A stretch of DNA of 64,000 nucleotides. Source: Nocardioides panzhihuensis (GTDB lineage: Bacteria; Actinomycetota; Actinomycetes; Propionibacteriales; Nocardioidaceae). The stretch lies in contig NZ_JACBZR010000001.1 in the NCBI RefSeq assembly GCF_013408335.1, positions 3,387,501 through 3,451,500 on the forward strand, given 5' to 3'. Positions 1-64,000 of this stretch are shown here, in pieces; positions within the stretch are counted from its first letter, which is position 1, and the number at the start of each line of letters is the position of its first letter. The translations under genes were made by a program, and so were the position numbers. The notes beneath the pieces were generated by a model. The model ran no database searches and was not told the origin of the DNA. It saw only the letters and a list, made by a program, of their open reading frames with translations.

Positions 1-1053
1 ACGCTCCACCTCGACGGCACCGGCCTCGGTGATCGCGGCGGCCAGCGTCGTACTGCTCAGGGATGCCAGGTCGCCGCCGCCGAAGAGCGCGGCTGCGGCC
101 TGCTTGGCCTGCTCGGTCTCCCCTGCCCCGTGGACGAGAGTCGTCATGTGATCGGCGAGCGCCTTCTGGGCCACGCGCAGGAACGGCTTCTCCGCGTGCT
201 GTGCCTCCAGGCTCTCGATCTCCTCGTGGGACAGGAAGGTGAAGACGCGCAGCATCTCCCCCACCTTGACGTCCTCGACGTTGAGCCAGAACTGATGGAA
301 GGCGTAGGGCGACATCATCGTCGGGTCGAGCCAGAGGGCGCCGCCTTCTGTCTTGCCGTACTTGGTGCCGTCGGCCTTCGTGATCAACGGGGTCGTGAAC
401 GCGTGGACGGTCTCACCGGCCACCCGGCGGACCAGCTCGACACCGCCGGTGATGTTCCCCCACTGGTCCGAGCCGCCGAACTGAAGGCTCACCCCGTGCG
501 TACGGAGGAGGTTCAGGTAGTCCATGGACTGCAGCAGGATGTAGGAGAACTCGGTGTAGGAGATGCCGTCCTCGAGGCGCTTCTTGACCGTGTCGCGGGC
601 GAGCATCCGGTTGACCGGGAAGTGCTTGCCGATGTCACGGAGGAAATCGATGACCGACAACGACGCCGTCCAGTCGGCGTTGTTGACCATCGTCGCCGCG
701 GTCTCCCCCTCGAAGGAGACGAAGCGCTCGATCTGGCCGCGCACCTTCCCTACCCATTCGTTGACCGTCTCGGGCGAGTTGAGAGTGCGCTCGCCCGAGT
801 CGCGGGGGTCACCGATCATGCCGGTGGCGCCACCGACCAGTACGTAAGGAGTGTGGCCGGCCTGCTGGAGGCGCATCGCCATCGTGATCTGGAGGAGGTT
901 GCCCATGTGCAGGCTCGGCGCGGTGGGGTCGAACCCGATATAGAACTTCACACTCCCGCCGGTCAGCGCTTCTCGGAGCGCGTCGCGGTCCGTCGAGTCG
1001 GCGATGAGACCTCGCCGCTCGAGGTCGTCGAGGAGTGTGGGATCGATGGACAC
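1..1053 (-). CDS. tyrS: Tyrosyl-tRNA synthetase (3' end cut by window edge)
   Basis: Charges tRNA-Tyr with tyrosine in the cytoplasm. The reverse-strand reading starts with GTG at 1053 (VSIDPTLLDDLERRG), preceded by GAAAGG about 5 bases upstream, and stays open for 351 codons to the window edge. The class I signature appears as PTAPSLHMGN near residue 45. The KMSKS equivalent appears as KYGKTEGG near residue 230, the KFGKT form typical of bacterial TyrRS. The C-terminal S4-like RNA-binding part is mostly outside the window. It is divergent from the kinase gene at 1183, leaving about 130 bp for both promoters. Confidence 0.97.
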   Translation of the reverse strand, partial: MSIDPTLLDDLERRGLIADSTDRDALREALTGGSVKFYIGFDPTAPSLHMGNLLQITMAMRLQQAGHTPYVLVGGATGMIGDPRDSGERTLNSPETVNEWVGKVRGQIERFVSFEGETAATMVNNADWTASLSVIDFLRDIGKHFPVNRMLARDTVKKRLEDGISYTEFSYILLQSMDYLNLLRTHGVSLQFGGSDQWGNITGGVELVRRVAGETVHAFTTPLITKADGTKYGKTEGGALWLDPTMMSPYAFHQFWLNVEDVKVGEMLRVFTFLSHEEIESLEAQHAEKPFLRVAQKALADHMTTLVHGAGETEQAKQAAAALFGGGDLASLSSTTLAAAITEAGAVEVER

Positions 1054-1182
1054 GTGGTGCCTTTCAGATCGTTCTCAGGTGGTGTTTTCGGGGCCCGGAG
1101 CGGGTTGTCCCGGAAGCAAGGGTAGTAGGCGATACCCCCTAGAGTTGACCTGGCGAACGTGGACGAGATTTGAGGGGACTGG

Positions 1183-2643
1183 GTGATCGCAGGGAGGTAC
1201 CGGCTCGAGAGGGAGCTCGGCCGGGGAGCTATGGGAGCCGTCTGGCTCGCCACCGACGAGGTTTTGGGCCGCTCGGTGGCGCTCAAGCAGCTGATCTCAC
1301 TCGACGGCGTGTCTGATGCCGCGGTCGAACGCGAAGCACAGCTCGCCGCACGCCTGGTCCACCCGAACGTGGTCGCCGTCTTCGATCTGGTGCGGGACGA
1401 CGACAAGCCGTGGCTGGTGATGGAGTACGTCGAGGGGAAGACCCTCGCCCACATGGTGCGCGACGACGGCCCCATGTCCGTCGAGGACGCTGCGAGGCTG
1501 ATCGGTCAGATCGCTTCCGCGCTGCGTTCCGCGCACGCCGCCGGCATCGTCCACCGCGACGTGAAGCCCGCCAACATCGTGGTCGGCCGTGCCGACCGCG
1601 CCAAGCTGACCGACTTCGGGATCGCGCGTGGCGTCGACTCCCAGACCACTCAGACCGGGCAGGTCACCGGCTCCCCTGCGTACCTGGCTCCGGAGATCGC
1701 CACCGGCGGGCGGGCCACTCCGGCCAGCGACATGTGGTCGCTGGGGGCCACGCTCTTCCAGGCGCTGACGGGCGAGCCTCCCTACGGGATCGGCGACAAC
1801 GCGCTCGCGACGCTCTATCGGGTCGTGCACGAGGACCCGCCGCGTACGCCGCTGGCCGGTCGGCTCGCGCCGCTGCTCGAGCACACGATGGCCTACGACC
1901 CCGCCGAGCGGTGGTCGGCCGCGGACGTCGTCGACTTCCTCGCGGGGCGGCTCCCGGACGAGAAGCTGGAGCCGGTCGCGCGGCGTACGCAGACGCTCGC
2001 CGCGGTTGCGAAGCCGCCGACCGCGGCGCCATCGGGCCAGGCACAGTCGACCAGTGCACCGGCGCGACGCCGCTGGTTACCGATCACGGTCGCCACCGTC
2101 GCCGCAGTGCTGGTGCTGCTGATCGGTGGGGCCCTGTGGGCCAACCGCGGTGACGACCCGAAGGCCGACCCGGCGCCGACCGCCTCTGGATCGCCGTTGT
2201 CGGAACCGAACGAGGAGCCGAACGAGGACGAGGAGCCGGAGGAGTCCGCTGAGGAGGCCTCCGAGGAGCCCACGTCCAGCGAGACGACCAGCCCCTCCCC
2301 CAGCGAGAGCCCCACGGCGAGCGAGACGGCCGGCGCGACCGCCGAGGGCGTCGACACCTTCATCCGCAGCTATCTCGCCTCCGCACCCGCGAACCCTGAC
2401 GGCACCTTCAGCTCGATGCTGACCCCGGCGTTCCAGGCCAGCAGCGGCGGCATCGAGGGCTATCGCACCTGGTGGGGCTCCGTCGCGAGCACCAACGTCG
2501 TGTCGGTCTCCCCCAGCGTCGACCCGCTCAAGGTGACCTACACCTACAGGTACACGATGAAGGACGGCCGCGAGGACGGTGGCACCGTGACGTTGGGGCT
2601 CGTCTACGCCGACGGGAAGTACCTCATCAACAGCGAGGGCTGA
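1183..2643 (+). CDS. Membrane Ser/Thr protein kinase (PknB-like, one TM)
   Basis: A eukaryotic-type kinase of 486 residues starting with GTG. The kinase domain fills residues 1-260: glycine loop GRGAMGAVW, lysine in VALKQL, catalytic HRDVKPANIV, DFGIARG and the YLAPEIA motif. A basic stretch and one membrane span (about 305-325) follow, then an acidic Glu/Pro/Ser/Thr-rich linker. The roughly 100-residue outer domain (GVDTFIRSYL to LINSEG) looks like an NTF2-like fold rather than PASTA repeats. The kinase should face the cytoplasm and the C-terminal domain the cell surface. Its ligand and substrates cannot be read from the sequence. Confidence 0.95.
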   Translation: MIAGRYRLERELGRGAMGAVWLATDEVLGRSVALKQLISLDGVSDAAVEREAQLAARLVHPNVVAVFDLVRDDDKPWLVMEYVEGKTLAHMVRDDGPMSVEDAARLIGQIASALRSAHAAGIVHRDVKPANIVVGRADRAKLTDFGIARGVDSQTTQTGQVTGSPAYLAPEIATGGRATPASDMWSLGATLFQALTGEPPYGIGDNALATLYRVVHEDPPRTPLAGRLAPLLEHTMAYDPAERWSAADVVDFLAGRLPDEKLEPVARRTQTLAAVAKPPTAAPSGQAQSTSAPARRRWLPITVATVAAVLVLLIGGALWANRGDDPKADPAPTASGSPLSEPNEEPNEDEEPEESAEEASEEPTSSETTSPSPSESPTASETAGATAEGVDTFIRSYLASAPANPDGTFSSMLTPAFQASSGGIEGYRTWWGSVASTNVVSVSPSVDPLKVTYTYRYTMKDGREDGGTVTLGLVYADGKYLINSEG

Positions 2644-2731
2644 GCCGGAGCCTGCGCTGATACGCCCGGCCGAACGGTGATGTCCGTTTCCGGCCAGCGC
2701 GTCGCGGTGCCGCTACCTACAGTCCATCGTC

Positions 2732-3937
2732 ATGAGTACTGACCTTGCCGCTGAGGCTCCCGTTGTCGCGCCGTTGCGCGGCTCAGTCGTGTGGTTCATG
2801 GCACTTGCGGCGGCGCTGGGGACCTCGACGATCTACCCGCTGCAGCCCGCGATAGCCGACGTCGCACACTCTGTCGGCTCCTCGATCACGGCTGTCGGCG
2901 TAGCCCTGGCCGCCGGCCCGGTGGGCTACATGATCGGGCTGGGCCTGTTGGTTCCGCTGGTCGACCGCTGTTCTCCGAGGCGCGTGCTCGGGATCCAGTT
3001 CGGGGTCCTGTCCCTGGCTCTGGGCCTGACCGCGCTGATCAGCAACCTCTTGGTGCTGGGGTTGCTGATCGGTGTCGCCGGAGCCTGCTCGGTCGTGGGT
3101 GCCGGCCTGAGCTCGGTGGCTGGCCGCCTCGCACCCACCCATCGGCGCGGCACCGTGCTCGGTATCGTCACCGCCGGGATCTCCGTCGGCATCCTGGCGG
3201 GTCGGATCGTGGGCGGTTGGCTTGCCGAGGAGATCGGCTGGCGCAACATGGTGCTGGTCTTCGCGGTTGCCTGCGCGATCGTCGCGGTCTGTTCGGTGTT
3301 GGCCCTCCCGGCCGCAAAGGGAACGTCCACACGCGGCTACCTCGCCACGCTTCGGTCATTGCCGGGACTGCTCCTGCGCGACACCGCGCTCCGGCTCGCG
3401 GGAGCCCGCGGTGCCCTGTGGTTCTTCGCGTTCTGCGCCGTATGGGCAGGCCTCGCAGTAGCCCTGTCGGAGGCGCCGTACGCCTACTCCGCCGCACAGA
3501 TCGGACTCTTCGCGCTGGCCGGACTGTCGGGCATCCTGGCTGCTCAGGCTGCCGGTGCCTGGACCGACCGAGTGGGAGCCAGGCGGGTGATCCTGGTGGG
3601 TCTGGCAGTGGCCGGGGCTTCGGCGACGGCCCTGACCTTCGCGCTGCCGAGCACCATCGCGACGCTGGCGTGCCTTGCCCTGTTCGATGCCGGCCTGTTC
3701 GCCGCTCAGGTGGCCAATCAGAGCACCGTGTTGGCCATCGATCCCGCCGCCCCGGCGCGTTACAACAGCACGTACATGCTGGTCTACTTCGTCGGTGGCA
3801 GTCTCGGGACCGCGTTCGGCTCAGCCGCGGTCGAACTGGTCGGCTGGTCCGCGACCGTCGTCGTGACTGCAGCGGCCATCGCGGTCGCCGCGCTGCTCAC
3901 GCTGTCAGCGGAACCGCTCAACCGCGCTTTGAAATAG
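2732..3937 (+). CDS. MFS transporter
   Basis: A 401-residue, Ala/Leu-rich integral membrane protein with about twelve hydrophobic segments, the size usual for the major facilitator superfamily. The loop LVDRCSPRRVLGIQ after the second segment corresponds to the family's motif A region. Similar proteins are mostly drug or sugar-efflux exporters, but nothing here fixes the substrate. The gene ends 20 bases inside the 3' end of the convergent LysR gene. No terminator hairpin is seen between them, so antisense overlap of the transcripts is likely. Confidence 0.88.
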   Translation: MSTDLAAEAPVVAPLRGSVVWFMALAAALGTSTIYPLQPAIADVAHSVGSSITAVGVALAAGPVGYMIGLGLLVPLVDRCSPRRVLGIQFGVLSLALGLTALISNLLVLGLLIGVAGACSVVGAGLSSVAGRLAPTHRRGTVLGIVTAGISVGILAGRIVGGWLAEEIGWRNMVLVFAVACAIVAVCSVLALPAAKGTSTRGYLATLRSLPGLLLRDTALRLAGARGALWFFAFCAVWAGLAVALSEAPYAYSAAQIGLFALAGLSGILAAQAAGAWTDRVGARRVILVGLAVAGASATALTFALPSTIATLACLALFDAGLFAAQVANQSTVLAIDPAAPARYNSTYMLVYFVGGSLGTAFGSAAVELVGWSATVVVTAAAIAVAALLTLSAEPLNRALK

Positions 3938-4829
3938 CGTCATTTGCGAGCTGCCACATCTCATAGTTCCCGCACTCTGCCGTGATCTCAGCCGTTGCCT
4001 GTGCCGCTGCAAAGAAGTCGTCGGTGAGGGGCGAGGTGCGCGATTTCGCCATTGCGACGAATACGTGGTCGGGCGCGAGGTCTGAGACGGCCACATAGCT
4101 GATGTCCGGGCGTGAGTAGAACACGGTTTCCGAACGCCCCACGAACGAGATGCCGCGGCCAGCCGCGACGTGCTCGAGCTTCTCCTCCACACCGCGTGCC
4201 CGGAGTCCGGAGTCGGGGTGTGGGCGCCGGGTGGGATGCGTACTCGGGCCGGCATGCCAGATCAGCGGCTCACCGGCCAGGTCGGCCTCGCTGACCTCAT
4301 CCTTGCCAGCCAGTCGGTGGTCGGCAGGCAGCGCCACCATGAGCGGCTCGGTGTAGAGCGGAGTCAGGCGCAGGCCGGTCTCGTCGATGGGCAGCCGCAC
4401 GAAGCCGACGTCGACGCGGCCGTCGAGCAGCATCGGGGCCTGGTCGTCCCATTCCATGCGCTGCACTTCCACGACCACGTCCGGATGCTTGACCTCGAAC
4501 GCCCGCGCTGCAGGGATGACGGGGATGCCGGCCCGGAAGCCGACCACCAGCCGCTGACCGCCGCGGGCGGCCACGGAAACCCGGCGCCGAACCGCGTGTG
4601 CGGAGGCAAGGAGCGGACCGGCGTCGTCGAGCAGCTGTCGGCCCGCGTCAGTCAGCGTGACGCCGTGGCTGTCCCGGATGAACAGGGGGGCGCCGAGATC
4701 CTGTTCCAGCGCGCGGATCTGCCGGCTGAGCGCCGGCTGCGCGATGTGCAAGTCATCGGCGGCGCGGCCGAAGTGCAGCCTGTCGGCGACGGCGACGAAG
4801 TAGCGCAGCTTGCGCAAATCCAGATCCAT
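3918..4829 (-). CDS. LysR-family transcriptional regulator
   Basis: A 303-residue LTTR. The N-terminal winged helix-turn-helix is clear (MDLDLRKLRYFVAVADRLHF, then AADDLHIAQPALSRQIRALE), followed by the effector-binding domain from about residue 90. It is transcribed away from the dehydrogenase at 5051, the classic LysR arrangement in which one intergenic region serves both genes. It therefore probably controls the oxidoreductase/epoxide hydrolase cluster at 5051-9398. Its inducer is unknown. The 3' end overlaps the MFS gene by 20 bases. Confidence 0.95.
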   Translation of the reverse strand: MDLDLRKLRYFVAVADRLHFGRAADDLHIAQPALSRQIRALEQDLGAPLFIRDSHGVTLTDAGRQLLDDAGPLLASAHAVRRRVSVAARGGQRLVVGFRAGIPVIPAARAFEVKHPDVVVEVQRMEWDDQAPMLLDGRVDVGFVRLPIDETGLRLTPLYTEPLMVALPADHRLAGKDEVSEADLAGEPLIWHAGPSTHPTRRPHPDSGLRARGVEEKLEHVAAGRGISFVGRSETVFYSRPDISYVAVSDLAPDHVFVAMAKSRTSPLTDDFFAAAQATAEITAECGNYEMWQLANDAISKRG

Positions 4830-5050
4830 GAGGCCCCTCGGTCCGGCAATGCCTCGAGGGTATCACCACGGCGGAAATAGGTCTTGGACGTGCGCTCAAG
4901 GCCGGTGTCATGGTTTACGTGGCCGAGAGATATCGGTCCAAGAATTCGGGATCGGAACCTGACAGCAGTGCCCATATCAGAATTAGCACATCAAAGAATT
5001 GGGCCTCCTCCTTTCCTGTTTCGGAAATTCATCAAACCAAAGGAATGACC
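4830..5050. promoter_or_regulatory. Divergent LysR / oxidoreductase control region
   Basis: A 221-bp gap between divergent genes. Its right half (about 4970-5040) is clearly richer in A+T than the rest of the window (for example AGAATTAGCACATCAAAGAATT), as expected for promoter and regulator-binding DNA. A weak 5-bp inverted pair GCCCA/TGGGC brackets this AT-rich stretch. AAAGGA lies 6 bases before the ATG at 5051. No unambiguous T-N11-A LysR box was assigned. Confidence 0.5.
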
Positions 5051-5785
5051 ATGGGAAAGCTCGATGGAAAAGTCGCGGTGATCACCGGTGGGTCCACCGG
5101 CTTGGCACTGGCCGGCGCCCAGCTGTTCGTCGAGGAAGGCGCGTACGTCTTCATCCAGGCCAGGCGGCAGGACGCGCTGGACGACGCGGTCGAGCTGATC
5201 GGCCGCAACGTCACCGCCGTCCAAGGTGACGCGTCCGATCTGGGCGACCTGGATCGCCTGTTCGACACCGTCAAGCGGGAGAAGGGTTCGATCGACGTGC
5301 TGTGGGCCAGCGCCGGGATGGGAGAACCTGCCGTCCTCGGCGAGATCACAGAGGAACAGTTCGAACGTTCCTTCTCGCTCAATGCGCGCGGCACCTTGTT
5401 CACCGTGCAGAAGGCCCTGCCACTGATCAACGACCACGGCTCGATCCTCATGACCGGGTCCAACGCCTCCCTCGGCGCCTTCCCCGGCTGGAGTCTCTAT
5501 GCGGGTAGCAAAGCCGTCCAGCAGGCCTGGGCCCGTGTCTGGCTGAACGAGCTGCGAGACCGCAAGATCCGGGTGAACGTCCTGACCCCTGGGCAGGTCG
5601 GCACCGCCAAGCAGGAAGAGCTGTTCGACGAAGAGACGCGCGCCGCATTCGAGTCACTCATCCCTCGTGGATCGATGGGCCGTCCCGAAGAGATCGCCAG
5701 CATCGCCCTGTTCCTGGCCTCCGCCGACTCCAGCTACGTCAACGGCCTGGAGCTGGTCGCCGACGGCGGCACGACCGCCATCTGA
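5051..5785 (+). CDS. Short-chain dehydrogenase/reductase (SDR)
   Basis: A classical cytoplasmic SDR of 244 residues. The N-terminal dinucleotide-binding segment reads VAVITGGSTGLALAG, with the Rossmann glycine pattern altered to TGLALAG rather than TGxGIG. The active-site SLYAGSKAV supplies Tyr-x3-Lys, and a C-terminal YVNGLELVADGG is typical of the family. ATG 5051 was chosen over ATG 5045 because AAGGA lies 6 bases upstream of 5051 and abuts 5045. It is the first gene of a run controlled by the divergent LysR. The substrate is unknown. Confidence 0.92.
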   Translation: MGKLDGKVAVITGGSTGLALAGAQLFVEEGAYVFIQARRQDALDDAVELIGRNVTAVQGDASDLGDLDRLFDTVKREKGSIDVLWASAGMGEPAVLGEITEEQFERSFSLNARGTLFTVQKALPLINDHGSILMTGSNASLGAFPGWSLYAGSKAVQQAWARVWLNELRDRKIRVNVLTPGQVGTAKQEELFDEETRAAFESLIPRGSMGRPEEIASIALFLASADSSYVNGLELVADGGTTAI

Positions 5786-5869
5786 ACCGCACGAACGAGA
5801 CCGAACCACACAACCAGCCAGAACGGCGCCTGGAGAACGGGCGCCTGAGAACAGGAAGAGGCACAGCTC

Positions 5870-6496
5870 ATGAGCAGCATCACCTTCATCGGTGCGGGCA
5901 ACATGGCCCGCACGATCGGCACGCGCGCAGTGGCAGGCGGCAACACCGTCGAGATCATGGCACGCGATCAGTCCAAGGCCGAGGCCCTGGCCGATGCCCT
6001 GGGCGGCGGCACCACGACGGGTAAGTGGGGCGCCGTCCCTGCCGGGGACATCGTCATCACGGCCATGTTGTACGCCGGCGTCGTCTCGACCATCGCCGAG
6101 TACGGAGACGCCCTCGCGGGCAAGATCATCGTCGACATCAGCAACCCCTTCAACGCGACGTTCGACGGACTCGCCCACAGCGAGGCGAGCACCTCGATCG
6201 CGCAAGAGGTCGCCAAGGTGGCTCCGGCCAGCGCCAGTGTGTTCAAGGCTTTCAACACCATCTTTCGCAACGTCCTGGCGGAGGGCCGCCCCGACGTCTT
6301 CTTCGCCGGCGACGATGCGCAGGCCAAGGCTGACGTGGCGACGTTCATCGAGAGCCTCGGGCTGCGCCCGATGGACGTCGGCGGCCTGAAGATGGCGCAC
6401 TGGCTGGAAGGAGCGGGCGTACTCACCGTCGGCCTCGCAGGCAACGGGGTCGGCCACGGGAACTTCGCCCTCGGCGTCACGGAAGTTACCGGCTGA
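5870..6496 (+). CDS. NADP-oxidoreductase, F420-dependent reductase-like (copy 1)
   Basis: A 208-residue Rossmann protein (SSITFIGAGNMARTIGTRAV at the start) resembling F420H2:NADP oxidoreductases and the NAD-binding domains often annotated 'NADPH-dependent F420 reductase'. It contains the conserved IVDISNPFN and VFKAFNTIF segments. A GGAAGAGG ribosome site lies 8 bases before the ATG. It is a tandem paralogue of the next gene, sharing the same start (MSSI.FIG), the same length and the same C-terminal GLRP.D.GGL..AHWLE block. Whether it uses F420 or only NADP cannot be told. Confidence 0.88.
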   Translation: MSSITFIGAGNMARTIGTRAVAGGNTVEIMARDQSKAEALADALGGGTTTGKWGAVPAGDIVITAMLYAGVVSTIAEYGDALAGKIIVDISNPFNATFDGLAHSEASTSIAQEVAKVAPASASVFKAFNTIFRNVLAEGRPDVFFAGDDAQAKADVATFIESLGLRPMDVGGLKMAHWLEGAGVLTVGLAGNGVGHGNFALGVTEVTG

Positions 6497-6605
6497 GCCG
6501 GGCCGGGCCGTCGGCGAGCAGAGCGCCGTGCGCTCTGCTCGCCGACGGTCCCCCGACTCGCAGAAGCGACCACGGAACGACCACCCAAGGAAGAGAGCAC
6601 TCATC

Positions 6606-7229
6606 ATGAGCAGCATCAGTTTCATCGGACTGGGCGGGATGGCTCACGCCATCGCCGCACGCGCGGTCGCGAGCGGCCACTCGGTCGAGCTCATCGGCCG
6701 CGACCCGGTCAAGGCCAAGGGCCTGGCCGCCGAACTCGGCGCCGGGGCCACGACGGGGACGTTCGGCACCATCCCGGTGGGCGACATCGTCGTCCTGGCC
6801 GTGCCGTACGCCAGCGCTGTTCAGGTCGTCACCCAGTACGGGGACGCGCTGGCCGGCAAGGTCATCATCGACATCACCAACACCTTCAACGCCGACGCCA
6901 CCGCGCTGGTCACCCCCGACGGCACGTCCGGTGCGCAGGAGATCGCCAAGGCGGCCCCGGCGAGCGCGCACGTCGTGAAGGCGTTCAACACCGTCTTCGG
7001 CCACGTCCTGGTCCAGGAGCGTCGGCTGGACGTGCTCTTCGCCGGAGATGACGCGCAGGCCAAGGAGAGCGTGTCGGCGTTCATCGAGAGCCTCGGACTG
7101 CGTCCCCTCGATAGCGGCGGCCTGGAGATGGCTCACTGGCTGGAGGCGGTCGGGCCGCTGCTGATGGGCCTGGCCCGCAACGGCGCAGGGACCTTCGACG
7201 TCGCCCTCAGCGTCGACTTCCCCGGCTGA
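6606..7229 (+). CDS. NADP-oxidoreductase, F420-dependent reductase-like (copy 2)
   Basis: A 207-residue paralogue of the gene just upstream: ISFIGLGGMAHAIAARAV for nucleotide binding, VIIDITNTFN and VVKAFNTVFGHVL in the core, and GLRPLDSGGLEMAHWLEA near the C-terminus. ATG 6606 aligns with the start of copy 1 and is preceded by AAGGAAGAG about 10 bases upstream. The open frame continues 26 codons further 5', but those residues are Arg-rich and have no counterpart in copy 1. Retention of both copies in one operon suggests two substrates or a heteromer. Confidence 0.87.
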   Translation: MSSISFIGLGGMAHAIAARAVASGHSVELIGRDPVKAKGLAAELGAGATTGTFGTIPVGDIVVLAVPYASAVQVVTQYGDALAGKVIIDITNTFNADATALVTPDGTSGAQEIAKAAPASAHVVKAFNTVFGHVLVQERRLDVLFAGDDAQAKESVSAFIESLGLRPLDSGGLEMAHWLEAVGPLLMGLARNGAGTFDVALSVDFPG

Positions 7230-7281
7230 GCGCACTCGCAGAAACCATCTTCCCGCCGCATCACCAACAAGGAGTAGCAAC

Positions 7282-8244
7282 ATGCACGTCTTCGTCACCG
7301 GCGGGACCGGCCATTCCGGTTCGCACATCATCCCCGAGCTCATCGCCGCCGGGCACGAGGTCACCGGCCTGGCCCGGTCGGACACGGCCGCCGCGGCGCT
7401 GTCCGAGCTCGGCGCGAAGACGCGCCGCGGCGACCTCGAGGACCTCGACGGGCTCAAGGAGGCGGCGGCGGGCTCGGACGGTGTCATCCACGTCGCGCAC
7501 CGGCAGGATCTGCTGCCGTCCGGCGGGATCGACGCCGTGGCCGCCGCCGAGCTCCCGATCATGCTCGCGTACGGCGAGGCACTGGCGGGGACCGGAAAGC
7601 CGCTGGTCGTAGCGGGGAGCATCGGGTCGCCCGGCAACGCGGGACGGAACCTGGGCCGGCCGGCCACCGAGGACGACCCGGCTCTTCCCGTCGGTGATGA
7701 GCACAAGGGCACCCTCCGAGCCCGCAACGTGGTCGAGACCGCAGTCATCGGCCTCGCCGAGCAGGGAGTGCGATCGTCCGTCGTGCGGATCGCCAACATC
7801 GCACACAGCACCACCGACCGGGCCGGATTTCTGCCCACGCTGATCGCCCTCGCGAAGGAGAAGGGCTTCGCCGGCTACCCCGGAGACGGCACGAACCAAT
7901 GGAACGCCGTGCACGCCCGGGACGCCGCCGCCGTGTTCCGCCTGGCACTGGAGAAGGGTCCGGCCGGCAAGTACTGGCACGCCGTAGGCGACGAGGGCAT
8001 CCCGGTCCGCGAGATCGCCGAGGCCATAGGCAGCCGCCTGGGCCTGCCCGCCGTGAGCGTACCGCTGGACGAACTGATGCTGCCGGGATACTTCGGGTTC
8101 CTCGCGAACGTCGTCACGCAGAACTACCCGGCGTCAAACCTCATCACGCGCCGGACCCTGGGCTGGGAGCCGGCGCAGCCCGGCCTGCTCGCCGACATGG
8201 ACAACGGTCACTACTTCCCGTCAGCTGACGGTCCCGTCATCTGA
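7282..8244 (+). CDS. Extended SDR / NAD-dependent epimerase-like protein
   Basis: A 320-residue atypical SDR with an N-terminal FVTGGTGHSGSHI NAD(P)-binding motif and the long C-terminal domain of the epimerase/dehydratase group. Where the family normally has Tyr-x3-Lys, this protein reads GDEHKGTLRARN. The lysine is kept but the catalytic tyrosine position is glycine, so it may bind nucleotide without classical dehydrogenase chemistry. An AAGGAG ribosome site lies before the ATG. Its TGA stop shares a base with a downstream ATG, and the epoxide hydrolase start follows within 18 bases, so the two are co-translated. Confidence 0.88.
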   Translation: MHVFVTGGTGHSGSHIIPELIAAGHEVTGLARSDTAAAALSELGAKTRRGDLEDLDGLKEAAAGSDGVIHVAHRQDLLPSGGIDAVAAAELPIMLAYGEALAGTGKPLVVAGSIGSPGNAGRNLGRPATEDDPALPVGDEHKGTLRARNVVETAVIGLAEQGVRSSVVRIANIAHSTTDRAGFLPTLIALAKEKGFAGYPGDGTNQWNAVHARDAAAVFRLALEKGPAGKYWHAVGDEGIPVREIAEAIGSRLGLPAVSVPLDELMLPGYFGFLANVVTQNYPASNLITRRTLGWEPAQPGLLADMDNGHYFPSADGPVI

Positions 8245-8261
8245 TGGGTTCAGGAGAACCC

Positions 8262-9398
8262 ATGACCGACCATCCGCCGCTGATCGCGGTGACCGATGCA
8301 GATCTCGAAGACCTTCGTTCGCGGCTGATGGCCACCCGGTGGCCCACCCGGTGGCCCTTGGCCGGCTGGGAAGCGGGCGCCGACACCACCGAGATACGCC
8401 GCCTGGCGGCGTACTGGGCCACAGGCTATGACTGGCGCACCCACGAGGCGCGGATCAACGCCCTGCCGCACCACACGGCCGCTATCGGCGGCACGCCCGT
8501 CCACTACCTCCGGTTCGACGGCGAGCAGCCCGGCGCCCTGCCGATCGTCCTGACCCACGGTTGGCCCAGCACCTTCCTGGAGCTCACCGATCTCGCTCGG
8601 CGTCTCGCGGAGCCGTCGAGCCATGGCGGCGACGCGTCCGATGCGTTCACGGTCGTCGTCCCCTCCCTGCCCGGCTACGCGTTCTCGCCGCAACGACCGG
8701 CCCTCCCACCTACGCTCCAGACTCACCAGATCTGGCACCGGCTCATGCGCGACGAGCTCGGCTTCGACCGGTACGCCGCCCACGGCGGTGATCTCGGCGC
8801 GGGGATCACCTCGCGTCTGGGTGAGGCCTACCCGGAGTCGCTGGTCGGTATCCACCTGCTCGCCGTCGCCGCACCCCCGGAGTACGACGCCGCCAGCCTG
8901 ACCCTCGACGAACAGGCATACCTCGACCAGGTCGCCACCTGGAGCGCGGAGGAGGGCGGTTACCAGCACCAGCAGAACACCCGTCCGCTCACCCTCGCCC
9001 ACGCCCTGTCCGACTCCCCGACCGGCCTGCTGGCCTGGATCGTCGAGAAGTACCGCGCCTGGAGCGACTCGGGCAGCGGCGACCTGTCGTCCCGGTTCAC
9101 CGACGACTTCATCCTCACCCAGGCATCCCTGTACTGGTTCACCGGCACGATCTCGACGTCGTTCCGCCCCTATTACGAGTACGCCCACGGCTTGACCAGG
9201 CGCGTGGAAAAGGTCGAAGTGCCCACCGCCGTCGCCGTCTTCCCCGCCGATCTCACCCGCCCACCGCGCTCCTGGGCCGAACGCACCTACAACGTCACCC
9301 GGTACACCGCGATGCCACGCGGCGGACACTTCGCCGCCCACGAAGAGCCTGAGCTCCTCGCCGAGGACATCACCGAGTTCTTCCGCGCAATGCGCTAA
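8262..9398 (+). CDS. Epoxide hydrolase (EHN domain + alpha/beta hydrolase)
   Basis: A 378-residue protein of the microsomal-type epoxide hydrolase family, which opens epoxides to diols. The N-terminal EHN domain spans residues 1-100 (WPLAGWEAGADTTEIRRLA, YDWRTHEARIN). The alpha/beta hydrolase core has the oxyanion HGWP motif, nucleophile Asp in AHGGDLGAG and the general-base His in PRGGHFAAHEEP. ATG 8262 is preferred over ATG 8244 because GGAG lies 5 bases before it. It is the last gene of the LysR-linked run, and a hairpin follows. Confidence 0.92.
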   Translation: MTDHPPLIAVTDADLEDLRSRLMATRWPTRWPLAGWEAGADTTEIRRLAAYWATGYDWRTHEARINALPHHTAAIGGTPVHYLRFDGEQPGALPIVLTHGWPSTFLELTDLARRLAEPSSHGGDASDAFTVVVPSLPGYAFSPQRPALPPTLQTHQIWHRLMRDELGFDRYAAHGGDLGAGITSRLGEAYPESLVGIHLLAVAAPPEYDAASLTLDEQAYLDQVATWSAEEGGYQHQQNTRPLTLAHALSDSPTGLLAWIVEKYRAWSDSGSGDLSSRFTDDFILTQASLYWFTGTISTSFRPYYEYAHGLTRRVEKVEVPTAVAVFPADLTRPPRSWAERTYNVTRYTAMPRGGHFAAHEEPELLAEDITEFFRAMR

Positions 9399-9420
9399 GA
9401 CCGACCCTTCAGCTCAGACA

Positions 9421-9445
9421 GCTCCGCGCGTCATGTCCGCGGAGC
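9421..9445. terminator. Bidirectional hairpin between convergent genes
   Basis: An 8-bp perfect stem (GCTCCGCG/CGCGGAGC) with a 9-base loop lies between the stops of the epoxide hydrolase (+) and the response regulator (-). No T-run is present, as is common for GC-rich actinobacterial terminators. Confidence 0.6.
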
Positions 9446-9462
9446 ATCGTCGTGCGTAATCC

Positions 9463-10122
9463 TCAGGTCACCAGGCCGCTGCGGTAGGCATGGATCACCG
9501 CCTGGACGCGGTCCCGCAGGTCGAGCTTGGTCAGGATGCGCGACACGTAGGTCTTGACGGTCTCCTGGCTGATCACCAGCGTCGCAGCGATCTCGCCGTT
9601 CGACAGGCCGTCGGCGATCAGGCGCAGGACCTCGAGCTCTCGCGGCGTCAGCGCGGTGTCGGCGGCCGCGCTCTCGGCGGGGCGGATCCGGGCCGCGTAC
9701 CTGCCGACTAGCTTTCGGGTCACCTCGGGCGCCAGGAGCGCCGCCCCGGCCGCGACCGTGCGGATGCCATGCAGCAGCTGCGGCGTCGGTGCGTCCTTGA
9801 GCAGGAACCCGCTGGCCCCGGCGCGCAGCGCCTCATAGACGTACTCGTCGAGATTGAACGTCGTCACCACAAGCACCTTGACGGGGTGCGCCACCCCGGC
9901 GCCGGCTATCAGGCGGGTCGCCTCGATCCCGTCGAGCACCGGCATCCGGACGTCCATCACCACGACGTCCGGGTTCAGCCGTCCAGCCAGGTCGACGGCG
10001 GCCTGCCCGTCCCCGCACTCGCCTACCATCTCGAGGTCGGGCTGGGCGTCGATGATCGTCGCGAACCCGGTGCGGATCAACGCTTGGTCGTCGCAGACCA
10101 AGACCCGGATCGGCGCACTCAT
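9463..10122 (-). CDS. Two-component response regulator, NarL/LuxR type
   Basis: A 219-residue cytoplasmic transcription factor. The receiver domain (1-120) has the acidic pocket near the N-terminus and the phospho-acceptor Asp in VVMDVRMPVLDG. The LuxR helix-turn-helix (about 150-215) reads LTPRELEVLRLIADGLSNGEI. Its ATG overlaps the TGA of the histidine kinase gene (ATGA), so the two are translationally coupled and form a pair. Targets may include the co-transcribed CPBP membrane protein, but no binding site was identified. Confidence 0.95.
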   Translation of the reverse strand: MSAPIRVLVCDDQALIRTGFATIIDAQPDLEMVGECGDGQAAVDLAGRLNPDVVVMDVRMPVLDGIEATRLIAGAGVAHPVKVLVVTTFNLDEYVYEALRAGASGFLLKDAPTPQLLHGIRTVAAGAALLAPEVTRKLVGRYAARIRPAESAAADTALTPRELEVLRLIADGLSNGEIAATLVISQETVKTYVSRILTKLDLRDRVQAVIHAYRSGLVT

Positions 10123-11294
10123 GCCGACCGCCCGGTCGGGATGCTCGCCCGGACGACGAATTCGCCGTCGGTCCCGCGGCCCGCGGCGAACTCCCCACCC
10201 AGGGCATCCACCCGTGCCCGCAACCCGGCGAGCCCCCGACCGCTGCCGCCGGGTGAGCTCGGGCGGGCGCCGCTGAGGGCCTGCTCAGGTCCGGTCCCGG
10301 CGGTGCGGATCTCCACGGTGATCTCCCGTTCGTCGTAGCGTAGGCCGACCGCTGTCGGGCTGCCGTGCGCGTGCTTGAGCGCGTTCGTCAGAGCCTCCTG
10401 CACCACTCGGTGGGCGACCAGCTCCGCGCTCCCGGCGGATTCAGACGGCGTGCCATCCTCGGTGAGCTCCACCGGCTGCCCGGCCTGACGCGTCTGCTCG
10501 ACGAGCGTGCGTACGTCCCGGATTGACGGTGACCGGGTCTCGCCGTCGTGACCCGGGTCGAGCAGGTCCAGCAGATTCCGGAGGTCGCCGATCGCCCGCC
10601 GGCCCGTGTCGGTGACGGCATCGAGCGTCTCGTCGAGCCGGTCGGGTGCGCCTGTCAGGTACTTGGCAGCCTCCGTCTGCACGACCATCGCCGTCACGTG
10701 GTGCGTCACGACGTCGTGCAGCTCGCGGGCGATGCGGGTGCGTTCCGCGGTGCGGGTCTCCTCTGCGACCCGGAGGCGCCGTTCGGTCTCGACGGCCCGG
10801 GTGGAGCGCAGCCAGGAGCCGACGGCCCACACGAGGGCCAGGACCAGGTAGAACGTCAGGTAACCGACCGCCCGCTCGGCCCCTCCGAGCAGGTCGAGCG
10901 CGAGCGCCAGCAGCACGTAGGCACCCGAGAGGAAGATCGCGATCGTGCGGCGACGGTGTTCCAGGTAGACACCCGCGCTCAGCAGCGCGATGACGAGCCC
11001 GGCGCCCGACAACGTGTGGTAGCCCCGGAGCTGGTCGAGGACGAAGCCGAGTGACACCAGGAGGAGGCAGGCGGCCGGCCACCGCCGGCGAAGGGCGAGC
11101 GGGAAGGACTGGAGGACGATCGCGACGACGGCCAGCACGTCGAAGGGACGGGTCGGCAGCGCGCCGACCTCCGTCCCCAGCCCGTGGTACGCCGGCACGA
11201 ACGATGCGACCGCCAGCGGCAGTGCGAGCGGCAGGTCCCGGACCGTGACGTCGAGCTGACGCCACCGGTCCAGGACCCGACGGAGTTCGGTCAC
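10119..11294 (-). CDS. Sensor histidine kinase (HisKA_3 family)
   Basis: A 391-residue membrane kinase. Roughly five or six hydrophobic segments occupy residues 20-170 with no sizeable extracellular domain, so the signal is probably sensed in or at the membrane. The dimerisation/phospho-acceptor box reads RIARELHDVVTHHVTAMVV (His near residue 190), followed by a C-terminal ATPase with a GRGLAGLRARV lid motif. GTG 11294 was chosen because it overlaps the stop of the CPBP gene as GTGA. Reading further upstream would only run into the CPBP gene. It phosphorylates the neighbouring NarL regulator. Confidence 0.94.
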   Translation of the reverse strand: MTELRRVLDRWRQLDVTVRDLPLALPLAVASFVPAYHGLGTEVGALPTRPFDVLAVVAIVLQSFPLALRRRWPAACLLLVSLGFVLDQLRGYHTLSGAGLVIALLSAGVYLEHRRRTIAIFLSGAYVLLALALDLLGGAERAVGYLTFYLVLALVWAVGSWLRSTRAVETERRLRVAEETRTAERTRIARELHDVVTHHVTAMVVQTEAAKYLTGAPDRLDETLDAVTDTGRRAIGDLRNLLDLLDPGHDGETRSPSIRDVRTLVEQTRQAGQPVELTEDGTPSESAGSAELVAHRVVQEALTNALKHAHGSPTAVGLRYDEREITVEIRTAGTGPEQALSGARPSSPGGSGRGLAGLRARVDALGGEFAAGRGTDGEFVVRASIPTGRSA

Positions 11295-12124
11295 CGGGAG
11301 AGCGTAGCGGCCAGGTCCGTCCGGGCCGAGCGGCGAACGGGCACCACGTGACCACGCCGGTAGGCCAGCCACATGAAGACACCGGTGGCCAGTACGCCGA
11401 GCACCACTGCGTAGATGCTGCCCTCCGGTCCGAAGCTGCCGCCCGTGACCAGGGCGGGACCTGACATCGTCGCGTCCAGCAGACCCTGTGCGGTGTTGCT
11501 GCCGGACACCTCGGTGCTGAAGATGGCACTTCCGGCGACGTTCCAGCCGAAGTGCAGACCGATCGGCAGCCACAGCTTGCGGGTGGCGATGTATGCGGCG
11601 GTCAGCATCCCGCCTGCCTCGATGACGATGGCGACGGCACCCCACAGGGTGGCGTTCGGGTTGAGCAGGTGGATCAGGCCGAACAGCGAGCCGGTCAGTA
11701 CGAGCGCGATCCAGGTTCCGGTCCAGAGCTCGACGTTCCGGAACAGGACACCTCGGAAGACCAGCTCCTCGGTCACCGCTGCACCGGTCATGATGCCGAG
11801 CAGGGCGACGGCGCCCGCCGGCGTACCCAGGCCGTTGATCGTGTATTCACCGAAGAAGGCGATGCTCGCGATGACTGCCCCGAACAGCACGATGCCGAGC
11901 AACGTGCCCCAGCCGACCCCGGCACCTGCCCCCTTCAGCGACACCTCGACGGGAGCCCGGTGCTCGGTTCGCCGCACCACCCAGCCGTAGACCAGGACGC
12001 CGACGACGGCCGTCAGCAGGCCGGCGACGAGCGCAGACCAGGGGTTGTCCTTCACCGCGATGATGCCCAGATTGCCGATGATCCAGACCGCCGCAACCGC
12101 TAAGAGCTGCCATACCAGACGCAC
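11291..12124 (-). CDS. CPBP-family intramembrane metalloprotease-like protein
   Basis: A 277-residue integral membrane protein with about eight hydrophobic segments. The CPBP (CaaX protease/bacteriocin-processing) motifs are present: TEELVFRGVLFR with the paired glutamates and Arg, and two later His motifs (FGLIHLLN, GLHFGWN). A GTG start follows GGAG by 5 bases. It is the first gene of an operon with the sensor kinase and response regulator (GTGA and ATGA overlaps), so it may process or shield the kinase, or be part of the response it controls. The substrate is unknown. Confidence 0.92.
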   Translation of the reverse strand: MRLVWQLLAVAAVWIIGNLGIIAVKDNPWSALVAGLLTAVVGVLVYGWVVRRTEHRAPVEVSLKGAGAGVGWGTLLGIVLFGAVIASIAFFGEYTINGLGTPAGAVALLGIMTGAAVTEELVFRGVLFRNVELWTGTWIALVLTGSLFGLIHLLNPNATLWGAVAIVIEAGGMLTAAYIATRKLWLPIGLHFGWNVAGSAIFSTEVSGSNTAQGLLDATMSGPALVTGGSFGPEGSIYAVVLGVLATGVFMWLAYRRGHVVPVRRSARTDLAATLSR

Positions 12125-12407
12125 GAGGACTCCTCTGTGAGAAGCCGCGGCGGGAGCGCCGCGGACTACCTCGACGATATGGATCCGGCCGTCCCGGAAT
12201 CATCACCGCACGGTGGACACTCGCAGGTAGCTCGCACGGGGGACAGAATGCCCTGCGCCGGCCAGGCAGGCACCCGGTCAGAAGCTTTCAAACGGGCCAC
12301 GCGATGGCAGTGGCCGAACCATCAGAGATCACGTAGGCGTACCGATCCTGGTGCCGGTTCGGATGACCTGTGCGCAGCAACGGACGTCCCACCGCTAGGC
12401 TCTGGGC
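12125..12407. other. Intergenic region, no gene seen
   Basis: The gap between the divergent CPBP gene and the CAU tRNA. A 7-bp hairpin CCGCGGC/GCCGCGG (12145-12164) sits in the probable leader of the CPBP operon. No convincing reading frame or RNA gene was found in the rest, which should hold the promoters for the CPBP operon and the tRNA. Confidence 0.5.
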
Positions 12408-12481
12408 GGGCCGTTAGCTCAGTTGGTTAGAGCAGGGGACTCATAATCCCTGGGTCGCGGGTTCAAGTCCCGCACGGCCTA
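12408..12481 (+). tRNA. tRNA with CAU anticodon (Met or lysidine-type Ile2)
   Basis: A full cloverleaf of 74 bases: acceptor GGGCCGT pairs with ACGGCCT, the D-arm is GCTCAGTTGGTTAGAGC, the anticodon loop CTCATAA gives CAU, and the T-arm is GCGGGTTCAAGTCCCGC. CCA is not encoded. The D-arm and variable region resemble bacterial tRNA-Ile2(CAU), which TilS modifies, at least as much as elongator tRNA-Met, so identity is left open. It is not an initiator, because the anticodon stem lacks three G-C pairs on both sides. The 3' half is overlapped antisense by the MBL hydrolase gene. Confidence 0.9.
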
Positions 12482-13298
12482 CGAGAGCGGTCGGGCTGCC
12501 GACATGCGGATCCGTGGGTGTCGGCGCCTCGCCGACCGTGAAGGTTGCGCCGGGGTCGGCATGGGCGACGTGGCCTTCGAACCTGGCCGCGGCGCGCGCC
12601 ACCGCCGCTTGCGGCGTCAGGGCGCGGCCGACGTGGGTGACGATCAAACGGCCAGCTCGGGCGGCGGTTGCGGTGTCGCCGGCGTCTTCGGGGGTGTGGT
12701 GCACCTGCTCCCCGTCGTCGGATGCGTGTGCGCTCTCGGCCTCGCACAGCAGTACGTCGCACCCCTCCGCCAGCTCGGTGAGGCTCGGGCAGGGCGCGGT
12801 GTCGCCGGAGTAGACCAGCGACCGACCCCCTGCTTCGATACGTACGGCGAAAGCCGAGACGTCGTGAACCACCGCGCGGGTGGTCAGCCGGAAGGACCCG
12901 ATGGTGACCTGGTGTCCGTCGCTCAGCTCGGTGACGGCGAACGCTGACTCGATCGGGCTGCGGACGGATGTGTTGGTGAGGAACCCAGCCAGCCGGTCGG
13001 CGATCCCGGGCGGTCCGTAGAGGGGGATGGGCGCCGTCAGGCGGATATCCGCGTACAGGGCGCCGTAGTAGGCGGTGAGCAGGTCCGCGCTGTGATCGGC
13101 GTGCAGGTGGGAGATCCAGATCGCGTCGAGCTCGTCCAGCCTCACGTGCTGCTGGAGCGGGCCGAGCGTGCCGCTGCCGGCGTCCACCCAGATCCGCGAA
13201 TCTCCGCTCGACACCAGATAGCCCGAGCATGGGTTGTCGGCGCTCGGGTAGGGCGTCGCAGATCCGAGGACCGTGAGGCGAAGAGGCTCGTCGGGCAC
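12441..13298 (-). CDS. MBL-fold metallo-hydrolase
   Basis: A 285-residue cytoplasmic hydrolase of the ribonuclease Z/arylsulfatase-like beta-lactamase fold. The dinuclear zinc site is seen as SHLHADHS (HxHxDH), with further ligands in AVVHDVSA, YSGDTAPC and VTHVGR. The gene lies 12 bases after the GNAT gene start region and is probably co-transcribed with it. The last 13 or so codons (VGRAGLEPATQGL) are read from the antisense strand of the CAU tRNA. The native tail may therefore be a by-product of lacking an earlier stop. Confidence 0.9.
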   Translation of the reverse strand: MPDEPLRLTVLGSATPYPSADNPCSGYLVSSGDSRIWVDAGSGTLGPLQQHVRLDELDAIWISHLHADHSADLLTAYYGALYADIRLTAPIPLYGPPGIADRLAGFLTNTSVRSPIESAFAVTELSDGHQVTIGSFRLTTRAVVHDVSAFAVRIEAGGRSLVYSGDTAPCPSLTELAEGCDVLLCEAESAHASDDGEQVHHTPEDAGDTATAARAGRLIVTHVGRALTPQAAVARAAARFEGHVAHADPGATFTVGEAPTPTDPHVGSPTALVGRAGLEPATQGL

Positions 13299-13310
13299 GG
13301 CGAGATGGTA

Positions 13311-14279
13311 CTACCAGCGATCGGTGCGCTGGACCTCGTGCATGAGCTCGATCTTGCGGAAGCCGAACTGCTTGTTGATGCGCTGCATCACGTCGTTGGA
13401 CGGGTCGGTCCAGGTGTGGATGCTGGTGCGCTCGGGGTGGTCGCGCTGGACGGCGGCGAGGGTGGCGACCTTGAGGGCCAGGCCGAGCTTGTTGCCGCGG
13501 TGGGCGGTCTTGACGAAGGTGTCGTCCTGGATGGCCTCGACGCTGCCGTGGGCCAGGAAGATGACCGAGTAGCCGACCAGCTCGCCGGTGAGGATCTCGC
13601 GGGCGGCGGCGGTGATGCGGTCGTAGGAGCGGGCGGTGCTCTTCTCGGCCGATCGGATGCGGTCGGCGGTGTGAGCGACCACGTCGTTCTCCGATTTGCC
13701 GGGCATCTCCTTGCCCATCTGGTTGCGCAGGCCGACGAACTGGGCGAGCAGGTCCTCGGGCGTGCGGTCCTCCCACATCAGGATCTCGTAGCCGAGCACG
13801 TTGAAGGGCTTGTGACGCAGCGGGAGGTCGGCGGCGAGGTGGTCCTCGCGGCGTACGGACTTGAAGCCGAGCGCCCGGGCGAAGGCCAGGGACGACTTCG
13901 GGGGGATGGTCACCTCGGCGGTCGTCAGCGTGCGGCCGCTGGTGCGGCGTACGTCGTCGGCGGCCCGCCACAGCTCGGTGCCGACGCCGCGCCAGCGGTG
14001 CACGGGCAGGACATGGATGCCGAGCTCGACGATGTGGCTGCGCTCCTCCTCGGGGAGATCGAGCTCGGCGATGCCGATCGTCTCCCCCTGCTCCTTCGCG
14101 GCGAGGAGGACGCGGCGGCCGTGATCGTGCGGGGTACGCACGGAGTTTGCCAGCGCCTCGAAGGTGCGGTGCGACGCGTAGGGTCGATCGAAAGCCATCG
14201 ATGCCGCCTCCACGGCGTACCAGGCCTTCAGAGCGGTGTCATCGTGGACGTCGACGGGGGCGATCACAGACACGGGCAC
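13311..14279 (-). CDS. GNAT-family N-acetyltransferase (double domain)
   Basis: A 322-residue protein with two GNAT-like halves. The first has an acetyl-CoA loop-like VHRWRGVGTELWRAADDV near residue 120. The second has the AHRGNKLGLALKVATL segment (Q/RxxGxG/A type) near residue 255, followed by TWTDPSNDVMQRINKQFGF, typical of the last GNAT strands. Such actinobacterial proteins usually acetylate small amines or aminoglycoside-like compounds, but the substrate is not evident here. GTG start without a strong ribosome site. It is followed 12 bases later by the MBL hydrolase gene. Confidence 0.88.
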   Translation of the reverse strand: MPVSVIAPVDVHDDTALKAWYAVEAASMAFDRPYASHRTFEALANSVRTPHDHGRRVLLAAKEQGETIGIAELDLPEEERSHIVELGIHVLPVHRWRGVGTELWRAADDVRRTSGRTLTTAEVTIPPKSSLAFARALGFKSVRREDHLAADLPLRHKPFNVLGYEILMWEDRTPEDLLAQFVGLRNQMGKEMPGKSENDVVAHTADRIRSAEKSTARSYDRITAAAREILTGELVGYSVIFLAHGSVEAIQDDTFVKTAHRGNKLGLALKVATLAAVQRDHPERTSIHTWTDPSNDVMQRINKQFGFRKIELMHEVQRTDRW

Positions 14280-14365
14280 TATCTAACCGTGTCAGGCAAA
14301 GCCGAGGGAAATGAGGTCCCCTCCGCCGCACCGCTCACGACCGCTCCCGGCCAAGCGTCGACGCA

Positions 14366-14797
14366 TCATGTCTTTCGGAGCGCGAGCGCGGGCGGGGCCA
14401 GGCGGGCACATCGCGGTCCACCGCACTCGTCGGTGAGGTCGACGGTGGCGATGACGTGCTCATCGCCGCCGGGAGTCAGCAGCGAGGCGAGATCGTCGAG
14501 CATCAGCTTGGCGCGACGGAACATCGTGAACGTGCCGTCGCCGTCCACGTCTCCCCAGGTGAGGTAGACGAAGCGGGCCCCGCGCCGGCCTTGCACCGCG
14601 GCACCTCGGTAGTCGAGCCCCGACTCGATCTCACCTACCTCGATCTCGGTCTGCCAGACCGCGCCGTCGCTGTCGCCGCGTACCAGGTCGACCGGATCCT
14701 TTCCCCGCTGGATGCCGACGTGGACGTTGTGGCACGGGGCATCGTCGAGATGCCAGGTCCGGCCGGGGAGGTTGTGGCCACGAATCTCGAGCAGCAC
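14366..14797 (-). CDS. DUF5990 family protein
   Basis: A 143-residue protein with the DUF5990 pattern: LEIRGHNLPGRTW at the start, NVHVGIQRG, and the closing FVYLTWGDVDGDGTFTMFRRAKLML. No enzymatic motif is obvious and the function is unknown. It starts with GTG 20 bases downstream of the penicillin-binding protein gene on the same strand, so the two are probably co-transcribed. The last 30 residues, rich in Ala/Leu/Pro, are less family-like. Confidence 0.82.
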   Translation of the reverse strand: MLLEIRGHNLPGRTWHLDDAPCHNVHVGIQRGKDPVDLVRGDSDGAVWQTEIEVGEIESGLDYRGAAVQGRRGARFVYLTWGDVDGDGTFTMFRRAKLMLDDLASLLTPGGDEHVIATVDLTDECGGPRCARLAPPALALRKT

Positions 14798-14817
14798 CGT
14801 GTCACCACACCATCGGA

Positions 14818-17133
14818 TCAGCCGTCGCGGCGCGGACCCGGCGGGTTCGGCGGCCCGCCGTCGTCGGTCTCGTCGGGGTCGGACGGCCCGGTCGTCGGCA
14901 GCTCCGGGTCGGGCGGATCGGTCGTCGGGGGCGGAGTGGGTGTCGGAGTCGGCGTGGGCGTCGGCTCCGGCTCCTTGGACGGCTCCGGCTTCTTCGTCGG
15001 CTCCGGCTCCTTGGTGGGCTCGGGGTCGGGCGCCGGCGGGACGTAGGGGGCGTGGCCCTCCTCCGGAGCGTCGCCGTCGAGCCAGGCCGGGGGCGGGAAC
15101 TCCTCGCGCTCGAGCTCGTCGGTCAGCGGGCCCATGATCGCGACCCAGGTGTCGGCCGGGTAGTCGGCGCCGAAGAAGGTGTCGAGCCAGCCGTCGAGGG
15201 CGTCGTCGCCGTCGCCTCGGGTGTAGGCGACCGCGGTCGCCAGCTGGGGCGTGTAGCCGACGAACCAGGCCGAGGAGACCTCGTCGTCGGCGTTGGTCGC
15301 GGTGCCGGTCTTGCCTGCGGCCGGCTGGACGACGGCGCTGGCCGCCTGGCCGGTGCCGCTGGAGACGACCTGCTGGAGGGAGTACGAGGTGTCCGCGGCG
15401 ACCTCCTCGTCCATCGCCCGCTTGCCGCTGCCCTTGTCGTCGCGCTCATAGATGACGGTGCCGTCGGCGTCGACCACCTTGGAGACGACGTGGACGTCGT
15501 TGTGCGTACCGCCGTTGGCGATGGTGGCGTAGGCGTTGGCCATGTTGATCGGACTGGTCCGGTTCTTGCCGAGCGTGAGCAGGAAGTCCTCAGGGCTGAA
15601 GTCGCGCGTCGTCATCCCGATCCCGGGATGCTTCGCATCGGCTTTCTCCGGCGGGAGGCCCGCGGCGAGCGCCATGTCGTAGACGTCCTTGCTCCCGTTG
15701 GGCAGCGAGTCGGACATCTCGACGAAGGCGGTGTTGATGGAGTCCTCCATCGCCTGGAGGCTGCTGACGCTGGAGCCGTAGCTGTGACCGTACGGGTCGG
15801 CGGCGCTCTGGCCCGAGTTGCGCACGCTCACGCCCGGGAACTCCATCGGCGAGTTGCCGTTCCAGGAGTCCTTGAGCGAGTAGCCCGACTTCAGCGCCGC
15901 GGCCATCGTGAACGCCTTCATCGCCGACCCGGCCATCGCACCGGTCGAGGCCCAGTTGATCTGCGAGTCGAGGTAGTCCTGGCCGCCGTAGAAGCCTCGC
16001 AGCGCGCCGCTCTTCACGTCGACCGTGGCCGCGCCGACGTGGAGCTCGTCCTTCTCGTTGCCCGGGTCGAAGGCCTTCTTGTCCTCAGGGCGTACGTCCT
16101 CGACCGCCTCCTCGGCGGTCTTCATCGTCTTCTTGGTCAGCGTGGTGGTGATCCGCAGCCCGCCACCGTTGATCTCGTCCTCGGACACCAGCGGGGTGCC
16201 CTGCTCGTCCTTGAGGCGGAGGAGCTCGTCGCGGACCATCTTGAGGGCATGACCCTTCTGGCCGCCGTAGCGGCTGTCCGAGCGCGGCTTCTTGAACTTC
16301 GGCAGCGACTCCTTGGCCTTCTCGCCCTCGGCCGGGTCGACCATGTCCATCTTGACCATCGAGTTGATCACGTAGCGATAGCGGCCGTCGAGCTCGGCGA
16401 CCGCCTCCTCGCCGTTGCTCGGGTCCAGGTCGTTGGGGTCGTTGAGGATCGCGGCCAGTGCGGCGGCCTCGCGGAGGTTGATGTCGGCGGCCGGCTTGCC
16501 GAAGTAGGCGTTCGACGCGGCCTCGACGCCGTAGGCGCCACGGCCGAAGTAGATGGTGTTGAGGTAGCCGGCGAGGATGTCCTCCTTGGACTTCTGCCGG
16601 CTGATCTTCAACGAGATGATCGCCTCCTTCACCTTTCGGGTGTAGGTGCGCTCCTGGGTGAGGTAGAGGTTCTTGACGTACTGCTGGGTGATCGTCGAGG
16701 CACCGGACTGGGCGCCGCCGGTGTTGTTGTTGACCACCGCGCGCATGATGCCCTTGACGTCGATGCCGCTGTTGTCCCAGAACGTGCGGTCCTCGGCGGC
16801 GACCGCGGCGTCCCGCATCAGCTGCGGGATCTCCTCATAGGGAAGCGAGTCGCGGTCCTGAGAGTCGGCGATGTAACGCCCGAGCTCGTCCTTGCCGCCG
16901 CGGTAGTAGACGAAGGAGGTCTCCTTCTCGTAGGCCGCGTTGGCGCTGGGGATCTGGATGGCGTTGTAGGCCACGATCACACCCAGGGCGCTGATCAGCG
17001 CACCGACCAGGATCACGACGAAGAAGGTCTTCAAGACCTTCTTCCCCCGCTTCTTCTTCGGTGTCGGCGTCGGAATGGGTGTATAAGGCGGATTGCCCTG
17101 CCAGCTCAAGATGTTCCCTTCCCCCGCGGTCAC
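14818..17133 (-). CDS. Class A penicillin-binding protein (transglycosylase/transpeptidase)
   Basis: A bifunctional peptidoglycan synthase of 771 residues. After a short basic cytoplasmic tail and one membrane anchor (about 32-58) comes the GT51 domain, with AAEDRTFWDNSGID (catalytic Glu) and GASTITQQYVKNL. The transpeptidase domain carries the three active-site motifs as SAMK, SIN (DSINTAFVEM) and KTGTATN, with the SxxK serine near residue 405. The C-terminus is a roughly 80-residue Pro/Glu/Thr tail with runs of TP. An ELPTTG stretch in it lacks the hydrophobic anchor of a sortase signal. GTG start. The next gene downstream is DUF5990. Confidence 0.96.
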   Translation of the reverse strand: MTAGEGNILSWQGNPPYTPIPTPTPKKKRGKKVLKTFFVVILVGALISALGVIVAYNAIQIPSANAAYEKETSFVYYRGGKDELGRYIADSQDRDSLPYEEIPQLMRDAAVAAEDRTFWDNSGIDVKGIMRAVVNNNTGGAQSGASTITQQYVKNLYLTQERTYTRKVKEAIISLKISRQKSKEDILAGYLNTIYFGRGAYGVEAASNAYFGKPAADINLREAAALAAILNDPNDLDPSNGEEAVAELDGRYRYVINSMVKMDMVDPAEGEKAKESLPKFKKPRSDSRYGGQKGHALKMVRDELLRLKDEQGTPLVSEDEINGGGLRITTTLTKKTMKTAEEAVEDVRPEDKKAFDPGNEKDELHVGAATVDVKSGALRGFYGGQDYLDSQINWASTGAMAGSAMKAFTMAAALKSGYSLKDSWNGNSPMEFPGVSVRNSGQSAADPYGHSYGSSVSSLQAMEDSINTAFVEMSDSLPNGSKDVYDMALAAGLPPEKADAKHPGIGMTTRDFSPEDFLLTLGKNRTSPINMANAYATIANGGTHNDVHVVSKVVDADGTVIYERDDKGSGKRAMDEEVAADTSYSLQQVVSSGTGQAASAVVQPAAGKTGTATNADDEVSSAWFVGYTPQLATAVAYTRGDGDDALDGWLDTFFGADYPADTWVAIMGPLTDELEREEFPPPAWLDGDAPEEGHAPYVPPAPDPEPTKEPEPTKKPEPSKEPEPTPTPTPTPTPPPTTDPPDPELPTTGPSDPDETDDGGPPNPPGPRRDG

Positions 17134-17243
17134 AAACGCTCCTAGAGTACGGCCGGCGCCCAGGCACTTCGCGATCCTCGACCCGGTTTCCGGGGTGTCT
17201 CAGCCGAGCCACAGCCTGGTCTCAGGGTTCCGCGGACGCACGG

Positions 17244-17299
17244 AACGGGCCTCTGACCCGGGTCGGCGACGCCGTGTCTGCCCAGGTCAGAGGCCCGTT
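17244..17299 (-). terminator. Hairpin after the ribonuclease gene
   Basis: A 15-bp perfect inverted repeat (AACGGGCCTCTGACC at 17244-17258, complement at 17285-17299) with a 26-base loop begins 11 bases past the ribonuclease stop. The loop itself is GC-rich. It separates this gene from the penicillin-binding protein gene downstream. Confidence 0.65.
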
Positions 17300-17310
17300 T
17301 ACCGGATCAC

Positions 17311-17736
17311 TCAGACCAGACGGTAGAAGGTGCTGTAGTGGTCGGGGGTGAAGTAGACATCACGCGTTGTGGTGTCCACCACGAGCCGGTAGGACTGGCG
17401 CTGCGCGCCACATTCGCGCGGGGTGACGTCGAACTCGAGGTAGGCATGGCCCGAGGGCAGCTCGCCCTCGTAGTTGCGGTAGGCGCCACCGGAGAAGTTG
17501 CACGTCCCGGTCGGCGGCCAGGTGTGCCAGCCCCGGTTGGACGGGTAGCCGAGCGAGGCCCAGACCCGGTTGGAGTCGAGGGCCTCGGCGCAGCCCTTGT
17601 GGGTGCAACTCTCGAACCAGTCGGCCTGGGCGGCGGGCGCCAGCGCGACGCTTCCGGCGAGCAGGCCGGTGGTGGCGACGAGGGCTGCGAGGAGCAGCTT
17701 GATCATCGTGAGCACGGAGCGGTTCTTCCCGGACAT
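17311..17736 (-). CDS. Secreted guanyl-specific ribonuclease (N1/T1 family)
   Basis: A 141-residue exported protein: basic start, hydrophobic core LLLAALVATTGLLAGSVAL and an AQA-D cleavage site near residue 38. The C-terminal half matches the RNase Sa/T1 fold. YEGELPSGHAYLEFDV carries the equivalent of the catalytic Glu, QSYRLVV the Arg, and YFTPDHYSTFYRL the His. The mature N-terminus has Cys residues (ESCTHKGC, GTCNF) and differs from RNase Sa. RNases of this family cut RNA 3' of guanine. No barstar-like inhibitor gene is adjacent, so export probably protects the host. Confidence 0.82.
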   Translation of the reverse strand: MSGKNRSVLTMIKLLLAALVATTGLLAGSVALAPAAQADWFESCTHKGCAEALDSNRVWASLGYPSNRGWHTWPPTGTCNFSGGAYRNYEGELPSGHAYLEFDVTPRECGAQRQSYRLVVDTTTRDVYFTPDHYSTFYRLV

Positions 17737-17856
17737 GAATCCTCCTGAGTGTGCGTTACGGACCCAGGTAATCCTGCTACATGGGTCGCCCGGGTGGGGA
17801 GCCCGAAGGTCACGAACCGGTGAACTCTGGGAGCTGAGCGCCCTCGGGAACGCGCC

Positions 17857-18702
17857 TCACTCCCAGCCACAGTGGAGGGGCAGGAAGTCGTAGAGGGCGG
17901 TCTTCTGCGCCTTGGTGAGCGGGAGGAAGTAGCTGGCGTCGTCCGGGACGTCGGGGCCGCCGACATGAATCCGGAAGAGGCTGCCGACCTTGTCGTCGGC
18001 CAGGGCGTGCGGGTCGCATCGGGCGGGCAGGACCCGCAGCTCCAGCGTGGTCGGCTCGCCGGTCATCGGAACCGGGGTCGATCGGGGCCAGGTGGGTGTT
18101 CCGGGGTCGAGCTGGAAGAGCACTGTGCCCTCCCAGCCGTCGAAGGTGACGTCCGGGAGGGCACCGGTGGGGGCGAAGGTGACCGGCAGGACGAAGACGC
18201 TCTGCTTGCCGGCGCCCTCGGTCCGGGGCTCGCCGACGGTGATCTCGGCGGCCTCGGTGAGGGTGCGCTCGGCGCAGTCGCGGTCGAGGAGGCGGTCGAC
18301 GTTGGCGTACCTGTCCTCGGCCTCGCCCGTGCTGGTGCGCCACTCCCCCGCGTCGTCGCCGGCCGAGCGCCAGGTGATGGTCAGCTCGGCGGCACCACCC
18401 TCGCCGCACTTTCCGCTGGGCATGTCGAAGTCGAAGTCCATCTCCGGGTCGACCGGTTCCGAGCCCGCCCAGCGGGCTCGGAACCGGTCGCTGCCCACCT
18501 CGAGGCGGGAGACCTCGATCGGGGTGCCGGTGTCGTTGATCAGACGTACGTACGCGTCACCGGTGTTGCGCTGCAGCCTGGTCTGGTCGACGTATGCCGT
18601 CAGCCCGTCGGGCCAGGCCGTCTCGCGCGGCTCGGTCGTGCCGCAGGCGGCCAGGGTCGACCCGATCAGGAGACCCGCGGCGAGCACGGAGTTTCGGCGC
18701 AC
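17857..18702 (-). CDS. Hypothetical lipoprotein
   Basis: A 281-residue predicted lipoprotein with a signal sequence ending in the lipobox LAAC near residue 20. The mature part is mostly beta-strand-like, with Cys residues (PSGKCGEG, DRDCAERT, PARCDPHA, LHCGWE) that could form disulfides. It suits a surface Ig-like or adhesion-type domain, but I do not recognise the family. It follows the GH28 gene at a 41-base distance with a hairpin in between, so co-transcription is uncertain. GTG start. Confidence 0.75.
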   Translation of the reverse strand: MRRNSVLAAGLLIGSTLAACGTTEPRETAWPDGLTAYVDQTRLQRNTGDAYVRLINDTGTPIEVSRLEVGSDRFRARWAGSEPVDPEMDFDFDMPSGKCGEGGAAELTITWRSAGDDAGEWRTSTGEAEDRYANVDRLLDRDCAERTLTEAAEITVGEPRTEGAGKQSVFVLPVTFAPTGALPDVTFDGWEGTVLFQLDPGTPTWPRSTPVPMTGEPTTLELRVLPARCDPHALADDKVGSLFRIHVGGPDVPDDASYFLPLTKAQKTALYDFLPLHCGWE

Positions 18703-18719
18703 GGCGGCAGGCTAGCGGA

Positions 18720-18747
18720 GTGACCGCGCCCTGCACTGCCCGGTCAC
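18720..18747 (-). terminator. Possible hairpin at the GH28 stop
   Basis: A 7-bp stem GTGACCG/CGGTCAC with a 14-base loop overlaps the GH28 stop codon. It may reduce read-through into the lipoprotein gene. No T-run follows. Confidence 0.4.
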
Positions 18748-20825
18748 GAGGTGGATACATGGAACACCTTCGTGGTGATGTCGAGGCCGTCGTGGACGTT
18801 GACCGAGACGTAGTGCCGGTCGACGTACCACGGCTGGTCGTCGTCGAGGGTGATCTCGCCGGAACGGAACGAGCCGTCCGGCTCGACGGCGACCGGCACC
18901 GGGTCCGTCCGACGGTCGACGTAGACCTTCACCTGGCCGTTCTCGGCGAAGCCCGGGTGTTCGGACAGGTCGATGCGGCCCGTCACGGTGAACGTGTCGC
19001 CCGGGAGCGCCGTCACGTGATCAGGCTTCTCGAAGTCGGCGACTGTAAGCGGCGTACGAGTGCCGTCGGGGGCCACCGCGACCGTCTCGCCGCTCAGCGG
19101 CAGCGGAGTGGTGTCGTAATTGGTCTTGCCACCGGTCGCCGGGTCGACATAGGTGACGTCTTCGACCACCAGGTCGTCGATGAGCTTGTTCGTCCGGAAT
19201 CCGGCGAGCAGCGTGCTGCTCGAGTGAAAGACCGAATCACGGTAGTAGACGTTCTCGACGGGTGAGCGCGTGGCGGCGCTGGGGAAGTTGAAGGTGGTCT
19301 TCCCGTGCGGCATCGCGGCGGTGGTGCGTACGTTGTCGATGAAGATGTTGCGGATCTTCGGATCGAACACGTCGGTGTTCGCGAACGGCACCGTCTCCCT
19401 GTAGTTGGCGTCGAACTCGACCAGGCCGACGATCGCTCGTTCCAGGACGGAGTCACGCACGTAGATGTTCTCCACGTAGCCGCCACGGTTGGAGTTGGTC
19501 TTGATCTTGAGGAGCAGCGACAGCCCGGGGCCACCGAAGCGGTTGTCGTGGATGAAGACGTCGCGTATGCCGCCCGACATCTCGCTGCCCATGGAGACCG
19601 CCGCCGAACCGCCGCCGTCGTTGCCGAAGTAGGAATCGCGGATGATGATCCCTTCGCTCGGCCGACGGTGCTCTCGCCCGTTCACGTTGCGACCGGCCTT
19701 GATGGCGGCCCCGTCGTCGCTGACGATGACGCGGTTGTCCTCCATGATCACGTTCTGGCTCGACTCGGGGTCGATACCGTCGTCGTTGTTCCACCCTCGG
19801 CTCTCGAAGTCCCGGGTCTTGTTGCTGTAGATGTCGAGACCTCGGATCAGCACGTTCTTCGAGCTGACCGGATGGACCACCCAGAACGGCGTGTTACGAA
19901 TCCGGACGTCCTCGATGAGGACGTTCTCGGACTCGTAGGGCTGGACGAACGACGGTCTGAAGGTGGAGGCGAGGGCCTCAGCGTCCTCGGGCGGCGCCAC
20001 CTGCTGGACCTTCCCGTCGCGCCACACCGGGATCGTCTCCGGGATATGGCCGTCATCGCTGAAGATCCGCTCCTCGAACGGCACGTCCTGGAAGTTCATC
20101 GCATTGAGGATTCCCTGCTGGCCGTAGTCGGCATCCAAGCTGCGGTCCTCGACGGACCGCTCTCCCCAGTAGCCCTTCTTCCAAGGACGCCAGTTCCACA
20201 TGTCCTCCTGCCCGTCGAGGAGCCCACCGCCGGAGACCGCGATGTTGCGCTGACGGAAGGCGTAGATCAGAGGAGAGAAGCTGTAGAGGTCCGTGCCCTC
20301 GTAGCTGGTGCGCACGACCGGATAGAACTCGTTGGTCTTGTTGCGCATGAACCGGACCACGGCGTCGGGCTCGATGCGGAGGTTCACGTTGCTGAGCAGG
20401 TTGATGGCACCGCTGTAGTAGGCGCCGTCGGCGTTGCGTGATCCGCCGGCGGGGACGACGACCGTGCCCCCGCCGGCCCGGTGACAGTCCTTGATGGCGG
20501 CGTTGATCGCGTCGCCGTAGAACCACACCCGGCGACTCTCGTGGACCAACGGCGAGTCGGTCTCGGCCGGGTCGCCGGCCGCGTTGCCCACCGCGTACAC
20601 CTCCTGCGCCTGACGCACATTCGCCGCATAGTCCGCAGCGGTGACCACGCAACGGCGCTCCGGGAACGTCGGCACATGGTCATAGACCGTGCGCTCGATC
20701 TCGTCGTAGCGCTGCTGGTCCCAGTAGATGCCGTCGGGATCCTTCGGACCGGCTGCCATCGCCGGCACGGCCATGACGCCGACCGCGAAGAGCGAGCTGG
20801 TGAGCGTCGCGAGCAATCGCTTCAT
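18744..20825 (-). CDS. Secreted GH28-type glycoside hydrolase (pectin-active)
   Basis: A 693-residue exported protein with signal peptide MKRLLATLTSSLFAVGVMAVPAMA. The long parallel beta-helix of the polygalacturonase family is seen as repeated NVLIEDVRIRNTPFW, NVIMEDNRVI and RDVFIHDNRF turns. The GH28 catalytic region is recognisable in NNDDGIDPESSQNV and SDDGAAIKAG (DD and D residues near 385-415). Other members cleave galacturonan or rhamnogalacturonan. Next to two rhamnosidases, rhamnogalacturonan is the likely target. A C-terminal beta-domain follows residue 590. ATG 20825 lies within bases of the GH78 stop (coupled); AAGGG precedes it by 9 bases. Confidence 0.88.
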   Translation of the reverse strand: MKRLLATLTSSLFAVGVMAVPAMAAGPKDPDGIYWDQQRYDEIERTVYDHVPTFPERRCVVTAADYAANVRQAQEVYAVGNAAGDPAETDSPLVHESRRVWFYGDAINAAIKDCHRAGGGTVVVPAGGSRNADGAYYSGAINLLSNVNLRIEPDAVVRFMRNKTNEFYPVVRTSYEGTDLYSFSPLIYAFRQRNIAVSGGGLLDGQEDMWNWRPWKKGYWGERSVEDRSLDADYGQQGILNAMNFQDVPFEERIFSDDGHIPETIPVWRDGKVQQVAPPEDAEALASTFRPSFVQPYESENVLIEDVRIRNTPFWVVHPVSSKNVLIRGLDIYSNKTRDFESRGWNNDDGIDPESSQNVIMEDNRVIVSDDGAAIKAGRNVNGREHRRPSEGIIIRDSYFGNDGGGSAAVSMGSEMSGGIRDVFIHDNRFGGPGLSLLLKIKTNSNRGGYVENIYVRDSVLERAIVGLVEFDANYRETVPFANTDVFDPKIRNIFIDNVRTTAAMPHGKTTFNFPSAATRSPVENVYYRDSVFHSSSTLLAGFRTNKLIDDLVVEDVTYVDPATGGKTNYDTTPLPLSGETVAVAPDGTRTPLTVADFEKPDHVTALPGDTFTVTGRIDLSEHPGFAENGQVKVYVDRRTDPVPVAVEPDGSFRSGEITLDDDQPWYVDRHYVSVNVHDGLDITTKVFHVSTS

Positions 20826-20827
20826 CG

Positions 20828-23596
20828 TCACTGGCCCTTCGTGAAGGTCCACGCGCCGGAGCCGATCCGGTACGAGGTGACGCCGTTCTCGGTGCCGAGG
20901 CTCTCCGGGGCGGCCCGGCCGGGGCCGGTGGCCAGGTAGGAGCCTTCGGGGAGGCGTACGACCGCGGTGACGTTGACCGGGACGGTGGCGCGGAGGGAGA
21001 CGCCGTCCTCGCCGCGGGTCCAGTCGGATGCGACCCGGCCCCGCTGCGTCGCGACCGAGCCCTTGGCGTGGGTCAGGCCGGTGGCCGGGACGCTGATCTC
21101 GACCTCGGCCGCTCCCGGGGCGGTGGTGCGGATCCCGAGGACCGACTCGGTGATGTCGAGGATCCCTCGCGAACCCCAGCCGTGGGAGGCACTGTTGGCC
21201 GAGCCGCTCAGCTCCCAGGCCTCGGGGGTGAAGGTGCCACCGCTCGCGAGCCAGCCGGCCCAGCCGTAGTCGTCCTCGTTGGTGAGGAGGTTCAGCACGC
21301 CCTCGCCTGCGTCTGCCTCGGCCAGGGCCTCGAGCAGCACGTGCGCGGTCATCGGGCCCTGCTTCATCCCCTGGGCAGCGAGCCGCCCGCCGAGCGCGGG
21401 GACGTCCTGCTCCGGCGCGACGCCGAAGGTGACGGCGTACGAGGTGGCGTGCTGTCCGGCGTGGGCCGACTGGGTGCCGTCGGCGAGGAGGCCGTCGACG
21501 TAGGTGCCATCGGTCTTGCGCAGCTTCTGGTTCATCCGCGCCGCGAGAGCGTCGGCGTCGGAGCGCAGCGCGGCGACCTCGGCGGCCGGCCGGCCCAGCT
21601 CCTCACCGGCCAGAGCGACCTTGCGCAGGACGTCGACGCCGAGCGCGTTGACCGTGGTCCTGGCGGCGGTGCTCATGTCGTAGCCGAAGCGGCCGTGGGC
21701 GGGCCAGTCGACGATGCCGTAGAGGTACTGGCCGGAGCCGCCGGAAAGGTTGGTGACCAAGCCCTCGGTCGGGCCGCTGGTGGCGATGTGGCGGCGGATG
21801 TAGCCGGCGGTGGCGGTGAGGTTGTCGTAGGTGTCCTCGAGGACGGCCTTGTCGCCGGTCTCGAGGTAGTAGCGCCAGATCCAGTCGGGGACGACCTCGG
21901 TGAAGTCGGGGATGTCGCGCTTGCCGTCGCCGTTGGGGTAGACCGCGTTGTAGCGGCCGGCGTCATTTCCGGTGGTCCAGTAGCGCTCCTGGCTGAGCAG
22001 GAACTCCCGGATCGCCTGACGGGACGCGACGCGCTCGCGCTGGGAGGACATCAGGCCGATCGAGATGTTGGCGGTGTCGTGCAGGAACTGGCCCTGCTCA
22101 CGGGTCGGGGTGTCGACGAAGGTCTCCTGGACCGAGTAGCGCAGCGAGCGGTCCATCAGGTCCCAGACGTCGTCCAGGGTGGCGTCGGAGCTCTCGAACG
22201 TCGCCGCGCCGTCCTTGTCGTAGGCGGAGTGGACGACGGTGGCGGTCACGTCCTCGGCGGTGATCTCCTCACCGGCACCCGGGATCTCGAGGTAGCGGAA
22301 GCCGAGGTGGCCGACGGCCAGATAGTCCTGCTCGCCCGCAGCCTGGGTGTAGGGGAAGGACATGTTGGTGCTCTGCGTCGAGAGGCCGGTGGTCGAGACC
22401 CGGCCGGTGTCGGCGAGCTCGTAGCCGGCCCGGATCATGACCTGCCGTCCGGCCGTGCCGTTCTCGAAGTGCACACCGGGTCGCGCCGGGATGATCGTGC
22501 CGAAGTCGGCGACGGGGGTGCCGTCGATGGCTCGGAGCATGCGCTCGGGGCGGACGACGGTCTCCTCGAGCCTGGTCTGCTGGCCTTCGAGGCGGGTGAA
22601 CGGCGCCACCGGGTGGGCACCGACCACCACCGCACCGGACCACTGGGAGTCGTCATAGCCTCGCTCGGTCCAGTCGCCGATCGCCTGGGCGGCCTGGCCG
22701 TCGAGGTGCTCGATCCACAGGCCCTCGCCGTTGCGGGTGCCGACCATGACGTACGGAGCGCGGCGGACCTTCCAGGAGCCGTCGGTGACGATCGTGGTCG
22801 TCTCGCCGTCGGCGTAGGTGAGGTCGAGCTTCAGGAGTACGCCGGGGATGCCCGCGGCGCGGCCCTGACCGCCGCTGAACCAGTGCAGCTTGACGCCGAG
22901 GGAGAGGGTCTCCCCCGGTGTGATCAGGTCGGTGACGTCCGCGGCCTGGTAGTAGCCCTCGCTCGGGTAGCCGAAGTTGCTCATCCGGTCGGCTTGCTCG
23001 CCGCCGAGATAGAGCTCGGCGGTGTGGCTGGCCGACAGGTAGCTGCGCGCGCTGACGATCTTGCCTGCCGGGACCTCGACCTCCGTGCGTGCCAGGGTCC
23101 ACTCGTCGCGCTCCTGGGCCGGGTTGCCCGCGGTGCCCGGTGGGCGCCGGATCCAGCTGGCGCCGCCCCAGTCGGTGTCGTCGAGACCGGTCTCGAAGGC
23201 GGCACCGGCCGACCATCGCGACGGTGCCTTGCGGCGGTCCCAGGTCTTGACCCGCCAGGTGTAGCGGCTGCCGGGCTCGAGGGTCTCGCCGGCGTAGTCG
23301 ACGTAGGCCTGCTGCGCCGAGGACACCTTCTCGGAGTCCCAGACGAGCTCACCGGCCGCGTCGCGTACCTCGAGCTTGTAGGCGGACTGCACCTCGTTGG
23401 CGTCGCTGTCCTGAGGCAGCCAGCCGAACCGTGGCGTCAGATCCGTGTTGAGCGGGTGGGTGAGGTCGTCGACGGTCAGGCCGGCGGGGGCTGCGGGTGC
23501 GGTGTTCGCGGTCGCCGCCCCGGTCGGGGTCACGGCCGCCGCGAGGCTGGTGACGACGAGGGCGCTGGTGACGACCGCGGCCAAGCGGAGCTTCAT
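20828..23596 (-). CDS. Secreted alpha-L-rhamnosidase, GH78
   Basis: A 922-residue exported enzyme that releases terminal L-rhamnose. The signal peptide is at residues 1-30 (MKLRLAAVVTSALVVTSLAA). An N-terminal beta-sandwich follows (LTVDDLTHPLNTD, PRFGWL, the usual GH78 opening). The (alpha/alpha)6 catalytic domain is from about residue 450, with SVQETFVDTPTREQGQFLHD corresponding to the acidic catalytic segment and WAHGRFGYD further on. The start is set by GGAGG 5 bases before ATG 23596. A LacI-type operator lies 19 bases upstream. It is translationally linked to the GH28 gene. Confidence 0.93.
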   Translation of the reverse strand: MKLRLAAVVTSALVVTSLAAAVTPTGAATANTAPAAPAGLTVDDLTHPLNTDLTPRFGWLPQDSDANEVQSAYKLEVRDAAGELVWDSEKVSSAQQAYVDYAGETLEPGSRYTWRVKTWDRRKAPSRWSAGAAFETGLDDTDWGGASWIRRPPGTAGNPAQERDEWTLARTEVEVPAGKIVSARSYLSASHTAELYLGGEQADRMSNFGYPSEGYYQAADVTDLITPGETLSLGVKLHWFSGGQGRAAGIPGVLLKLDLTYADGETTTIVTDGSWKVRRAPYVMVGTRNGEGLWIEHLDGQAAQAIGDWTERGYDDSQWSGAVVVGAHPVAPFTRLEGQQTRLEETVVRPERMLRAIDGTPVADFGTIIPARPGVHFENGTAGRQVMIRAGYELADTGRVSTTGLSTQSTNMSFPYTQAAGEQDYLAVGHLGFRYLEIPGAGEEITAEDVTATVVHSAYDKDGAATFESSDATLDDVWDLMDRSLRYSVQETFVDTPTREQGQFLHDTANISIGLMSSQRERVASRQAIREFLLSQERYWTTGNDAGRYNAVYPNGDGKRDIPDFTEVVPDWIWRYYLETGDKAVLEDTYDNLTATAGYIRRHIATSGPTEGLVTNLSGGSGQYLYGIVDWPAHGRFGYDMSTAARTTVNALGVDVLRKVALAGEELGRPAAEVAALRSDADALAARMNQKLRKTDGTYVDGLLADGTQSAHAGQHATSYAVTFGVAPEQDVPALGGRLAAQGMKQGPMTAHVLLEALAEADAGEGVLNLLTNEDDYGWAGWLASGGTFTPEAWELSGSANSASHGWGSRGILDITESVLGIRTTAPGAAEVEISVPATGLTHAKGSVATQRGRVASDWTRGEDGVSLRATVPVNVTAVVRLPEGSYLATGPGRAAPESLGTENGVTSYRIGSGAWTFTKGQ

Positions 23597-23614
23597 GGGG
23601 TCCTCCGGAGCGGA

Positions 23615-23627
23615 TTGATACGTTTCA
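23615..23627 (-). promoter_or_regulatory. LacI-type operator upstream of GH78
   Basis: TTGATACGTTTCA differs by one base from the perfect palindrome TGAAACGTTTCA and sits between the GH78 ribosome site and its promoter region. It belongs to the same operator family seen at rhaI, rhaM, lacI and the ABC importer, placing the rhamnosidase in the same regulon. Confidence 0.7.
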
Positions 23628-23703
23628 CTGCTTGTCTGAAGACTATGGCGCTCGTCACACAAGTGGAAGAGTCGGGCGGTGGCCGGATCCGGTCAAGCAC
23701 GCC

Positions 23704-23882
23704 GAGACGTCAGTTTCTGGCGCCGAAGCGTCAGTTCTTGCGTACGAAGAGTCGGTTCTCGAGCGCGAGAGTCGACTTCTGACGGCGGTGTGGGAATTCA
23801 GAAACCGACGTCTCGCGGTCAAGAACTGACTTCTCGGGGTCAGAAACTGACGTCTCGGGGTCAGGAAATGACGTCTCGGGGT
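23704..23882. repeat. Inverted array of 21-bp repeats (array A, 4 + 4 units)
   Basis: Four units read left to right from 23704 (pattern GARRCGTCAGTTYTTG plus a 4-5 base joint) and four units in the opposite orientation end at 23882 (pattern AGAAACTGACGTCTCGGGG). They are separated by about a dozen unrelated bases (GTGTGGGAATT region). The spacing is exactly 21 bp in the right arm and nearly so in the left arm. The two arms are reverse complements, so the array could fold into a large imperfect stem. The lutC stop codon lies within the last unit. The same units recur at 34939-35143. Confidence 0.9.
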
Positions 23883-24478
23883 GGGGTTATCAGGACGTGG
23901 AGGGTGCGGGGGCCGTGGACGCCCTCGACGCGGTCCAGCTCGATGTCGCTGGTCGCTGACGGGCCGCTGATCCAGGTCTGGGGGCGGGAGGGGTCGAGGA
24001 GGGCGATGGCGTCGGGTACGTCGGCGACCACCTGGTCCTCGCGGACGACGCAGATGTGGGTGTCGGGGACCAGCGAGATGGCCCGGCGGCCCTGGTCGGG
24101 GGTGTGGTCGAGGACGATCGTGCCGGTCTCGGCGATGCCGACCCGGGCCTCGGTGACGACCGCCGCGATCAGGTCCAGCCGCGCGGCGGTGAGGGTGCCG
24201 TCGTCGACGATCGCGTCGGGAATGCGGATCGACAGGCCGGGCGGGACGATCACCTGGCCGGTCGGGAGGGCGGCGGCGATCCGGTCCTCGAGATCCTCGG
24301 CCGAGCAGCGTTCGACGACGGCGCGGTAGTCCGCGACCCGCTCGGCGAAGAGGTCGACGAGCTCGGGGTTCGCGACGGGGTGGACCTCCCGCGGAGCGCT
24401 GGTCTCGACAGGATCGACCGTCGAACCGGCCAGCGCTTCGCGGACTCGGGCGAGGATCTCGCTGCGTGCGTCGGTCAT
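23861..24478 (-). CDS. lutC: L-lactate utilisation protein LutC (LUD domain)
   Basis: A 205-residue LUD-domain subunit of the LutABC L-lactate dehydrogenase complex, which oxidises L-lactate to pyruvate. The family's GIAETGTIVLDHTPDQGRR segment is present, as is VPDTHICVVREDQVV near residue 145. Its ATG overlaps the lutB stop (ATGA). The last residues (PPRDVIS) and the stop are encoded by the outer unit of repeat array A, so the tail has probably been reshaped by the repeat. Confidence 0.93.
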   Translation of the reverse strand: MTDARSEILARVREALAGSTVDPVETSAPREVHPVANPELVDLFAERVADYRAVVERCSAEDLEDRIAAALPTGQVIVPPGLSIRIPDAIVDDGTLTAARLDLIAAVVTEARVGIAETGTIVLDHTPDQGRRAISLVPDTHICVVREDQVVADVPDAIALLDPSRPQTWISGPSATSDIELDRVEGVHGPRTLHVLITPPRDVIS

Positions 24479-25911
24479 GCGTCGTCCTTCCGGCCACCAT
24501 CAGTTCGTTGCCACCAGTCCCGGAAGCTCTCCCCCGGCGCGTCGGGCAGGTCGCGGGCGCCGGTCCAGGCGGTGGGGCCGAAGCGGCGTGCGAAGCGCAT
24601 GCCGAGACCGGTGAGACGCTCGAGGGCGGAGAGGCGGCGCGAGCGCTTCAGGACGTACGCCGCCCCCTTCATCGCCATCGCCTCCGGCTTCGGCACGCCA
24701 CCCCGGTGGGCGTCGACGACCTGGGCACGCTGGTCGACCAGCACCGAGGGGATGTCGATGCGTACCGGGCAGACCTCGAAGCAGGCTCCGCACAGCGAGG
24801 AGGCATAGGGCAGCGAGTCGATCTGGTCGTCGTGCCCGACACCCTTCAGCAGCGGGTTGAGGATGGCGCCGATCGGACCCGGGTAGACCGAGCCGTACGC
24901 ATGGCCGCCGGTGCGCTCGTAGACCGGGCAGACGTTGAGGCATGCCGAGCAGCGGATGCAGCGCAGCGCCTGCCGTCCGACCTCGTCGGCGAGCGCACGG
25001 GTGCGGCCGTTGTCTAGGAGCACCACGTGCACCTCCTGGGGGCCGTCGCCCGGGGCGATCCCGCTCCACATCGAGGTGTAGGGGTTCATCCGCTCGCCGG
25101 TCGAGGACCTCGGCAGGAGCCGGAGCATGGGGTCTAGGTCCTCCCAGCGGGCGACGACCTTCTCGATGCCGACCACCGAGACCAATACGTCGGGCAGGGT
25201 CAGGCACATCCGGCCGTTGCCCTCCGACTCGACCACGACGAGGGTGCCGGTCTCGGCCACCGCGAAGTTGGCGCCGGAGACCCCGACCTTGGCGCGCAGG
25301 AACTTCTCGCGCAGGTGCTCCCGGGCGGCAGCCGCGAGGACGGCCGGCTCGTCGGTGAGGTCGTCGGGCGCAGGTCGGCCCGCGGCCCCCATCTTGGAGC
25401 GGAAGATGTCCCGGATCTCGGCTCGGTTGCGGTGGATCGCGGGCACGAGAATGTGCGATGGCAGGTCGTCGCCGAGCTGCACGATCAGCTCGGCCAGGTC
25501 GGTCTCCCAGGCCGCGATGCCCTCCTCGGCCAGCGCCTCGTTGAGGCCGATCTCCTGGGTCACCATCGACTTGACCTTCACGACCTCCGTCGCGGCGTGC
25601 GCCTTCGCGATGCCGGCGACGATCGCGTTGGCCTCGGCGGCATCGCGGGCCCAGTGGACGGTCGCGCCGTTCGCGGTGAGGGTCTCCTCGAGGCGTACGA
25701 GCTGGGTCTCGAGGTCGAGCAGGGCGCGCTCCTTGACCGCGGCGCCGGCCAAGCGCAGCTCCTCCCAGTCGGGGACCTCGGCGACGACCTTGGCCCGCTT
25801 GGCACGGATGGTGCTGGTCGCATGGGCGAGGTTGTGCCGAAGCTGGGAGTCGGCCAGCGCCTCGCGCGCGGCCTCGGGGAAGACCGGCATCCCGACGAAC
25901 GTCCCGGTCAT
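24475..25911 (-). CDS. lutB: L-lactate utilisation protein LutB (iron-sulfur)
   Basis: A 478-residue iron-sulfur subunit of LutABC. The LUD-type N-terminal part (VVVESEGNGRMCLTLPDV, GIEKVVARWEDL) is followed by two ferredoxin-like cysteine clusters, CIRCSACLNVCPVYERTGGH near residue 310 and LCGACFEVCPVRIDIP near 365. The C-terminal DUF3390-like tail ends in SFRDWWQRTD. ATG 25911 overlaps the lutA stop and the gene's own stop overlaps the lutC start, giving tight coupling of all three subunits. Confidence 0.95.
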   Translation of the reverse strand: MTGTFVGMPVFPEAAREALADSQLRHNLAHATSTIRAKRAKVVAEVPDWEELRLAGAAVKERALLDLETQLVRLEETLTANGATVHWARDAAEANAIVAGIAKAHAATEVVKVKSMVTQEIGLNEALAEEGIAAWETDLAELIVQLGDDLPSHILVPAIHRNRAEIRDIFRSKMGAAGRPAPDDLTDEPAVLAAAAREHLREKFLRAKVGVSGANFAVAETGTLVVVESEGNGRMCLTLPDVLVSVVGIEKVVARWEDLDPMLRLLPRSSTGERMNPYTSMWSGIAPGDGPQEVHVVLLDNGRTRALADEVGRQALRCIRCSACLNVCPVYERTGGHAYGSVYPGPIGAILNPLLKGVGHDDQIDSLPYASSLCGACFEVCPVRIDIPSVLVDQRAQVVDAHRGGVPKPEAMAMKGAAYVLKRSRRLSALERLTGLGMRFARRFGPTAWTGARDLPDAPGESFRDWWQRTDGGRKDDA

Positions 25912-26648
25912 CGGGTCACCTCCTCGGTCGAGGCGAGGATCTCGGCGAGGTGGACGGTGCGTACGCCCGAGCGCTGCCGGGAGAGCACGCCGCCGATGTG
26001 GGTGAGGCAGGAGTTGTCGCCGGCGACCACGATCTCGGCTCCGGTCCCCCGGATGTGACGGGCCTTGTCGGCCCCCATCGCGATCGAGGTGTCGGCGTTC
26101 TTGACCGCGAACGTGCCGCCGAAGCCGCAGCACTCATCGGCGCCGGGCAGGCCGACCAGCCGAATCCCCCTGACCGCCTCCAGCAGTCGCTGGGGCCGGT
26201 CCCCCACGCCCAGCATCCGCAGCGAGTGGCAGGTCGGGTGGTAGGTGACCCGGTGCGGGTAGTAGGCGCCGACGTCCGTCACGCCGAGCACGTCGACGAG
26301 GAACTCGGAGAGCTCGTAGACCTTCGGGGCGATCTCCGCGACGGCCTCTTGGAGGGCCTCGTCGCCGGAGCGGACAGCCACGATCGAGTGCTGGTGGCGT
26401 GCCGACCCGGCGCAGGATCCGGACGGGGTGACGACGGCGTCATAGCCGGCGAAGGCGTCCACGAACGTACGCAGCACTGGGACCGCCTCGTCCAGATAGC
26501 CGGTGTTGACCATCGGCTGCCCACAGCACGTCTGCGCCTGCGGGAACTCGACCTCGACGCCGAGCCGGCGCAGGAGGCGTACGACGGCCTGACCCGTGCT
26601 CGGGTAGAGCGCGTCGTTGATGCACGTGACCATCAGCGCGACTCGCAT
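25908..26648 (-). CDS. lutA: L-lactate utilisation protein LutA (cysteine-rich CCG domains)
   Basis: A 246-residue subunit of LutABC with two cysteine-rich CCG repeats: QAQTCCGQPMVNTGYLDEA near residue 50 and GADECCGFGGTFAVKN near residue 175. Both halves resemble the heterodisulfide reductase and glycolate oxidase iron-sulfur subunits. It is the first gene of lutABC. The 67-base gap from the small HTH gene contains a direct repeat CAGATC-N4-CAGATC-like pattern (near 26706-26724) that could bind a regulator. In context it would oxidise L-lactate formed from rhamnose-derived lactaldehyde. Confidence 0.95.
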   Translation of the reverse strand: MRVALMVTCINDALYPSTGQAVVRLLRRLGVEVEFPQAQTCCGQPMVNTGYLDEAVPVLRTFVDAFAGYDAVVTPSGSCAGSARHQHSIVAVRSGDEALQEAVAEIAPKVYELSEFLVDVLGVTDVGAYYPHRVTYHPTCHSLRMLGVGDRPQRLLEAVRGIRLVGLPGADECCGFGGTFAVKNADTSIAMGADKARHIRGTGAEIVVAGDNSCLTHIGGVLSRQRSGVRTVHLAEILASTEEVTR

Positions 26649-26715
26649 CCGGCATGCCCCCTTCGTCTTTTCTTGCCCATCAAATCAGTTCAGCACAGCT
26701 CCGGATCAGATCGGT

Positions 26716-26943
26716 TCAGATCAGCCCGGTGCGTACGGCCCTCACGACCGCTTCCACACTCGTCCCCGCGCCCAGCGAGTCGGCGGCCGCCCGCAGCCGG
26801 CGCCGTACGGTGCGCTCGGAGATACCCAGCTCACGCGCGATCCGCTCGATCGTGTAGCCCCGGGCGAACAGTGCCAGCACCTCCACCTCGTCCGACGGAA
26901 GGTCGGTCGAGGCGGACGGTCGTGCATCGCCCGAGGCTGCCAC
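26716..26943 (-). CDS. Small stand-alone LuxR-type HTH protein
   Basis: A 75-residue protein that is almost only a LuxR/GerE helix-turn-helix: LPSDEVEVLALFARGYTIERIARELGISER followed by TVRRRLRAAADSLG. There is no receiver or ligand-binding domain. The GTG start has GGAG 6 bases before it. It lies directly upstream of lutABC (67 bases) and downstream of the GH106 gene (77 bases) on the same strand. A local role in lactate or rhamnose control is plausible but not shown. It could also be a truncated remnant of a larger regulator. Confidence 0.75.
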   Translation of the reverse strand: MAASGDARPSASTDLPSDEVEVLALFARGYTIERIARELGISERTVRRRLRAAADSLGAGTSVEAVVRAVRTGLI

Positions 26944-27020
26944 GGTTCACTCCTGTCTCAGCATGACGCCGACTGGTAGGTGGGCCGGAGGGCGGGTGCG
27001 TGACGGGGACGACATCGTGC

Positions 27021-30000
27021 TCATCCGGTCACCACCTTCTCGACGTAGGGCACCAGACGCACCGGACCGGCGAGCCCGTAGCTCTGCCTGGTCGCGACGC
27101 CGTAGACCGACGGGGTGACGGTGCGCAGCCGGTTGAGCAGCGTCGAGGCCACCTCGATCTCGATCGTGTTGGCGCCGGGCCCCAGGACGTGGCCGAGGTC
27201 GACGACCGGGTCCATCGGGTCGAGCGCGGGCAGCAGCTCGCCGTTCACACGCACCCGGAAGGTGTCGTTGACCTCGCCGAGCTCCAGGTAGGCACCGTCG
27301 TCCGCCGTCCAGTCGGTGCCGAGGTCGACGCTCGTGCGATAGCGACCGATGCCGGAGACGTCCTCGGAGCCGGAGATCTTCGACCAGGCCTGGAGCGAGG
27401 CGAGGTCGCGGGTGGTGCTCTCCTTGGTCGTCGCGAGGTCCTTCGGATCAGCCGAGTACGCGGGCTTCCAGTCCTCGAGCTCGAGGCTCCACGACTGCGG
27501 CACGACGGGCTCGCGGACGCGATCGACTACGACCTTCGCCGTACGTCCGTCGGCCAAGGTGAGCTCGAACGCACCGGCCGTCGTCGTACGCAGCGCGGCG
27601 TTGGCGCCCCGCGCCACCACGGTCTGACCAGCGGTGGCGACGGGGAGTACGGAGCGGGCGACGCCCGCGCCCGGGGCCGCGAGGGCGACCACGGTGGACT
27701 GGCCGGGGACCAGGTCGATGCGGACCCGAATGCGGTCTCCGGCGCGCTCGTAGGCGGCGATCCGGGTGGTCTTCCCCGTCCATGCGTCCAGCAGCCACGG
27801 GACGGCCGTCCGGTCGGCGGCAGTGAGCCAGACGTCCTGCTGCACCGGGTTGAGCCGCCGGTTCTCGGCATGCCGGGCGTTGGCCAGATAGTAGAGGTCG
27901 ATCTTGCCCGCGCTGCGGCGCACGTGCATCACCGTGGAATCGGCGTGCTCGACATCGCGTACGACGCCGAGGGCTGCCAGCGCGCCGCCGACCTCTGCCT
28001 CGGGGACGGTGCGGGTGGTGGCCAGCGCGCCGACCTCGGCCATCAGCGAGCGGACCTCCGCGGTCGCCGCGGCGTCGTCGCGACCGGCCGCGGTCGCCTG
28101 CGACCAGTCGCCGATGAGCACGATCGGCAGGCCCTTGCGGCCGAGGGCGAGCAGTCGCTTCGCACCGTCGACGTCCATCGTGAACACGTTGCCGCGCAAC
28201 GAGTCCGGGCCGACGACGACTGCCTTGTAGGCGGGGCCATCGGGAGCCAGCCGTCCGTTCGCGAAGTCGACACCGTCGAGCGCGAGCAGCGACGAGCTGA
28301 CGAAGGAGTGCGACCAGCCGAGCTTGGTGCCGTTGTTGGTGATCCACTGCGGGCCGATGCCCGTCGACGCCCAGCCCTTGTGCCGCCAGAACGCGATGTC
28401 GTACTTCGGGGCGCCGGTCTGCAGCACCAGCTGCGTCCGGGCGAGGTAGGCGGCAATGCCGGGGACGTGCTCCCACTGCGGAGTGCGCGGCCCCCATGCC
28501 TCGCCGAAGCCGATGGCGTTGTTGTAGTACGGCGAGAACGCGGCGAAGCCGGGCCAGGTGACGTCGGGCGCCTTCGCGTAGGGGAAGCCGTGGATCATCA
28601 GCTGGTTCACGCCGGCGGCGAAGATGCTGTTGATCGTGAAGAGCGCCTGGTTCTGGGCGGTCGGGCTCGTGCTGTTCGCGCCCCAGGTCGTGTTGTAGGC
28701 GGCGCCGTTGTAGCAGATCGCCTCGCAGGACAGGATCTTGTGGCCGGCCAGGTCGCGGCCCGCGGCCATGACCCGGTAGTCGTCGAGGTTCTTGAAGCCG
28801 AGCGACTCCGTCTCGGGCACGTCGACCACCGCGGAGTGCTGCATGGTGTCGGTCTCCAGGCCGTAGGGCTGGATCCGGATCCCCATGCCGAGCGTCTTGG
28901 CGAACTCCTGCATCGGGCGCAGGTGCTGGTCGCGGTAGAGGTCGGAGAGCACGATGTTGAAGTCGTCCCGGACCTCGTTGGTACGCAGGCCGTCTGCCGT
29001 CGCGGGGTCGGTGGCCGCCATCGAGAACTGGTACTTCTCGTCCTTCTCCAACACGTTCGGCAGCCACGGCCGCAGGTCGTAGCCGTGCTTCGCCTCGAAC
29101 TCGTCGAGCAGGTCCCTTGTCCAGACCGTCGCTTCGGTCTCGATCTCGAGGGAGTCCTCGAAGAGGTAGCCGCCCGCGGCGCGCAGCAGCGTCCGCAGCT
29201 CGCCGTCGAGCACCCGGTCCTGCCACAGGTCGATGACCTTCTGGGCGCCCCGGCGGCTGAAGTGGTCGACGACGTAGGAACGGGGCGAGGTGTGCGGACC
29301 CGCCTCGGGCTCCTGGCCCGAGCCGCGCTGCCAGGTCGCCAGCAGCACCCAGGTGGCACCGGCCGGGTCTGCAGGAGCGGTCCAGGTGAGGTGCTCGCCC
29401 TCGACGTCTGCGCTGAGGTCGAGGTAGGAGGCCGGGTCGAGGATCGTGCTGGTGATGTTGTTGTTGCGGTCACGTACGTAGCCGGTGACCCGGTGCGCCT
29501 GGACGGTCACCAGCTCCGCGCGGGTCGCTCCGGCCGAGGCCTCCACGACCGGCTCGGGTAGGGCCTCGTCGTAGGTCGACCCGGCGGTGACCGTCGCCTG
29601 CCCGTGCACCAGCTCGGTGCAGGCCGCCTCGTCGTCCGGCGTGATCGTCGGGACCGCGGCCGGCCACGAGGGACCGACCGTCACATCGACACGGACGTCC
29701 CGCTCGGCCGCCTGCGCGAGGGCGGCCTTGACGCCGGCCACCCACGGAGCGGTCCCCCAGCCGTGGGTCGCGGTGTCGATGTCGATGCCGCGGGCGCGGA
29801 GGCTGTGCGTGACGTCGGCGATCTCGAGGACCCCGAATCCGGCGTCGGCGACCTGGTCGACCTCGCGGACGATCTCGGCCGGGTCGACGAGGCCGTGCGG
29901 CCACCACCAGCGAAAGCCCGCCGCGGTGGCCGTGCCCGGTCGGCGGAACGCCTTGACGAGCTGCGCCGGCAGACCGGCCGAGCCGGGAGCGGCGGCCGCC

Positions 30001-30110
30001 GCGGAGACCACGAAAGGGCTGCCGAGGACGGTGGCGGCGCCGAGGGTGGCAGCGGCAGCGCCGAACAACGTACGCCGGTCGAGCCGGGGGTCGGGGAGCG
30101 AGTCGGTCAT
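27021..30110 (-). CDS. Secreted glycoside hydrolase, GH106-type alpha-L-rhamnosidase
   Basis: A 1029-residue exported enzyme. The N-terminus has a twin-arginine-type signal (DRRTLFGAAAATLGAATVLG), suggesting Tat export of a folded enzyme. The family start GFRWWWPHGLVDPAEIVREV and the downstream FEDSLEIETEATVWT (acidic, likely catalytic region near 290), plus the C-terminal beta-sandwich (YRTSVDLGTDW, YLELGEVNDTFRVRVNGE), match GH106 rhamnosidases, which cut rhamnose from rhamnogalacturonan. Start ATG 30110 has GGAAGG 7 bases upstream. It lies 32 bases after rhaB and is probably part of the rhaI operon. Confidence 0.85.
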   Translation of the reverse strand: MTDSLPDPRLDRRTLFGAAAATLGAATVLGSPFVVSAAAAAPGSAGLPAQLVKAFRRPGTATAAGFRWWWPHGLVDPAEIVREVDQVADAGFGVLEIADVTHSLRARGIDIDTATHGWGTAPWVAGVKAALAQAAERDVRVDVTVGPSWPAAVPTITPDDEAACTELVHGQATVTAGSTYDEALPEPVVEASAGATRAELVTVQAHRVTGYVRDRNNNITSTILDPASYLDLSADVEGEHLTWTAPADPAGATWVLLATWQRGSGQEPEAGPHTSPRSYVVDHFSRRGAQKVIDLWQDRVLDGELRTLLRAAGGYLFEDSLEIETEATVWTRDLLDEFEAKHGYDLRPWLPNVLEKDEKYQFSMAATDPATADGLRTNEVRDDFNIVLSDLYRDQHLRPMQEFAKTLGMGIRIQPYGLETDTMQHSAVVDVPETESLGFKNLDDYRVMAAGRDLAGHKILSCEAICYNGAAYNTTWGANSTSPTAQNQALFTINSIFAAGVNQLMIHGFPYAKAPDVTWPGFAAFSPYYNNAIGFGEAWGPRTPQWEHVPGIAAYLARTQLVLQTGAPKYDIAFWRHKGWASTGIGPQWITNNGTKLGWSHSFVSSSLLALDGVDFANGRLAPDGPAYKAVVVGPDSLRGNVFTMDVDGAKRLLALGRKGLPIVLIGDWSQATAAGRDDAAATAEVRSLMAEVGALATTRTVPEAEVGGALAALGVVRDVEHADSTVMHVRRSAGKIDLYYLANARHAENRRLNPVQQDVWLTAADRTAVPWLLDAWTGKTTRIAAYERAGDRIRVRIDLVPGQSTVVALAAPGAGVARSVLPVATAGQTVVARGANAALRTTTAGAFELTLADGRTAKVVVDRVREPVVPQSWSLELEDWKPAYSADPKDLATTKESTTRDLASLQAWSKISGSEDVSGIGRYRTSVDLGTDWTADDGAYLELGEVNDTFRVRVNGELLPALDPMDPVVDLGHVLGPGANTIEIEVASTLLNRLRTVTPSVYGVATRQSYGLAGPVRLVPYVEKVVTG

Positions 30111-30142
30111 GTGGGGGCCTTCCGGGCGGTGGAGGTCGATGG

Positions 30143-31630
30143 TCAGGACGGCAGCCGGGCCTCGGCGGCGGCCCAGTCGAGGCCGTCGCGCGGCTCGAAG
30201 CGGCGTACGTCGTAGGAGCGGCGGATGAGGTCTCGCATCGCGGGCAGGTCGGGCAGGTCGGCCCCGAGGGCGCGGCCCTGGACCAGGACGTTGCCCAGCG
30301 CGGCCGCCTCGACCGGTCCGGCGAGGACCGGCAGACCGCAGGCATCGGCGGTGAGCTGGCAGAGCAGCTGGTTCTGCGAGCCGCCGCCGACGACGTGGAC
30401 GACCTCGGGCGAGGTGCCGGCGAGGGCGGCCGCGGTGCGGACGTGTCGTCGGTAGGCGACGGCGAGGCTGTCGAGGATGCAGCGGGTGATCGCGGCCGGC
30501 GAGTGCGGGATCGCCTCCCCGGCCTCCGCGGCCAGCGCGGCGATCCGCTCCGGCATGGGGTCGGCAGACGTGCCCGGCGCGAGCAGCCGCGGGTCGTTGA
30601 TGTCGACCACCGTACGCAGCGGCTCGAGCTCGGCCGCGGCGGCGAGCAGCGGGCCCAGCTCGGCGGCCGGGTAGCGCCGCTCGCTCCAGGAGCGCAGCGA
30701 CTCGGACAGGACCCACAGGCCCATCACGTTCTTGAGGAACCGGATGGTCCCGTCGATGCCGACCTCGTTGGTGAAGTCGGCGAGCCGGGCCTCCTCGGTC
30801 AGCACCGGCCGGTCGAGCTCGAGGCCGACCAGCGACCAGGTCCCGGACGAGATGTAGGCGAAGTCGCGGGCTTCCGCGGGGACGCCGACGACCGCCGAGG
30901 CGGTGTCGTGCGAGCCCACCGCGACCACGGGCACGTCGCCGGAGACGCCCAGGTCCTGGGCGACGTCGGGCAGCAGCGGGCCGAGGAGAGAGCCCGGGTC
31001 CCGAAGGGGCGGGAGGACCCCCTCGGGAAGCCCGAGCTCCCGGCACAGGTCGACCGCCCAGGTGCCCTGACGGACGTCGTAGAGCTGGGTGGTCGAGGCG
31101 TTGGTGCGCTCCGCGCCGATCGCACCGGTGAGCCAGTAGCCGAGGAGGTCCGGCAGCAGCAGCATCGTCTCGGCGGAGTCGAGCGCGGTGGTGCCGCGCG
31201 CCGCGACGAGCTGGTAGAGCGTGTTGAACGGGAGCTGCTGGATGCCGGTGGTGCCGTAGAGCGTGGCCGCGCCGATCTGGGCGAGGACCTTCTCCGCGAC
31301 CCCCTCGACGCGGGCGTCGCGGTGGCTGAAGACCTGGCCGAGGAGCTGGCCGTCGTGGTCCAGCAGCCCGTGGTCGATGGCCCAGGAGTCGATCCCGATG
31401 CCGTGCAGCGGCCCGGTCCGGGCCACCTCACGGATGCCGGCGAGCATCTCGCGGTGGATGCCGAGCACGTCCCAGAAGAGCGAGCCGCGGACACGTACCG
31501 CACCGTTGGGGAAGCGGTGCAGCTCGTCGATCTCGACCCGGTCGCCACGGATCCGGCCGGACATCACCCGGCCGGAGGTGGCACCCAGGTCGACTGCCGC
31601 GACCCTGACGTGTCGACTCATCCGGCTCAT
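30143..31630 (-). CDS. rhaB: L-rhamnulokinase
   Basis: A 495-residue FGGY-family sugar kinase that phosphorylates L-rhamnulose at C1. The N-terminal phosphate-binding loop is DLGATSGRVMSG, the substrate region is IGIDSWAIDHGLLD, and the C-terminal ATP-binding segments are ISSGTWSLVGLEL and VVHVVGGGSQNQLLCQLTAD. Its length fits RhaB. ATG 31630 overlaps the rhaEW stop (ATGA). A second in-frame ATG lies three codons further in. It is the third gene of rhaI-rhaEW-rhaB. Confidence 0.95.
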   Translation of the reverse strand: MSRMSRHVRVAAVDLGATSGRVMSGRIRGDRVEIDELHRFPNGAVRVRGSLFWDVLGIHREMLAGIREVARTGPLHGIGIDSWAIDHGLLDHDGQLLGQVFSHRDARVEGVAEKVLAQIGAATLYGTTGIQQLPFNTLYQLVAARGTTALDSAETMLLLPDLLGYWLTGAIGAERTNASTTQLYDVRQGTWAVDLCRELGLPEGVLPPLRDPGSLLGPLLPDVAQDLGVSGDVPVVAVGSHDTASAVVGVPAEARDFAYISSGTWSLVGLELDRPVLTEEARLADFTNEVGIDGTIRFLKNVMGLWVLSESLRSWSERRYPAAELGPLLAAAAELEPLRTVVDINDPRLLAPGTSADPMPERIAALAAEAGEAIPHSPAAITRCILDSLAVAYRRHVRTAAALAGTSPEVVHVVGGGSQNQLLCQLTADACGLPVLAGPVEAAALGNVLVQGRALGADLPDLPAMRDLIRRSYDVRRFEPRDGLDWAAAEARLPS

Positions 31631-33657
31631 CGCAAGAAGGCGGCGGCCACGCCTGCGTCGACGGGCACGTGCAGTCCGGTGGTGTGGGTCAGGTCGGGGC
31701 CGCAGAGCACGAAGACGGCGTTGGCGATGTTCTCCGGCAGCACCTCGCGCTTGAGCAGGGTGCGCTGGGCGTAGAACTTGCCGAGCTCCTCCTCCGGGAC
31801 CCCGTAGACCTCGGCCCGCTTGGCGCCCCAGCCGCCGGCGAAGATGCCGGAGCCCTGGACCACCCCGTCGGGGTTGATGCCGTTGACCTTGATCCCGTAC
31901 GCACCGAGCTCGGCGGCCAGCAGGCGGACCTGGTGGGCCTGGTCGGCCTTGGCCGCGCCGTACGCGACGTTGTTGGGACCGGCGAAGAGCGAGTTCTTCG
32001 AGGAGATGTAGACGATGTCGCCGCCCATCTCCTGCTCGATCAGCACCTTCGCTGCCGCCTTGGAGACCAGGAACGAGCCCTTGGCCATCACGTCGTGCTG
32101 GAGGTCCCAGTCGCGCTCGGTGGTCTCCAGCAGGGACTTGGACAGCGACAGGCCGGCGTTGTTGACGACCAGGTCGACACCGCCGAACGCGAGCACCGCC
32201 GCGTCGAACATCGCCTGCACGGCCGCCTCGTCGGAGACGTCCGCGGCGAGGCCGACGGCGACGTCGGGGCCGCCGATCTCGGCGGCCGCAGCCTCGGCCT
32301 TGGCGAGATCGAGGTCGGCGATCACGACACAGGCACCTTCGGCGGCGAGCCGCTTCGCGGTCGCCTTGCCGATGCCGGAGGCCGCGCCGGTGACCAGGGC
32401 GACCCGGGTCGCGAGCGGCTTGGGCGCCGGCATCCGCTGGAGCTTGGCCTCCTCGAGCGCCCAGTACTCGATCCGGAACTTCTCCGACTCCTCGATTGGG
32501 GCGTACGTCGAGAGCCCCTCGGCACCGCGCATCACGTTGATCGCGTTGAGGTAGAACTCCCCCGCCACCCGCGCGGTCTGCTTGTTCTTCCCGAAGGAGA
32601 ACATCCCGACGCCGGGCACCAGGACGATGAGCGGGTCCTTGCCGCGGATCGCGGGGCTGTGAGCATCCGCGTGCCGGTCGTAGTAGGCCTGGTAGTCCTC
32701 GCGGTAGCCGACCGCGAGCTCCTTCAGCCTGGCGATGCTCTCCTCGACGGAGGCTGTGGCCGGAAGGTCGAGGACCAGCGGCTTGATCTTGGTGCGCAGG
32801 AAGTGGTCGGGGCAGGAGGTGCCGAGCTCGGCCAGGCGCGGGTGGGCTTCGCTCGCGAGGAAGTCGAGGACCACATCGGAGTCGTCGAAGTGACCGACCA
32901 TAGGCTGGTCCGCCGAGGCGATGCCACGGATCGTGGCGGCGAGAGCAGCTGCCTTCGTACGCCGCTCCCCCTCCGGCAGGGACTGATAGCCGTCGAGCGC
33001 GGGACCGAACGGCTCCACCTTGCTGTGCTCTTCGATGTAGGCGGCGGCCGTGTCGATGATCCAGAGCGAGTTCTTCTCGGCCTCCTCGGAGGTGTCGCCC
33101 CACGCGGTGATGCCGTGGCCGCCGAGGACGCAGCCGACTGCCTGCGGGTTCTTGGTCTTGATCTCGGCGATGTCGAGGCCGAGCTGGAAACCGGGGCGGC
33201 GCCACGGCACCCAGACGACCTGGTCGCCGAAGATCGACGTCGTCAGCGCCTCACCGTCGGTGGCGGTCGCGATCGCGATGCCGCTGTCGGGGTGGAGGTG
33301 GTCGACGTGGGCGGCGTCCACGAGCCCGTGCATCGCGGTGTCGATCGACGGCGCCGCGCCGCCCTTGCCGTGCAGGCAGTAGTCGAACGCGGCGACCATC
33401 TCGTCCTCGCGCTCGACACCGGGGTAGACGTCGACGAGCGCACGCATCCGGTCCAGGCGGAGGACGGCGAGGCCGCTCTCCTTGAGCGTGCCCAGGTCAC
33501 CGCCCGAGCCCTTCACCCAGAGCAGCTCGACGTCCTCGCCGGTCACGGGGTCGGTCGCGATGCCCTTGGCGGAGGTGTTGCCGCCGGCGTAGTTGGTGTT
33601 CTTCGGGTCGGCGCCGAGACGGTTCGAGCGCGCGATCAGTTCTTCTGCGGTGGTCAT
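31627..33657 (-). CDS. rhaEW: Bifunctional rhamnulose-1-phosphate aldolase / lactaldehyde dehydrogenase
   Basis: A 676-residue fusion. The class II aldolase half (1-410) has GGNTSAKG, the metal-binding HVDHLHPDSGIA and GGHGITAWG. It splits L-rhamnulose-1-phosphate to dihydroxyacetone phosphate and L-lactaldehyde. The SDR half (about 425-676) has VTGAASGIGKATAKRLAAEG and the active site VAYGAAKADQ (Tyr-x3-Lys). In the characterised RhaEW family it oxidises lactaldehyde to L-lactate. Start ATG 33657 overlaps the rhaI stop (ATGA). An upstream in-frame ATG at 33663 is possible. The product L-lactate matches the nearby lutABC. Confidence 0.95.
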   Translation of the reverse strand: MTTAEELIARSNRLGADPKNTNYAGGNTSAKGIATDPVTGEDVELLWVKGSGGDLGTLKESGLAVLRLDRMRALVDVYPGVEREDEMVAAFDYCLHGKGGAAPSIDTAMHGLVDAAHVDHLHPDSGIAIATATDGEALTTSIFGDQVVWVPWRRPGFQLGLDIAEIKTKNPQAVGCVLGGHGITAWGDTSEEAEKNSLWIIDTAAAYIEEHSKVEPFGPALDGYQSLPEGERRTKAAALAATIRGIASADQPMVGHFDDSDVVLDFLASEAHPRLAELGTSCPDHFLRTKIKPLVLDLPATASVEESIARLKELAVGYREDYQAYYDRHADAHSPAIRGKDPLIVLVPGVGMFSFGKNKQTARVAGEFYLNAINVMRGAEGLSTYAPIEESEKFRIEYWALEEAKLQRMPAPKPLATRVALVTGAASGIGKATAKRLAAEGACVVIADLDLAKAEAAAAEIGGPDVAVGLAADVSDEAAVQAMFDAAVLAFGGVDLVVNNAGLSLSKSLLETTERDWDLQHDVMAKGSFLVSKAAAKVLIEQEMGGDIVYISSKNSLFAGPNNVAYGAAKADQAHQVRLLAAELGAYGIKVNGINPDGVVQGSGIFAGGWGAKRAEVYGVPEEELGKFYAQRTLLKREVLPENIANAVFVLCGPDLTHTTGLHVPVDAGVAAAFLR

Positions 33658-34823
33658 GACCATCCTGCCTGTGTGCCGCCGACTCGGGCGGTCTCGATCT
33701 GTTCCTGGTAGCCGCTGGCGAGGTAGGCGCGCATCGGGTCCGCGGCCAGGCCGCGGCTCTCACGCCATTCGCCGAGATCGGCGCGTACGTCGGTGTAGAA
33801 GGCGTCCATGAAGATCTCGTTGGCCAGGAGTACGTCGCCGTCCTCCTGTGCCTTGGCGAGAGCGTCGGTGTCGAGCAGCAGTGCCCGGGCGGACATCTCC
33901 TGGACGTTGAGCACCGAGCGGATCTGGCCCGGGATCTTCTTCTCGATGTTGTGGCACTGGTCGAGCATGAACGCGACCCCGCCCTCGGCCACGGACTTGA
34001 ACCCGCCCCCACGAACCACCTCGACGATGATCCGGAAGAGCTGGAACGGGTCGGCCGCGCCGACGATCAGATCGTCGTCGGCGTAGAAGCGGCTGTTGAA
34101 GTCGAAGGAGCCGAGCTTCCCCAGCCGCAGCAGCTGCATCACGATGAACTCGATGTTGGTGCCGGGTGCGTGGTGGCCGGTGTCGAGGCAGACCGCGGCA
34201 CGCTCGCCGAGCGCGCTGACCTGGGCGAACGACGTGCCCCAGTCCGGGACGTCGGTGTGGTAGAACGCCGGCTCGAAGAACTTGTACTCCAGCACCATGC
34301 GCTGGTCCTCACCGAGACGCTCATAGATGGTCGCCAATGACTCAGCGAGCCGGTCCTGGCGGCCGCGCATGTCGGCCTGGCCCGGGTAGTTGGACCCCTC
34401 GGCGAGCCAGATCTTCAGGTCGCGCGAGCCCGTCGCGTCCATCACCTCGATGCACTCGAAGTGATGGTCGATCGCCTTCTGCCGGATCTTCGCGTCGGTG
34501 TGGGTGAGCGCACCGAGCTTGTAGTCGTCGTCCTGGAAGGTGTTGGAGTTGATCGTGCCGAGCGCGATCCCCTGGTCCTCGGCATAGGTGCGCAGGGCCG
34601 CGTAGTCGTCGACTCGGTCCCACGGGATGTGCAGCGCCACGCTCGGCGCCAGGCCGGTGAAGCGGTGCACGGTGGCCGCGTCGGCGATCTTCTCCTCAGG
34701 GGTGCGCGGAGTTCCGGGGGTGCCGAAGACCTTGAACCGGGTCCCCGAGTTTCCGTAGGCCCATGAGGGGACCTCGATCTCGAGAGCGGCCAGGTCGCCC
34801 GAGATCTGGTCGAACGTCGTCAT
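33654..34823 (-). CDS. rhaI: L-rhamnose isomerase (RhaI type)
   Basis: A 389-residue xylose-isomerase-like TIM barrel that interconverts L-rhamnose and L-rhamnulose. Metal and substrate segments include VLEYKFFEPAFYHTDVPDWG, CLDTGHHAPGTNIEF and GSFDFNSRFYADDDL. The sequence resembles the RhaI of pseudomonads and actinobacteria rather than E. coli RhaA. Start ATG 34823 follows GAGAGG by 7 bases. It is first in an operon with rhaEW and rhaB (overlapping start/stop). The operator TTGAAAGGTTTCAA lies 23 bases upstream, after a strong promoter. Confidence 0.95.
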   Translation of the reverse strand: MTTFDQISGDLAALEIEVPSWAYGNSGTRFKVFGTPGTPRTPEEKIADAATVHRFTGLAPSVALHIPWDRVDDYAALRTYAEDQGIALGTINSNTFQDDDYKLGALTHTDAKIRQKAIDHHFECIEVMDATGSRDLKIWLAEGSNYPGQADMRGRQDRLAESLATIYERLGEDQRMVLEYKFFEPAFYHTDVPDWGTSFAQVSALGERAAVCLDTGHHAPGTNIEFIVMQLLRLGKLGSFDFNSRFYADDDLIVGAADPFQLFRIIVEVVRGGGFKSVAEGGVAFMLDQCHNIEKKIPGQIRSVLNVQEMSARALLLDTDALAKAQEDGDVLLANEIFMDAFYTDVRADLGEWRESRGLAADPMRAYLASGYQEQIETARVGGTQAGWS

Positions 34824-34845
34824 CGGTGAGCCTCTCTGTGTGCGG

Positions 34846-34859
34846 TTGAAAGGTTTCAA
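34846..34859 (-). promoter_or_regulatory. LacI-type operator of the rhaI operon
   Basis: TTGAAAGGTTTCAA, a 6-bp inverted repeat around two bases, begins 23 bases before the rhaI start and 12 bases past the -10 box, covering the expected transcription start. The identical 14-mer sits at 41529-41542 before the ABC importer operon. Confidence 0.88.
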
Positions 34860-34871
34860 ATCGCGGATCCG

Positions 34872-34900
34872 ACGTTAGTGGCGCACGTCACGTGCGTCAA
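34872..34900 (-). promoter_or_regulatory. Promoter of rhaI-rhaEW-rhaB
   Basis: On the minus strand TTGACG (34895-34900) and TAACGT (34872-34877) are separated by exactly 17 bases. The same arrangement, TTGAC with TAGCGT, occurs upstream of rhaM and the ABC operon, which makes chance unlikely. Confidence 0.8.
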
Positions 34901-34938
34901 GAGGAGCGTGGAGTTCGTTGCGTTTCAGCACTCCCCGC

Positions 34939-35143
34939 GAGACGTCAGCTTCTGACCGCGAGAGGTCAGTTCTTGGCCACGAGACGTCAGTTCCTGGCCG
35001 CGGTCCCATTCCGCGTACAGGAATCGACGTCTCGCACTCAGAAACTGACTTTTCGGCGTCAAGAACTGACCCCTCGGGGTCGAGAACTGACTCCTCGGGG
35101 TCGAGAACTGACTCCTCGGGGTCGAGAACTGACGCTTCGGGGT
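34939..35143. repeat. Inverted array of 21-bp repeats (array B, 3 + 6 units)
   Basis: Three left-oriented units (34939-35001, GAGACGTCAGTTCYTGGCC type) face six right-oriented units (35018-35143, AGAACTGACTCCTCGGGG type) across a 16-base spacer. The period is exactly 21 bp throughout. Units at 35081 and 35102 are identical. With the rhaI promoter and operator, this array fills the 319-bp gap 34824-35142. It reaches the last base of the rhaM stop codon. It is the same family as array A at 23704-23882. No protein gene was assigned inside it, although its 21-bp phase keeps several frames open. Confidence 0.92.
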
Positions 35144-35481
35144 CAGGGGCGACCTAGCTGGTCCTCGAGGTGGAAGACCTCCTCGAGGCGCAGGAAGCCC
35201 TCGTCGGGCGCGATACCGTCGAGATCCTCGAAGAACTCCGCCATCTCCGCCTGCCAGCGGGCATTGACCTCGGTCGCCGCCATCCCAGCCTGGGCGGCCT
35301 CGATGGAGGGAGTCTCGACATAGCCGATGAGCACCCCGTCGGGTCGGAGGAACAGCGAGTAGTTGTGCCACCCGGTCTCCGCGAGCGCCCGCAGCATGTC
35401 GGGCCAGACGGCGGCATGACGCTGCTTGTACTCCTCGATGCGCTCGACCTTGACCTGCAGCTGAAAGCAGACGCGCTCCAT
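35143..35481 (-). CDS. rhaM: L-rhamnose mutarotase
   Basis: A 112-residue cytoplasmic enzyme that interconverts alpha and beta rhamnopyranose, feeding the isomerase. The family features are FQLQVKVERIEEYKQRHAAVWPDM with the catalytic His, the HNYSLFLRPDG strand and the closing LEEVFHLE. GGAGG lies 5 bases before ATG 35481. The last codons and stop abut repeat array B. It is transcribed divergently from lacI, with an imperfect operator between the promoter and the start. Confidence 0.95.
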   Translation of the reverse strand: MERVCFQLQVKVERIEEYKQRHAAVWPDMLRALAETGWHNYSLFLRPDGVLIGYVETPSIEAAQAGMAATEVNARWQAEMAEFFEDLDGIAPDEGFLRLEEVFHLEDQLGRP

Positions 35482-35492
35482 GACGACCTCCG

Positions 35493-35506
35493 ATGAAACG
35501 ATTTAG
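35493..35506 (-). promoter_or_regulatory. Imperfect LacI-type operator of rhaM
   Basis: GATGAAACGATTTA keeps one perfect half (TGAAAC) and a second half with two mismatches. It lies directly between the rhaM -10 box and its ribosome site, the same relative place as in the other rha promoters. Confidence 0.6.
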
Positions 35507-35512
35507 ACACGG

Positions 35513-35541
35513 ACGCTAGTTAGCATGCCCAAATCGGTCAA
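35513..35541 (-). promoter_or_regulatory. Promoter of rhaM
   Basis: TTGACC (35536-35541) and TAGCGT (35513-35518) on the minus strand are 17 bases apart, closely matching the promoters of rhaI and of the ABC operon. Confidence 0.78.
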
Positions 35542-35593
35542 TCGGGCGTGCCGCGCTTCCTCGTCACAGCGCCAACCAGGCCCTATGCTGCGA

Positions 35594-35605
35594 TTGAACG
35601 TTTCA
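35594..35605 (+). promoter_or_regulatory. Candidate autoregulatory operator of lacI
   Basis: TTGAACGTTTCA lies just after a TATGCT -10-like box and 8 bases before the AAGGAG ribosome site of the lacI gene. It is one base shorter than the rhaI operator but keeps both half-site cores, suggesting autorepression. Confidence 0.6.
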
Positions 35606-35618
35606 GGAAGGAGCCCAG

Positions 35619-36665
35619 GTGGCGATCACCCCGGCTGCGGGCTCATCTCGCAGCGCCTCGGTCAAGGATGTCGCGGCCACCGCCGGCGTCTCTCTCGGCA
35701 CCGTGTCCAACGTGCTCAACCGCCCCGAGCGGGTCAGCCGAACCACACGCGAGCGGGTGGAGCGGGCGATGGCAGACCTCGGATTCGTACGCAACGAGTC
35801 CGCCCGGTCGTTGCGCACCGGCAGCACCCATTCGCTGGCCTACGTCATGCTCGACGCCGGCAACCCGTTCTTCACCGACGTGGCCCGTGGCATCGAGCTG
35901 GCCGCCGAGACGGCCGGGCTCTCGCTGTTCCTGTGCAACAGCGACGGCCGCTCGGCCCGCGAGGGCGCACACCTGGCCCACCTGCAGCAGCAGCGCGTCC
36001 AGGGCATCTTGATCACCCCGGTCGACCCCGACGATCCGCAGATCGACCAGCTGATCGAGCGCGGCACCCCGGTCGTCATCGTCGACCGCACCCGTGCGGG
36101 GTCCTCCTTCTGCTCCGTCGCCGTCGACGACGTCCTCGGCGGGCGGCTCGCCGTCGAGCACCTCATCGACGTCGGACACAAGCGGGTGGCGTACGTCGGT
36201 GGCCCGGAGTCGATCGGACAGGTCCGCGACCGCGGCGAGGGTGCCCGGCAGGCCTGGGCCGAGGCCGGACTCCCGCCCGAGGACCTGGTGACGCTCTCCT
36301 GCGAGGCCCCCACCGTCGCCTGTGGTCGCGCCGCCGGCGAGCGGCTCGTCGGGCTGCCCGCGCGACGCCGCCCCACCGCCGCGTTCTGCGCCAACGACCT
36401 GCTCGCGCTCGGACTGCTCCAGCAGACGATCTCCAGCGGCCGGACCGTGCCCGGCGACCTCGCGATCGTCGGCTACGACGACATCGAGTTCGCCGCAGCC
36501 GCGGCCGTGCCGCTCACCTCCGTGCGGCAGCCGCGCCACGACCTCGGCCGCCGTGCCGCCGAGCTGCTTCTCGACGAGGTCGGCGAGCCTGGGCACCAGC
36601 ACGAGCAGGTCGTCTTCACCCCCGAGCTCGTCGCCCGCGCCTCGACCCTGGGCCGTCTCTCCTGA
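35619..36665 (+). CDS. LacI-family regulator of the rhamnose regulon
   Basis: A 348-residue repressor. The N-terminal HTH is ASVKDVAATAGVSLGTVSNVLNR with the hinge ESARSLRTGSTHSLAYV. The periplasmic-binding-like sugar domain spans 70-345. GTG start with AAGGAG 5 bases upstream. LacI proteins bind palindromes of the TGAAACGTTTCA type, and such sites occur upstream of rhaI, rhaM, the ABC importer, GH78 and this gene. It therefore very likely represses all of them until L-rhamnose or a derivative binds. It converges on rhaS across a strong terminator. Confidence 0.93.
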   Translation: MAITPAAGSSRSASVKDVAATAGVSLGTVSNVLNRPERVSRTTRERVERAMADLGFVRNESARSLRTGSTHSLAYVMLDAGNPFFTDVARGIELAAETAGLSLFLCNSDGRSAREGAHLAHLQQQRVQGILITPVDPDDPQIDQLIERGTPVVIVDRTRAGSSFCSVAVDDVLGGRLAVEHLIDVGHKRVAYVGGPESIGQVRDRGEGARQAWAEAGLPPEDLVTLSCEAPTVACGRAAGERLVGLPARRRPTAAFCANDLLALGLLQQTISSGRTVPGDLAIVGYDDIEFAAAAAVPLTSVRQPRHDLGRRAAELLLDEVGEPGHQHEQVVFTPELVARASTLGRLS

Positions 36666-36703
36666 CAGACGCATGAAGCCCAGCCCCTGCGCTGCGTGAA
36701 GAA

Positions 36704-36735
36704 CGCCGCCGAGCTGTCTTCACAGCTCGGCGGCG
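36704..36735. terminator. Bidirectional terminator between lacI and rhaS
   Basis: A perfect 14-bp stem (CGCCGCCGAGCTGT and its complement) with the stable tetraloop CTTC lies midway between two convergent stop codons. Confidence 0.88.
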
Positions 36736-36757
36736 GACTGGGGTAACTGCTCGGACC

Positions 36758-37789
36758 TCAGAAGTCGAAGTCGTCGATGTTCGACTCGTCGAAGACGGTC
36801 GGCTCGCCGAGGACGACGACGCCGTCGGCGCCGACGGTGTACTCCCCGAGGTCACCGGCCTCGAACTTGTCGCCCTCCTTGCCCTCGATGTCACCGGAGG
36901 CGAGCGCGTCGGCGGCGTACGCGGACAGGTAGCCGAGCTGCTCGGGGTCCCACAGCGCGAAGGACTTCACGGTGCCGTCCTTGATGTACTCCCGCATCTG
37001 GTTCGGGGTGCCCAGACCGGTCAGCGCGACCTTGCCCTTGTACTGCGAGTCGGACAGGTAGCGCGCGGCCGCCGCGATGCCCACCGTGGTCGGGCTGATG
37101 ATGCCCTTGAGGTTCGGGTGGGACTGCAGCAGACCGGCGGTCTTGTCGAACGACTTCTGGTCGTCGTCGTCACCGTAGACGGTCTGGACGAGCTTGATGT
37201 CGGGGTGGTTGGCAGCCAGCTCCTCCTCCATCAGCTTGATCCACTCGTTCTGGTTGGTGGCGTTGGCCGCCGCGGAGAGGACCGCGACCTCGCCCTTTCC
37301 ACCGATCTGCTCGGCGATCAGGTCGACCTGGCTCTTGGCGATGCCGGCGGCGTCGGCCTGACTGACGAAGACGTCGCGGAACTGCGGCTCGGTGTCGGAG
37401 TCCATCGTGACGACCTTGGTGCCGGCGTTGCGAGCCTCCTCGAGGGCGTCACCGATGGCGGTCGGGTCGTTGGCGGAGACCACGAGCGCGCCTGCCCGCT
37501 GCTGGGTCGCGGTGTTGATGAAGCTGACCTGGGAGTCGGGGGTCGACTCGGTCGGGCCGACCTGCGCCCACTTCGTGCCGATCTCCTTCGCGGCATTCTT
37601 GCCACCCTTGTCGGAGGCGTCGAAGTAGGGGTTGCCGAGGTTCTTGGGGATGAAGGTGATGCTGCTGGTGTCGCCGCCACCCTCGCCTTCGTCGCCGCTA
37701 CCGCTCCCGCCGCCACAGGCGGACAGGGCGAGGCCGAGGGCCGCAACGATGGCGACGGCACTGCCTGCGCGTCGGAACTTGCTGGTCAT
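36758..37789 (-). CDS. rhaS: Rhamnose ABC importer, substrate-binding lipoprotein (RhaS type)
   Basis: A 343-residue periplasmic-binding-protein lipoprotein with a signal ending in the lipobox LSAC (near 24), a Gly/Ser/Glu linker and a type I (LacI-like) sugar-binding domain (ITFIPKNLGNPYFDASDKGG). It matches the RhaS/autoinducer-2-like group. Start ATG 37789 follows GGAG by 8 bases and comes just after the upstream permease stop. Outer-face capture of L-rhamnose is inferred from the shared operator on its operon, not from the binding pocket. Confidence 0.88.
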   Translation of the reverse strand: MTSKFRRAGSAVAIVAALGLALSACGGGSGSGDEGEGGGDTSSITFIPKNLGNPYFDASDKGGKNAAKEIGTKWAQVGPTESTPDSQVSFINTATQQRAGALVVSANDPTAIGDALEEARNAGTKVVTMDSDTEPQFRDVFVSQADAAGIAKSQVDLIAEQIGGKGEVAVLSAAANATNQNEWIKLMEEELAANHPDIKLVQTVYGDDDDQKSFDKTAGLLQSHPNLKGIISPTTVGIAAAARYLSDSQYKGKVALTGLGTPNQMREYIKDGTVKSFALWDPEQLGYLSAYAADALASGDIEGKEGDKFEAGDLGEYTVGADGVVVLGEPTVFDESNIDDFDF

Positions 37790-37790
37790 G

Positions 37791-38870
37791 TCACTCACTC
37801 CGTTTTCTTTGAGGAGACTGCTTTGAGGATGGTTCATCCGAGCTGTGTTGCCGGCGATAGGTGCCGACGATGCGACCGGTCCAACCGAGAACGCTGGCCG
37901 CGATGACCGCTGCGATGAGAAGTACGCCGGTGATGATCTGGATGATGTTGGCGCTGAGCCCGTCCAGGCGCAGCGCGCTACCGATCGTGCCGATGAGGAC
38001 GACACCGGCGATGACCCCAGGGATGGCCCCTCGACCACCGAAGATGGACACCCCACCGAGCAGCACCGCCGCCACGACCTGGAGCTCCAGCCCGGTGGCG
38101 TTGTCGCCCCGCGCGCTGCCGTAGCGCAACGTGAAGTAGATGCCCGCCAGCCCCGAGACCAGCCCGCTGAGCGTGAACAGGATCAGCTTCGTACGGTCGA
38201 CGTTGACGCCCGAGAAGCGAGCCGCGTCCTTGCTGAGACCGGCGGCGAAGATGCCGCGCCCGAAGGGCGTGAAGTGCAGGACCACGGCGAAGATCACGAT
38301 CAGGGCGACCAGGGGAACCGTCATCAGCGGGATCTGACTGTCGCCGATCCGAGCCTGTACGAGGTCGCCCCAGGCGTCGGGCCAGTCGGTGATCGCCGTG
38401 GTGCCGAGCGCACCGACGGCGATGCCGCGGAAGAGCGCCATCGTGCCGATCGTGACGGCCAGCGACGGCAGCCCGAAGCGGGTGACGAGCACCCCGTTGA
38501 AGGCTCCCGCGACCGCACAGGCGAGCAGGGCGAGCACCATCGCGGCGACCATCGGCACACCCTCGCGGTGCAGCACCCCGAACAGGACGCTGGAGAGCCC
38601 GACGACGCTGGCCACGGAGAGGTCGATCTCGCCGGTGATGATGATCAGCGTCATCGGCAGCGCGATCAGCAGGATCGGCGTGACGTCCAGGACCAGGAAG
38701 TAGACCGTGATCGGGTCGGAGAAGTTGAGGATCACGATCGACGCGTACGTCCACACCACCACGAGCAGTGCGATGATCGCCGCGTCCCTGGTCATCAGGG
38801 TGCGCTGCCACCACGGCTTGGCGTGAGCGGCGTACGTCCGGGCCGGTGTCTTCTCGGCAAGCAGACTCAT
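37791..38870 (-). CDS. rhaQ: Rhamnose ABC importer permease (second)
   Basis: A 359-residue ribose-type permease with about ten hydrophobic segments. The RbsC-family signatures are present: TGEIDLSVASVVGLSSVL in the middle and VAAVLLGGVSIFGGRGAIPGVIAG near the end. Its basic C-terminal tail (KQSPQRKRSE) is cytoplasmic. ATG 38870 overlaps the stop of a 27-codon ORF (ATGA). It would pair with the permease at 38947 to form the heterodimeric channel. The naming RhaQ follows gene order in known rhaSTPQ operons. Confidence 0.88.
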   Translation of the reverse strand: MSLLAEKTPARTYAAHAKPWWQRTLMTRDAAIIALLVVVWTYASIVILNFSDPITVYFLVLDVTPILLIALPMTLIIITGEIDLSVASVVGLSSVLFGVLHREGVPMVAAMVLALLACAVAGAFNGVLVTRFGLPSLAVTIGTMALFRGIAVGALGTTAITDWPDAWGDLVQARIGDSQIPLMTVPLVALIVIFAVVLHFTPFGRGIFAAGLSKDAARFSGVNVDRTKLILFTLSGLVSGLAGIYFTLRYGSARGDNATGLELQVVAAVLLGGVSIFGGRGAIPGVIAGVVLIGTIGSALRLDGLSANIIQIITGVLLIAAVIAASVLGWTGRIVGTYRRQHSSDEPSSKQSPQRKRSE

Positions 38871-38950
38871 GCCGCCACCTCCGTCGAGGGGAACAAAGCG
38901 TACGGACGTGGCGGCCTGAGGCTTGTTATCGTTCGCTGGCGCTCACTCAT
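38867..38950 (-). CDS. 27-codon ORF bridging the two permease genes
   Basis: A 27-residue open frame (MSERQRTITS...FPSTEVAA) whose ATG overlaps the stop of the upstream permease and whose TGA overlaps the ATG of the downstream permease. It therefore exactly fills the 76-base gap by ATGA junctions at both ends. It has no ribosome site of its own, no membrane segment and no recognised family. It may be a coupling peptide that carries ribosomes across the gap rather than a functional protein. Confidence 0.4.
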   Translation of the reverse strand: MSERQRTITSLRPPRPYALFPSTEVAA

Positions 38951-39990
38951 GACTCTTCCCTCTCTGCGAGAAGCTTGTCGTGCTGACGGCGGGCGAAGTA
39001 GCGGTCCAGGACGATCGCGCCGATGATCAGCGCGCCGACGACGGCCTGCTGCCAGAAGTCGGGGATGCCCAGGACCGGGAGCGCCCGGTTGATGGTGGTG
39101 AGGAGGTACGCCCCCAGGGCTGCCCCGAGGACCGTGCCGCTGCCGCCGAAGATGGCCACGCCACCGACGACCGCGGCGCCGACCGCCTCGAGCTCGATGC
39201 CCTGCCCGACACCGGAGCTGATGGTGCCGTAGCGAGAGACGTACAGGATCCCGGCGAGACCGGCGAGCGCACCCGAGGTGGCGAACGCCTGCAGGACCCG
39301 GCGCTTGTCGCGCAGCCCGTAGAGGGTGGCGGCGGCGGGGTCGGAGCCGATCGCGTAGAACTCGCGGCCGACGCGGGTCGAGCGCATCAGGTAGATCGCG
39401 GCGGCCAGCAGCGCGAACGAGATCCAGGCGAGGTTGGGGATGAACAGGAAGGATCCGGTGCCGAAGTCGAGCAGCCCGGGCGGGATGTCGGAGGCGTTGA
39501 TCCGGTCGCTGCCGGCCCACTCGAGCATGATGCCGCGGTAGATGTAGAGCGTGCCGAGGGTGATGACCAGCGCCGGCACCTTGGCGAAGGCGACCAGCAC
39601 CCCGTTGATCAGGCCGAGCACGGCGCCCGCGGCGACGGCGATCAGGACGACGACGATCACCGGGAGGCCGGTGTCGAGGAAGAGCCGCCCGGCGAGGTAC
39701 GCCGTCAGCCCGAGCGTCGAGCCGACGCTGAGGTCGACGTTGCGGGTGACGATCACCATCGCCTGACCGATCGCCAGGCAGACGAGGATCGCGGGGGTCA
39801 GGGTGAGGTCGCGCCAGCCGTCCGTGCTGAACAGGAAGTTGGGGTTCACCGCCGTGGTCACCACGAGCAGGGCGACGAAGGCGACGGCGATGCCGGTCTC
39901 GCGCTGCTTGAGGAGCCAGGTCAGCCGGTTGGCTGCTCGGTGCCGTGGCTGCGGCGCGGCCGGGGCGGGCGCGTCGAGCGTGGTGGTCAT
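38947..39990 (-). CDS. rhaP: Rhamnose ABC importer permease (first)
   Basis: A 347-residue ribose-type permease with about ten membrane segments. Signatures are TRNVDLSVGSTLGLTAYLAG and AVVGGVAIFGGSGTVLGAALGA. The N-terminus (MTTTLDAPAPAAPQPRHR) is a soluble tail. ATG 39990 overlaps the ATPase gene stop (ATGA), so the importer subunits are made in step. The neighbours rhaT, rhaQ and rhaS complete the importer. Confidence 0.9.
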   Translation of the reverse strand: MTTTLDAPAPAAPQPRHRAANRLTWLLKQRETGIAVAFVALLVVTTAVNPNFLFSTDGWRDLTLTPAILVCLAIGQAMVIVTRNVDLSVGSTLGLTAYLAGRLFLDTGLPVIVVVLIAVAAGAVLGLINGVLVAFAKVPALVITLGTLYIYRGIMLEWAGSDRINASDIPPGLLDFGTGSFLFIPNLAWISFALLAAAIYLMRSTRVGREFYAIGSDPAAATLYGLRDKRRVLQAFATSGALAGLAGILYVSRYGTISSGVGQGIELEAVGAAVVGGVAIFGGSGTVLGAALGAYLLTTINRALPVLGIPDFWQQAVVGALIIGAIVLDRYFARRQHDKLLAEREES

Positions 39991-41513
39991 GATGCCTCGC
40001 TGACGTTCAGGGTGGTGGAGTGGTGTGCCGTCGCCGCGCGCATGACGGCCTCGGGGGTCGCCTCCTCGCGGCTCAGCTCGGCCGTCTGGTGGCCCTCGCT
40101 GAGGACGATCACCCGGTCGGCCATACCGAGCACCTCGGGGAGCTCGGAGGAGATCATCAGGATCGCGAGGCCCTCTTGGGCCAGCGTCGAGAGGAGCCGG
40201 TGGACCTCGGACTTGGTGCCGACGTCGATGCCTCGGGTGGGCTCGTCGATGATCAGCACCTTCGGCTGGGTCGAGAGCCATTTGGCCAGGACGACCTTCT
40301 GCTGGTTGCCGCCCGAGAGGGTGCCGGCCAGCGCATCCAGCGTCGCGGCCTTGACCTCGAGCCGGGCAGCCCAGTCGGCGGCCGAACGGTTCTCGATGCC
40401 GGTGCTGATCAGCCCGTTGCGGGCGAGCCGGCCGCTCGTCGGCAGGGTGATGTTGCGCGAGATCGGCGCGTCCAGGACGAGACCGTGCTGACGGCGGTCC
40501 TCGGGGACGAACGCCAGACCCATCTCGATCGCCCGTCTCGGGTCGCCCGGCGGGATCGGCCGGCCGTCGAGGGTGACCTCACCGCTGTCGTAGGAGTCGA
40601 CCCCGAAGATCGCCTGCGCGACCTCGCTGCGTCCGGCACCGACGAGGCCGGCCAGGCCGACGATCTCACCTTCGCGGACGGTGAGGCTGATGTCGTGGAA
40701 CAGGCCGGTGCTGGTGAGGCCCTTGACCTCGAGCATGGGCTTGCCGACGGTGGCCTCGAGCTTCGGGTAGAGGTCGGAGACCTCGCGCCCGACCAGACGC
40801 TGGACGATCTCGTCCTCGGTGACCTCGGAGATCGGGTCGGTGGAGATGTAGGCGCCGTCGCGCATCACCGTGATCGTGTCGCACAACGCGAACACCTCGT
40901 CGAACCGGTGCGAGATGAAGACGACTGCGCAGCCCTGGTCGCGCAGCGTGCGCGCGACGGTCATCAGCCGGTCGACCTCGTTGCCGGACAGGGCCGCGGT
41001 CGGCTCGTCCATGATCAGCACCTTGGCATCGAGAGAGAGCGCCTTGGCGATCTCGATCAGCTGCTGGTCGGCGATCGAGAGGCCCTCGGTCGGGCGGTCG
41101 GGCTCGATGGGGACGCCGAGCCTGGCGAAGAGCTCGACGACCTCGGTGCGCATCGCGGCGCGGTCGATCCTGCCCCAGCGGTTGGTCGGCTGACGCCCCA
41201 TGAAGATGTTCTCGGTGACCGAGAGGTCGGGGAAGAGGGTCGGCTCCTGGTAGATGACCGCGACGCCGGCCTGCTTGGCGTCTGCGGTGTTGCGGAAGTC
41301 GACCTGCTCCCCGGCGAGCAGGTAGTCGCCGGCGTCACGGCGGTAGAGCCCGGCGACGATCTTGACCAGGGTCGACTTCCCGGCGCCGTTCTCCCCCACG
41401 AGCGCGTGGATGGATCCGGCCTCGACCCGGAGACTTCCGGACCGGAGGGCGCGTACGGGGCCGAACGACTTGGCCACGTCCCGCAGCTCCAGTGCGGCGG
41501 GTGTGTCCGGCAT
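39987..41513 (-). CDS. rhaT: Rhamnose ABC importer, fused ATPase (RhaT type)
   Basis: A 508-residue sugar-importer ATPase with two nucleotide-binding halves, as in RbsA. The first half has Walker A GENGAGKST, LSIADQQLIEIAKAL and Walker B LIMDEPTAALS. The second has a degenerate Walker A (GLVGAGRSEV), LSGGNQQKVVLAKWL and LIIDEPTRGIDVG. ATG 41513 is chosen over TTG 41519 because AGGAG lies 6 bases before it. First gene of the importer operon, controlled by the operator at 41529 and the promoter at 41552. Confidence 0.93.
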   Translation of the reverse strand: MPDTPAALELRDVAKSFGPVRALRSGSLRVEAGSIHALVGENGAGKSTLVKIVAGLYRRDAGDYLLAGEQVDFRNTADAKQAGVAVIYQEPTLFPDLSVTENIFMGRQPTNRWGRIDRAAMRTEVVELFARLGVPIEPDRPTEGLSIADQQLIEIAKALSLDAKVLIMDEPTAALSGNEVDRLMTVARTLRDQGCAVVFISHRFDEVFALCDTITVMRDGAYISTDPISEVTEDEIVQRLVGREVSDLYPKLEATVGKPMLEVKGLTSTGLFHDISLTVREGEIVGLAGLVGAGRSEVAQAIFGVDSYDSGEVTLDGRPIPPGDPRRAIEMGLAFVPEDRRQHGLVLDAPISRNITLPTSGRLARNGLISTGIENRSAADWAARLEVKAATLDALAGTLSGGNQQKVVLAKWLSTQPKVLIIDEPTRGIDVGTKSEVHRLLSTLAQEGLAILMISSELPEVLGMADRVIVLSEGHQTAELSREEATPEAVMRAATAHHSTTLNVSEAS

Positions 41514-41528
41514 GGGCAACTCCTCGAA

Positions 41529-41542
41529 TTGAAAGGTTTCAA
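41529..41542 (-). promoter_or_regulatory. LacI-type operator of the rhamnose importer
   Basis: TTGAAAGGTTTCAA, identical to the 14-mer upstream of rhaI, lies 9 bases past the -10 box and just before the AGGAG ribosome site of the ATPase gene. Occupancy would block transcription start. Confidence 0.88.
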
Positions 41543-41551
41543 GCCTGGTTT

Positions 41552-41580
41552 ACGCTAGTGATGGCAATCACATACGTCAA
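41552..41580 (-). promoter_or_regulatory. Promoter of the rhamnose importer operon
   Basis: TTGACG (41575-41580) and TAGCGT (41552-41557) on the minus strand, 17 bases apart, as in the rhaI and rhaM promoters. Confidence 0.8.
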
Positions 41581-41691
41581 CACTCTTCGGCCGCTAATTT
41601 GAGCAAGGTTCGGACTTTGTCCTCGGGCCATGGGTTCGGCCGCCCCTCGCCGGAGGGGAATCTCGCCGCGTCAGGCAGCGTTGACAGGCCC

Positions 41692-42408
41692 ATGCACGCA
41701 CTCTGGGTATGGGCACATCCGCACGCGTCATCGCTCAACGGCCGGCTGCGGGAGGTGGGCGTGAGCGCGCTCGGCGCGGCCGGCTGGAGCGTCGACGAGA
41801 TCGATCTCTATCGTGAAGGTTTCAATCCACTCCTGGTGGGGCGGGGCGAGGCCGACGTGCGTCGCCACCAGGACCGCCTCAGACGAGCCGATCTCCTGGT
41901 CGTCCAGTTCCCGCTGTGGTGGTACTCGGTGCCGGCCATCCTCAAGGGCTGGATCGACCGGGTCTTCGAGTCGGGGTTCGCCTTCGACGTACCGGATCCG
42001 GAGACCGGAAAGCCCCTCAAGTACGGCAGAGGCGGCCTGGTCGGCAAACGCGCGCTGACCGTCGTCACCGCCGGTGACCGGGCCGCGACCCTCGGGCCAC
42101 GCGGGATCAGCGGTGACATCGAGGACGTCCTGTGGCCGCTGCTGCACGGCACCTTCTGGTACACCGGCATGGATCCGCTGCGCCCGCACCTGATAACCGC
42201 CGCCGACGACCTCGACGCTCAGGCCACGGCCCGGACCGAGGCGGACCTACGGCTGCGTCTCGAGGGCGTGATGACAGAGCCTCGGATCGACTACCTGCCC
42301 ATGTCCGAGGCCCACTACGACCACACGATCAGGCTCCACGACTCGGTCGCCCCGGGTGACGACGGACTCAGCGCCCATCGCGAGGGTGGATCCGGGCCGA
42401 ACACCTGA
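41692..42408 (+). CDS. NAD(P)H dehydrogenase (quinone), flavodoxin-like
   Basis: A 238-residue protein of the MdaB/YwrO-type flavodoxin-like quinone reductase family. WVWAHPHASSLNGRL gives the early FMN-phosphate segment. LVVQFPLWWYSVPAILKGWIDRVF is the family hallmark, and GKRALTVVTAGDRA follows. It uses two-electron transfer from NAD(P)H to quinones in the cytoplasm, which limits redox cycling. ATG 41692 starts at the conserved region; the upstream in-frame codons are unlike the family. The ribosome site is weak. It is divergent from the rhamnose importer and followed by a strong terminator. Confidence 0.87.
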   Translation: MHALWVWAHPHASSLNGRLREVGVSALGAAGWSVDEIDLYREGFNPLLVGRGEADVRRHQDRLRRADLLVVQFPLWWYSVPAILKGWIDRVFESGFAFDVPDPETGKPLKYGRGGLVGKRALTVVTAGDRAATLGPRGISGDIEDVLWPLLHGTFWYTGMDPLRPHLITAADDLDAQATARTEADLRLRLEGVMTEPRIDYLPMSEAHYDHTIRLHDSVAPGDDGLSAHREGGSGPNT

Positions 42409-42412
42409 GAGC

Positions 42413-42455
42413 CCTGCTCGACCCGTCCTCGATGGGCCGGGACGGGTCGAGCAGG
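42413..42455. terminator. Strong hairpin terminator
   Basis: A 16-bp perfect stem (CCTGCTCGACCCGTCC with its complement) around an 11-base loop starts 4 bases past the stop of the flavoprotein gene. It can work in both directions. Confidence 0.85.
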
Positions 42456-42692
42456 TGGGGGTGGGGCGAAGGTCAGGCGGCCAGGCCCTCGGTCTCGGGC
42501 CCAGCAGCGTTCGTCGAGGCGGTTGATGCCTCAAGACTCCGCCCGTTCGCTGTGTGGTTCCTGTGAGCCAGTCACGCGCTGGCGGGGAAAGTCCCCGCCG
42601 CCCGGAATGAAGCCGTGCCCGATGGGGTACTGCGAGGCATGGCCGAAGCCCCCACTCTCGTCCAGCGGAAGCCGGTCGATACGTCGTCGTCG
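42456..42692. other. Intergenic region, possible gene remnant
   Basis: No convincing gene. On the minus strand a short frame ending in ASTNAAGPETEGLAA and a stop (near 42470) has a tail-like composition but no start codon with a ribosome site before an in-frame stop. It is either chance or a decayed 3' end. Confidence 0.35.
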
Positions 42693-43517
42693 TCAGCCCT
42701 GAGCTCTGGTCGCGTCGGCGCCGAGCTGCGCAATCGGATCCAACCTGGTGACCTCCTGCGTGGCCAGATCGACCATCACCGCGGTGTCAGCGGGCACTGG
42801 AGTCCATCCGGGTTGACCGAGACCGCTGGAGACGATCTCGAGACCGTGGTCGGTCCTGCGGTAGTCCATCGCGAAGTACTCCGTGGTGTGTCGAGGCGGG
42901 ATCTCGTCCTCGTCGTCGAAGAGCCGACGCAGCGCACGCAGTGGCGAGTCGGCGCGCGAGTTGATGTGGATCGCGAACATGTGTGTCCGGGTGAGCATCA
43001 GCGCGTTCAGGCTGCACCGCGGGAACTTCTGGACCAGCGTGGCCAGCGCTCGGGTGACTCCCTCGGCCTCGTCGCCGCACTCCTCGACGTTCTGGTGCAC
43101 GAAGTGGAAGTAGCGCTCGCTGTCGGTGTCGCCCCGCAGCCGCTCACGGGACTCCGGGGTGAGCAGCGCCTCGAGATCGGCGATCGGGGAGACGTGGCCG
43201 TTGTGCGCGAACGCGGCACCGTCGGTCAAGAAGGGGTGGGTGTTCTCCTGACGTACGTCGAGTCCACCGGTCGCCCAGCGCAGGTGCACGAAGCCGGCCT
43301 GCGAGAGCGGAGCCTCGACGTGCCTGCGGTAGGTCGGATCGACGTCCGCCGAACGCGGCGAGCTCGTCGTACACGTGCCCTCGGCCGTGTGCCACGCCAT
43401 CCCCCAACCGTCGGAATGCACTGCGGTGAGCGAGGTGAACGCTTCCAGCCCCTCCTCTCCCAGCAGATCGGCGACGGCACAGGGAGAGTCGGCCACGTAT
43501 CCGAAAAGACGACACAT
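42693..43517 (-). CDS. Class II glutamine amidotransferase (EgtC/YafJ-like)
   Basis: A 274-residue N-terminal-nucleophile enzyme. It begins MCRLFGYVA, so Cys2 becomes the catalytic N-terminal cysteine after Met removal. The Ntn substrate segments HSDGWGMAW, RWATGG and FAHNGHV are present. The family includes EgtC, which removes a gamma-glutamyl group in ergothioneine synthesis, and the uncharacterised YafJ group. GGAG lies 10 bases before the ATG. It is divergent, with a 35-bp gap, from a GCS2-type ligase that could make the matching gamma-glutamyl bond. Confidence 0.9.
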   Translation of the reverse strand: MCRLFGYVADSPCAVADLLGEEGLEAFTSLTAVHSDGWGMAWHTAEGTCTTSSPRSADVDPTYRRHVEAPLSQAGFVHLRWATGGLDVRQENTHPFLTDGAAFAHNGHVSPIADLEALLTPESRERLRGDTDSERYFHFVHQNVEECGDEAEGVTRALATLVQKFPRCSLNALMLTRTHMFAIHINSRADSPLRALRRLFDDEDEIPPRHTTEYFAMDYRRTDHGLEIVSSGLGQPGWTPVPADTAVMVDLATQEVTRLDPIAQLGADATRAQG

Positions 43518-43552
43518 CGTCTGGTTACTCCTTCCAGAGAAAGGTGCGAGCG

Positions 43553-44692
43553 GTGAATACACGCTCTTCGAGCAGTACCCATGACCAGGTCCGGACAGTC
43601 GGGGTCGAGGAGGAGCTCCTCCTCGTCGACGCCCGGACCGGCGTCCCGCGATCGGTGGCCAGCGAGGTGCTGCGGGTGGCTCGTCGGCACGGTGACACCG
43701 AGGTCGATGCCGGCGAGGCCGGCGGTTCGGTCGGACCTGAGATGCAGGAGCAGCAGGTCGAGACCGACACTCCGCCGGAGGAGCATCTCGGGTTGCTCGA
43801 GATGGACCTGAGGCAGTGGCGCGACAGGACCCGCGCGGCCGCGGCCGAGGTGGGCGCGCTGATCCTGGCGAGCGGTACGACCCCGCTGCCGGTGCGTCCC
43901 CAGACCTTCGACGACGAGCGCTATGCCGCGATCACCGAGCAGTTCGGGCTGACTGCCAGCGAGCAGCTCACCTGCGGCTGCCACGTGCATGTCTCGGTCG
44001 ACTCCGACGACGAGGCGGTGGGGGCTCTCGACCGGATCCGCACCTGGCTGCCCGTGCTGCTCGCGGTGAGTGCCAACTCACCGTTCTGGCACGGCGCGGA
44101 CTCGGGTTACCAGAGCTACCGGTCCCAGGCGATGACACGTTGGCCGACCAATGGACCGACCGAGATCTTCGGCAGCAGCCAGGCCTACCTCGATCACCTG
44201 CGTCTGCTCGTCGATACCGGAGTTCCTCTGGACGAGGGGATGGCCTACTTCGATGCCCGCCCGTCCCGCCACTACCCGACCCTCGAGGTCCGGGTCGCCG
44301 ACGTCTGTCTGGACCCTCGTGACACCGCCCTCATCGCGGCGCTGGCGCGGGCGCTGGTCGATACCGCGGCCAAGGAGTGGGCGCAGGGTCAGCCGGCCGA
44401 CCCGACATCGGTCGCGGTGCTCCGGCTTGCGATGTGGCAGGCGGGCAAGCACGGGATCACCGGTGATCTCCTCGACCCGCGGACCCACCGGCCGAGACCC
44501 GCGCGCGAGGTGGTCGAGACCCTCGTCGAGCACATCGCCCCGGCGTTGCGCGAGACCGAGGACCTCGGCCGCGTCGAGACTGGTGTCGACCGGATCTTCA
44601 CCCGCGGCACCGGCTCCTCGACCCAGCGCAGGATCCTCGCCGAGGAGGGTCAGCTCGCCAGTGCGGTGGTCCGGCTCGCAGAGCTCAGCTGA
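43553..44692 (+). CDS. GCS2-type carboxylate-amine ligase (YbdK/EgtA-like)
   Basis: A 379-residue glutamate-cysteine-ligase-2 family protein. Signatures are TVGVEEELLLVDARTG near the start, TCGCHVHVSVDSDDEA, NSPFWHGADSGYQSYRSQAM and RHYPTLEVRVADVC. The family uses ATP to join the gamma-carboxylate of glutamate to an amine. The partner need not be cysteine. GTG 43553 is preferred over GTG 43544 by the distance to AAAGG. It opens a five-gene run: ligase, methyltransferase, diiron protein, CDGSH protein and topoisomerase IB. Confidence 0.9.
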   Translation: MNTRSSSSTHDQVRTVGVEEELLLVDARTGVPRSVASEVLRVARRHGDTEVDAGEAGGSVGPEMQEQQVETDTPPEEHLGLLEMDLRQWRDRTRAAAAEVGALILASGTTPLPVRPQTFDDERYAAITEQFGLTASEQLTCGCHVHVSVDSDDEAVGALDRIRTWLPVLLAVSANSPFWHGADSGYQSYRSQAMTRWPTNGPTEIFGSSQAYLDHLRLLVDTGVPLDEGMAYFDARPSRHYPTLEVRVADVCLDPRDTALIAALARALVDTAAKEWAQGQPADPTSVAVLRLAMWQAGKHGITGDLLDPRTHRPRPAREVVETLVEHIAPALRETEDLGRVETGVDRIFTRGTGSSTQRRILAEEGQLASAVVRLAELS

Positions 44693-44742
44693 ACCCGAAG
44701 CAGCCTCGAACCAACCTCGAACCAGCAGGAGATCCCACCGCC

Positions 44743-45387
44743 ATGATCCGATTCGGCCATCTCGACATCGACTTCGACGATCGCGTGCTCACCCCGCGTA
44801 CCTGGACCGTCCGTCAGTCCGAATGGGCGGCCGAGCTGTCGGCCAGCCTGCCGGACGGGCCGATGCTCGAGCTGTGCTCCGGCGCCGGCCAGATCGGCCT
44901 GCTCACGGCCGCGATGGTCGGCCGCCGACTGGTGTGCGTCGACGCGAACCCAGTCGCATGCGCGTTCAACCGCGCCAACGCCGACCGCGCCGGGTTGAGT
45001 CATCTGGTCGAGGTACGCGAGGGCAGCATCGAGCACGCGCTCGACCCCGATGAGCGCTACTGCCTGGTGATAGCCGATCCACCGTGGGTCCCGACGGCGC
45101 AGGTCGAGCGCTATCCCGAGGATCCACGGACTGCCATCGACGGCGGGGCCGACGGGATGCTCGTCGCCGAGACGTGCTTGACAGCGACAGCCCGGCACCT
45201 CTCCCCCGGCGGCTCGGCCGTCCTCCAGCTCGGCACGGCCGAGCAGGCCGAACGTCTGCCGGATATGGTCGAGGGCAGCGGTCTGACGATCCAGGAGGTC
45301 CGCGACTCGCCGGGTGAAGGGGTGCTCGTCCACCTCACCCGGGCGGCGAGCATGGCTGGCGCGGACGCCGGGTACCGAACGGCCTGA
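44743..45387 (+). CDS. SAM-dependent methyltransferase (HemK/MTQ2-like)
   Basis: A 214-residue Rossmann methyltransferase. The SAM loop is MLELCSGAGQIGLL, and the catalytic tetrapeptide is DPPW in VIADPPWVPT. That form is found in N5-glutamine/amino-group methyltransferases related to PrmC (NPPY in the prototype). An AGGAGA ribosome site precedes the ATG. It lies 50 bases after the ligase and about 15 bases before the diiron protein, so it is in the same operon. The substrate could be a small molecule made by the neighbouring ligase or a protein. Confidence 0.87.
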   Translation: MIRFGHLDIDFDDRVLTPRTWTVRQSEWAAELSASLPDGPMLELCSGAGQIGLLTAAMVGRRLVCVDANPVACAFNRANADRAGLSHLVEVREGSIEHALDPDERYCLVIADPPWVPTAQVERYPEDPRTAIDGGADGMLVAETCLTATARHLSPGGSAVLQLGTAEQAERLPDMVEGSGLTIQEVRDSPGEGVLVHLTRAASMAGADAGYRTA

Positions 45388-45404
45388 GGGGAAGGTGGGT
45401 GGAG

Positions 45405-46340
45405 ATGCTGCCGAAGTCGCGCGGCACGTTGAGTGCTGCAGTTTTCACCGCGCTGCAGAGCGGTGCGACCGAGGGCCTGGAGTCGGCTCCGGAGTCCGAA
45501 GAGGACGCGCAGATCGCGCTGTGGGCTCTCTACGAGCTCCACTATCGCGGTTTCGACGAAGTGGATGCCGACCTGGAGTGGGACCCGGACCTGCTGCGAG
45601 TGCGCCGTGGCCTGGAGAGGTCGTTCGAGGCCGAGCTGTGGCGGCGCTGGGAGCAGAGCCCCTTGCGTGAGGACAGCGACCTGGGCTTGACCGGCCTGGT
45701 CGACAAGCACGACGGGCCCTCGTTGGCACGGTTCGTGCAGCGCCGGGCCGACCGTGAACAGGTGCTCGAGCTCCTGCAGCACCGCTCCCTCTATCACCTC
45801 AAGGAGACCGACCCCACCAGCTGGGTCGTTCCTCGCCTCGAGACCCGGCCCAAGGCCGCGCTGATGGAGATCCTGTTCGACGAGTACGGCGGCGGCGACC
45901 CGAACCGGCTGCACCACCATCTGTTCCGTCGTGGCCTGGAGGCTGCCGGTCTCCGTTCCGATCACGCCTGCTACGTCGACGAGGCGCCGGTCGAGATCCT
46001 CGCGATGAACAACGCGCAGTCGCTGTTCGGACTGCATCGTCGGCTGCGGGCAGCGGCCCTCGGCCACTTCGCCGCATTCGAGACGACGAGCTCGGTGCCG
46101 TCACGGCAGCTCGCCCAAGGGTTGCGACGCTTGGACTTCCCAGAGGAGATGGCTGCCTACTACGACGAGCACGTCGAGGCGGACGCCGTTCACGAGCAGG
46201 TCGCTGTGCGCGACGTCTGCGGGGCCTTCTTGGACGAGGAGCCGAGCGAACGGGACCATCTGCTCTTCGGCGTCTTCACGTGTCTGGATCTCGAGGCACG
46301 CTACGCCCAGGCGATGCTCACCCGGTGGGGTGCGTCATGA
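45405..46340 (+). CDS. Haem-oxygenase-like diiron protein (iron-containing redox enzyme family)
   Basis: A 311-residue all-helical protein of the haem-oxygenase-like diiron oxidase/oxygenase group. Likely metal ligands are ALYELHYRG (Glu, His), LMEILFDEYGGGDPNRLHHHLF (Glu/Asp, His) and YYDEHVEADAVHEQ (His, Glu, His). Characterised relatives oxidise amino-acid or fatty-acid derivatives. The start is taken as ATG 45405, with GTG 45399 two codons earlier equally possible. The 3' end overlaps the CDGSH gene (ATGA), which may supply electrons or iron-sulfur chemistry. The substrate is not known. Confidence 0.87.
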   Translation: MLPKSRGTLSAAVFTALQSGATEGLESAPESEEDAQIALWALYELHYRGFDEVDADLEWDPDLLRVRRGLERSFEAELWRRWEQSPLREDSDLGLTGLVDKHDGPSLARFVQRRADREQVLELLQHRSLYHLKETDPTSWVVPRLETRPKAALMEILFDEYGGGDPNRLHHHLFRRGLEAAGLRSDHACYVDEAPVEILAMNNAQSLFGLHRRLRAAALGHFAAFETTSSVPSRQLAQGLRRLDFPEEMAAYYDEHVEADAVHEQVAVRDVCGAFLDEEPSERDHLLFGVFTCLDLEARYAQAMLTRWGAS

Positions 46341-46558
46341 CGGACTTCGAGCACGCTTCGATCGTGATGTGCCCGGCGGGGCCGATGCTGCTGCGCGGGA
46401 AGCACGAGATCCAGGACGCCGACGGGAAGATCCATCACACGGTCCGGCCGGTCAGTGCCGTCTGCATGTGCGGCAGGTCGGCGGTCAAGCCGTGGTGTGA
46501 CGGTACGCACCGACTGCTGGCCGCGAGCGCGCGCGACAGCGACGAGACCACCGACTGA
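46337..46558 (+). CDS. CDGSH iron-sulfur domain protein
   Basis: A 73-residue protein built around one CDGSH motif, MCGRSAVKPWCDGTH, with three Cys and one His that bind a redox-active, labile 2Fe-2S cluster. Its ATG overlaps the diiron protein stop, and the reading frame upstream of it belongs to that gene. The tight coupling suggests it serves as an electron or cluster donor for the diiron enzyme. There is no membrane anchor, unlike mitochondrial mitoNEET. Confidence 0.92.
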   Translation: MTDFEHASIVMCPAGPMLLRGKHEIQDADGKIHHTVRPVSAVCMCGRSAVKPWCDGTHRLLAASARDSDETTD

Positions 46559-46570
46559 CGGGCGCACCAG

Positions 46571-47590
46571 GTGGTTCGGCTTCGTCGGGTCTCGGCGGAG
46601 GAGCCGGGATGGACCCGGCGCCGCGCGGGTCGGGGGTTCGTATACCTCGACGAATCCGGTTCCCGGCTGCCTGAGGAGGCGGTGACGCGCGTCCGCGCCC
46701 TCGCCATCCCGCCGGCCTGGGAGGACGTGTGGATCTGCCCGCGCGAGAACGGGCACCTTCAGGCCGTGGGGACCGACGCGGCGGGGCGCCGGCAGTACCT
46801 CTACCACCCCGACTGGCGGACGAAGCGCGACCAGGAGAAGTTCGACCGGGTCCTGGAGCTCGGCGCCGTCCTCCCCCGCGTACGCCGCCGGACGGAACGG
46901 GACCTCTCCACCACCGGGATGAGCCTCGACCGGGCGTCCGCACTCGCGCTGCGCCTGCTGGACCTGGGGTACTTCCGGATCGGCAGCGACGCGTACGCAG
47001 ACGACAACGGCGGCTTCGGCCTGACGACGCTGGAGCGTCGCCACGTGCGCAGACGAGGCGACTCCTACGCCTTCGACTTCACCGGAAAGTCCGGCGTCCA
47101 CCACACCATCACCATCGACGACCCGCTCTCGGCGGAGGCGATCGCCCAGCTGCAGCGCCGGCGTGCCGGCTTCGAGGAGATCCTCGCGTACAAGCAGGGC
47201 CGGCGGTGGCAACGGCTCACGCCGGCGGTGGTCAACGACTACATGCGCGAGGTGAGCGGCTTGGAGGTGTCGGCGAAGGACTTCCGTACGTGGCACGCCA
47301 CCGTGCTCGCGGCGCTCGCGCTGTCCGAGGATCCCCAAGCCGCGAAGCGGGCGACGCCGACCGCCAGATCACGCCGCAAGCAGCAGGTCGCCGCCATCAA
47401 GGAGGTCGCGGAGTACCTCGGGAACACTCCAGCGGTGGCCCGGAGCTCCTACATCGACCCGCGGGTGCTGGAACTGCACGAGCAGGGGCGCACGATCCGG
47501 CTGCGCAAGGGAGCGAGCGACGACCCGCAGGCCCGCCAAGCTGCCGCCGAACGCGCGGTCCTGCGCCTGCTGGCACCAGACGAGGACTGA
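46571..47590 (+). CDS. DNA topoisomerase IB
   Basis: A 339-residue type IB topoisomerase of the poxvirus-like bacterial group. It relaxes supercoils by nicking one strand through a 3'-phosphotyrosyl link. The active site Tyr is in ARSSYIDPRVL. Upstream catalytic residues are in LRLLDLGYFRIGSDAY (Arg), the FTGKSGVHH Lys segment and KDFRTWHAT. GTG start 12 bases after the CDGSH gene, so probably in the same operon. Its presence with redox genes is typical of DNA-repair/stress islands, but I see no specific link. Confidence 0.92.
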   Translation: MVRLRRVSAEEPGWTRRRAGRGFVYLDESGSRLPEEAVTRVRALAIPPAWEDVWICPRENGHLQAVGTDAAGRRQYLYHPDWRTKRDQEKFDRVLELGAVLPRVRRRTERDLSTTGMSLDRASALALRLLDLGYFRIGSDAYADDNGGFGLTTLERRHVRRRGDSYAFDFTGKSGVHHTITIDDPLSAEAIAQLQRRRAGFEEILAYKQGRRWQRLTPAVVNDYMREVSGLEVSAKDFRTWHATVLAALALSEDPQAAKRATPTARSRRKQQVAAIKEVAEYLGNTPAVARSSYIDPRVLELHEQGRTIRLRKGASDDPQARQAAAERAVLRLLAPDED

Positions 47591-47617
47591 CTCCTCAACC
47601 GGTCCTGGGTGCCGTTC

Positions 47618-48292
47618 TCAGCCCTCGACCCCGGTGGTGTCGTGCGACGAACCCACCGGCTTGCTCTCGGGTGATCCCCGCTGCCTGAGGTAGATCGCGA
47701 AAACGGCCATGGAGCCGACCGCGAGGAACTCCGACTGCCAGTTCTGCAGCGTGCGCGACCAGAAGTCCGAGTGTCCCAGGTATGCGGTCCACGTGATCGG
47801 GTCGCGCAGCTGCTGCAATCGGGTCTCGTTGTAGGCGGCCCACCCGGATACGGACTGGACCAGCCAGGACAGCACGAAGATGGTGCCCATGACGATGCCG
47901 AGCGACCGGGAGTAGAGCGCGGTCCGCAGACCGCCGACCCGAGCCAGCATGGGCGAGTCGGCACGAGCGTACGCCCCGACCTTCTGCCTCTCGTCGGACT
48001 CCTTGCCGGCGTCCTCCACCGGCTTCGACTCCGGGGATCCTCGTTGCACCAACCAGACCGTGAGCACGATGAAGAGCAGGAACTGGAGGTACTCGCTCTG
48101 CCAGTTCTCGGTCACGTCCACCGCGAAGGTCGCCGAGGTGAGATACCGACCCAGCGAGAGCTGGTGGAGGCCGTCGGCGAGCAACTGGTCGTTCAGCTGG
48201 TGCCAGCCGGCGAACGCCTGACCGACCAGCGCGGCCAGGAAGAGCAGCCCGAAGACGAGGCTGAGTGAGTTCTCCTTCAAAAAGCGGCGCAT
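47618..48292 (-). CDS. DUF6766 membrane protein
   Basis: A 224-residue membrane protein with about four hydrophobic segments and the N-terminal MRRFLKENSLSLVFGLLFL of the DUF6766 family. It carries an internal duplication. NWQSE, a hydrophobic helix and RQRGSPESKPV occur once in the middle (about 62-92) and again at the C-terminus (about 183-213). It starts 10 bases after the stop of a 27-residue membrane peptide and follows GAGGG. Probably the last gene of an operon with that peptide and a lipoprotein. Function unknown. Confidence 0.82.
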   Translation of the reverse strand: MRRFLKENSLSLVFGLLFLAALVGQAFAGWHQLNDQLLADGLHQLSLGRYLTSATFAVDVTENWQSEYLQFLLFIVLTVWLVQRGSPESKPVEDAGKESDERQKVGAYARADSPMLARVGGLRTALYSRSLGIVMGTIFVLSWLVQSVSGWAAYNETRLQQLRDPITWTAYLGHSDFWSRTLQNWQSEFLAVGSMAVFAIYLRQRGSPESKPVGSSHDTTGVEG

Positions 48293-48302
48293 CGTCGTTC
48301 CC

Positions 48303-48386
48303 TCACTCGTGCCTCAGGGCGATGACCAGGGTGAAGATCAGTCCGAGCCCGATAGCCGCCAGGTAGACGACGTACATGATCCGCAT
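48303..48386 (-). CDS. 27-residue small membrane protein
   Basis: A peptide of 27 residues (MRIMYVVYLAAIGLGLIFTL followed by VIALRHE) that is essentially one transmembrane helix with charged ends. The ATG follows a perfect GGAGG by 5 bases, and the TGA of the lipoprotein gene lies between them. It ends 10 bases before DUF6766. Position, ribosome site and hydrophobicity together make it a real gene. It could bind or stabilise the DUF6766 protein. Confidence 0.78.
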   Translation of the reverse strand: MRIMYVVYLAAIGLGLIFTLVIALRHE

Positions 48387-48387
48387 C

Positions 48388-48783
48388 TCAACCTCCGTGC
48401 AGGGCGCACTCATAGGGCTTCGGCGGCTGCGGTGTGCAGCCTGCGGCGAGCAACCTCCAGCCGTCGGCGAACCGGCTCAGGAACAGGGTCTCGCCCTGGT
48501 AGCGGACCTCGGCCATGGTCCCGGAGACATCCACGCTGTCGAGCGTGCCCGGGACGGGAAGCTTCTCCTCGGCCAACGCGCTCGAACAAGGCGTCTTGGC
48601 AGCGGCCTCGAGCTCGGACAGTGTCTCCGGTGCCAGCAGTTCACACGCACCTGCCCAGTCCTGGGTGGCGACCGCCTTCTGGAAGACGGTGGCTCTGTCG
48701 CGCACCGCCTCTTCCTGGCCCGAGCCGCATCCGGTGAGGATCATCGGAGGGAGCAGCGCCAGCGCCGAGAACCGCCACCGCAC
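48388..48783 (-). CDS. Hypothetical lipoprotein
   Basis: A 131-residue predicted lipoprotein. GTG 48783 is set by GAGGAG 6 bases upstream. The signal sequence FSALALLPPMILTGC ends in a lipobox with Cys near residue 18. The mature part (RDRATVFQKAVATQDWAGAC, GETLFLSRFADGWRLLAAGC) looks like the NTF2-like domain of many actinobacterial lipoproteins. It is followed at once by the 27-residue membrane protein and DUF6766, probably one transcript. Function unknown. Confidence 0.8.
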   Translation of the reverse strand: MRWRFSALALLPPMILTGCGSGQEEAVRDRATVFQKAVATQDWAGACELLAPETLSELEAAAKTPCSSALAEEKLPVPGTLDSVDVSGTMAEVRYQGETLFLSRFADGWRLLAAGCTPQPPKPYECALHGG

Positions 48784-48793
48784 GGGAATCTCC

Positions 48794-49348
48794 TCAGTCG
48801 TGGGCGGCGCGTGCCGCGCCGGCCTCCGTGGACTCGCCGCTGGTCTGCAGCTGGCCGCCCTGGTCCTCCAGGTGGGCACGGACGAACCAGTGGAAGAGCT
48901 CGAGCTGCTCGACCTGGCCGATCAAGATGTCCTGGGTCACCACGTCGAGTTCCTCGAGGGCCTTGATCGCCTCCCGATAGGAACCGATCACGCCCTGATA
49001 GGTGACATCGAGCGCGGCGAGGTGCTCCTGGGTGGTGGCCCTGCCGATGCTGTAGTCGTTCCACGTACGCTCCTCGACGAGCGCGCCCGGGGTGCCTCGC
49101 GGGGCGCCTCCGAGGGTCGCGATGCGCTCGGCGAGAGCGTCGGCCATCGCGCGTACCGCGTCGACCTGGGGGTCGATCATCTGATGGACGGCGATGAAGT
49201 GCGGGCCGACGACGTTCCAGTGCACGTGCTTGAGGGTGAGCTGGAGATCGTTGGTGGCATGAAGGCGAGACTGCAGCAGGTCGATGGTCGTCCGGGCAGC
49301 GTCCTCGTCCAGGCCAGGGATCGTGTAGTGCAGCTTGTCGTTCGTCAT
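48794..49348 (-). CDS. dps: Dps-family DNA-protection ferritin
   Basis: A 184-residue Dps/mini-ferritin. Signatures are LTLKHVHWNVVGPHFIAVHQMID (His and Asp of the ferroxidase site), ERIATLGGAP and the four-helix-bundle core ELDVVTQDILIGQVEQLELFHWFV. It oxidises and stores iron and shields DNA in stationary or oxidative stress. The ATG lies 10 bases upstream of the lipoprotein GTG on the opposite end of the same strand. The 64-bp gap to the divergent DUF3817 gene holds the promoters. Confidence 0.93.
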   Translation of the reverse strand: MTNDKLHYTIPGLDEDAARTTIDLLQSRLHATNDLQLTLKHVHWNVVGPHFIAVHQMIDPQVDAVRAMADALAERIATLGGAPRGTPGALVEERTWNDYSIGRATTQEHLAALDVTYQGVIGSYREAIKALEELDVVTQDILIGQVEQLELFHWFVRAHLEDQGGQLQTSGESTEAGAARAAHD

Positions 49349-49412
49349 GTCGAGGTCGGTACCCCTGGCGACTCGATTAATGCCTGAACACCGGTGCGAA
49401 TAAACTTGTCCC

Positions 49413-49871
49413 GTGTCCCCACTTCGCTCGCCGTCTCGTGTCCATCGGATCGTCGCCACCGCCGAGGCGGTGACCTGGACCGGATTGCTCGGCGGCATGT
49501 TCCTGAAGTACGTCACGGAGACGACGGAGCTGGGGGTCAGCATCTTCGGGATGCTGCACGGGATCGTGTTCATCGCCTACTGCGTGACCACGACGGTGGT
49601 CGCGATCGACCAGCGATGGTCGACCGGTCGACTCATCGCTGGTCTCGCGTCCTCGATCCCGCCGTTCCTCACCCTGTGGTTCGAGCGCTACACGCGCCGC
49701 CACGGTCTGCTCGCCCCGACGTGGCGACTGCTCGAGGAGACCCCCACCCGCCCCCTCGAGCGTCCGCTGGCCTGGCTGCTCCACAACCCGGTACGCGGCG
49801 TGGCCGCGGGCCTGGCGAGCGTCGCCGCGCTGACGGCCGTCGCCCTCGTGGTCGGGCCGCCGGTCGGCTGA
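49413..49871 (+). CDS. DUF3817 membrane protein
   Basis: A 152-residue membrane protein with three or four hydrophobic segments and the DUF3817 pattern (VTWTGLLGGMFLKYV, FGMLHGIVFIAYCVTT). Family members are small integral membrane proteins of unknown function in actinobacteria and firmicutes. A C-terminal basic stretch (FERYTRRHG) precedes an extra final helix. It is divergent from dps and converges on the hemerythrin-like gene. GTG start. Confidence 0.85.
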   Translation: MSPLRSPSRVHRIVATAEAVTWTGLLGGMFLKYVTETTELGVSIFGMLHGIVFIAYCVTTTVVAIDQRWSTGRLIAGLASSIPPFLTLWFERYTRRHGLLAPTWRLLEETPTRPLERPLAWLLHNPVRGVAAGLASVAALTAVALVVGPPVG

Positions 49872-49883
49872 CCCCGCAGCGCG

Positions 49884-50438
49884 CTAGCTGTCGGCGTGCT
49901 GGTCCAGCTCTTCCCGTAGGGCCTGCTTGTCCTTGTCGCCGACGGGGATGTCCGCGTTGGCGGCCTGGCGGCGCATCTCCTCGCGGGTGATGTCCTGCGG
50001 CATGTCTCCGAGGTGCTCCTGCCGAGACTTCAGGAAGGCCTTGCCCAGCTCGGCACGACGCGCGTCGTCGAGTCGGTCGCGAAGACCCGGCAGCACGGTC
50101 TCCTCCTCCTCTTGGACGTGGTGGGTGACCGCGTCGACGACCTCGGTCAGCTTGTTCTCGTAGGCCGCGGAGAAGGGATCGCACTCGGAGAGCTCGGCGA
50201 GGAGGCGGTCCGCCAGCAGGTGCTCCTCCTGGCTGTGCGCGACGTCATCCTTCTCCCCCGCCTCGTCACGGGCGGCCGGGTAGACCTCGGCCTCCTCGGC
50301 ACGACTGTGGGCGGCCAGCAGCGTCACCAGGACCGGGGTCAACCCGGCACGTACCTCCGGCTCGCGCTGAAGCTTCTCGAACAGACTCTCCACCTCCCGA
50401 TGGTCCTGCATGATCAGGTCGGTCACGTCTTCGGACAC
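49884..50438 (-). CDS. Hemerythrin-domain protein
   Basis: A 184-residue cytoplasmic protein with a hemerythrin/HHE four-helix bundle: IMQDHREVESLF, LLAAHSRAEEAEVYP, SQEEHLLADRLL and AVTHHVQEEEETVLP supply the His/Glu diiron ligands. Such proteins sense or buffer oxygen, nitric oxide or iron. The acidic C-terminal tail is family-typical. GTG start with AGGAG 7 bases upstream. The genes before it on the strand (DUF5709, an 81-residue protein, the CGNR regulator) suggest one stress locus. Confidence 0.92.
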   Translation of the reverse strand: MSEDVTDLIMQDHREVESLFEKLQREPEVRAGLTPVLVTLLAAHSRAEEAEVYPAARDEAGEKDDVAHSQEEHLLADRLLAELSECDPFSAAYENKLTEVVDAVTHHVQEEEETVLPGLRDRLDDARRAELGKAFLKSRQEHLGDMPQDITREEMRRQAANADIPVGDKDKQALREELDQHADS

Positions 50439-50501
50439 GGCAGCTCTCCTCTGCGATTGAAAGGGATCCAGCCCTGCACCGGTACCCCGGAACGCGCATA
50501 C

Positions 50502-50900
50502 TCAGTCGACGTCGTCCACGACGACGTGCACAGCCGCCTCCTCAGCGGACGCGCCGGCGCCGTCGATCCCCTCGTCGTTCCCGATGAGCTGCCCCTCGTC
50601 GTCCTCGCGCGCACCCATGTCGGGACTGGTGAGCCGACCGGAACGAGCCTCGCCGACCTCTCCGGACACCGGCCCGTCCAGGATGTCGGCTTCAGCCTCG
50701 GCGTCCGCGTCCTCCCAGACCTCCGGCTCTTCCTGCGCGAGGCGTTCGTCGATGGTCTCGCCCTCGATCTCCTCGCGCGGCGTCACCCCCTTGGCGTTCA
50801 CGCCCCGGGGCCGCTCGGGCGGGGAGTACCCCTCGTCCAGGACGTCGTCCACGCCGCGGTCGTCGAGGGTGTCCTCTGGCTGAAGCTGATCTTCGCTCAT
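50502..50900 (-). CDS. DUF5709 family protein
   Basis: A 132-residue, very acidic protein. The N-terminal LQPEDTLDDRGVDDVLDEGY and the middle TIDERLAQEEPEVW match DUF5709, common in actinobacterial stress loci. The sequence is likely disordered, with no membrane span or enzyme motif. ATG 50900 was chosen as the conserved start. An in-frame ATG at 50918 would add six residues. It lies between the hemerythrin-like gene and a small protein gene on one strand. Confidence 0.82.
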   Translation of the reverse strand: MSEDQLQPEDTLDDRGVDDVLDEGYSPPERPRGVNAKGVTPREEIEGETIDERLAQEEPEVWEDADAEAEADILDGPVSGEVGEARSGRLTSPDMGAREDDEGQLIGNDEGIDGAGASAEEAAVHVVVDDVD

Positions 50901-50953
50901 GATCGGACCGGTACCCATGACCGGTCCGGCGATGCTCCGGAGCCGTACGGACT

Positions 50954-51199
50954 TCAGGCAGGCCCACCTTCGCCGCTGTGAGCGGCGAGCAGGTCGACGT
51001 CGACCTCCTCCTGACGCGAGATCTGCTCCGTCACGAGCTCCTGCTGCTCCTCGGTGAGGGTCACCCCGGCCTCGTGGAGCGCCTTGCCGAGCTCCTCCCG
51101 GATCGTTCCGTCGGGCGCCGTCTCCTGCCATGCGGTGACGCGCTCGACCGCACCTCGAAGAGCCTGTACGCGGGCGTCGTCCTGGTTCATCTCAGTCAT
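50954..51199 (-). CDS. Small helical protein of unknown function
   Basis: An 81-residue charged protein (REELGKALHEAGVTLTEEQQ, LVTEQISRQEEVDVDLL), predicted mostly helical. I do not recognise its family. There are two near-adjacent ATG choices (51199 and 51190). It lies 28 bases after the CGNR regulator gene on the same strand and 53 bases before DUF5709, so it is probably part of the same stress transcript. Confidence 0.65.
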   Translation of the reverse strand: MTEMNQDDARVQALRGAVERVTAWQETAPDGTIREELGKALHEAGVTLTEEQQELVTEQISRQEEVDVDLLAAHSGEGGPA

Positions 51200-51227
51200 C
51201 TGCTCGCGGTACCCGGCCAAGCGGCGG

Positions 51228-51824
51228 TCATGCAGATTCCGTGCCGGCCCGCTCACCCTCGCGCTTGCGCTGGTAGTGCCGTGCCACGCGAGCGCGGTTG
51301 CCACAGTCCGCCGAGCACCACTCCCGCCGGGATTGGCTCCGGTCGAAGTAGAGGACGCACCCGGGACCGCCGCAGGCCCGCAGGCCCTGCCCGGCCAGCA
51401 GGTCCGCCCCCTCGAGCGCCAGCAGCGCGAGCTCTTGCTGGAAGGGACTGGCACCGGCCGGACGCCAGCCGCGGTCGTAGTCCTGACCCGGCTCATACCG
51501 AAGCACTGGCGTGCAGTCCGCCAGGAAGCGATTCGTCACGGCCAGCGCCGCCTGGTGGTCGAGGTCCGCGCTCACCGCTTCTCGACGGTCATCGTGCGTG
51601 GCTTCGGCGGCGAGCCGGCGCAGCGCATCCCGGAGCTCTCTGGCCCGGTCGAGGTCGGACTCCTCGACCCGACCTTCGCCGATTCCGGCCGCCTCCGCCC
51701 ACAGCCGTAGGTGAGCGAGCGACGCGAGGGAGTCATGGACGCCTGTGCGGTCGGCCCAGACGGTGTTCATCAACCGAACCGCCTTCGGCTGCGTCGGGTA
51801 GAGGACAGAAACCTCCAGCTCCAT
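51228..51824 (-). CDS. CGNR zinc-finger transcriptional regulator
   Basis: A 198-residue regulator. The N-terminal ABATE/stress-sensing-like domain (LMNTVWADRTGVHDSLASL, residues 15-130) is followed by the CGNR zinc finger (RACGGPGCVLYF, WCSADCGNRARVARHYQRKR). It is expected to bind DNA. Start ATG 51824 has AGGAGG 5 bases upstream. It lies 21 bases after the PNPOx-like gene and 100 bases or less from three stress genes. The inverted repeat at 52609-52649 is a candidate target. Confidence 0.9.
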   Translation of the reverse strand: MELEVSVLYPTQPKAVRLMNTVWADRTGVHDSLASLAHLRLWAEAAGIGEGRVEESDLDRARELRDALRRLAAEATHDDRREAVSADLDHQAALAVTNRFLADCTPVLRYEPGQDYDRGWRPAGASPFQQELALLALEGADLLAGQGLRACGGPGCVLYFDRSQSRREWCSADCGNRARVARHYQRKREGERAGTESA

Positions 51825-51845
51825 CGCAACCTCCTCATGCGGCAT

Positions 51846-52490
51846 CTAGGGACGAGACGAGTCTTCCACGCTCGCTGCCCCGCCCGCCCTCGCCTCCGCG
51901 AGCTCCGCCTCGAGCCCAGCGATCTGTCCGGCGAGCTCCTCCATCGTGCGCCTCACCACGTCCAGCGGCACCAGCTCCGGGATGTGCTGACGACAGTTCC
52001 AGTCCAGCGCCTCGATCTCGATCAGCACGGCGCGTTCGACCTTCGCGGTGTAGTCCGGAGGGGCGAGCGACGCGACCAGCGCGGCATCGTCCTCAGGCTC
52101 GACCACGCGCGCTCGCCCGAAGATCTTCATCCTGGCCCGGAGCCGGTAGTCGATGAGGAAGAGCGAGACCCGCTCGTCGTGGTCCAGGTTGCCCCGAGTG
52201 ATGTACTGCCGGTTCCCGCGGAAGTCCGCGAACCCGAGGGTCCGTTCGTCGAGCACGCGGAGGAAGCCGGGCGGACCACCGCGGTGCTGGACATAGGGCC
52301 AACCGGTCTCGCTGACCGACGCGATGAAGAAGCTGTCCCGGGAGTGGATGAAGTCCGTCTCGTCGGCACCGAGACGATCCGGGCCGTCCCCGAAGGCAGC
52401 CATCCGCGCATAGGCGTCGGCGCTCCCATGGGCGGCCTGGTGGCTGGTCACCAGCGGCGTGAACGCGACCTGCGCGTAGTGCCCGGTCAC
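51846..52490 (-). CDS. Pyridoxamine 5'-phosphate oxidase-family flavoprotein
   Basis: A 214-residue protein with the split-barrel flavin fold. Motifs are HSRDSFFIASVSETGWPYVQH, GGPPGFLRVLDERTLGFADF, FRGNRQYITRGNL and KIFGRARVVEP. These match the uncharacterised PNPOx-like group rather than PdxH. The GTG at 52490 overlaps the stop of a 28-codon upstream ORF (GTGA), and a strong ribosome site is lacking, so translation depends on coupling. The C-terminus is a charged Ala-rich helix. Co-transcribed with the CGNR regulator. Confidence 0.85.
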   Translation of the reverse strand: MTGHYAQVAFTPLVTSHQAAHGSADAYARMAAFGDGPDRLGADETDFIHSRDSFFIASVSETGWPYVQHRGGPPGFLRVLDERTLGFADFRGNRQYITRGNLDHDERVSLFLIDYRLRARMKIFGRARVVEPEDDAALVASLAPPDYTAKVERAVLIEIEALDWNCRQHIPELVPLDVVRRTMEELAGQIAGLEAELAEARAGGAASVEDSSRP

Positions 52491-52573
52491 GGCTGGCGTA
52501 CCAGGTAAGCCCGAGCATGCGGGATCTGCGGCAGGGTCCGTACCTGAGGCGGGAGCGGCTCGATTCGGTTCAT
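52487..52573 (-). CDS. 28-codon upstream ORF coupled to the PNPOx-like gene
   Basis: A 28-residue frame (MNRIEPLPPQVRTLPQIPHA then RAYLVRQP) starting with ATG 52573 behind a GGGGAAG ribosome site and ending in a TGA that overlaps the PNPOx GTG (GTGA). It has no membrane segment or known family. It is either a translational coupler or a true N-terminus moved out of frame. The first is favoured because the PNPOx family alignment begins after the GTG. Confidence 0.5.
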   Translation of the reverse strand: MNRIEPLPPQVRTLPQIPHARAYLVRQP

Positions 52574-52608
52574 CGTGTTCTTCCCCTTCGGAGTGGCCAC
52601 ACGCATGG

Positions 52609-52649
52609 CCGGTTCTAATGCCTGTATAGATCCCAAGCATTAGAACCGG
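52609..52649 (-). promoter_or_regulatory. Inverted repeat flanking a -10 box (candidate operator)
   Basis: A perfect 13-bp inverted repeat (CCGGTTCTAATGC at 52609-52621 and its complement at 52637-52649) with a 15-base centre. The centre contains TATACA on the minus strand (52623-52628), a good -10 box for the small ORF/PNPOx/CGNR transcript. A repressor bound to both arms would cover the promoter. Alternatively it is the terminator of the catalase-like gene upstream. Confidence 0.6.
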
Positions 52650-52692
52650 TCATCCATTCCCGCAGCGCAAGAAACCTTCCGACTGCTGGTGC

Positions 52693-53406
52693 TCACATCG
52701 GGTCTACCTGAGTTCTCGACTGCCGCACCGTCTCGTAGGCGGGCGCCCGTAGGCGGCGGTGCCATTCGTAGATCTCGAGTCCGGGTGGTGTCGAGCGGGT
52801 CGGATCGAAGGAGAGCAGCAGGTCGCGATCCGACTCGATGGTCAGCTCTAGCGTCGCGAACCATGTCCAGTCCGTCCCGGGCCTTGCCCACGCCATTCGC
52901 CACGTGGCCTCGCCAACGAATTGCGCTCCCAGCCAGACCGGGCCGGTGGGTGCGCGGTACGGGAGCAGCGTGCTGAAGAACCCGTCGGACAGACGGGTCC
53001 GGGGAGCCAGCAGGAACCGGGTCCATCGACCGCGACCGGTGGTGGCGAGCAGGAGGTCGGCATGTTCGCCGCGCGCGGTGGGAACGCGCACGGCAAGCCC
53101 GTTGACGTCGGGCACTTTCTCAGGCAGGCCCACCGCACGGGAGAGTCGTACGACCACCTCGTCCGACCCACCTTCATCGAGGAACGCTGCGCCCGTGGTG
53201 GCTCCTGGGTGCCGCCGCAGCAAGGCCGTGTGCACCTTGCCGTGCGGGTGCAGCGGCTTGTCAGCGGGTCGCAGGCAGGCGAGCACGCCGACACCGGCCT
53301 GCAGCACACGGCCGCCCGCGCGCGCCATCGAGCCTGCGACCGCGGGAGCCAGTCTGCGCCTGCTCGGACGGTCGTCAGCAGGAACCACAACATCGGCTGG
53401 ATTCAC
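52693..53406 (-). CDS. Catalase-related protein of unknown function
   Basis: A 237-residue protein with catalase-core-like patterns: LHPHGKVHTALLRRHPG and VVVRLSRAVGLPEKVPDVNGLAVRVP, echoing the catalase segments around the distal His and the GVRFS...D..GFAVK strand. It is half the length of a catalase, and no clear proximal haem Tyr motif (RxFxYxD) is seen. It may be a haem-free relative, and similar actinobacterial proteins are annotated vaguely. GTG 53406 is favoured by AAGG 8 bases upstream. The frame stays open further 5', but that part is unlike the family. Confidence 0.6.
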   Translation of the reverse strand: MNPADVVVPADDRPSRRRLAPAVAGSMARAGGRVLQAGVGVLACLRPADKPLHPHGKVHTALLRRHPGATTGAAFLDEGGSDEVVVRLSRAVGLPEKVPDVNGLAVRVPTARGEHADLLLATTGRGRWTRFLLAPRTRLSDGFFSTLLPYRAPTGPVWLGAQFVGEATWRMAWARPGTDWTWFATLELTIESDRDLLLSFDPTRSTPPGLEIYEWHRRLRAPAYETVRQSRTQVDPM

Positions 53407-53642
53407 GCGCTCTGCCTTCCTGAGGAGGTTCCCGGTGCGGCTCGCCTCCAAGATCCTTGCCACGACGACCGAGAACGCGAGCGTCTCAGGGTCGGGAGGT
53501 ACCCACGCGCCGCCGCAACTAGACATGAGCGGGCCAGTCACCTGCCGCGGCAGTTGGCCCGAGGTGGCCACTGGGCCCCCCGGGCGCCCTCGAAAGTAGT
53601 TGGCGAGGTGACCAAGCCTCTGAAACCGGGGGTAGAACGACG

Positions 53643-53680
53643 AACTCCGCCTGTCCTGTTTGACCAGGTCAGGCGGAGTT
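53643..53680 (-). terminator. Hairpin downstream of tRNA-Asn
   Basis: An 11-bp stem (AACTCCGCCTG/CAGGCGGAGTT), one mismatch, then a further 4-bp stem and a 6-base loop. It starts 4 bases past the tRNA 3' end. The AA/TT ends make it symmetrical, so it may also stop plus-strand transcripts. Confidence 0.7.
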
Positions 53681-53683
53681 ATC

Positions 53684-53759
53684 TGGCTCCCCGAGTTGGA
53701 CTCGAACCAACAACCCTCCGGTTAACAGCCGAATGCTCTGCCAATTGAGCTATCGGGGA
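53684..53759 (-). tRNA. tRNA-Asn(GTT)
   Basis: The complement reads as a cloverleaf: acceptor TCCCCGA pairs with TCGGGGA, D-arm AGCTCAATTGGCAGAGC, anticodon loop CTGTTAA (GTT), T-arm TTGGTTCGAGTCCAA. A CCA end is encoded at 53684-53686. It lies between dnaG and the catalase-like gene. Confidence 0.96.
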
Positions 53760-53824
53760 ATGCTCCTTGCGGCGCGGGTGAAACCTTAGCAACCCGGCGG
53801 CGGCGATCGGAAATCGGCAGGCCG

Positions 53825-55723
53825 TCACTCAGCGACGAGGTTGCGCAGGCCGCGGCGGTGCTGCTCGAGGGCGGCGAGCTGGGCGAAAAGACGGTTGTAG
53901 GCCTCGGGATCGGCGGCACCGTCGGAGCGCTGCAGACGGCTCTTCACCTCGGCGATGCGGCGCTGGTCGAGGAGCTCGAGGAGGCGTACGACATATTGCA
54001 GGACGTACGCCGCATCCGGCTCCTTCGCGGACGGGATCGGCTCGACGGCGAGCTCGGCGAGGATGCGGCTGACCAGCGGGTCCGAGGCGGCGGCGCCGAG
54101 CTTCTGAGCCCAGTTCGCGTCGCCGGTGCCGGCGCCGGGGCCGCCCAGACCGGCGATGATCTCCCACAGCGCCCGGTAGATGGGGTGGGTGAAGGCCTCG
54201 GGGGTGATCTCGCCGGTGGTGCGGCCCAGGGCGACCGGGTGCTGTACGAAAAGCTTCAGGGTCTCGCGCTCGACCGTGAACCGCGGCTCGCGCGGATGCG
54301 GCATGGGCGGGCGCCGCGGCGCGGCGGGAGCCTCGGCAGAGCCGGCCTGGGCGGTCTGCGCGGCCTCGCGCCGAGGCTGAGCGGCCTGGGGCGCGGGCCG
54401 ACCGGCGGCGCGGCGTACCTCTCTGGCCGCCTCGTCGGGGTCCACGCCGAGGAACCGAGCGAGGTCTCGGGTGAAGCCCATCTTCTTGGACTCGTCGCGC
54501 ACGGAAGCCACCAAGGGCGCAGCCTCACGAAGCGCGTCGACCCGGCCGTCGGCACGGTCGAGGTCATATTTCGAGGCGATGTTGCGGAGCACGAACTCGT
54601 AGAGCGGCACCCGGTTGGCGAGCAGCTCCCGAACCGCCTCGTCGCCCTTCTTGATCCGCAGGTCGTTGGGATCCAGGCCATCGGGCTCGACGGCGACGTA
54701 GGTCTGCGAGGTGAAGTTGCCGTCGCCCTTGAACGCCTTCAGCGCCGCGGTCTGGCCGGCGGCGTCGCCGTCGAAGGTGAAGACGACCGCGCCGCGCAGC
54801 TGCTGGTCGTCGGAGATGAATCGGCGCAGGACCTTGGCGTGGTCGTCGCCGAACGCGGTGCCGCAGGTCGCGACCGCGGTGGTGATCCCGGCCAGGTGGC
54901 AGGCCATCACGTCGGTGTAGCCCTCCACGATCACGGCCTCGCGGGTGCGGGCCATCTCCTTGCGGGCCAGGTCGATGCCGTAGAGGACGTGGCTCTTCTT
55001 GTAGAGAGGCGTCTCGGAGGTGTTGAGGTATTTCGCCTCGATCCGGTCGTCGTCGAAGAGCCGCCGCGCGCCGAAGCCGATGACGTCGCCGCCCGACTCC
55101 CGGATCGGCCACATCAGCCGGCCGCGGAACCGGTCGTAGTGCGACCGCCCGTGAGCCACCAACCCACCGGTGACGACCTCCTCGTCCGAGAACCCGCGTG
55201 CTCGCAGGTGGCGGTAGAGGTCCTCTCCCCCGCGCGGTGAGAAGCCGACCCCGAAGTGCAGCGCCGCGTCGCGGTCGAAGCCCTTCTCGGCGAGGAACTG
55301 CCGCGCGACCACCGCGTCCGGGGTCAGCAGCTGCTCGGCGTAGAACTCCGCGGCGACCTTGTGGGCCTCGACCAGCTTGCCGCGACTCGGGCCCCGCTTC
55401 ACCGGCGCCTCGTCGCCCTCCTCGCGCTGGATCTGGACCCCGATCTTGTCTCCCAGCCGCTCGACCGCCTCGAAGAAGCTCAGCCCCTCGAGCTTCATCA
55501 CGAAGTCGATGACATCGCCACCCTCGCCGCAGCCGAAGCACTTGTAGAACCCCCGCGACGGGTTCACGTTGAACGACGGCGTCTTCTCGTCGTGGAACGG
55601 GCACAGGCCCTTGTAGGTCCCCGGACCTGCCCGGCGCAGCGTGACCTGCTGGGAGATGATGTCGTCCAGGCGTGCCTTCTCGCGCACCTCTTGGATGCTC
55701 GTCTCCTTGATCCGACCCGCCAC
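53825..55723 (-). CDS. dnaG: DNA primase
   Basis: A 632-residue replicative primase. The N-terminal CHC2 zinc finger is CPFHDEKTPSFNVNP with FYKCFGCGEGGD. The RNA-polymerase-like TOPRIM core has VIVEGYTDVMACHLAG and VFTFDGDAAGQTA. The C-terminal DnaB-binding helical domain starts near residue 470 after a Pro/Ala-rich linker. GTG 55723 fits the conserved start (AGRIKETSIQEVREKA). The gene before it on the minus strand would normally be dgt, and here a dgt 3' end lies at the far window edge. Confidence 0.97.
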   Translation of the reverse strand: MAGRIKETSIQEVREKARLDDIISQQVTLRRAGPGTYKGLCPFHDEKTPSFNVNPSRGFYKCFGCGEGGDVIDFVMKLEGLSFFEAVERLGDKIGVQIQREEGDEAPVKRGPSRGKLVEAHKVAAEFYAEQLLTPDAVVARQFLAEKGFDRDAALHFGVGFSPRGGEDLYRHLRARGFSDEEVVTGGLVAHGRSHYDRFRGRLMWPIRESGGDVIGFGARRLFDDDRIEAKYLNTSETPLYKKSHVLYGIDLARKEMARTREAVIVEGYTDVMACHLAGITTAVATCGTAFGDDHAKVLRRFISDDQQLRGAVVFTFDGDAAGQTAALKAFKGDGNFTSQTYVAVEPDGLDPNDLRIKKGDEAVRELLANRVPLYEFVLRNIASKYDLDRADGRVDALREAAPLVASVRDESKKMGFTRDLARFLGVDPDEAAREVRRAAGRPAPQAAQPRREAAQTAQAGSAEAPAAPRRPPMPHPREPRFTVERETLKLFVQHPVALGRTTGEITPEAFTHPIYRALWEIIAGLGGPGAGTGDANWAQKLGAAASDPLVSRILAELAVEPIPSAKEPDAAYVLQYVVRLLELLDQRRIAEVKSRLQRSDGAADPEAYNRLFAQLAALEQHRRGLRNLVAE

Positions 55724-55771
55724 AACGTCTGATCCTACGTGGCAGCGGATGTGGCTGAGATGCTTGACCTG

Positions 55772-56446
55772 ATGTCCGCCACCACACAGACCCGATCGCG
55801 GGGCCGCCGGGTGATCTTCTGGCTCGGCCTGGTGATGGTTCTGGCCGGGGCGGGCATCCTCGGATACGTCGCCTGGGAGCTCTACGGCACCACGATCGTG
55901 AGCAAGCAGCGCCAGCAGGACGCGACCTCGAAGATCGAGAGCGCTTGGGACTCCGGACAGACCGAGGTGACCACCGACTTCGGGTCGGCCGAGGCCCTCA
56001 TCGAGATCCCGCGCTTCGGCAAGGACTACCGGGTCCCGGTCATGGCGGGGATCTCGGACCGCGCCCTGGGCGCCGGGTTCGGCCACTTCTCCGGCACCGC
56101 CAAGCCGGGCGAGGTCGGCAACTTCGCGCTCGCCGGCCACCGGATCACGCACGGCGAGCCGCTCCGCGACCTCCCGAAGCTCCGTGAAGGCGACGAGATC
56201 CGCGTCCTGACGATGGAGAAGACCTACGTCTACGAGCTCACCACCGACGGCGACGACCTGGTCGTCCCCTTCACCTCGATCTGGGTCACCGACCCGCTGC
56301 CCGACAACCCGGAGGAGGGCGGTGTCGAGCCCGAGCAGGTCAAGGGCCAGCGCCTGATCACCCTCACCACCTGCTCCGAGCTCTTCCACACCGACAACCG
56401 GATGATCGCCTTCGGCAAGCTGGTCTCCGAGGAGCCGACGCCCTGA
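55772..56446 (+). CDS. Class E sortase
   Basis: A 224-residue membrane-anchored transpeptidase. A basic start and one membrane helix (FWLGLVMVLAGAGILGYVAW) precede the sortase barrel. The catalytic His is in FALAGHRITHGEPL, the Cys in LITLTTCSELFHTDNRMI and the Arg in the same segment. Class E enzymes in high-GC Gram-positives recognise LAxTG-type signals. The start is uncertain: ATG 55772 is conservative, and ATG 55760 or GTG 55739 are in frame, but no ribosome site decides between them. It is divergent from dnaG over about 50 bp. Confidence 0.92.
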   Translation: MSATTQTRSRGRRVIFWLGLVMVLAGAGILGYVAWELYGTTIVSKQRQQDATSKIESAWDSGQTEVTTDFGSAEALIEIPRFGKDYRVPVMAGISDRALGAGFGHFSGTAKPGEVGNFALAGHRITHGEPLRDLPKLREGDEIRVLTMEKTYVYELTTDGDDLVVPFTSIWVTDPLPDNPEEGGVEPEQVKGQRLITLTTCSELFHTDNRMIAFGKLVSEEPTP

Positions 56447-56453
56447 GGAACAA

Positions 56454-57245
56454 CTAAAGGCGCAACGTACGCCGCGGGCCGAGGTCCGCTCGGTGGTCAG
56501 CCCACATCCGCTGCTCGTCGCGGACCCTGGCGACCTCGGCCGGGTCGATCGTGGCGAGGACAATCCCCGGGGTGGCGTCGTCGAGTCGCTCCACCGGCCG
56601 GCCGAGCGGGTCGTAGACCGCTGAGCCGCCGATCAGGCCGAGCGGTCCGCCGACGAGGCCGGCGAACGCGACGTACATCGAGTTGTCCAGTGCCCGGGCG
56701 GCGTAGTGCAGATCCCGCCGGTGGCCACCGCCGGGGAAGTAGGCGCCGCTGTTGACGTAGAGGATCGCGCCGTCGGCGGCCGCCGCGGCGGCGTGCTCGG
56801 GGAAGTTGGCGTCGTAGCAGACCGACAGCGCGACCCGAACGCCGTCGATCTCGATGGTCGTGCCGTGCTCACCGGGTTCGAAACGCTCTCGCTCGGGCGG
56901 GTAGAGATGCTGCTTGTCGTACGCCGCGACCGGCTCCTCCCCCGGCGCGATGACCAGGCTCGTGATCGAGCGCCGTCCGGCACCGACGAGGGGCGAGTTG
57001 AGCACGAGCACGGCTCCGGTCTCGTCCACCGCGGCCTGCACCGGGGCGAGCCAGACGGTGTCGGCCAGCGTCGGCAGCGGGCCGTCGAAGGCGTCGAGGT
57101 CCCACGAGGTCGTGAACGTCTCCGGCAGCACGACCAGCCGGGCGCCTTTCGCCGCGGCCTCGCGGACTCGGTTCGCCGCCGTGGCGACGTTGGACGCCAC
57201 GTCGCCGGGCACCGCAGACTCCTGAACCACCGCTATCCGAAGCAC
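56454..57245 (-). CDS. Carbon-nitrogen hydrolase (nitrilase superfamily)
   Basis: A 263-residue amidase-fold enzyme with the catalytic triad visible: Glu in VVLPETFTTSWD, Lys in AYDKQHLYPPERERF and Cys in VALSVCYDANFPEH. It resembles Nit2/omega-amidase and C-N hydrolases that cut amides in the cytoplasm. It starts with GTG and ends 8 bases from the convergent sortase stop. No terminator is present between them. Upstream it is divergent from the large secreted phosphodiesterase-like gene by about 90 bp. Confidence 0.92.
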   Translation of the reverse strand: MLRIAVVQESAVPGDVASNVATAANRVREAAAKGARLVVLPETFTTSWDLDAFDGPLPTLADTVWLAPVQAAVDETGAVLVLNSPLVGAGRRSITSLVIAPGEEPVAAYDKQHLYPPERERFEPGEHGTTIEIDGVRVALSVCYDANFPEHAAAAAADGAILYVNSGAYFPGGGHRRDLHYAARALDNSMYVAFAGLVGGPLGLIGGSAVYDPLGRPVERLDDATPGIVLATIDPAEVARVRDEQRMWADHRADLGPRRTLRL

Positions 57246-57336
57246 GCACGTGACCGTATCGTCCGTTCACGGATCTGCCACGCATGGTTCCGCTAATTCG
57301 CTTCACGGGAGCTGCCAGGGTCGCCACAGTGAGAGC

Positions 57337-60300
57337 GTGCGCCCCCTCGCCCCCACGCTCGCCCTCGTCCTTGCCCTCCTCGTCACCGCCGGACCGTCGG
57401 TCGCCGACGTACCTCCACCGCCACCGACCGCGGTGACGCTCGCCCCCGGCGGGATCCCCCCGAGCCAGCAGGAGTCGAACGGCTACGACTTCGCCGCAGG
57501 TGGCGAGGCGCTCTCGACCGTCGCGACGCAGCACGTCGCGCCGGGCCTGAAGCTGACCAACTTCCAACGGCTCGAAGACACCGGCTGGAATCGCGGCAAC
57601 GTCCTCACCGCCGATCTGTCCGAGCCGACGCTGTCGATGGACGTACGCAACACCGGCAAGGTCGCCGGGATCGGCACCTTGTCCAGCCAGATGTCCGGGA
57701 CCGGGGCGGTGGCCGGAGTCAACGCCGGCTTCTACGATATGAACGCCTCCGGCGCGCCGGTCGGTCTGGCCAAGAGCCGCGACGGGCTGCAGAACGCGCG
57801 GTTCGGATCCGACCCGACCCTGTCGATGGCCGGCGCGCAGGCGGCGATCGGCGAGCTGACCTCGGGCGGGACCGTCACGATCGACGGCGCCGAGCACGAC
57901 CTGGCCGGGTTCAACACCCCGTCGCTGCCCACCGGCGGCATCGGTGTCTACACCCAGGCCTGGGGCGACTACACCCTCGACCGGCCGGTCGGCGGCCCCG
58001 GCAACACCTCCCCCGAGGTCGCCCGCGCGAACGTCGTCGACGGCGTCGTCACCGCGGTCGCCGACGAGGCCGGTGCGCCGGCCGTCCCCGACGGCGGACA
58101 GGTCCTGCTGGGCCGGGAGGCAGGGGCCAGGGTCGTACGCGGCCTGGAGGTCGGCGACCGCGTCGATGTCGCCGTCGGGCTGGCCGAGGAGGCCGACTGG
58201 GCGGTCAGCGGCAACGTCCAGCTCGTGGTCGACGGCAAGGTCGGCCCGGGCATCGGCGACGACGGCGTCCACTCACGTACGGCCGTCGGGCTCAACCGCG
58301 ACGGCACGAAGCTGATCGTGCTCGCCCTCGACGGCCAGACCGGCGCGAGCCGCGGGATGACGCGCGCGGAGCTGGCCGGGTTCATGCTCAGCCTGGGCGC
58401 CTATCAGTCGCTGAACCTGGACGGCGGCGGCTCGACCACGATGGCCGCGCGGGTCGCGGGCGACGTGAGCCCGAGGACCGTCGACACCCCGTCCGACGGC
58501 ACCGAGCGCGAGGTGTCCAACTCGCTCCTGTTCTTCTCCTCCGCCGAGCCGACCGGCGTGGCGACCGGGGCGCAGGTCCGCCCGGCCACCAACCGGGCCG
58601 GCGCCTATCGCGTGCTGCAGGGACAGCGGCGTACGGTCTTCGGCTCGGGTCTCGACGCGGCCTACGCGGCGGTCGAGCAGCCCGGCCGGTTCCGCACCCA
58701 GGATCCCGAAGTGCGGATCGTCGACGTCCACGAGGACCGTGCGGCTGCCCTCGGGCGGCGTACGGGCTCGGCCGATGTCGTCTACACCACCAGCCGCCAC
58801 CGCGCCACGATGCCGCTGACGGTCCTCGGCCCGCTCGACCGGCTCGCGGTCGACAAATCACAGCTGGCCATCGAGCAGGCCGGCGAGACGGCGACGATCC
58901 AGATCACCGGCTACGACCCGGACGGCCGTCCGGCTCCGATCGAGCCCAGCGAGGTCACCGTGGACGCCGACCCCGGCGTCGAGGTGACCCGCGACGGCGC
59001 CAATGGCTTCGCCATCCGCCCCACCATGGAGAGCGGCGCCGCGGTCGTCGACTTCGCCGTCGGCGGCCACCACGTGACCTCGTCGGTGCTGGTCGGCAGC
59101 GAGCAGCACACCCTGGCCGACTTCACCGACGGCGCCACCTGGAAGGTCGAGACCGCGCGGGCGGCGGCGTCCATCGAGCGTGTCAGCGGCGGCGGACACG
59201 ACGGCGGCGACGCGCTGCGGCTGCGCCACGACTTCACCACCAGCACCGGGACCCGTGGCGTCTACGCCGTCCCGCCCGCCGGTCTCGCCGTGCCGGGCAG
59301 CCCGCTGAGCCTGTCTCTGTGGGTCGAGGGCGACGCCAGCGGGATCTGGCCACGGATCCAGATCCGCTCGGGCGACGGCACCGTCAGCAACCTCGACGGC
59401 GACCTGGTCACCTGGGACGGATGGCAGCAGGTGACCTACCCGATCCCGCCGGGCACCGCGATGCCGATCCGGGTGGACAAGATCCGGTTCCTGGAGACCC
59501 GGCCGGACGTCTCCTACCGCGGCGACCTGACGATAAGCGACCTGGTCGCCAATGTCGCGCCGGACGCTCCGCCGACGCAGACCGGGCCGGTCCAGGACCC
59601 GGTGATCCTCACCGAGGGCACCGTCGACGAGCGACCTCAGCGCATCGCGGTGATGTCGGACGGTCAGTTCGTGGCGCGCAACCCCGACAGCGACCTGGTG
59701 CGCCACGTCCGCGAGACGCTCCGTGAGATCGTCGCCGCCCGTCCCGACCACCTGATCATCGACGGTGACCTGGTCGACGAGGCCTCCCCTGCCGACATCG
59801 CGCTGGCCAAGCGGATCCTGGACGAGGAGGTCGGCGACCGGGTCCCCTACACCTACGTCCCCGGCAACCACGAGGTCATGGGCGGTCCGATCTCGAACTT
59901 CAAGGCGGTCTTCGGTCCCACGCACACCGCGTTCCGGATCGGGGCGACACAGCTCATCACCCTCAACAGCTCCTCCGGCACGCTGCACGGCAACGACGAC
60001 GGCAAGACCCAGCTGACCGAGCTGGAGTCACAGCTCACCGCGGCGGCCGCCGACCCGGCCGTCACCGGCGTCGTGCTCGCCATGCACCACCCCATCGAAG
60101 ACCCGCTGCCCGACAAGGCCAGCCAGCTGATCGACCGGATCGAAGCCAAGCAGCTCGAGGACCGACTGGGCAGGTTCCGTACGTCGTCGGGCAAGTCGGT
60201 CGCCGTCATCAACGGTCACGTCGGTGTCTTCCACGGCTCCTCGGCCCAGGGGGTCTCGATGCTCGTCAACGGCAACTCCGGGAAGAACCCGGCCGGCAAC

Positions 60301-60702
60301 GCGGCCGGCGGTGGCTTCCGGGGCTGGACGATGGTCGGCATCGATCCCTCGGCCGGCGTCGTCGGCAGCGACCCGCGCCCGGGGGCGAGACTGCGCTGGC
60401 TGCGCGCCGAGACCCGACCGGCGGTCGACGCCGTCTCGATCGGCGCCCCGGAGACGTTGGCCGCCGGGTCGTCGGTGACGCTGGAGTCCACCTTCAGCCA
60501 GGGTGCCGCGACCGTCCCGGTCGCCTGGCCGGTCACCGCCGACTGGGGCGGGGACGGGGTCGCCTTGGGCGAGCAGGGCCGTGGCGTCGTACGCCTCGAC
60601 CCGGCCACCCGAAGGCTCACCGCGCTCCGGCCAGGAACCGCCACCCTCACGCTCGTCGTGAACGGCGTGAAGGCCGAGTCGACGGTCACGGTGACGCGGT
60701 GA
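57337..60702 (+). CDS. Secreted phosphodiester glycosidase / metallophosphoesterase fusion
   Basis: An 1121-residue exported protein with a signal peptide (APTLALVLALLVTAGPSVAD). Residues 90-420 carry a NAGPA-type phosphodiester glycosidase domain (GVNAGFYDMN, HSRTAVGLNRDGTKLIVLAL, SLNLDGGGSTTM). Beta-domains follow, including a GIW.RIQIRSGDGT segment that looks carbohydrate-binding. A calcineurin-like phosphoesterase (LIIDGDLVDEA, YVPGNHEVMGG, LAMHHPI, INGHVGVFHG) lies around residues 760-1000, and an Ig-like C-terminal domain ends it. The two catalytic units suggest stepwise removal of a sugar-phosphate cap. GTG 57337 is the conserved start, and the upstream in-frame codons are not signal-like. 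Confidence 0.87.
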   Translation: MRPLAPTLALVLALLVTAGPSVADVPPPPPTAVTLAPGGIPPSQQESNGYDFAAGGEALSTVATQHVAPGLKLTNFQRLEDTGWNRGNVLTADLSEPTLSMDVRNTGKVAGIGTLSSQMSGTGAVAGVNAGFYDMNASGAPVGLAKSRDGLQNARFGSDPTLSMAGAQAAIGELTSGGTVTIDGAEHDLAGFNTPSLPTGGIGVYTQAWGDYTLDRPVGGPGNTSPEVARANVVDGVVTAVADEAGAPAVPDGGQVLLGREAGARVVRGLEVGDRVDVAVGLAEEADWAVSGNVQLVVDGKVGPGIGDDGVHSRTAVGLNRDGTKLIVLALDGQTGASRGMTRAELAGFMLSLGAYQSLNLDGGGSTTMAARVAGDVSPRTVDTPSDGTEREVSNSLLFFSSAEPTGVATGAQVRPATNRAGAYRVLQGQRRTVFGSGLDAAYAAVEQPGRFRTQDPEVRIVDVHEDRAAALGRRTGSADVVYTTSRHRATMPLTVLGPLDRLAVDKSQLAIEQAGETATIQITGYDPDGRPAPIEPSEVTVDADPGVEVTRDGANGFAIRPTMESGAAVVDFAVGGHHVTSSVLVGSEQHTLADFTDGATWKVETARAAASIERVSGGGHDGGDALRLRHDFTTSTGTRGVYAVPPAGLAVPGSPLSLSLWVEGDASGIWPRIQIRSGDGTVSNLDGDLVTWDGWQQVTYPIPPGTAMPIRVDKIRFLETRPDVSYRGDLTISDLVANVAPDAPPTQTGPVQDPVILTEGTVDERPQRIAVMSDGQFVARNPDSDLVRHVRETLREIVAARPDHLIIDGDLVDEASPADIALAKRILDEEVGDRVPYTYVPGNHEVMGGPISNFKAVFGPTHTAFRIGATQLITLNSSSGTLHGNDDGKTQLTELESQLTAAAADPAVTGVVLAMHHPIEDPLPDKASQLIDRIEAKQLEDRLGRFRTSSGKSVAVINGHVGVFHGSSAQGVSMLVNGNSGKNPAGNAAGGGFRGWTMVGIDPSAGVVGSDPRPGARLRWLRAETRPAVDAVSIGAPETLAAGSSVTLESTFSQGAATVPVAWPVTADWGGDGVALGEQGRGVVRLDPATRRLTALRPGTATLTLVVNGVKAESTVTVTR

Positions 60703-60710
60703 CGGCGCGG

Positions 60711-60769
60711 TAGTCCAGGGAGTTTCCGTCGGATTACTGATCAGTAACGGACGGAAACTCCCTGGACTA
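60711..60769. terminator. Very long bidirectional terminator hairpin
   Basis: A perfect 20-bp stem (TAGTCCAGGGAGTTTCCGTC at 60711-60730, complement at 60750-60769) encloses a second palindrome TTACTGATCAGTAA. It fills the space between two convergent genes. Confidence 0.88.
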
Positions 60770-60771
60770 TC

Positions 60772-61704
60772 TCAATAGTCGCCCGACATCACGTTCGCGA
60801 GCGGCTCACCGGCGGCGAACCGCTCGAGCTGCTCGCGGACGACCCGGTAGGCGCGCGGCCACATCGCGCTCGACGCGCCGCCGACGTGCGGGGTGATGAG
60901 TAGGTTGGGCGAGCTCCACAGTGGGCTCTGCGCCGGGAGCGGCTCGCTCTCGGCGACGTCGATGGCCGCATGGATCCGCTCGGTGGCCAGCTCGGCGACC
61001 AGGTCGGAGGTGACGACCACCCCGCCGCGGGCGACGTTGACCAGCAGCGCGCCGTCCTTCATCCGGCTCAGGAACTCGCGGTCGACCAGACCGCGGGTCT
61101 CCTCGGTCAGCGGCGTGACCAGCACGATCACGTCGGCCTCGGGCACCAGCGTGGCGAGCTCGTCGAAGCCGTGCACGTCCTCCCGAGCGGTCCGGGCCAC
61201 CTTGACGACCTCGGTCTCGAACGGAAGCAGCCGCGCCTCGATGGCCTGGCCGATCGCGCCGTAGCCCACGATCAGGACGCGCTTGTCGGCCAGCGACGGG
61301 AACCAGCCCGGCCGCCACGCATGCTCGTCCTGATGACGTACGTGGCCAGGGATGCCCCGCAGCGACGACAGGATCAGCGTGAGGGCGAGCTCGGCGGTCG
61401 AGGTGTCGTGGATGCCGCGGCCGTTGCACAGCGTCACCCCCTCGGGGATGTGCCCGCGGGCGGCGTCGACGCCCGCGGTGAGCAGCTGCACGACCTGGAG
61501 CGAGGTCATCTGGTCAACGACGTCGAAGATGCGCGAGCCGAGCATGTAGGGCGGCAGGTAGAAGGCCACCTCGCCGACCGAGTCCGGCACCTCCACCTCG
61601 GCATGTGCGAAGCGGGTGTGGTCGAAGAGCTCGAAGCGGAGGCCCGCGGGCACCTCGCCCAGCTCGGACGGGTCGAAGGGCAGCCAGACGAGGGGATCGC
61701 TCAT
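60772..61704 (-). CDS. D-2-hydroxyacid dehydrogenase family protein
   Basis: A 310-residue NAD-dependent dehydrogenase. The NAD-binding loop is VLIVGYGAIGQAIEARL. Catalytic Arg is in LLVNVARGGVV, Glu in VAESEPL and His in ITPHVGGASSA. Members reduce 2-ketoacids or oxidise D-hydroxyacids. Here the substrate is open, but the divergent gluconate-type transporter hints at sugar acids. It starts with ATG 61704. The 144-bp gap to gntP contains a nested palindrome (61712-61742). Confidence 0.93.
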   Translation of the reverse strand: MSDPLVWLPFDPSELGEVPAGLRFELFDHTRFAHAEVEVPDSVGEVAFYLPPYMLGSRIFDVVDQMTSLQVVQLLTAGVDAARGHIPEGVTLCNGRGIHDTSTAELALTLILSSLRGIPGHVRHQDEHAWRPGWFPSLADKRVLIVGYGAIGQAIEARLLPFETEVVKVARTAREDVHGFDELATLVPEADVIVLVTPLTEETRGLVDREFLSRMKDGALLVNVARGGVVVTSDLVAELATERIHAAIDVAESEPLPAQSPLWSSPNLLITPHVGGASSAMWPRAYRVVREQLERFAAGEPLANVMSGDY

Positions 61705-61711
61705 GCGACCA

Positions 61712-61742
61712 CGTCCGTGGCGCAAGCGCCAGGATACGGACG
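61712..61742. promoter_or_regulatory. Nested palindrome between hydroxyacid dehydrogenase and gntP
   Basis: TGGCGCAAGCGCCA (61718-61731), a perfect inverted repeat, is enclosed by CGTCCGT and ACGGACG. It lies 8 bases before the dehydrogenase start and could be an operator for the divergent pair or a leader hairpin. Confidence 0.45.
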
Positions 61743-61848
61743 AGGCCGCATGCTGTCCCGATGGCTCACTCGCTGAAGCTCGTTCACACGCGGAGAACAT
61801 ACCGGCCCAGGGGTGCCGCCGGTCACATCCGCCGATAAGGTATCCGTT

Positions 61849-63233
<1,385 letters not shown>

Positions 63234-63237
<4 letters not shown>

Positions 63238-63869
63238 CTCGTACGCCGCACCCGGCTCTCGAGGGTCGCCAGCCCCGGCCCCGCGAGCTCGGGCAGCGCG
63301 TCGGCGCGCCCTGAGATCGCCATCAGCAGCGCCTCGCCCGGGCCGGTGATCTCGGCACCGTTCCCGTGGGACCAGTCGACGTCGGTGGTCAGCAGACGCA
63401 GGCCGCGTACGTTGCGCCTCGCCGGCAGCGGCGGGGCCATCAGGGCGAAGTCGAGGACCGGGACGAGCCGCTCCGGCGGCACCGCCCGCGGCTTCCCGAG
63501 CGCCCGGCGGATGTCTTGGTGATGGATGAGCCCGTCGGTCAACCCGATCCGAGAGTCGGCAATCGCGGTCGGCCCGGAAGGCTCGGCGTGCGCGCGCAGG
63601 TATTCGAGCAGATCGGCCGGGGTCCGCTCCCCGAGCTCCTCGAGCCGGCGAGCGTTCATCTCGCCGAACCGGAACCGAGCGCGCACGAAGCATCCGGCGA
63701 ACTCGCGGAGCCCGAGCTCCTCGTAGCTGAGCATGTGCGCGACCACGTCGCGCACCGTCCACCCACGACACAGCGAGGGCTGGTCCCACTGCTCCGGCGT
63801 CAGCGTCTCGAGGAAGTCGGCGAGGTCGCGGCGCTCGGCCGTGGCGAGCGCGGTGCGGTCCGGTTTCAT
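63234..63869 (-). CDS. Maleylpyruvate isomerase/DinB-like family protein
   Basis: A 211-residue protein of the TIGR03083/mycothiol-dependent maleylpyruvate isomerase N-terminal (DinB-like) group. The family features are FLETLTPEQWDQPSLCRGWTVRDVVAHML with the His ligand and GLIHHQDIRRALGKPR with the second His pair, fitting a metal-binding four-helix bundle. Such actinobacterial proteins use or are thought to use mycothiol. GGAG lies 7 bases before the ATG. The 5' end is 36 bases from the dgt stop. The 3' end shares its stop with gntP. Confidence 0.87.
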
Positions 63870-63905
63870 GAGGCTTCTCCGTCCATCCGAAACTTGTCGG
63901 TCCGG

Positions 63906-64000
63906 TCAGGGTCGTCGGCAGAGCCGCTCGTGCCAGGCCAGCGCGGTGATGTCGGTGAGGGAGGCGACCTGGTCGATCACGACGCGGAGCCGAGCCGCGT
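63906..64000 (-). CDS. dgt: dGTPase-like protein, C-terminal fragment
   Basis: Only the last 31 codons are inside the window: ARLRVVIDQVASLTDITALAW then HERLCRRP and a TGA. The VVIDQVASLTD...AWH pattern is the conserved C-terminus of deoxyguanosinetriphosphate triphosphohydrolase-like HD-domain proteins, which hydrolyse dNTPs. Genomic proximity to dnaG supports the call, since the two often lie close together in actinobacteria. The rest of the gene lies beyond the right edge. Confidence 0.8.
   Translation of the reverse strand, partial: AARLRVVIDQVASLTDITALAWHERLCRRP

Follow-up and report, generated by a model that had tools for sequence, protein, structure and literature searches.

The window analysed here, a stretch of 64,000 nucleotides from the 6.31-Mb genome of Nocardioides panzhihuensis (labelled G000), contains two inverted arrays of short tandem repeats, array A between a lutC-like and an alpha-L-rhamnosidase gene and array B at the end of a rhaM-like gene (Table 1). 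TRF finds tandem 21-bp units in both arms of array A (4.0 copies at 23798-23882 and 2.5 copies at 23708-23759), and the arms form an inverted repeat. A preliminary description of this DNA had already placed the array here, in agreement with TRF, the inverted-repeat finding and a unit profile; its "four units facing four" holds for the right arm, while the left arm consists of three good units and a fourth, degenerate one (about 23763-23782, by eye). The last codons of the lutC-like gene and its TGA stop codon (23861-23863) lie in the outermost right unit (23861-23881). Array B (34935-35142) belongs to the family of array A and differs in unit number between relatives, with 3 + 6 units here, 3 + 5 in G110 and 3 + 4 in G113, the larger number being that on the rhaM side. 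The two arrays together give 10 unit matches in the window, compared with 0.01 expected in shuffled sequences. The preliminary description had recognised no IS end, CRISPR repeat or known regulatory box in array A, and Rfam gives 0 matches at E<=1 in 23400-24200. Elsewhere in the window, a 26-bp direct repeat in two copies (26679-26729) lies just upstream of the gene at 25908-26648.

Table 1. Array arms and neighbouring genes, in window coordinates
Feature	Position	Strand	Basis
Array A, left arm, three 21-bp units	23700..23762	-	Profile scores 31.3, 24.2, 15.3; TRF
Array A, centre: degenerate unit and spacer	23763..23797	.	Between scored arms
Array A, right arm, four 21-bp units	23798..23881	+	Profile scores 29.8, 33.3, 33.6, 28.5; TRF score 121
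lutC-like gene, LUD domain; last codons and stop are array sequence	23861..24478	-	C-termini of relatives
alpha-L-rhamnosidase gene flanking array A opposite the lutC-like gene; start 103 bp from array	20828..23596	-	
Array B, left arm, three units	34935..34997	-	Unit profile
Array B, right arm, six units, flush with rhaM-like stop	35017..35142	+	Unit profile
L-rhamnose mutarotase (rhaM-like) gene; stop abuts array B	35143..35481	-	

A dispersed family of units at gene ends

The consensus of the first unit, TCARRAAYTGACNYCTCGGSG, is 21 bp long and derives from a profile over 40 fetched stretches and the window; the positions G10-A11-C12 and T16-C17-G18 are nearly invariant. Further copies, which the preliminary description had proposed to look for, are present in the genome: the core AACTGACNTCTCG with at most one mismatch has 113 matches as opposed to 4 for a reversed control, a search that also picks up members of a second unit family. 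This genome has at least 25 clusters with a minimum of two first units, as counted in the fetched stretches: 17 are two-armed, four are one-armed and the other four represent two split arrays, whose arms count separately. In the two split arrays the arms lie about 650 and 1080 bp apart with a gene between them. One such locus is L034 (4864-5665; also L154 and L161), where, as with the nuclease-like gene described below, a gene lies within an array: the arms flank the gene of a response regulator that has a LuxR-type domain, and one arm sits between this gene and an adjacent sensor-kinase-like gene; G113 and G110 have matching clusters with only one arm above threshold.

Placement was assessed on 76 array clusters from four related genomes, with genes predicted by our own codon-usage caller. 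These clusters fall into 36 co-directional, 32 convergent and 2 divergent gaps, with 6 predicted inside genes, while the array-free gaps of at least 30 bp at the same loci number 223, 55 and 133, respectively, so that convergent gaps are enriched for arrays (p 4e-9) and divergent gaps depleted (p 1e-8). Leaving aside the 6 clusters inside genes, 92 of 100 array edges facing the 3' end of a gene lie within -45 to +20 bp of the stop codon (median 1), as opposed to 7 of 40 edges facing a 5' end (median 74.5). Overlaps between array and stop are quantised at -31, -21, -10/-11 and 0, because the unit itself carries TGA. In another family of the order, 7 of 8 arrays taken from the loci of G396 and G429 lie at most 14 bp from a stop, and the eighth at 34 bp. 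Two orthologous arrays, L038 (5165-5279) and L134 (3454-3610), have a coding region predicted around them in both species, and as 21 bp correspond to seven codons, in-frame growth of an array is possible there. Similar C-terminal tails, ..AETSVSDAE or ..PREVSS, are encoded by array sequence in several genes (at L139, L140, L158, L133, L156 and others), which implies that arrays rewrite the ends of proteins.

Whether the arrays matter as protein sites or as RNA hairpins can be judged from 55 two-armed arrays whose spacer is below 60 bp. Nested left and right units differ at 6.32 of 21 positions, compared with 6.10 when arms are swapped between arrays (equal to or lower than the observed value in 1874 of 2000 permutations) and 6.41 when unit order is shuffled inside an array (equal or lower in 394 of 2000), so these 55 arrays give no sign of covariation between arms. 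Adjacent units in one arm differ at 5.36 positions and are more alike than other pairs. These comparisons point to arms that grow by tandem duplication, with the units held individually and complementarity as a by-product. The lengths of the spacers that separate the two arms gather around multiples of 10.5 bp (R 0.51, p about 5e-7, with a nearly equal fit for periods of 10 and 11), as would be expected if both arms showed one face of the DNA. Of the two roles considered in the preliminary description, the phased protein-binding array is therefore the better reading. The long RNA hairpin is retained as something array A can form, with a strong predicted fold (z -9.8) that follows from the inverted layout, and is dropped as the feature being kept, since there is no covariation between the arms and no U-tract terminator in 23500-24100.

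The same data bear on the explanation that the arrays have multiplied because of their RNA structure, as bidirectional transcription terminators or as hairpins at mRNA 3' ends. The position directly behind stop codons and the folding of array A would suit it, as would the GC-rich hairpin that G071 and G051 have (by eye) where this genome has array L070a, which is what a terminator reading would predict. It is nevertheless quite improbable: the arms do not covary, no GC-rich hairpin followed by a run of U, as an intrinsic terminator would have, is found in the region of array A, two arrays have their arms far apart around a gene, and the pairing with a nuclease-like gene described below would be left without explanation. 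A local tandem duplication of no wider meaning, to which the likeness of adjacent units would lend itself, is almost certainly wrong in view of the number of core matches in the genome and the orthologues of array A in three relatives.

A nuclease-like gene enclosed by arms of its own unit

Two arms of the first unit enclose a gene (G000:C1:2632444-2633364) for a 306-aa protein with an AbiEi-like N-terminal part, in which the two-domain antitoxin fold of AbiEi is found, and a putative fold like that of Vsr and the EDxHD endonucleases. Its Pfam matches are MTES_1575, DUF559 and AbiEi_4, and a Foldseek match to I-Bth0305I is weak (E-value 0.42); no match to the Y1 transposase model is found at E<=0.1 in four homologues of the enzyme. 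Six neighbouring genes in three genomes (RNase H/GNAT, LacI, RelA/SpoT, DUF349, YaaA and RNase H/phosphatase) include no AbiEii nucleotidyltransferase. A second copy of the enzyme in this genome, 54% identical to the first, is enclosed by a different unit, CGACGGGAGTGACGTCTCGGC, which is dispersed as well: by script, the fetched stretches contain 31 clusters with at least three units each, including the two arms that enclose the enzyme gene and L050, which is also in the count for the first family.

Enclosure by arms is a general property of these genes. Inverted flanking arms are found at 67 of 74 enzyme homologues, a sample that covers three families of the order and consists of 53 search loci, 20 distant picks and 2 reached via arrays, less 1 that was too short, compared with 4 of 250 control genes of similar length, with the qualification that homologues and genomes are related and the tests not independent. 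The seven homologues that fail include L237 (52% identity) and L244 (44%). The flanking units vary by locus and their similarity follows the identity of the enzymes, with an r of 0.53 that ignores shared ancestry and is reached in 0 of 2000 permutations (largest value 0.15). Homologues occur in 131 of 147 genomes of the genus (E<=1e-10), with identities down to about 34% among the matches listed. In G139:C1:2842010-2842914 and G461:C20:20114-20961 the nuclease gene matches as two overlapping pieces in different frames; both copies are probably decaying.

Each enzyme thus has its own unit, and the pairing has predictive value. A unit taken from the enzyme flanks of G091 and G093 gives 78 and 49 matches in these two genomes and at most 2 in each other one of the 31 searched, the reversed control giving 0-4 per genome, and a unit taken from the enzyme flanks of G396 and G429, in another family, gives 80 and 38 matches there and at most 1 in each other one of 24 genomes. 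As these units had been read only from enzyme flanks, the dispersed repeats of four other genomes were predicted. For the second unit, a search of 30 genomes yields 141 matches here, 156, 126, 79, 88, 34 and 34 in six relatives and at most 2 in each of the remaining 23; orthologues of copy 2 (97, 93, 93 and 74% identical) are present in four of the six, and the other two (G113 and G011) have further enzyme matches. The first unit has 50 matches in G000, 104 in G113 and 10 in G011, the three genomes for which enzymes of at least 80% identity are listed, and 15 in the draft assembly of G110, where no first-type enzyme was found; the other 143 of the 147 genomes have 0-3 each. Two genomes go against a simple pairing rule: G001 has an orthologue of copy 2 (81%) with a different flanking unit and only 2 matches to CGACGGGAGTGACGTCTCGGC, and the 74% orthologue in G071 is accompanied by 34 such matches while its own flanks carry a third unit.

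The enzyme gene could be a parasite in the manner of a homing endonuclease, residing in pre-existing target arrays that had spread for some other reason. This is very unlikely, as the units vary in step with the enzymes, the unit families abound in genomes with the matching enzyme and their close relatives, and the many intact target sites would be cut.

Arrays and empty sites compared between relatives

Array A is also found behind lutC in G110, G011 and G113, with a different gene beyond it in two of these genomes, and is absent from G051 and G071, in which about 18 bp stand in place of 195. The preliminary description held that the lutC stop lies within the outer unit and that the array had changed the end of the gene, and the proteins bear this out: with the array, LutC-like tails read VLITPPRDVIS and related sequences (VLITHPE in G011), while the two relatives without it end in VLLVAGER and VLVVAREQ and five outgroups in V(I/V)(I/V)V followed by various tails. 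This implies replacement and not clean insertion. In the LutC tree G071 is the first to branch, with the order of G051 and G011 left open, and from this tree and the pattern of presence and absence, a gain of array A within this group is probable. Inspection by eye of the empty sites of lutC and L047 revealed no target-site duplication.

Movement is rare, since for 20 of 25 clusters in this genome a fetched relative has an array next to the matching flank. A comparison by eye of eleven other sites with G071, G051 or both gives 20 comparisons. No array is present in 11 of them (L047, L056 and L070a in both relatives, L054, L059, L062 and L070b in G071, and array B in G051), and a decayed array is found in 2 (L054 and L062 in G051). 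In the case of 3 of the 11 gene ends, the relatives carry arrays of other families, which accounts for 6 comparisons: L068 has the second family in both, L064 the third in both, and L057 the third in G071 and the second in G051. In the remaining comparison, the stop codon at which this genome has array L059 (4965-5006) is accompanied in G051 by about five tandem copies of an unrelated 13-bp unit, TGATCAGTCGGGC (L295). The enzyme of G071, which by eye lies between the neighbours of copy 2, has third-family units beside it. These cases suggest that a gene end can remain a site for arrays while the unit changes along with the enzyme.

These observations are also where the main rival explanation has to be weighed. 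According to it, the arrays are immobile stations for the nuclease-like protein that are useful to the host and kept by selection, with the enzyme as a chromosome or supercoiling factor that may, for example, nick or bridge DNA behind genes or deal with supercoiling between converging genes. The bias towards convergent gaps (32/70 arrays vs 55/411 gaps) and the near absence from divergent ones (2/70 vs 133/411) speak for such a role, as do the array places common to several species, the individually constrained and helically phased units and the gene ends that hold different families in different species. On the other hand, unit matches range from near 0 to over 100 between relatives, many sites are plainly empty in relatives and the unit families diverge fast. 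We therefore regard the stations as an unlikely explanation on their own, though a host role could coexist with spread.

Proposed working and comparison with known systems

The reading preferred here, to which we assign a probability of roughly 70%, is that array A belongs to a family of inverted arrays that is dispersed in the genome, kept vertically and paired with one nuclease-like gene, the product of which would bind and cut DNA so that the array is copied to, or kept at, sites behind stop codons. Vsr-type domains nick or cut DNA, and the Vsr/EDxHD-like domain would do so at or near gene ends. Repair would then copy array sequence into sites just behind stop codons or keep it there; the missing target-site duplication and the few codons lost at the junctions would fit a cut near gene ends that is repaired from an array copy. 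The AbiEi-like winged-helix part may bind the 21-bp units, with several neighbouring molecules aligned along the same face of the DNA, a reasonable assumption as known AbiEi proteins bind 23-bp inverted repeats (PMC7319586). Each enzyme would maintain its own family of units, and when its specificity changes the arrays at gene ends would change along with it.

To our knowledge, the enzymes that maintain populations of short palindromic repeats in bacterial genomes are the HUH transposases. The closest parallel is the REPIN-RAYT or REPtron layout, in which REP sequences are accompanied by the tyrosine transposase TnpA-REP (PMC3116915, PMC8049555, PMC8266576). Common to both are short, dispersed intergenic repeats that often form inverted pairs, typically one repeat-flanked enzyme gene per repeat family with enzyme and family matching, and repeats that are kept for long and are commoner where the enzyme is present. 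The differences are substantial: the RAYT enzyme is of the HUH/Y1 type (IS200/IS605 kind) whereas the enzyme here is AbiEi-like and Vsr-like, and the REPIN unit is an imperfect palindrome of 20-50 nt forming a single hairpin with a GTAG tag, whereas here tandem 21-bp units form arms that do not covary even though array A can fold, abut stop codons and lack GTAG on either strand of the consensus. Membership is rejected on enzyme, tag and hairpin alike; by analogy, the pair would work like a REPtron without being one.

Other known systems fit less closely. EDxHD homing endonucleases such as I-Bth0305I, and Vsr, differ in that no intron or intein is seen here, many intact arrays lie elsewhere in the genome and the N-terminal domain is AbiEi-like. 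The AbiEi antitoxins of type IV toxin-antitoxin systems differ in that AbiEi is here fused to a nuclease-like domain, with no AbiEii partner among the six neighbours. CGTC-tagged REPs are dispersed palindromic repeats, mostly of alpha-Proteobacteria, with a stem of 8-9 bp, a loop of 4-5 nt and CGTC at one end, for which PMC3733652 reports no dedicated transposase; by that description, stems and end tag set them apart from the 21-bp arrays. The flanks of some distant nuclease homologues (L254, L255, L256, L258 and L261) have longer repeats with GGCGTGT(C/T) in common that come nearer to classical REP doublets, and a link between these and the CGTC-tagged REPs reported to lack a transposase (PMC3733652) is possible.

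In the literature searched, no paper describes such a pairing of an AbiEi-Vsr enzyme with repeat arrays, and arrays and matched enzyme look like a so far undescribed enzyme-plus-repeats system in bacteria. In a wider sense we lean, with some reserve, towards a second, independently evolved repeat population with a cognate enzyme, in which AbiEi-Vsr fusion nucleases each maintain rapidly diverging palindromic arrays at gene ends and switches in specificity rewrite them. If this is true, AbiEi-Vsr nucleases might be the missing enzyme for dispersed repeats that have been reported without one. A second, unrelated enzyme with an architecture like that of REPIN-RAYT would make the question of whether such systems are selfish, domesticated or useful a testable one, and the successive changes in specificity would amount to a natural experiment in the coevolution of protein and DNA. 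It would also provide hints at a function for proteins so far named only DUF559 or AbiEi-like.
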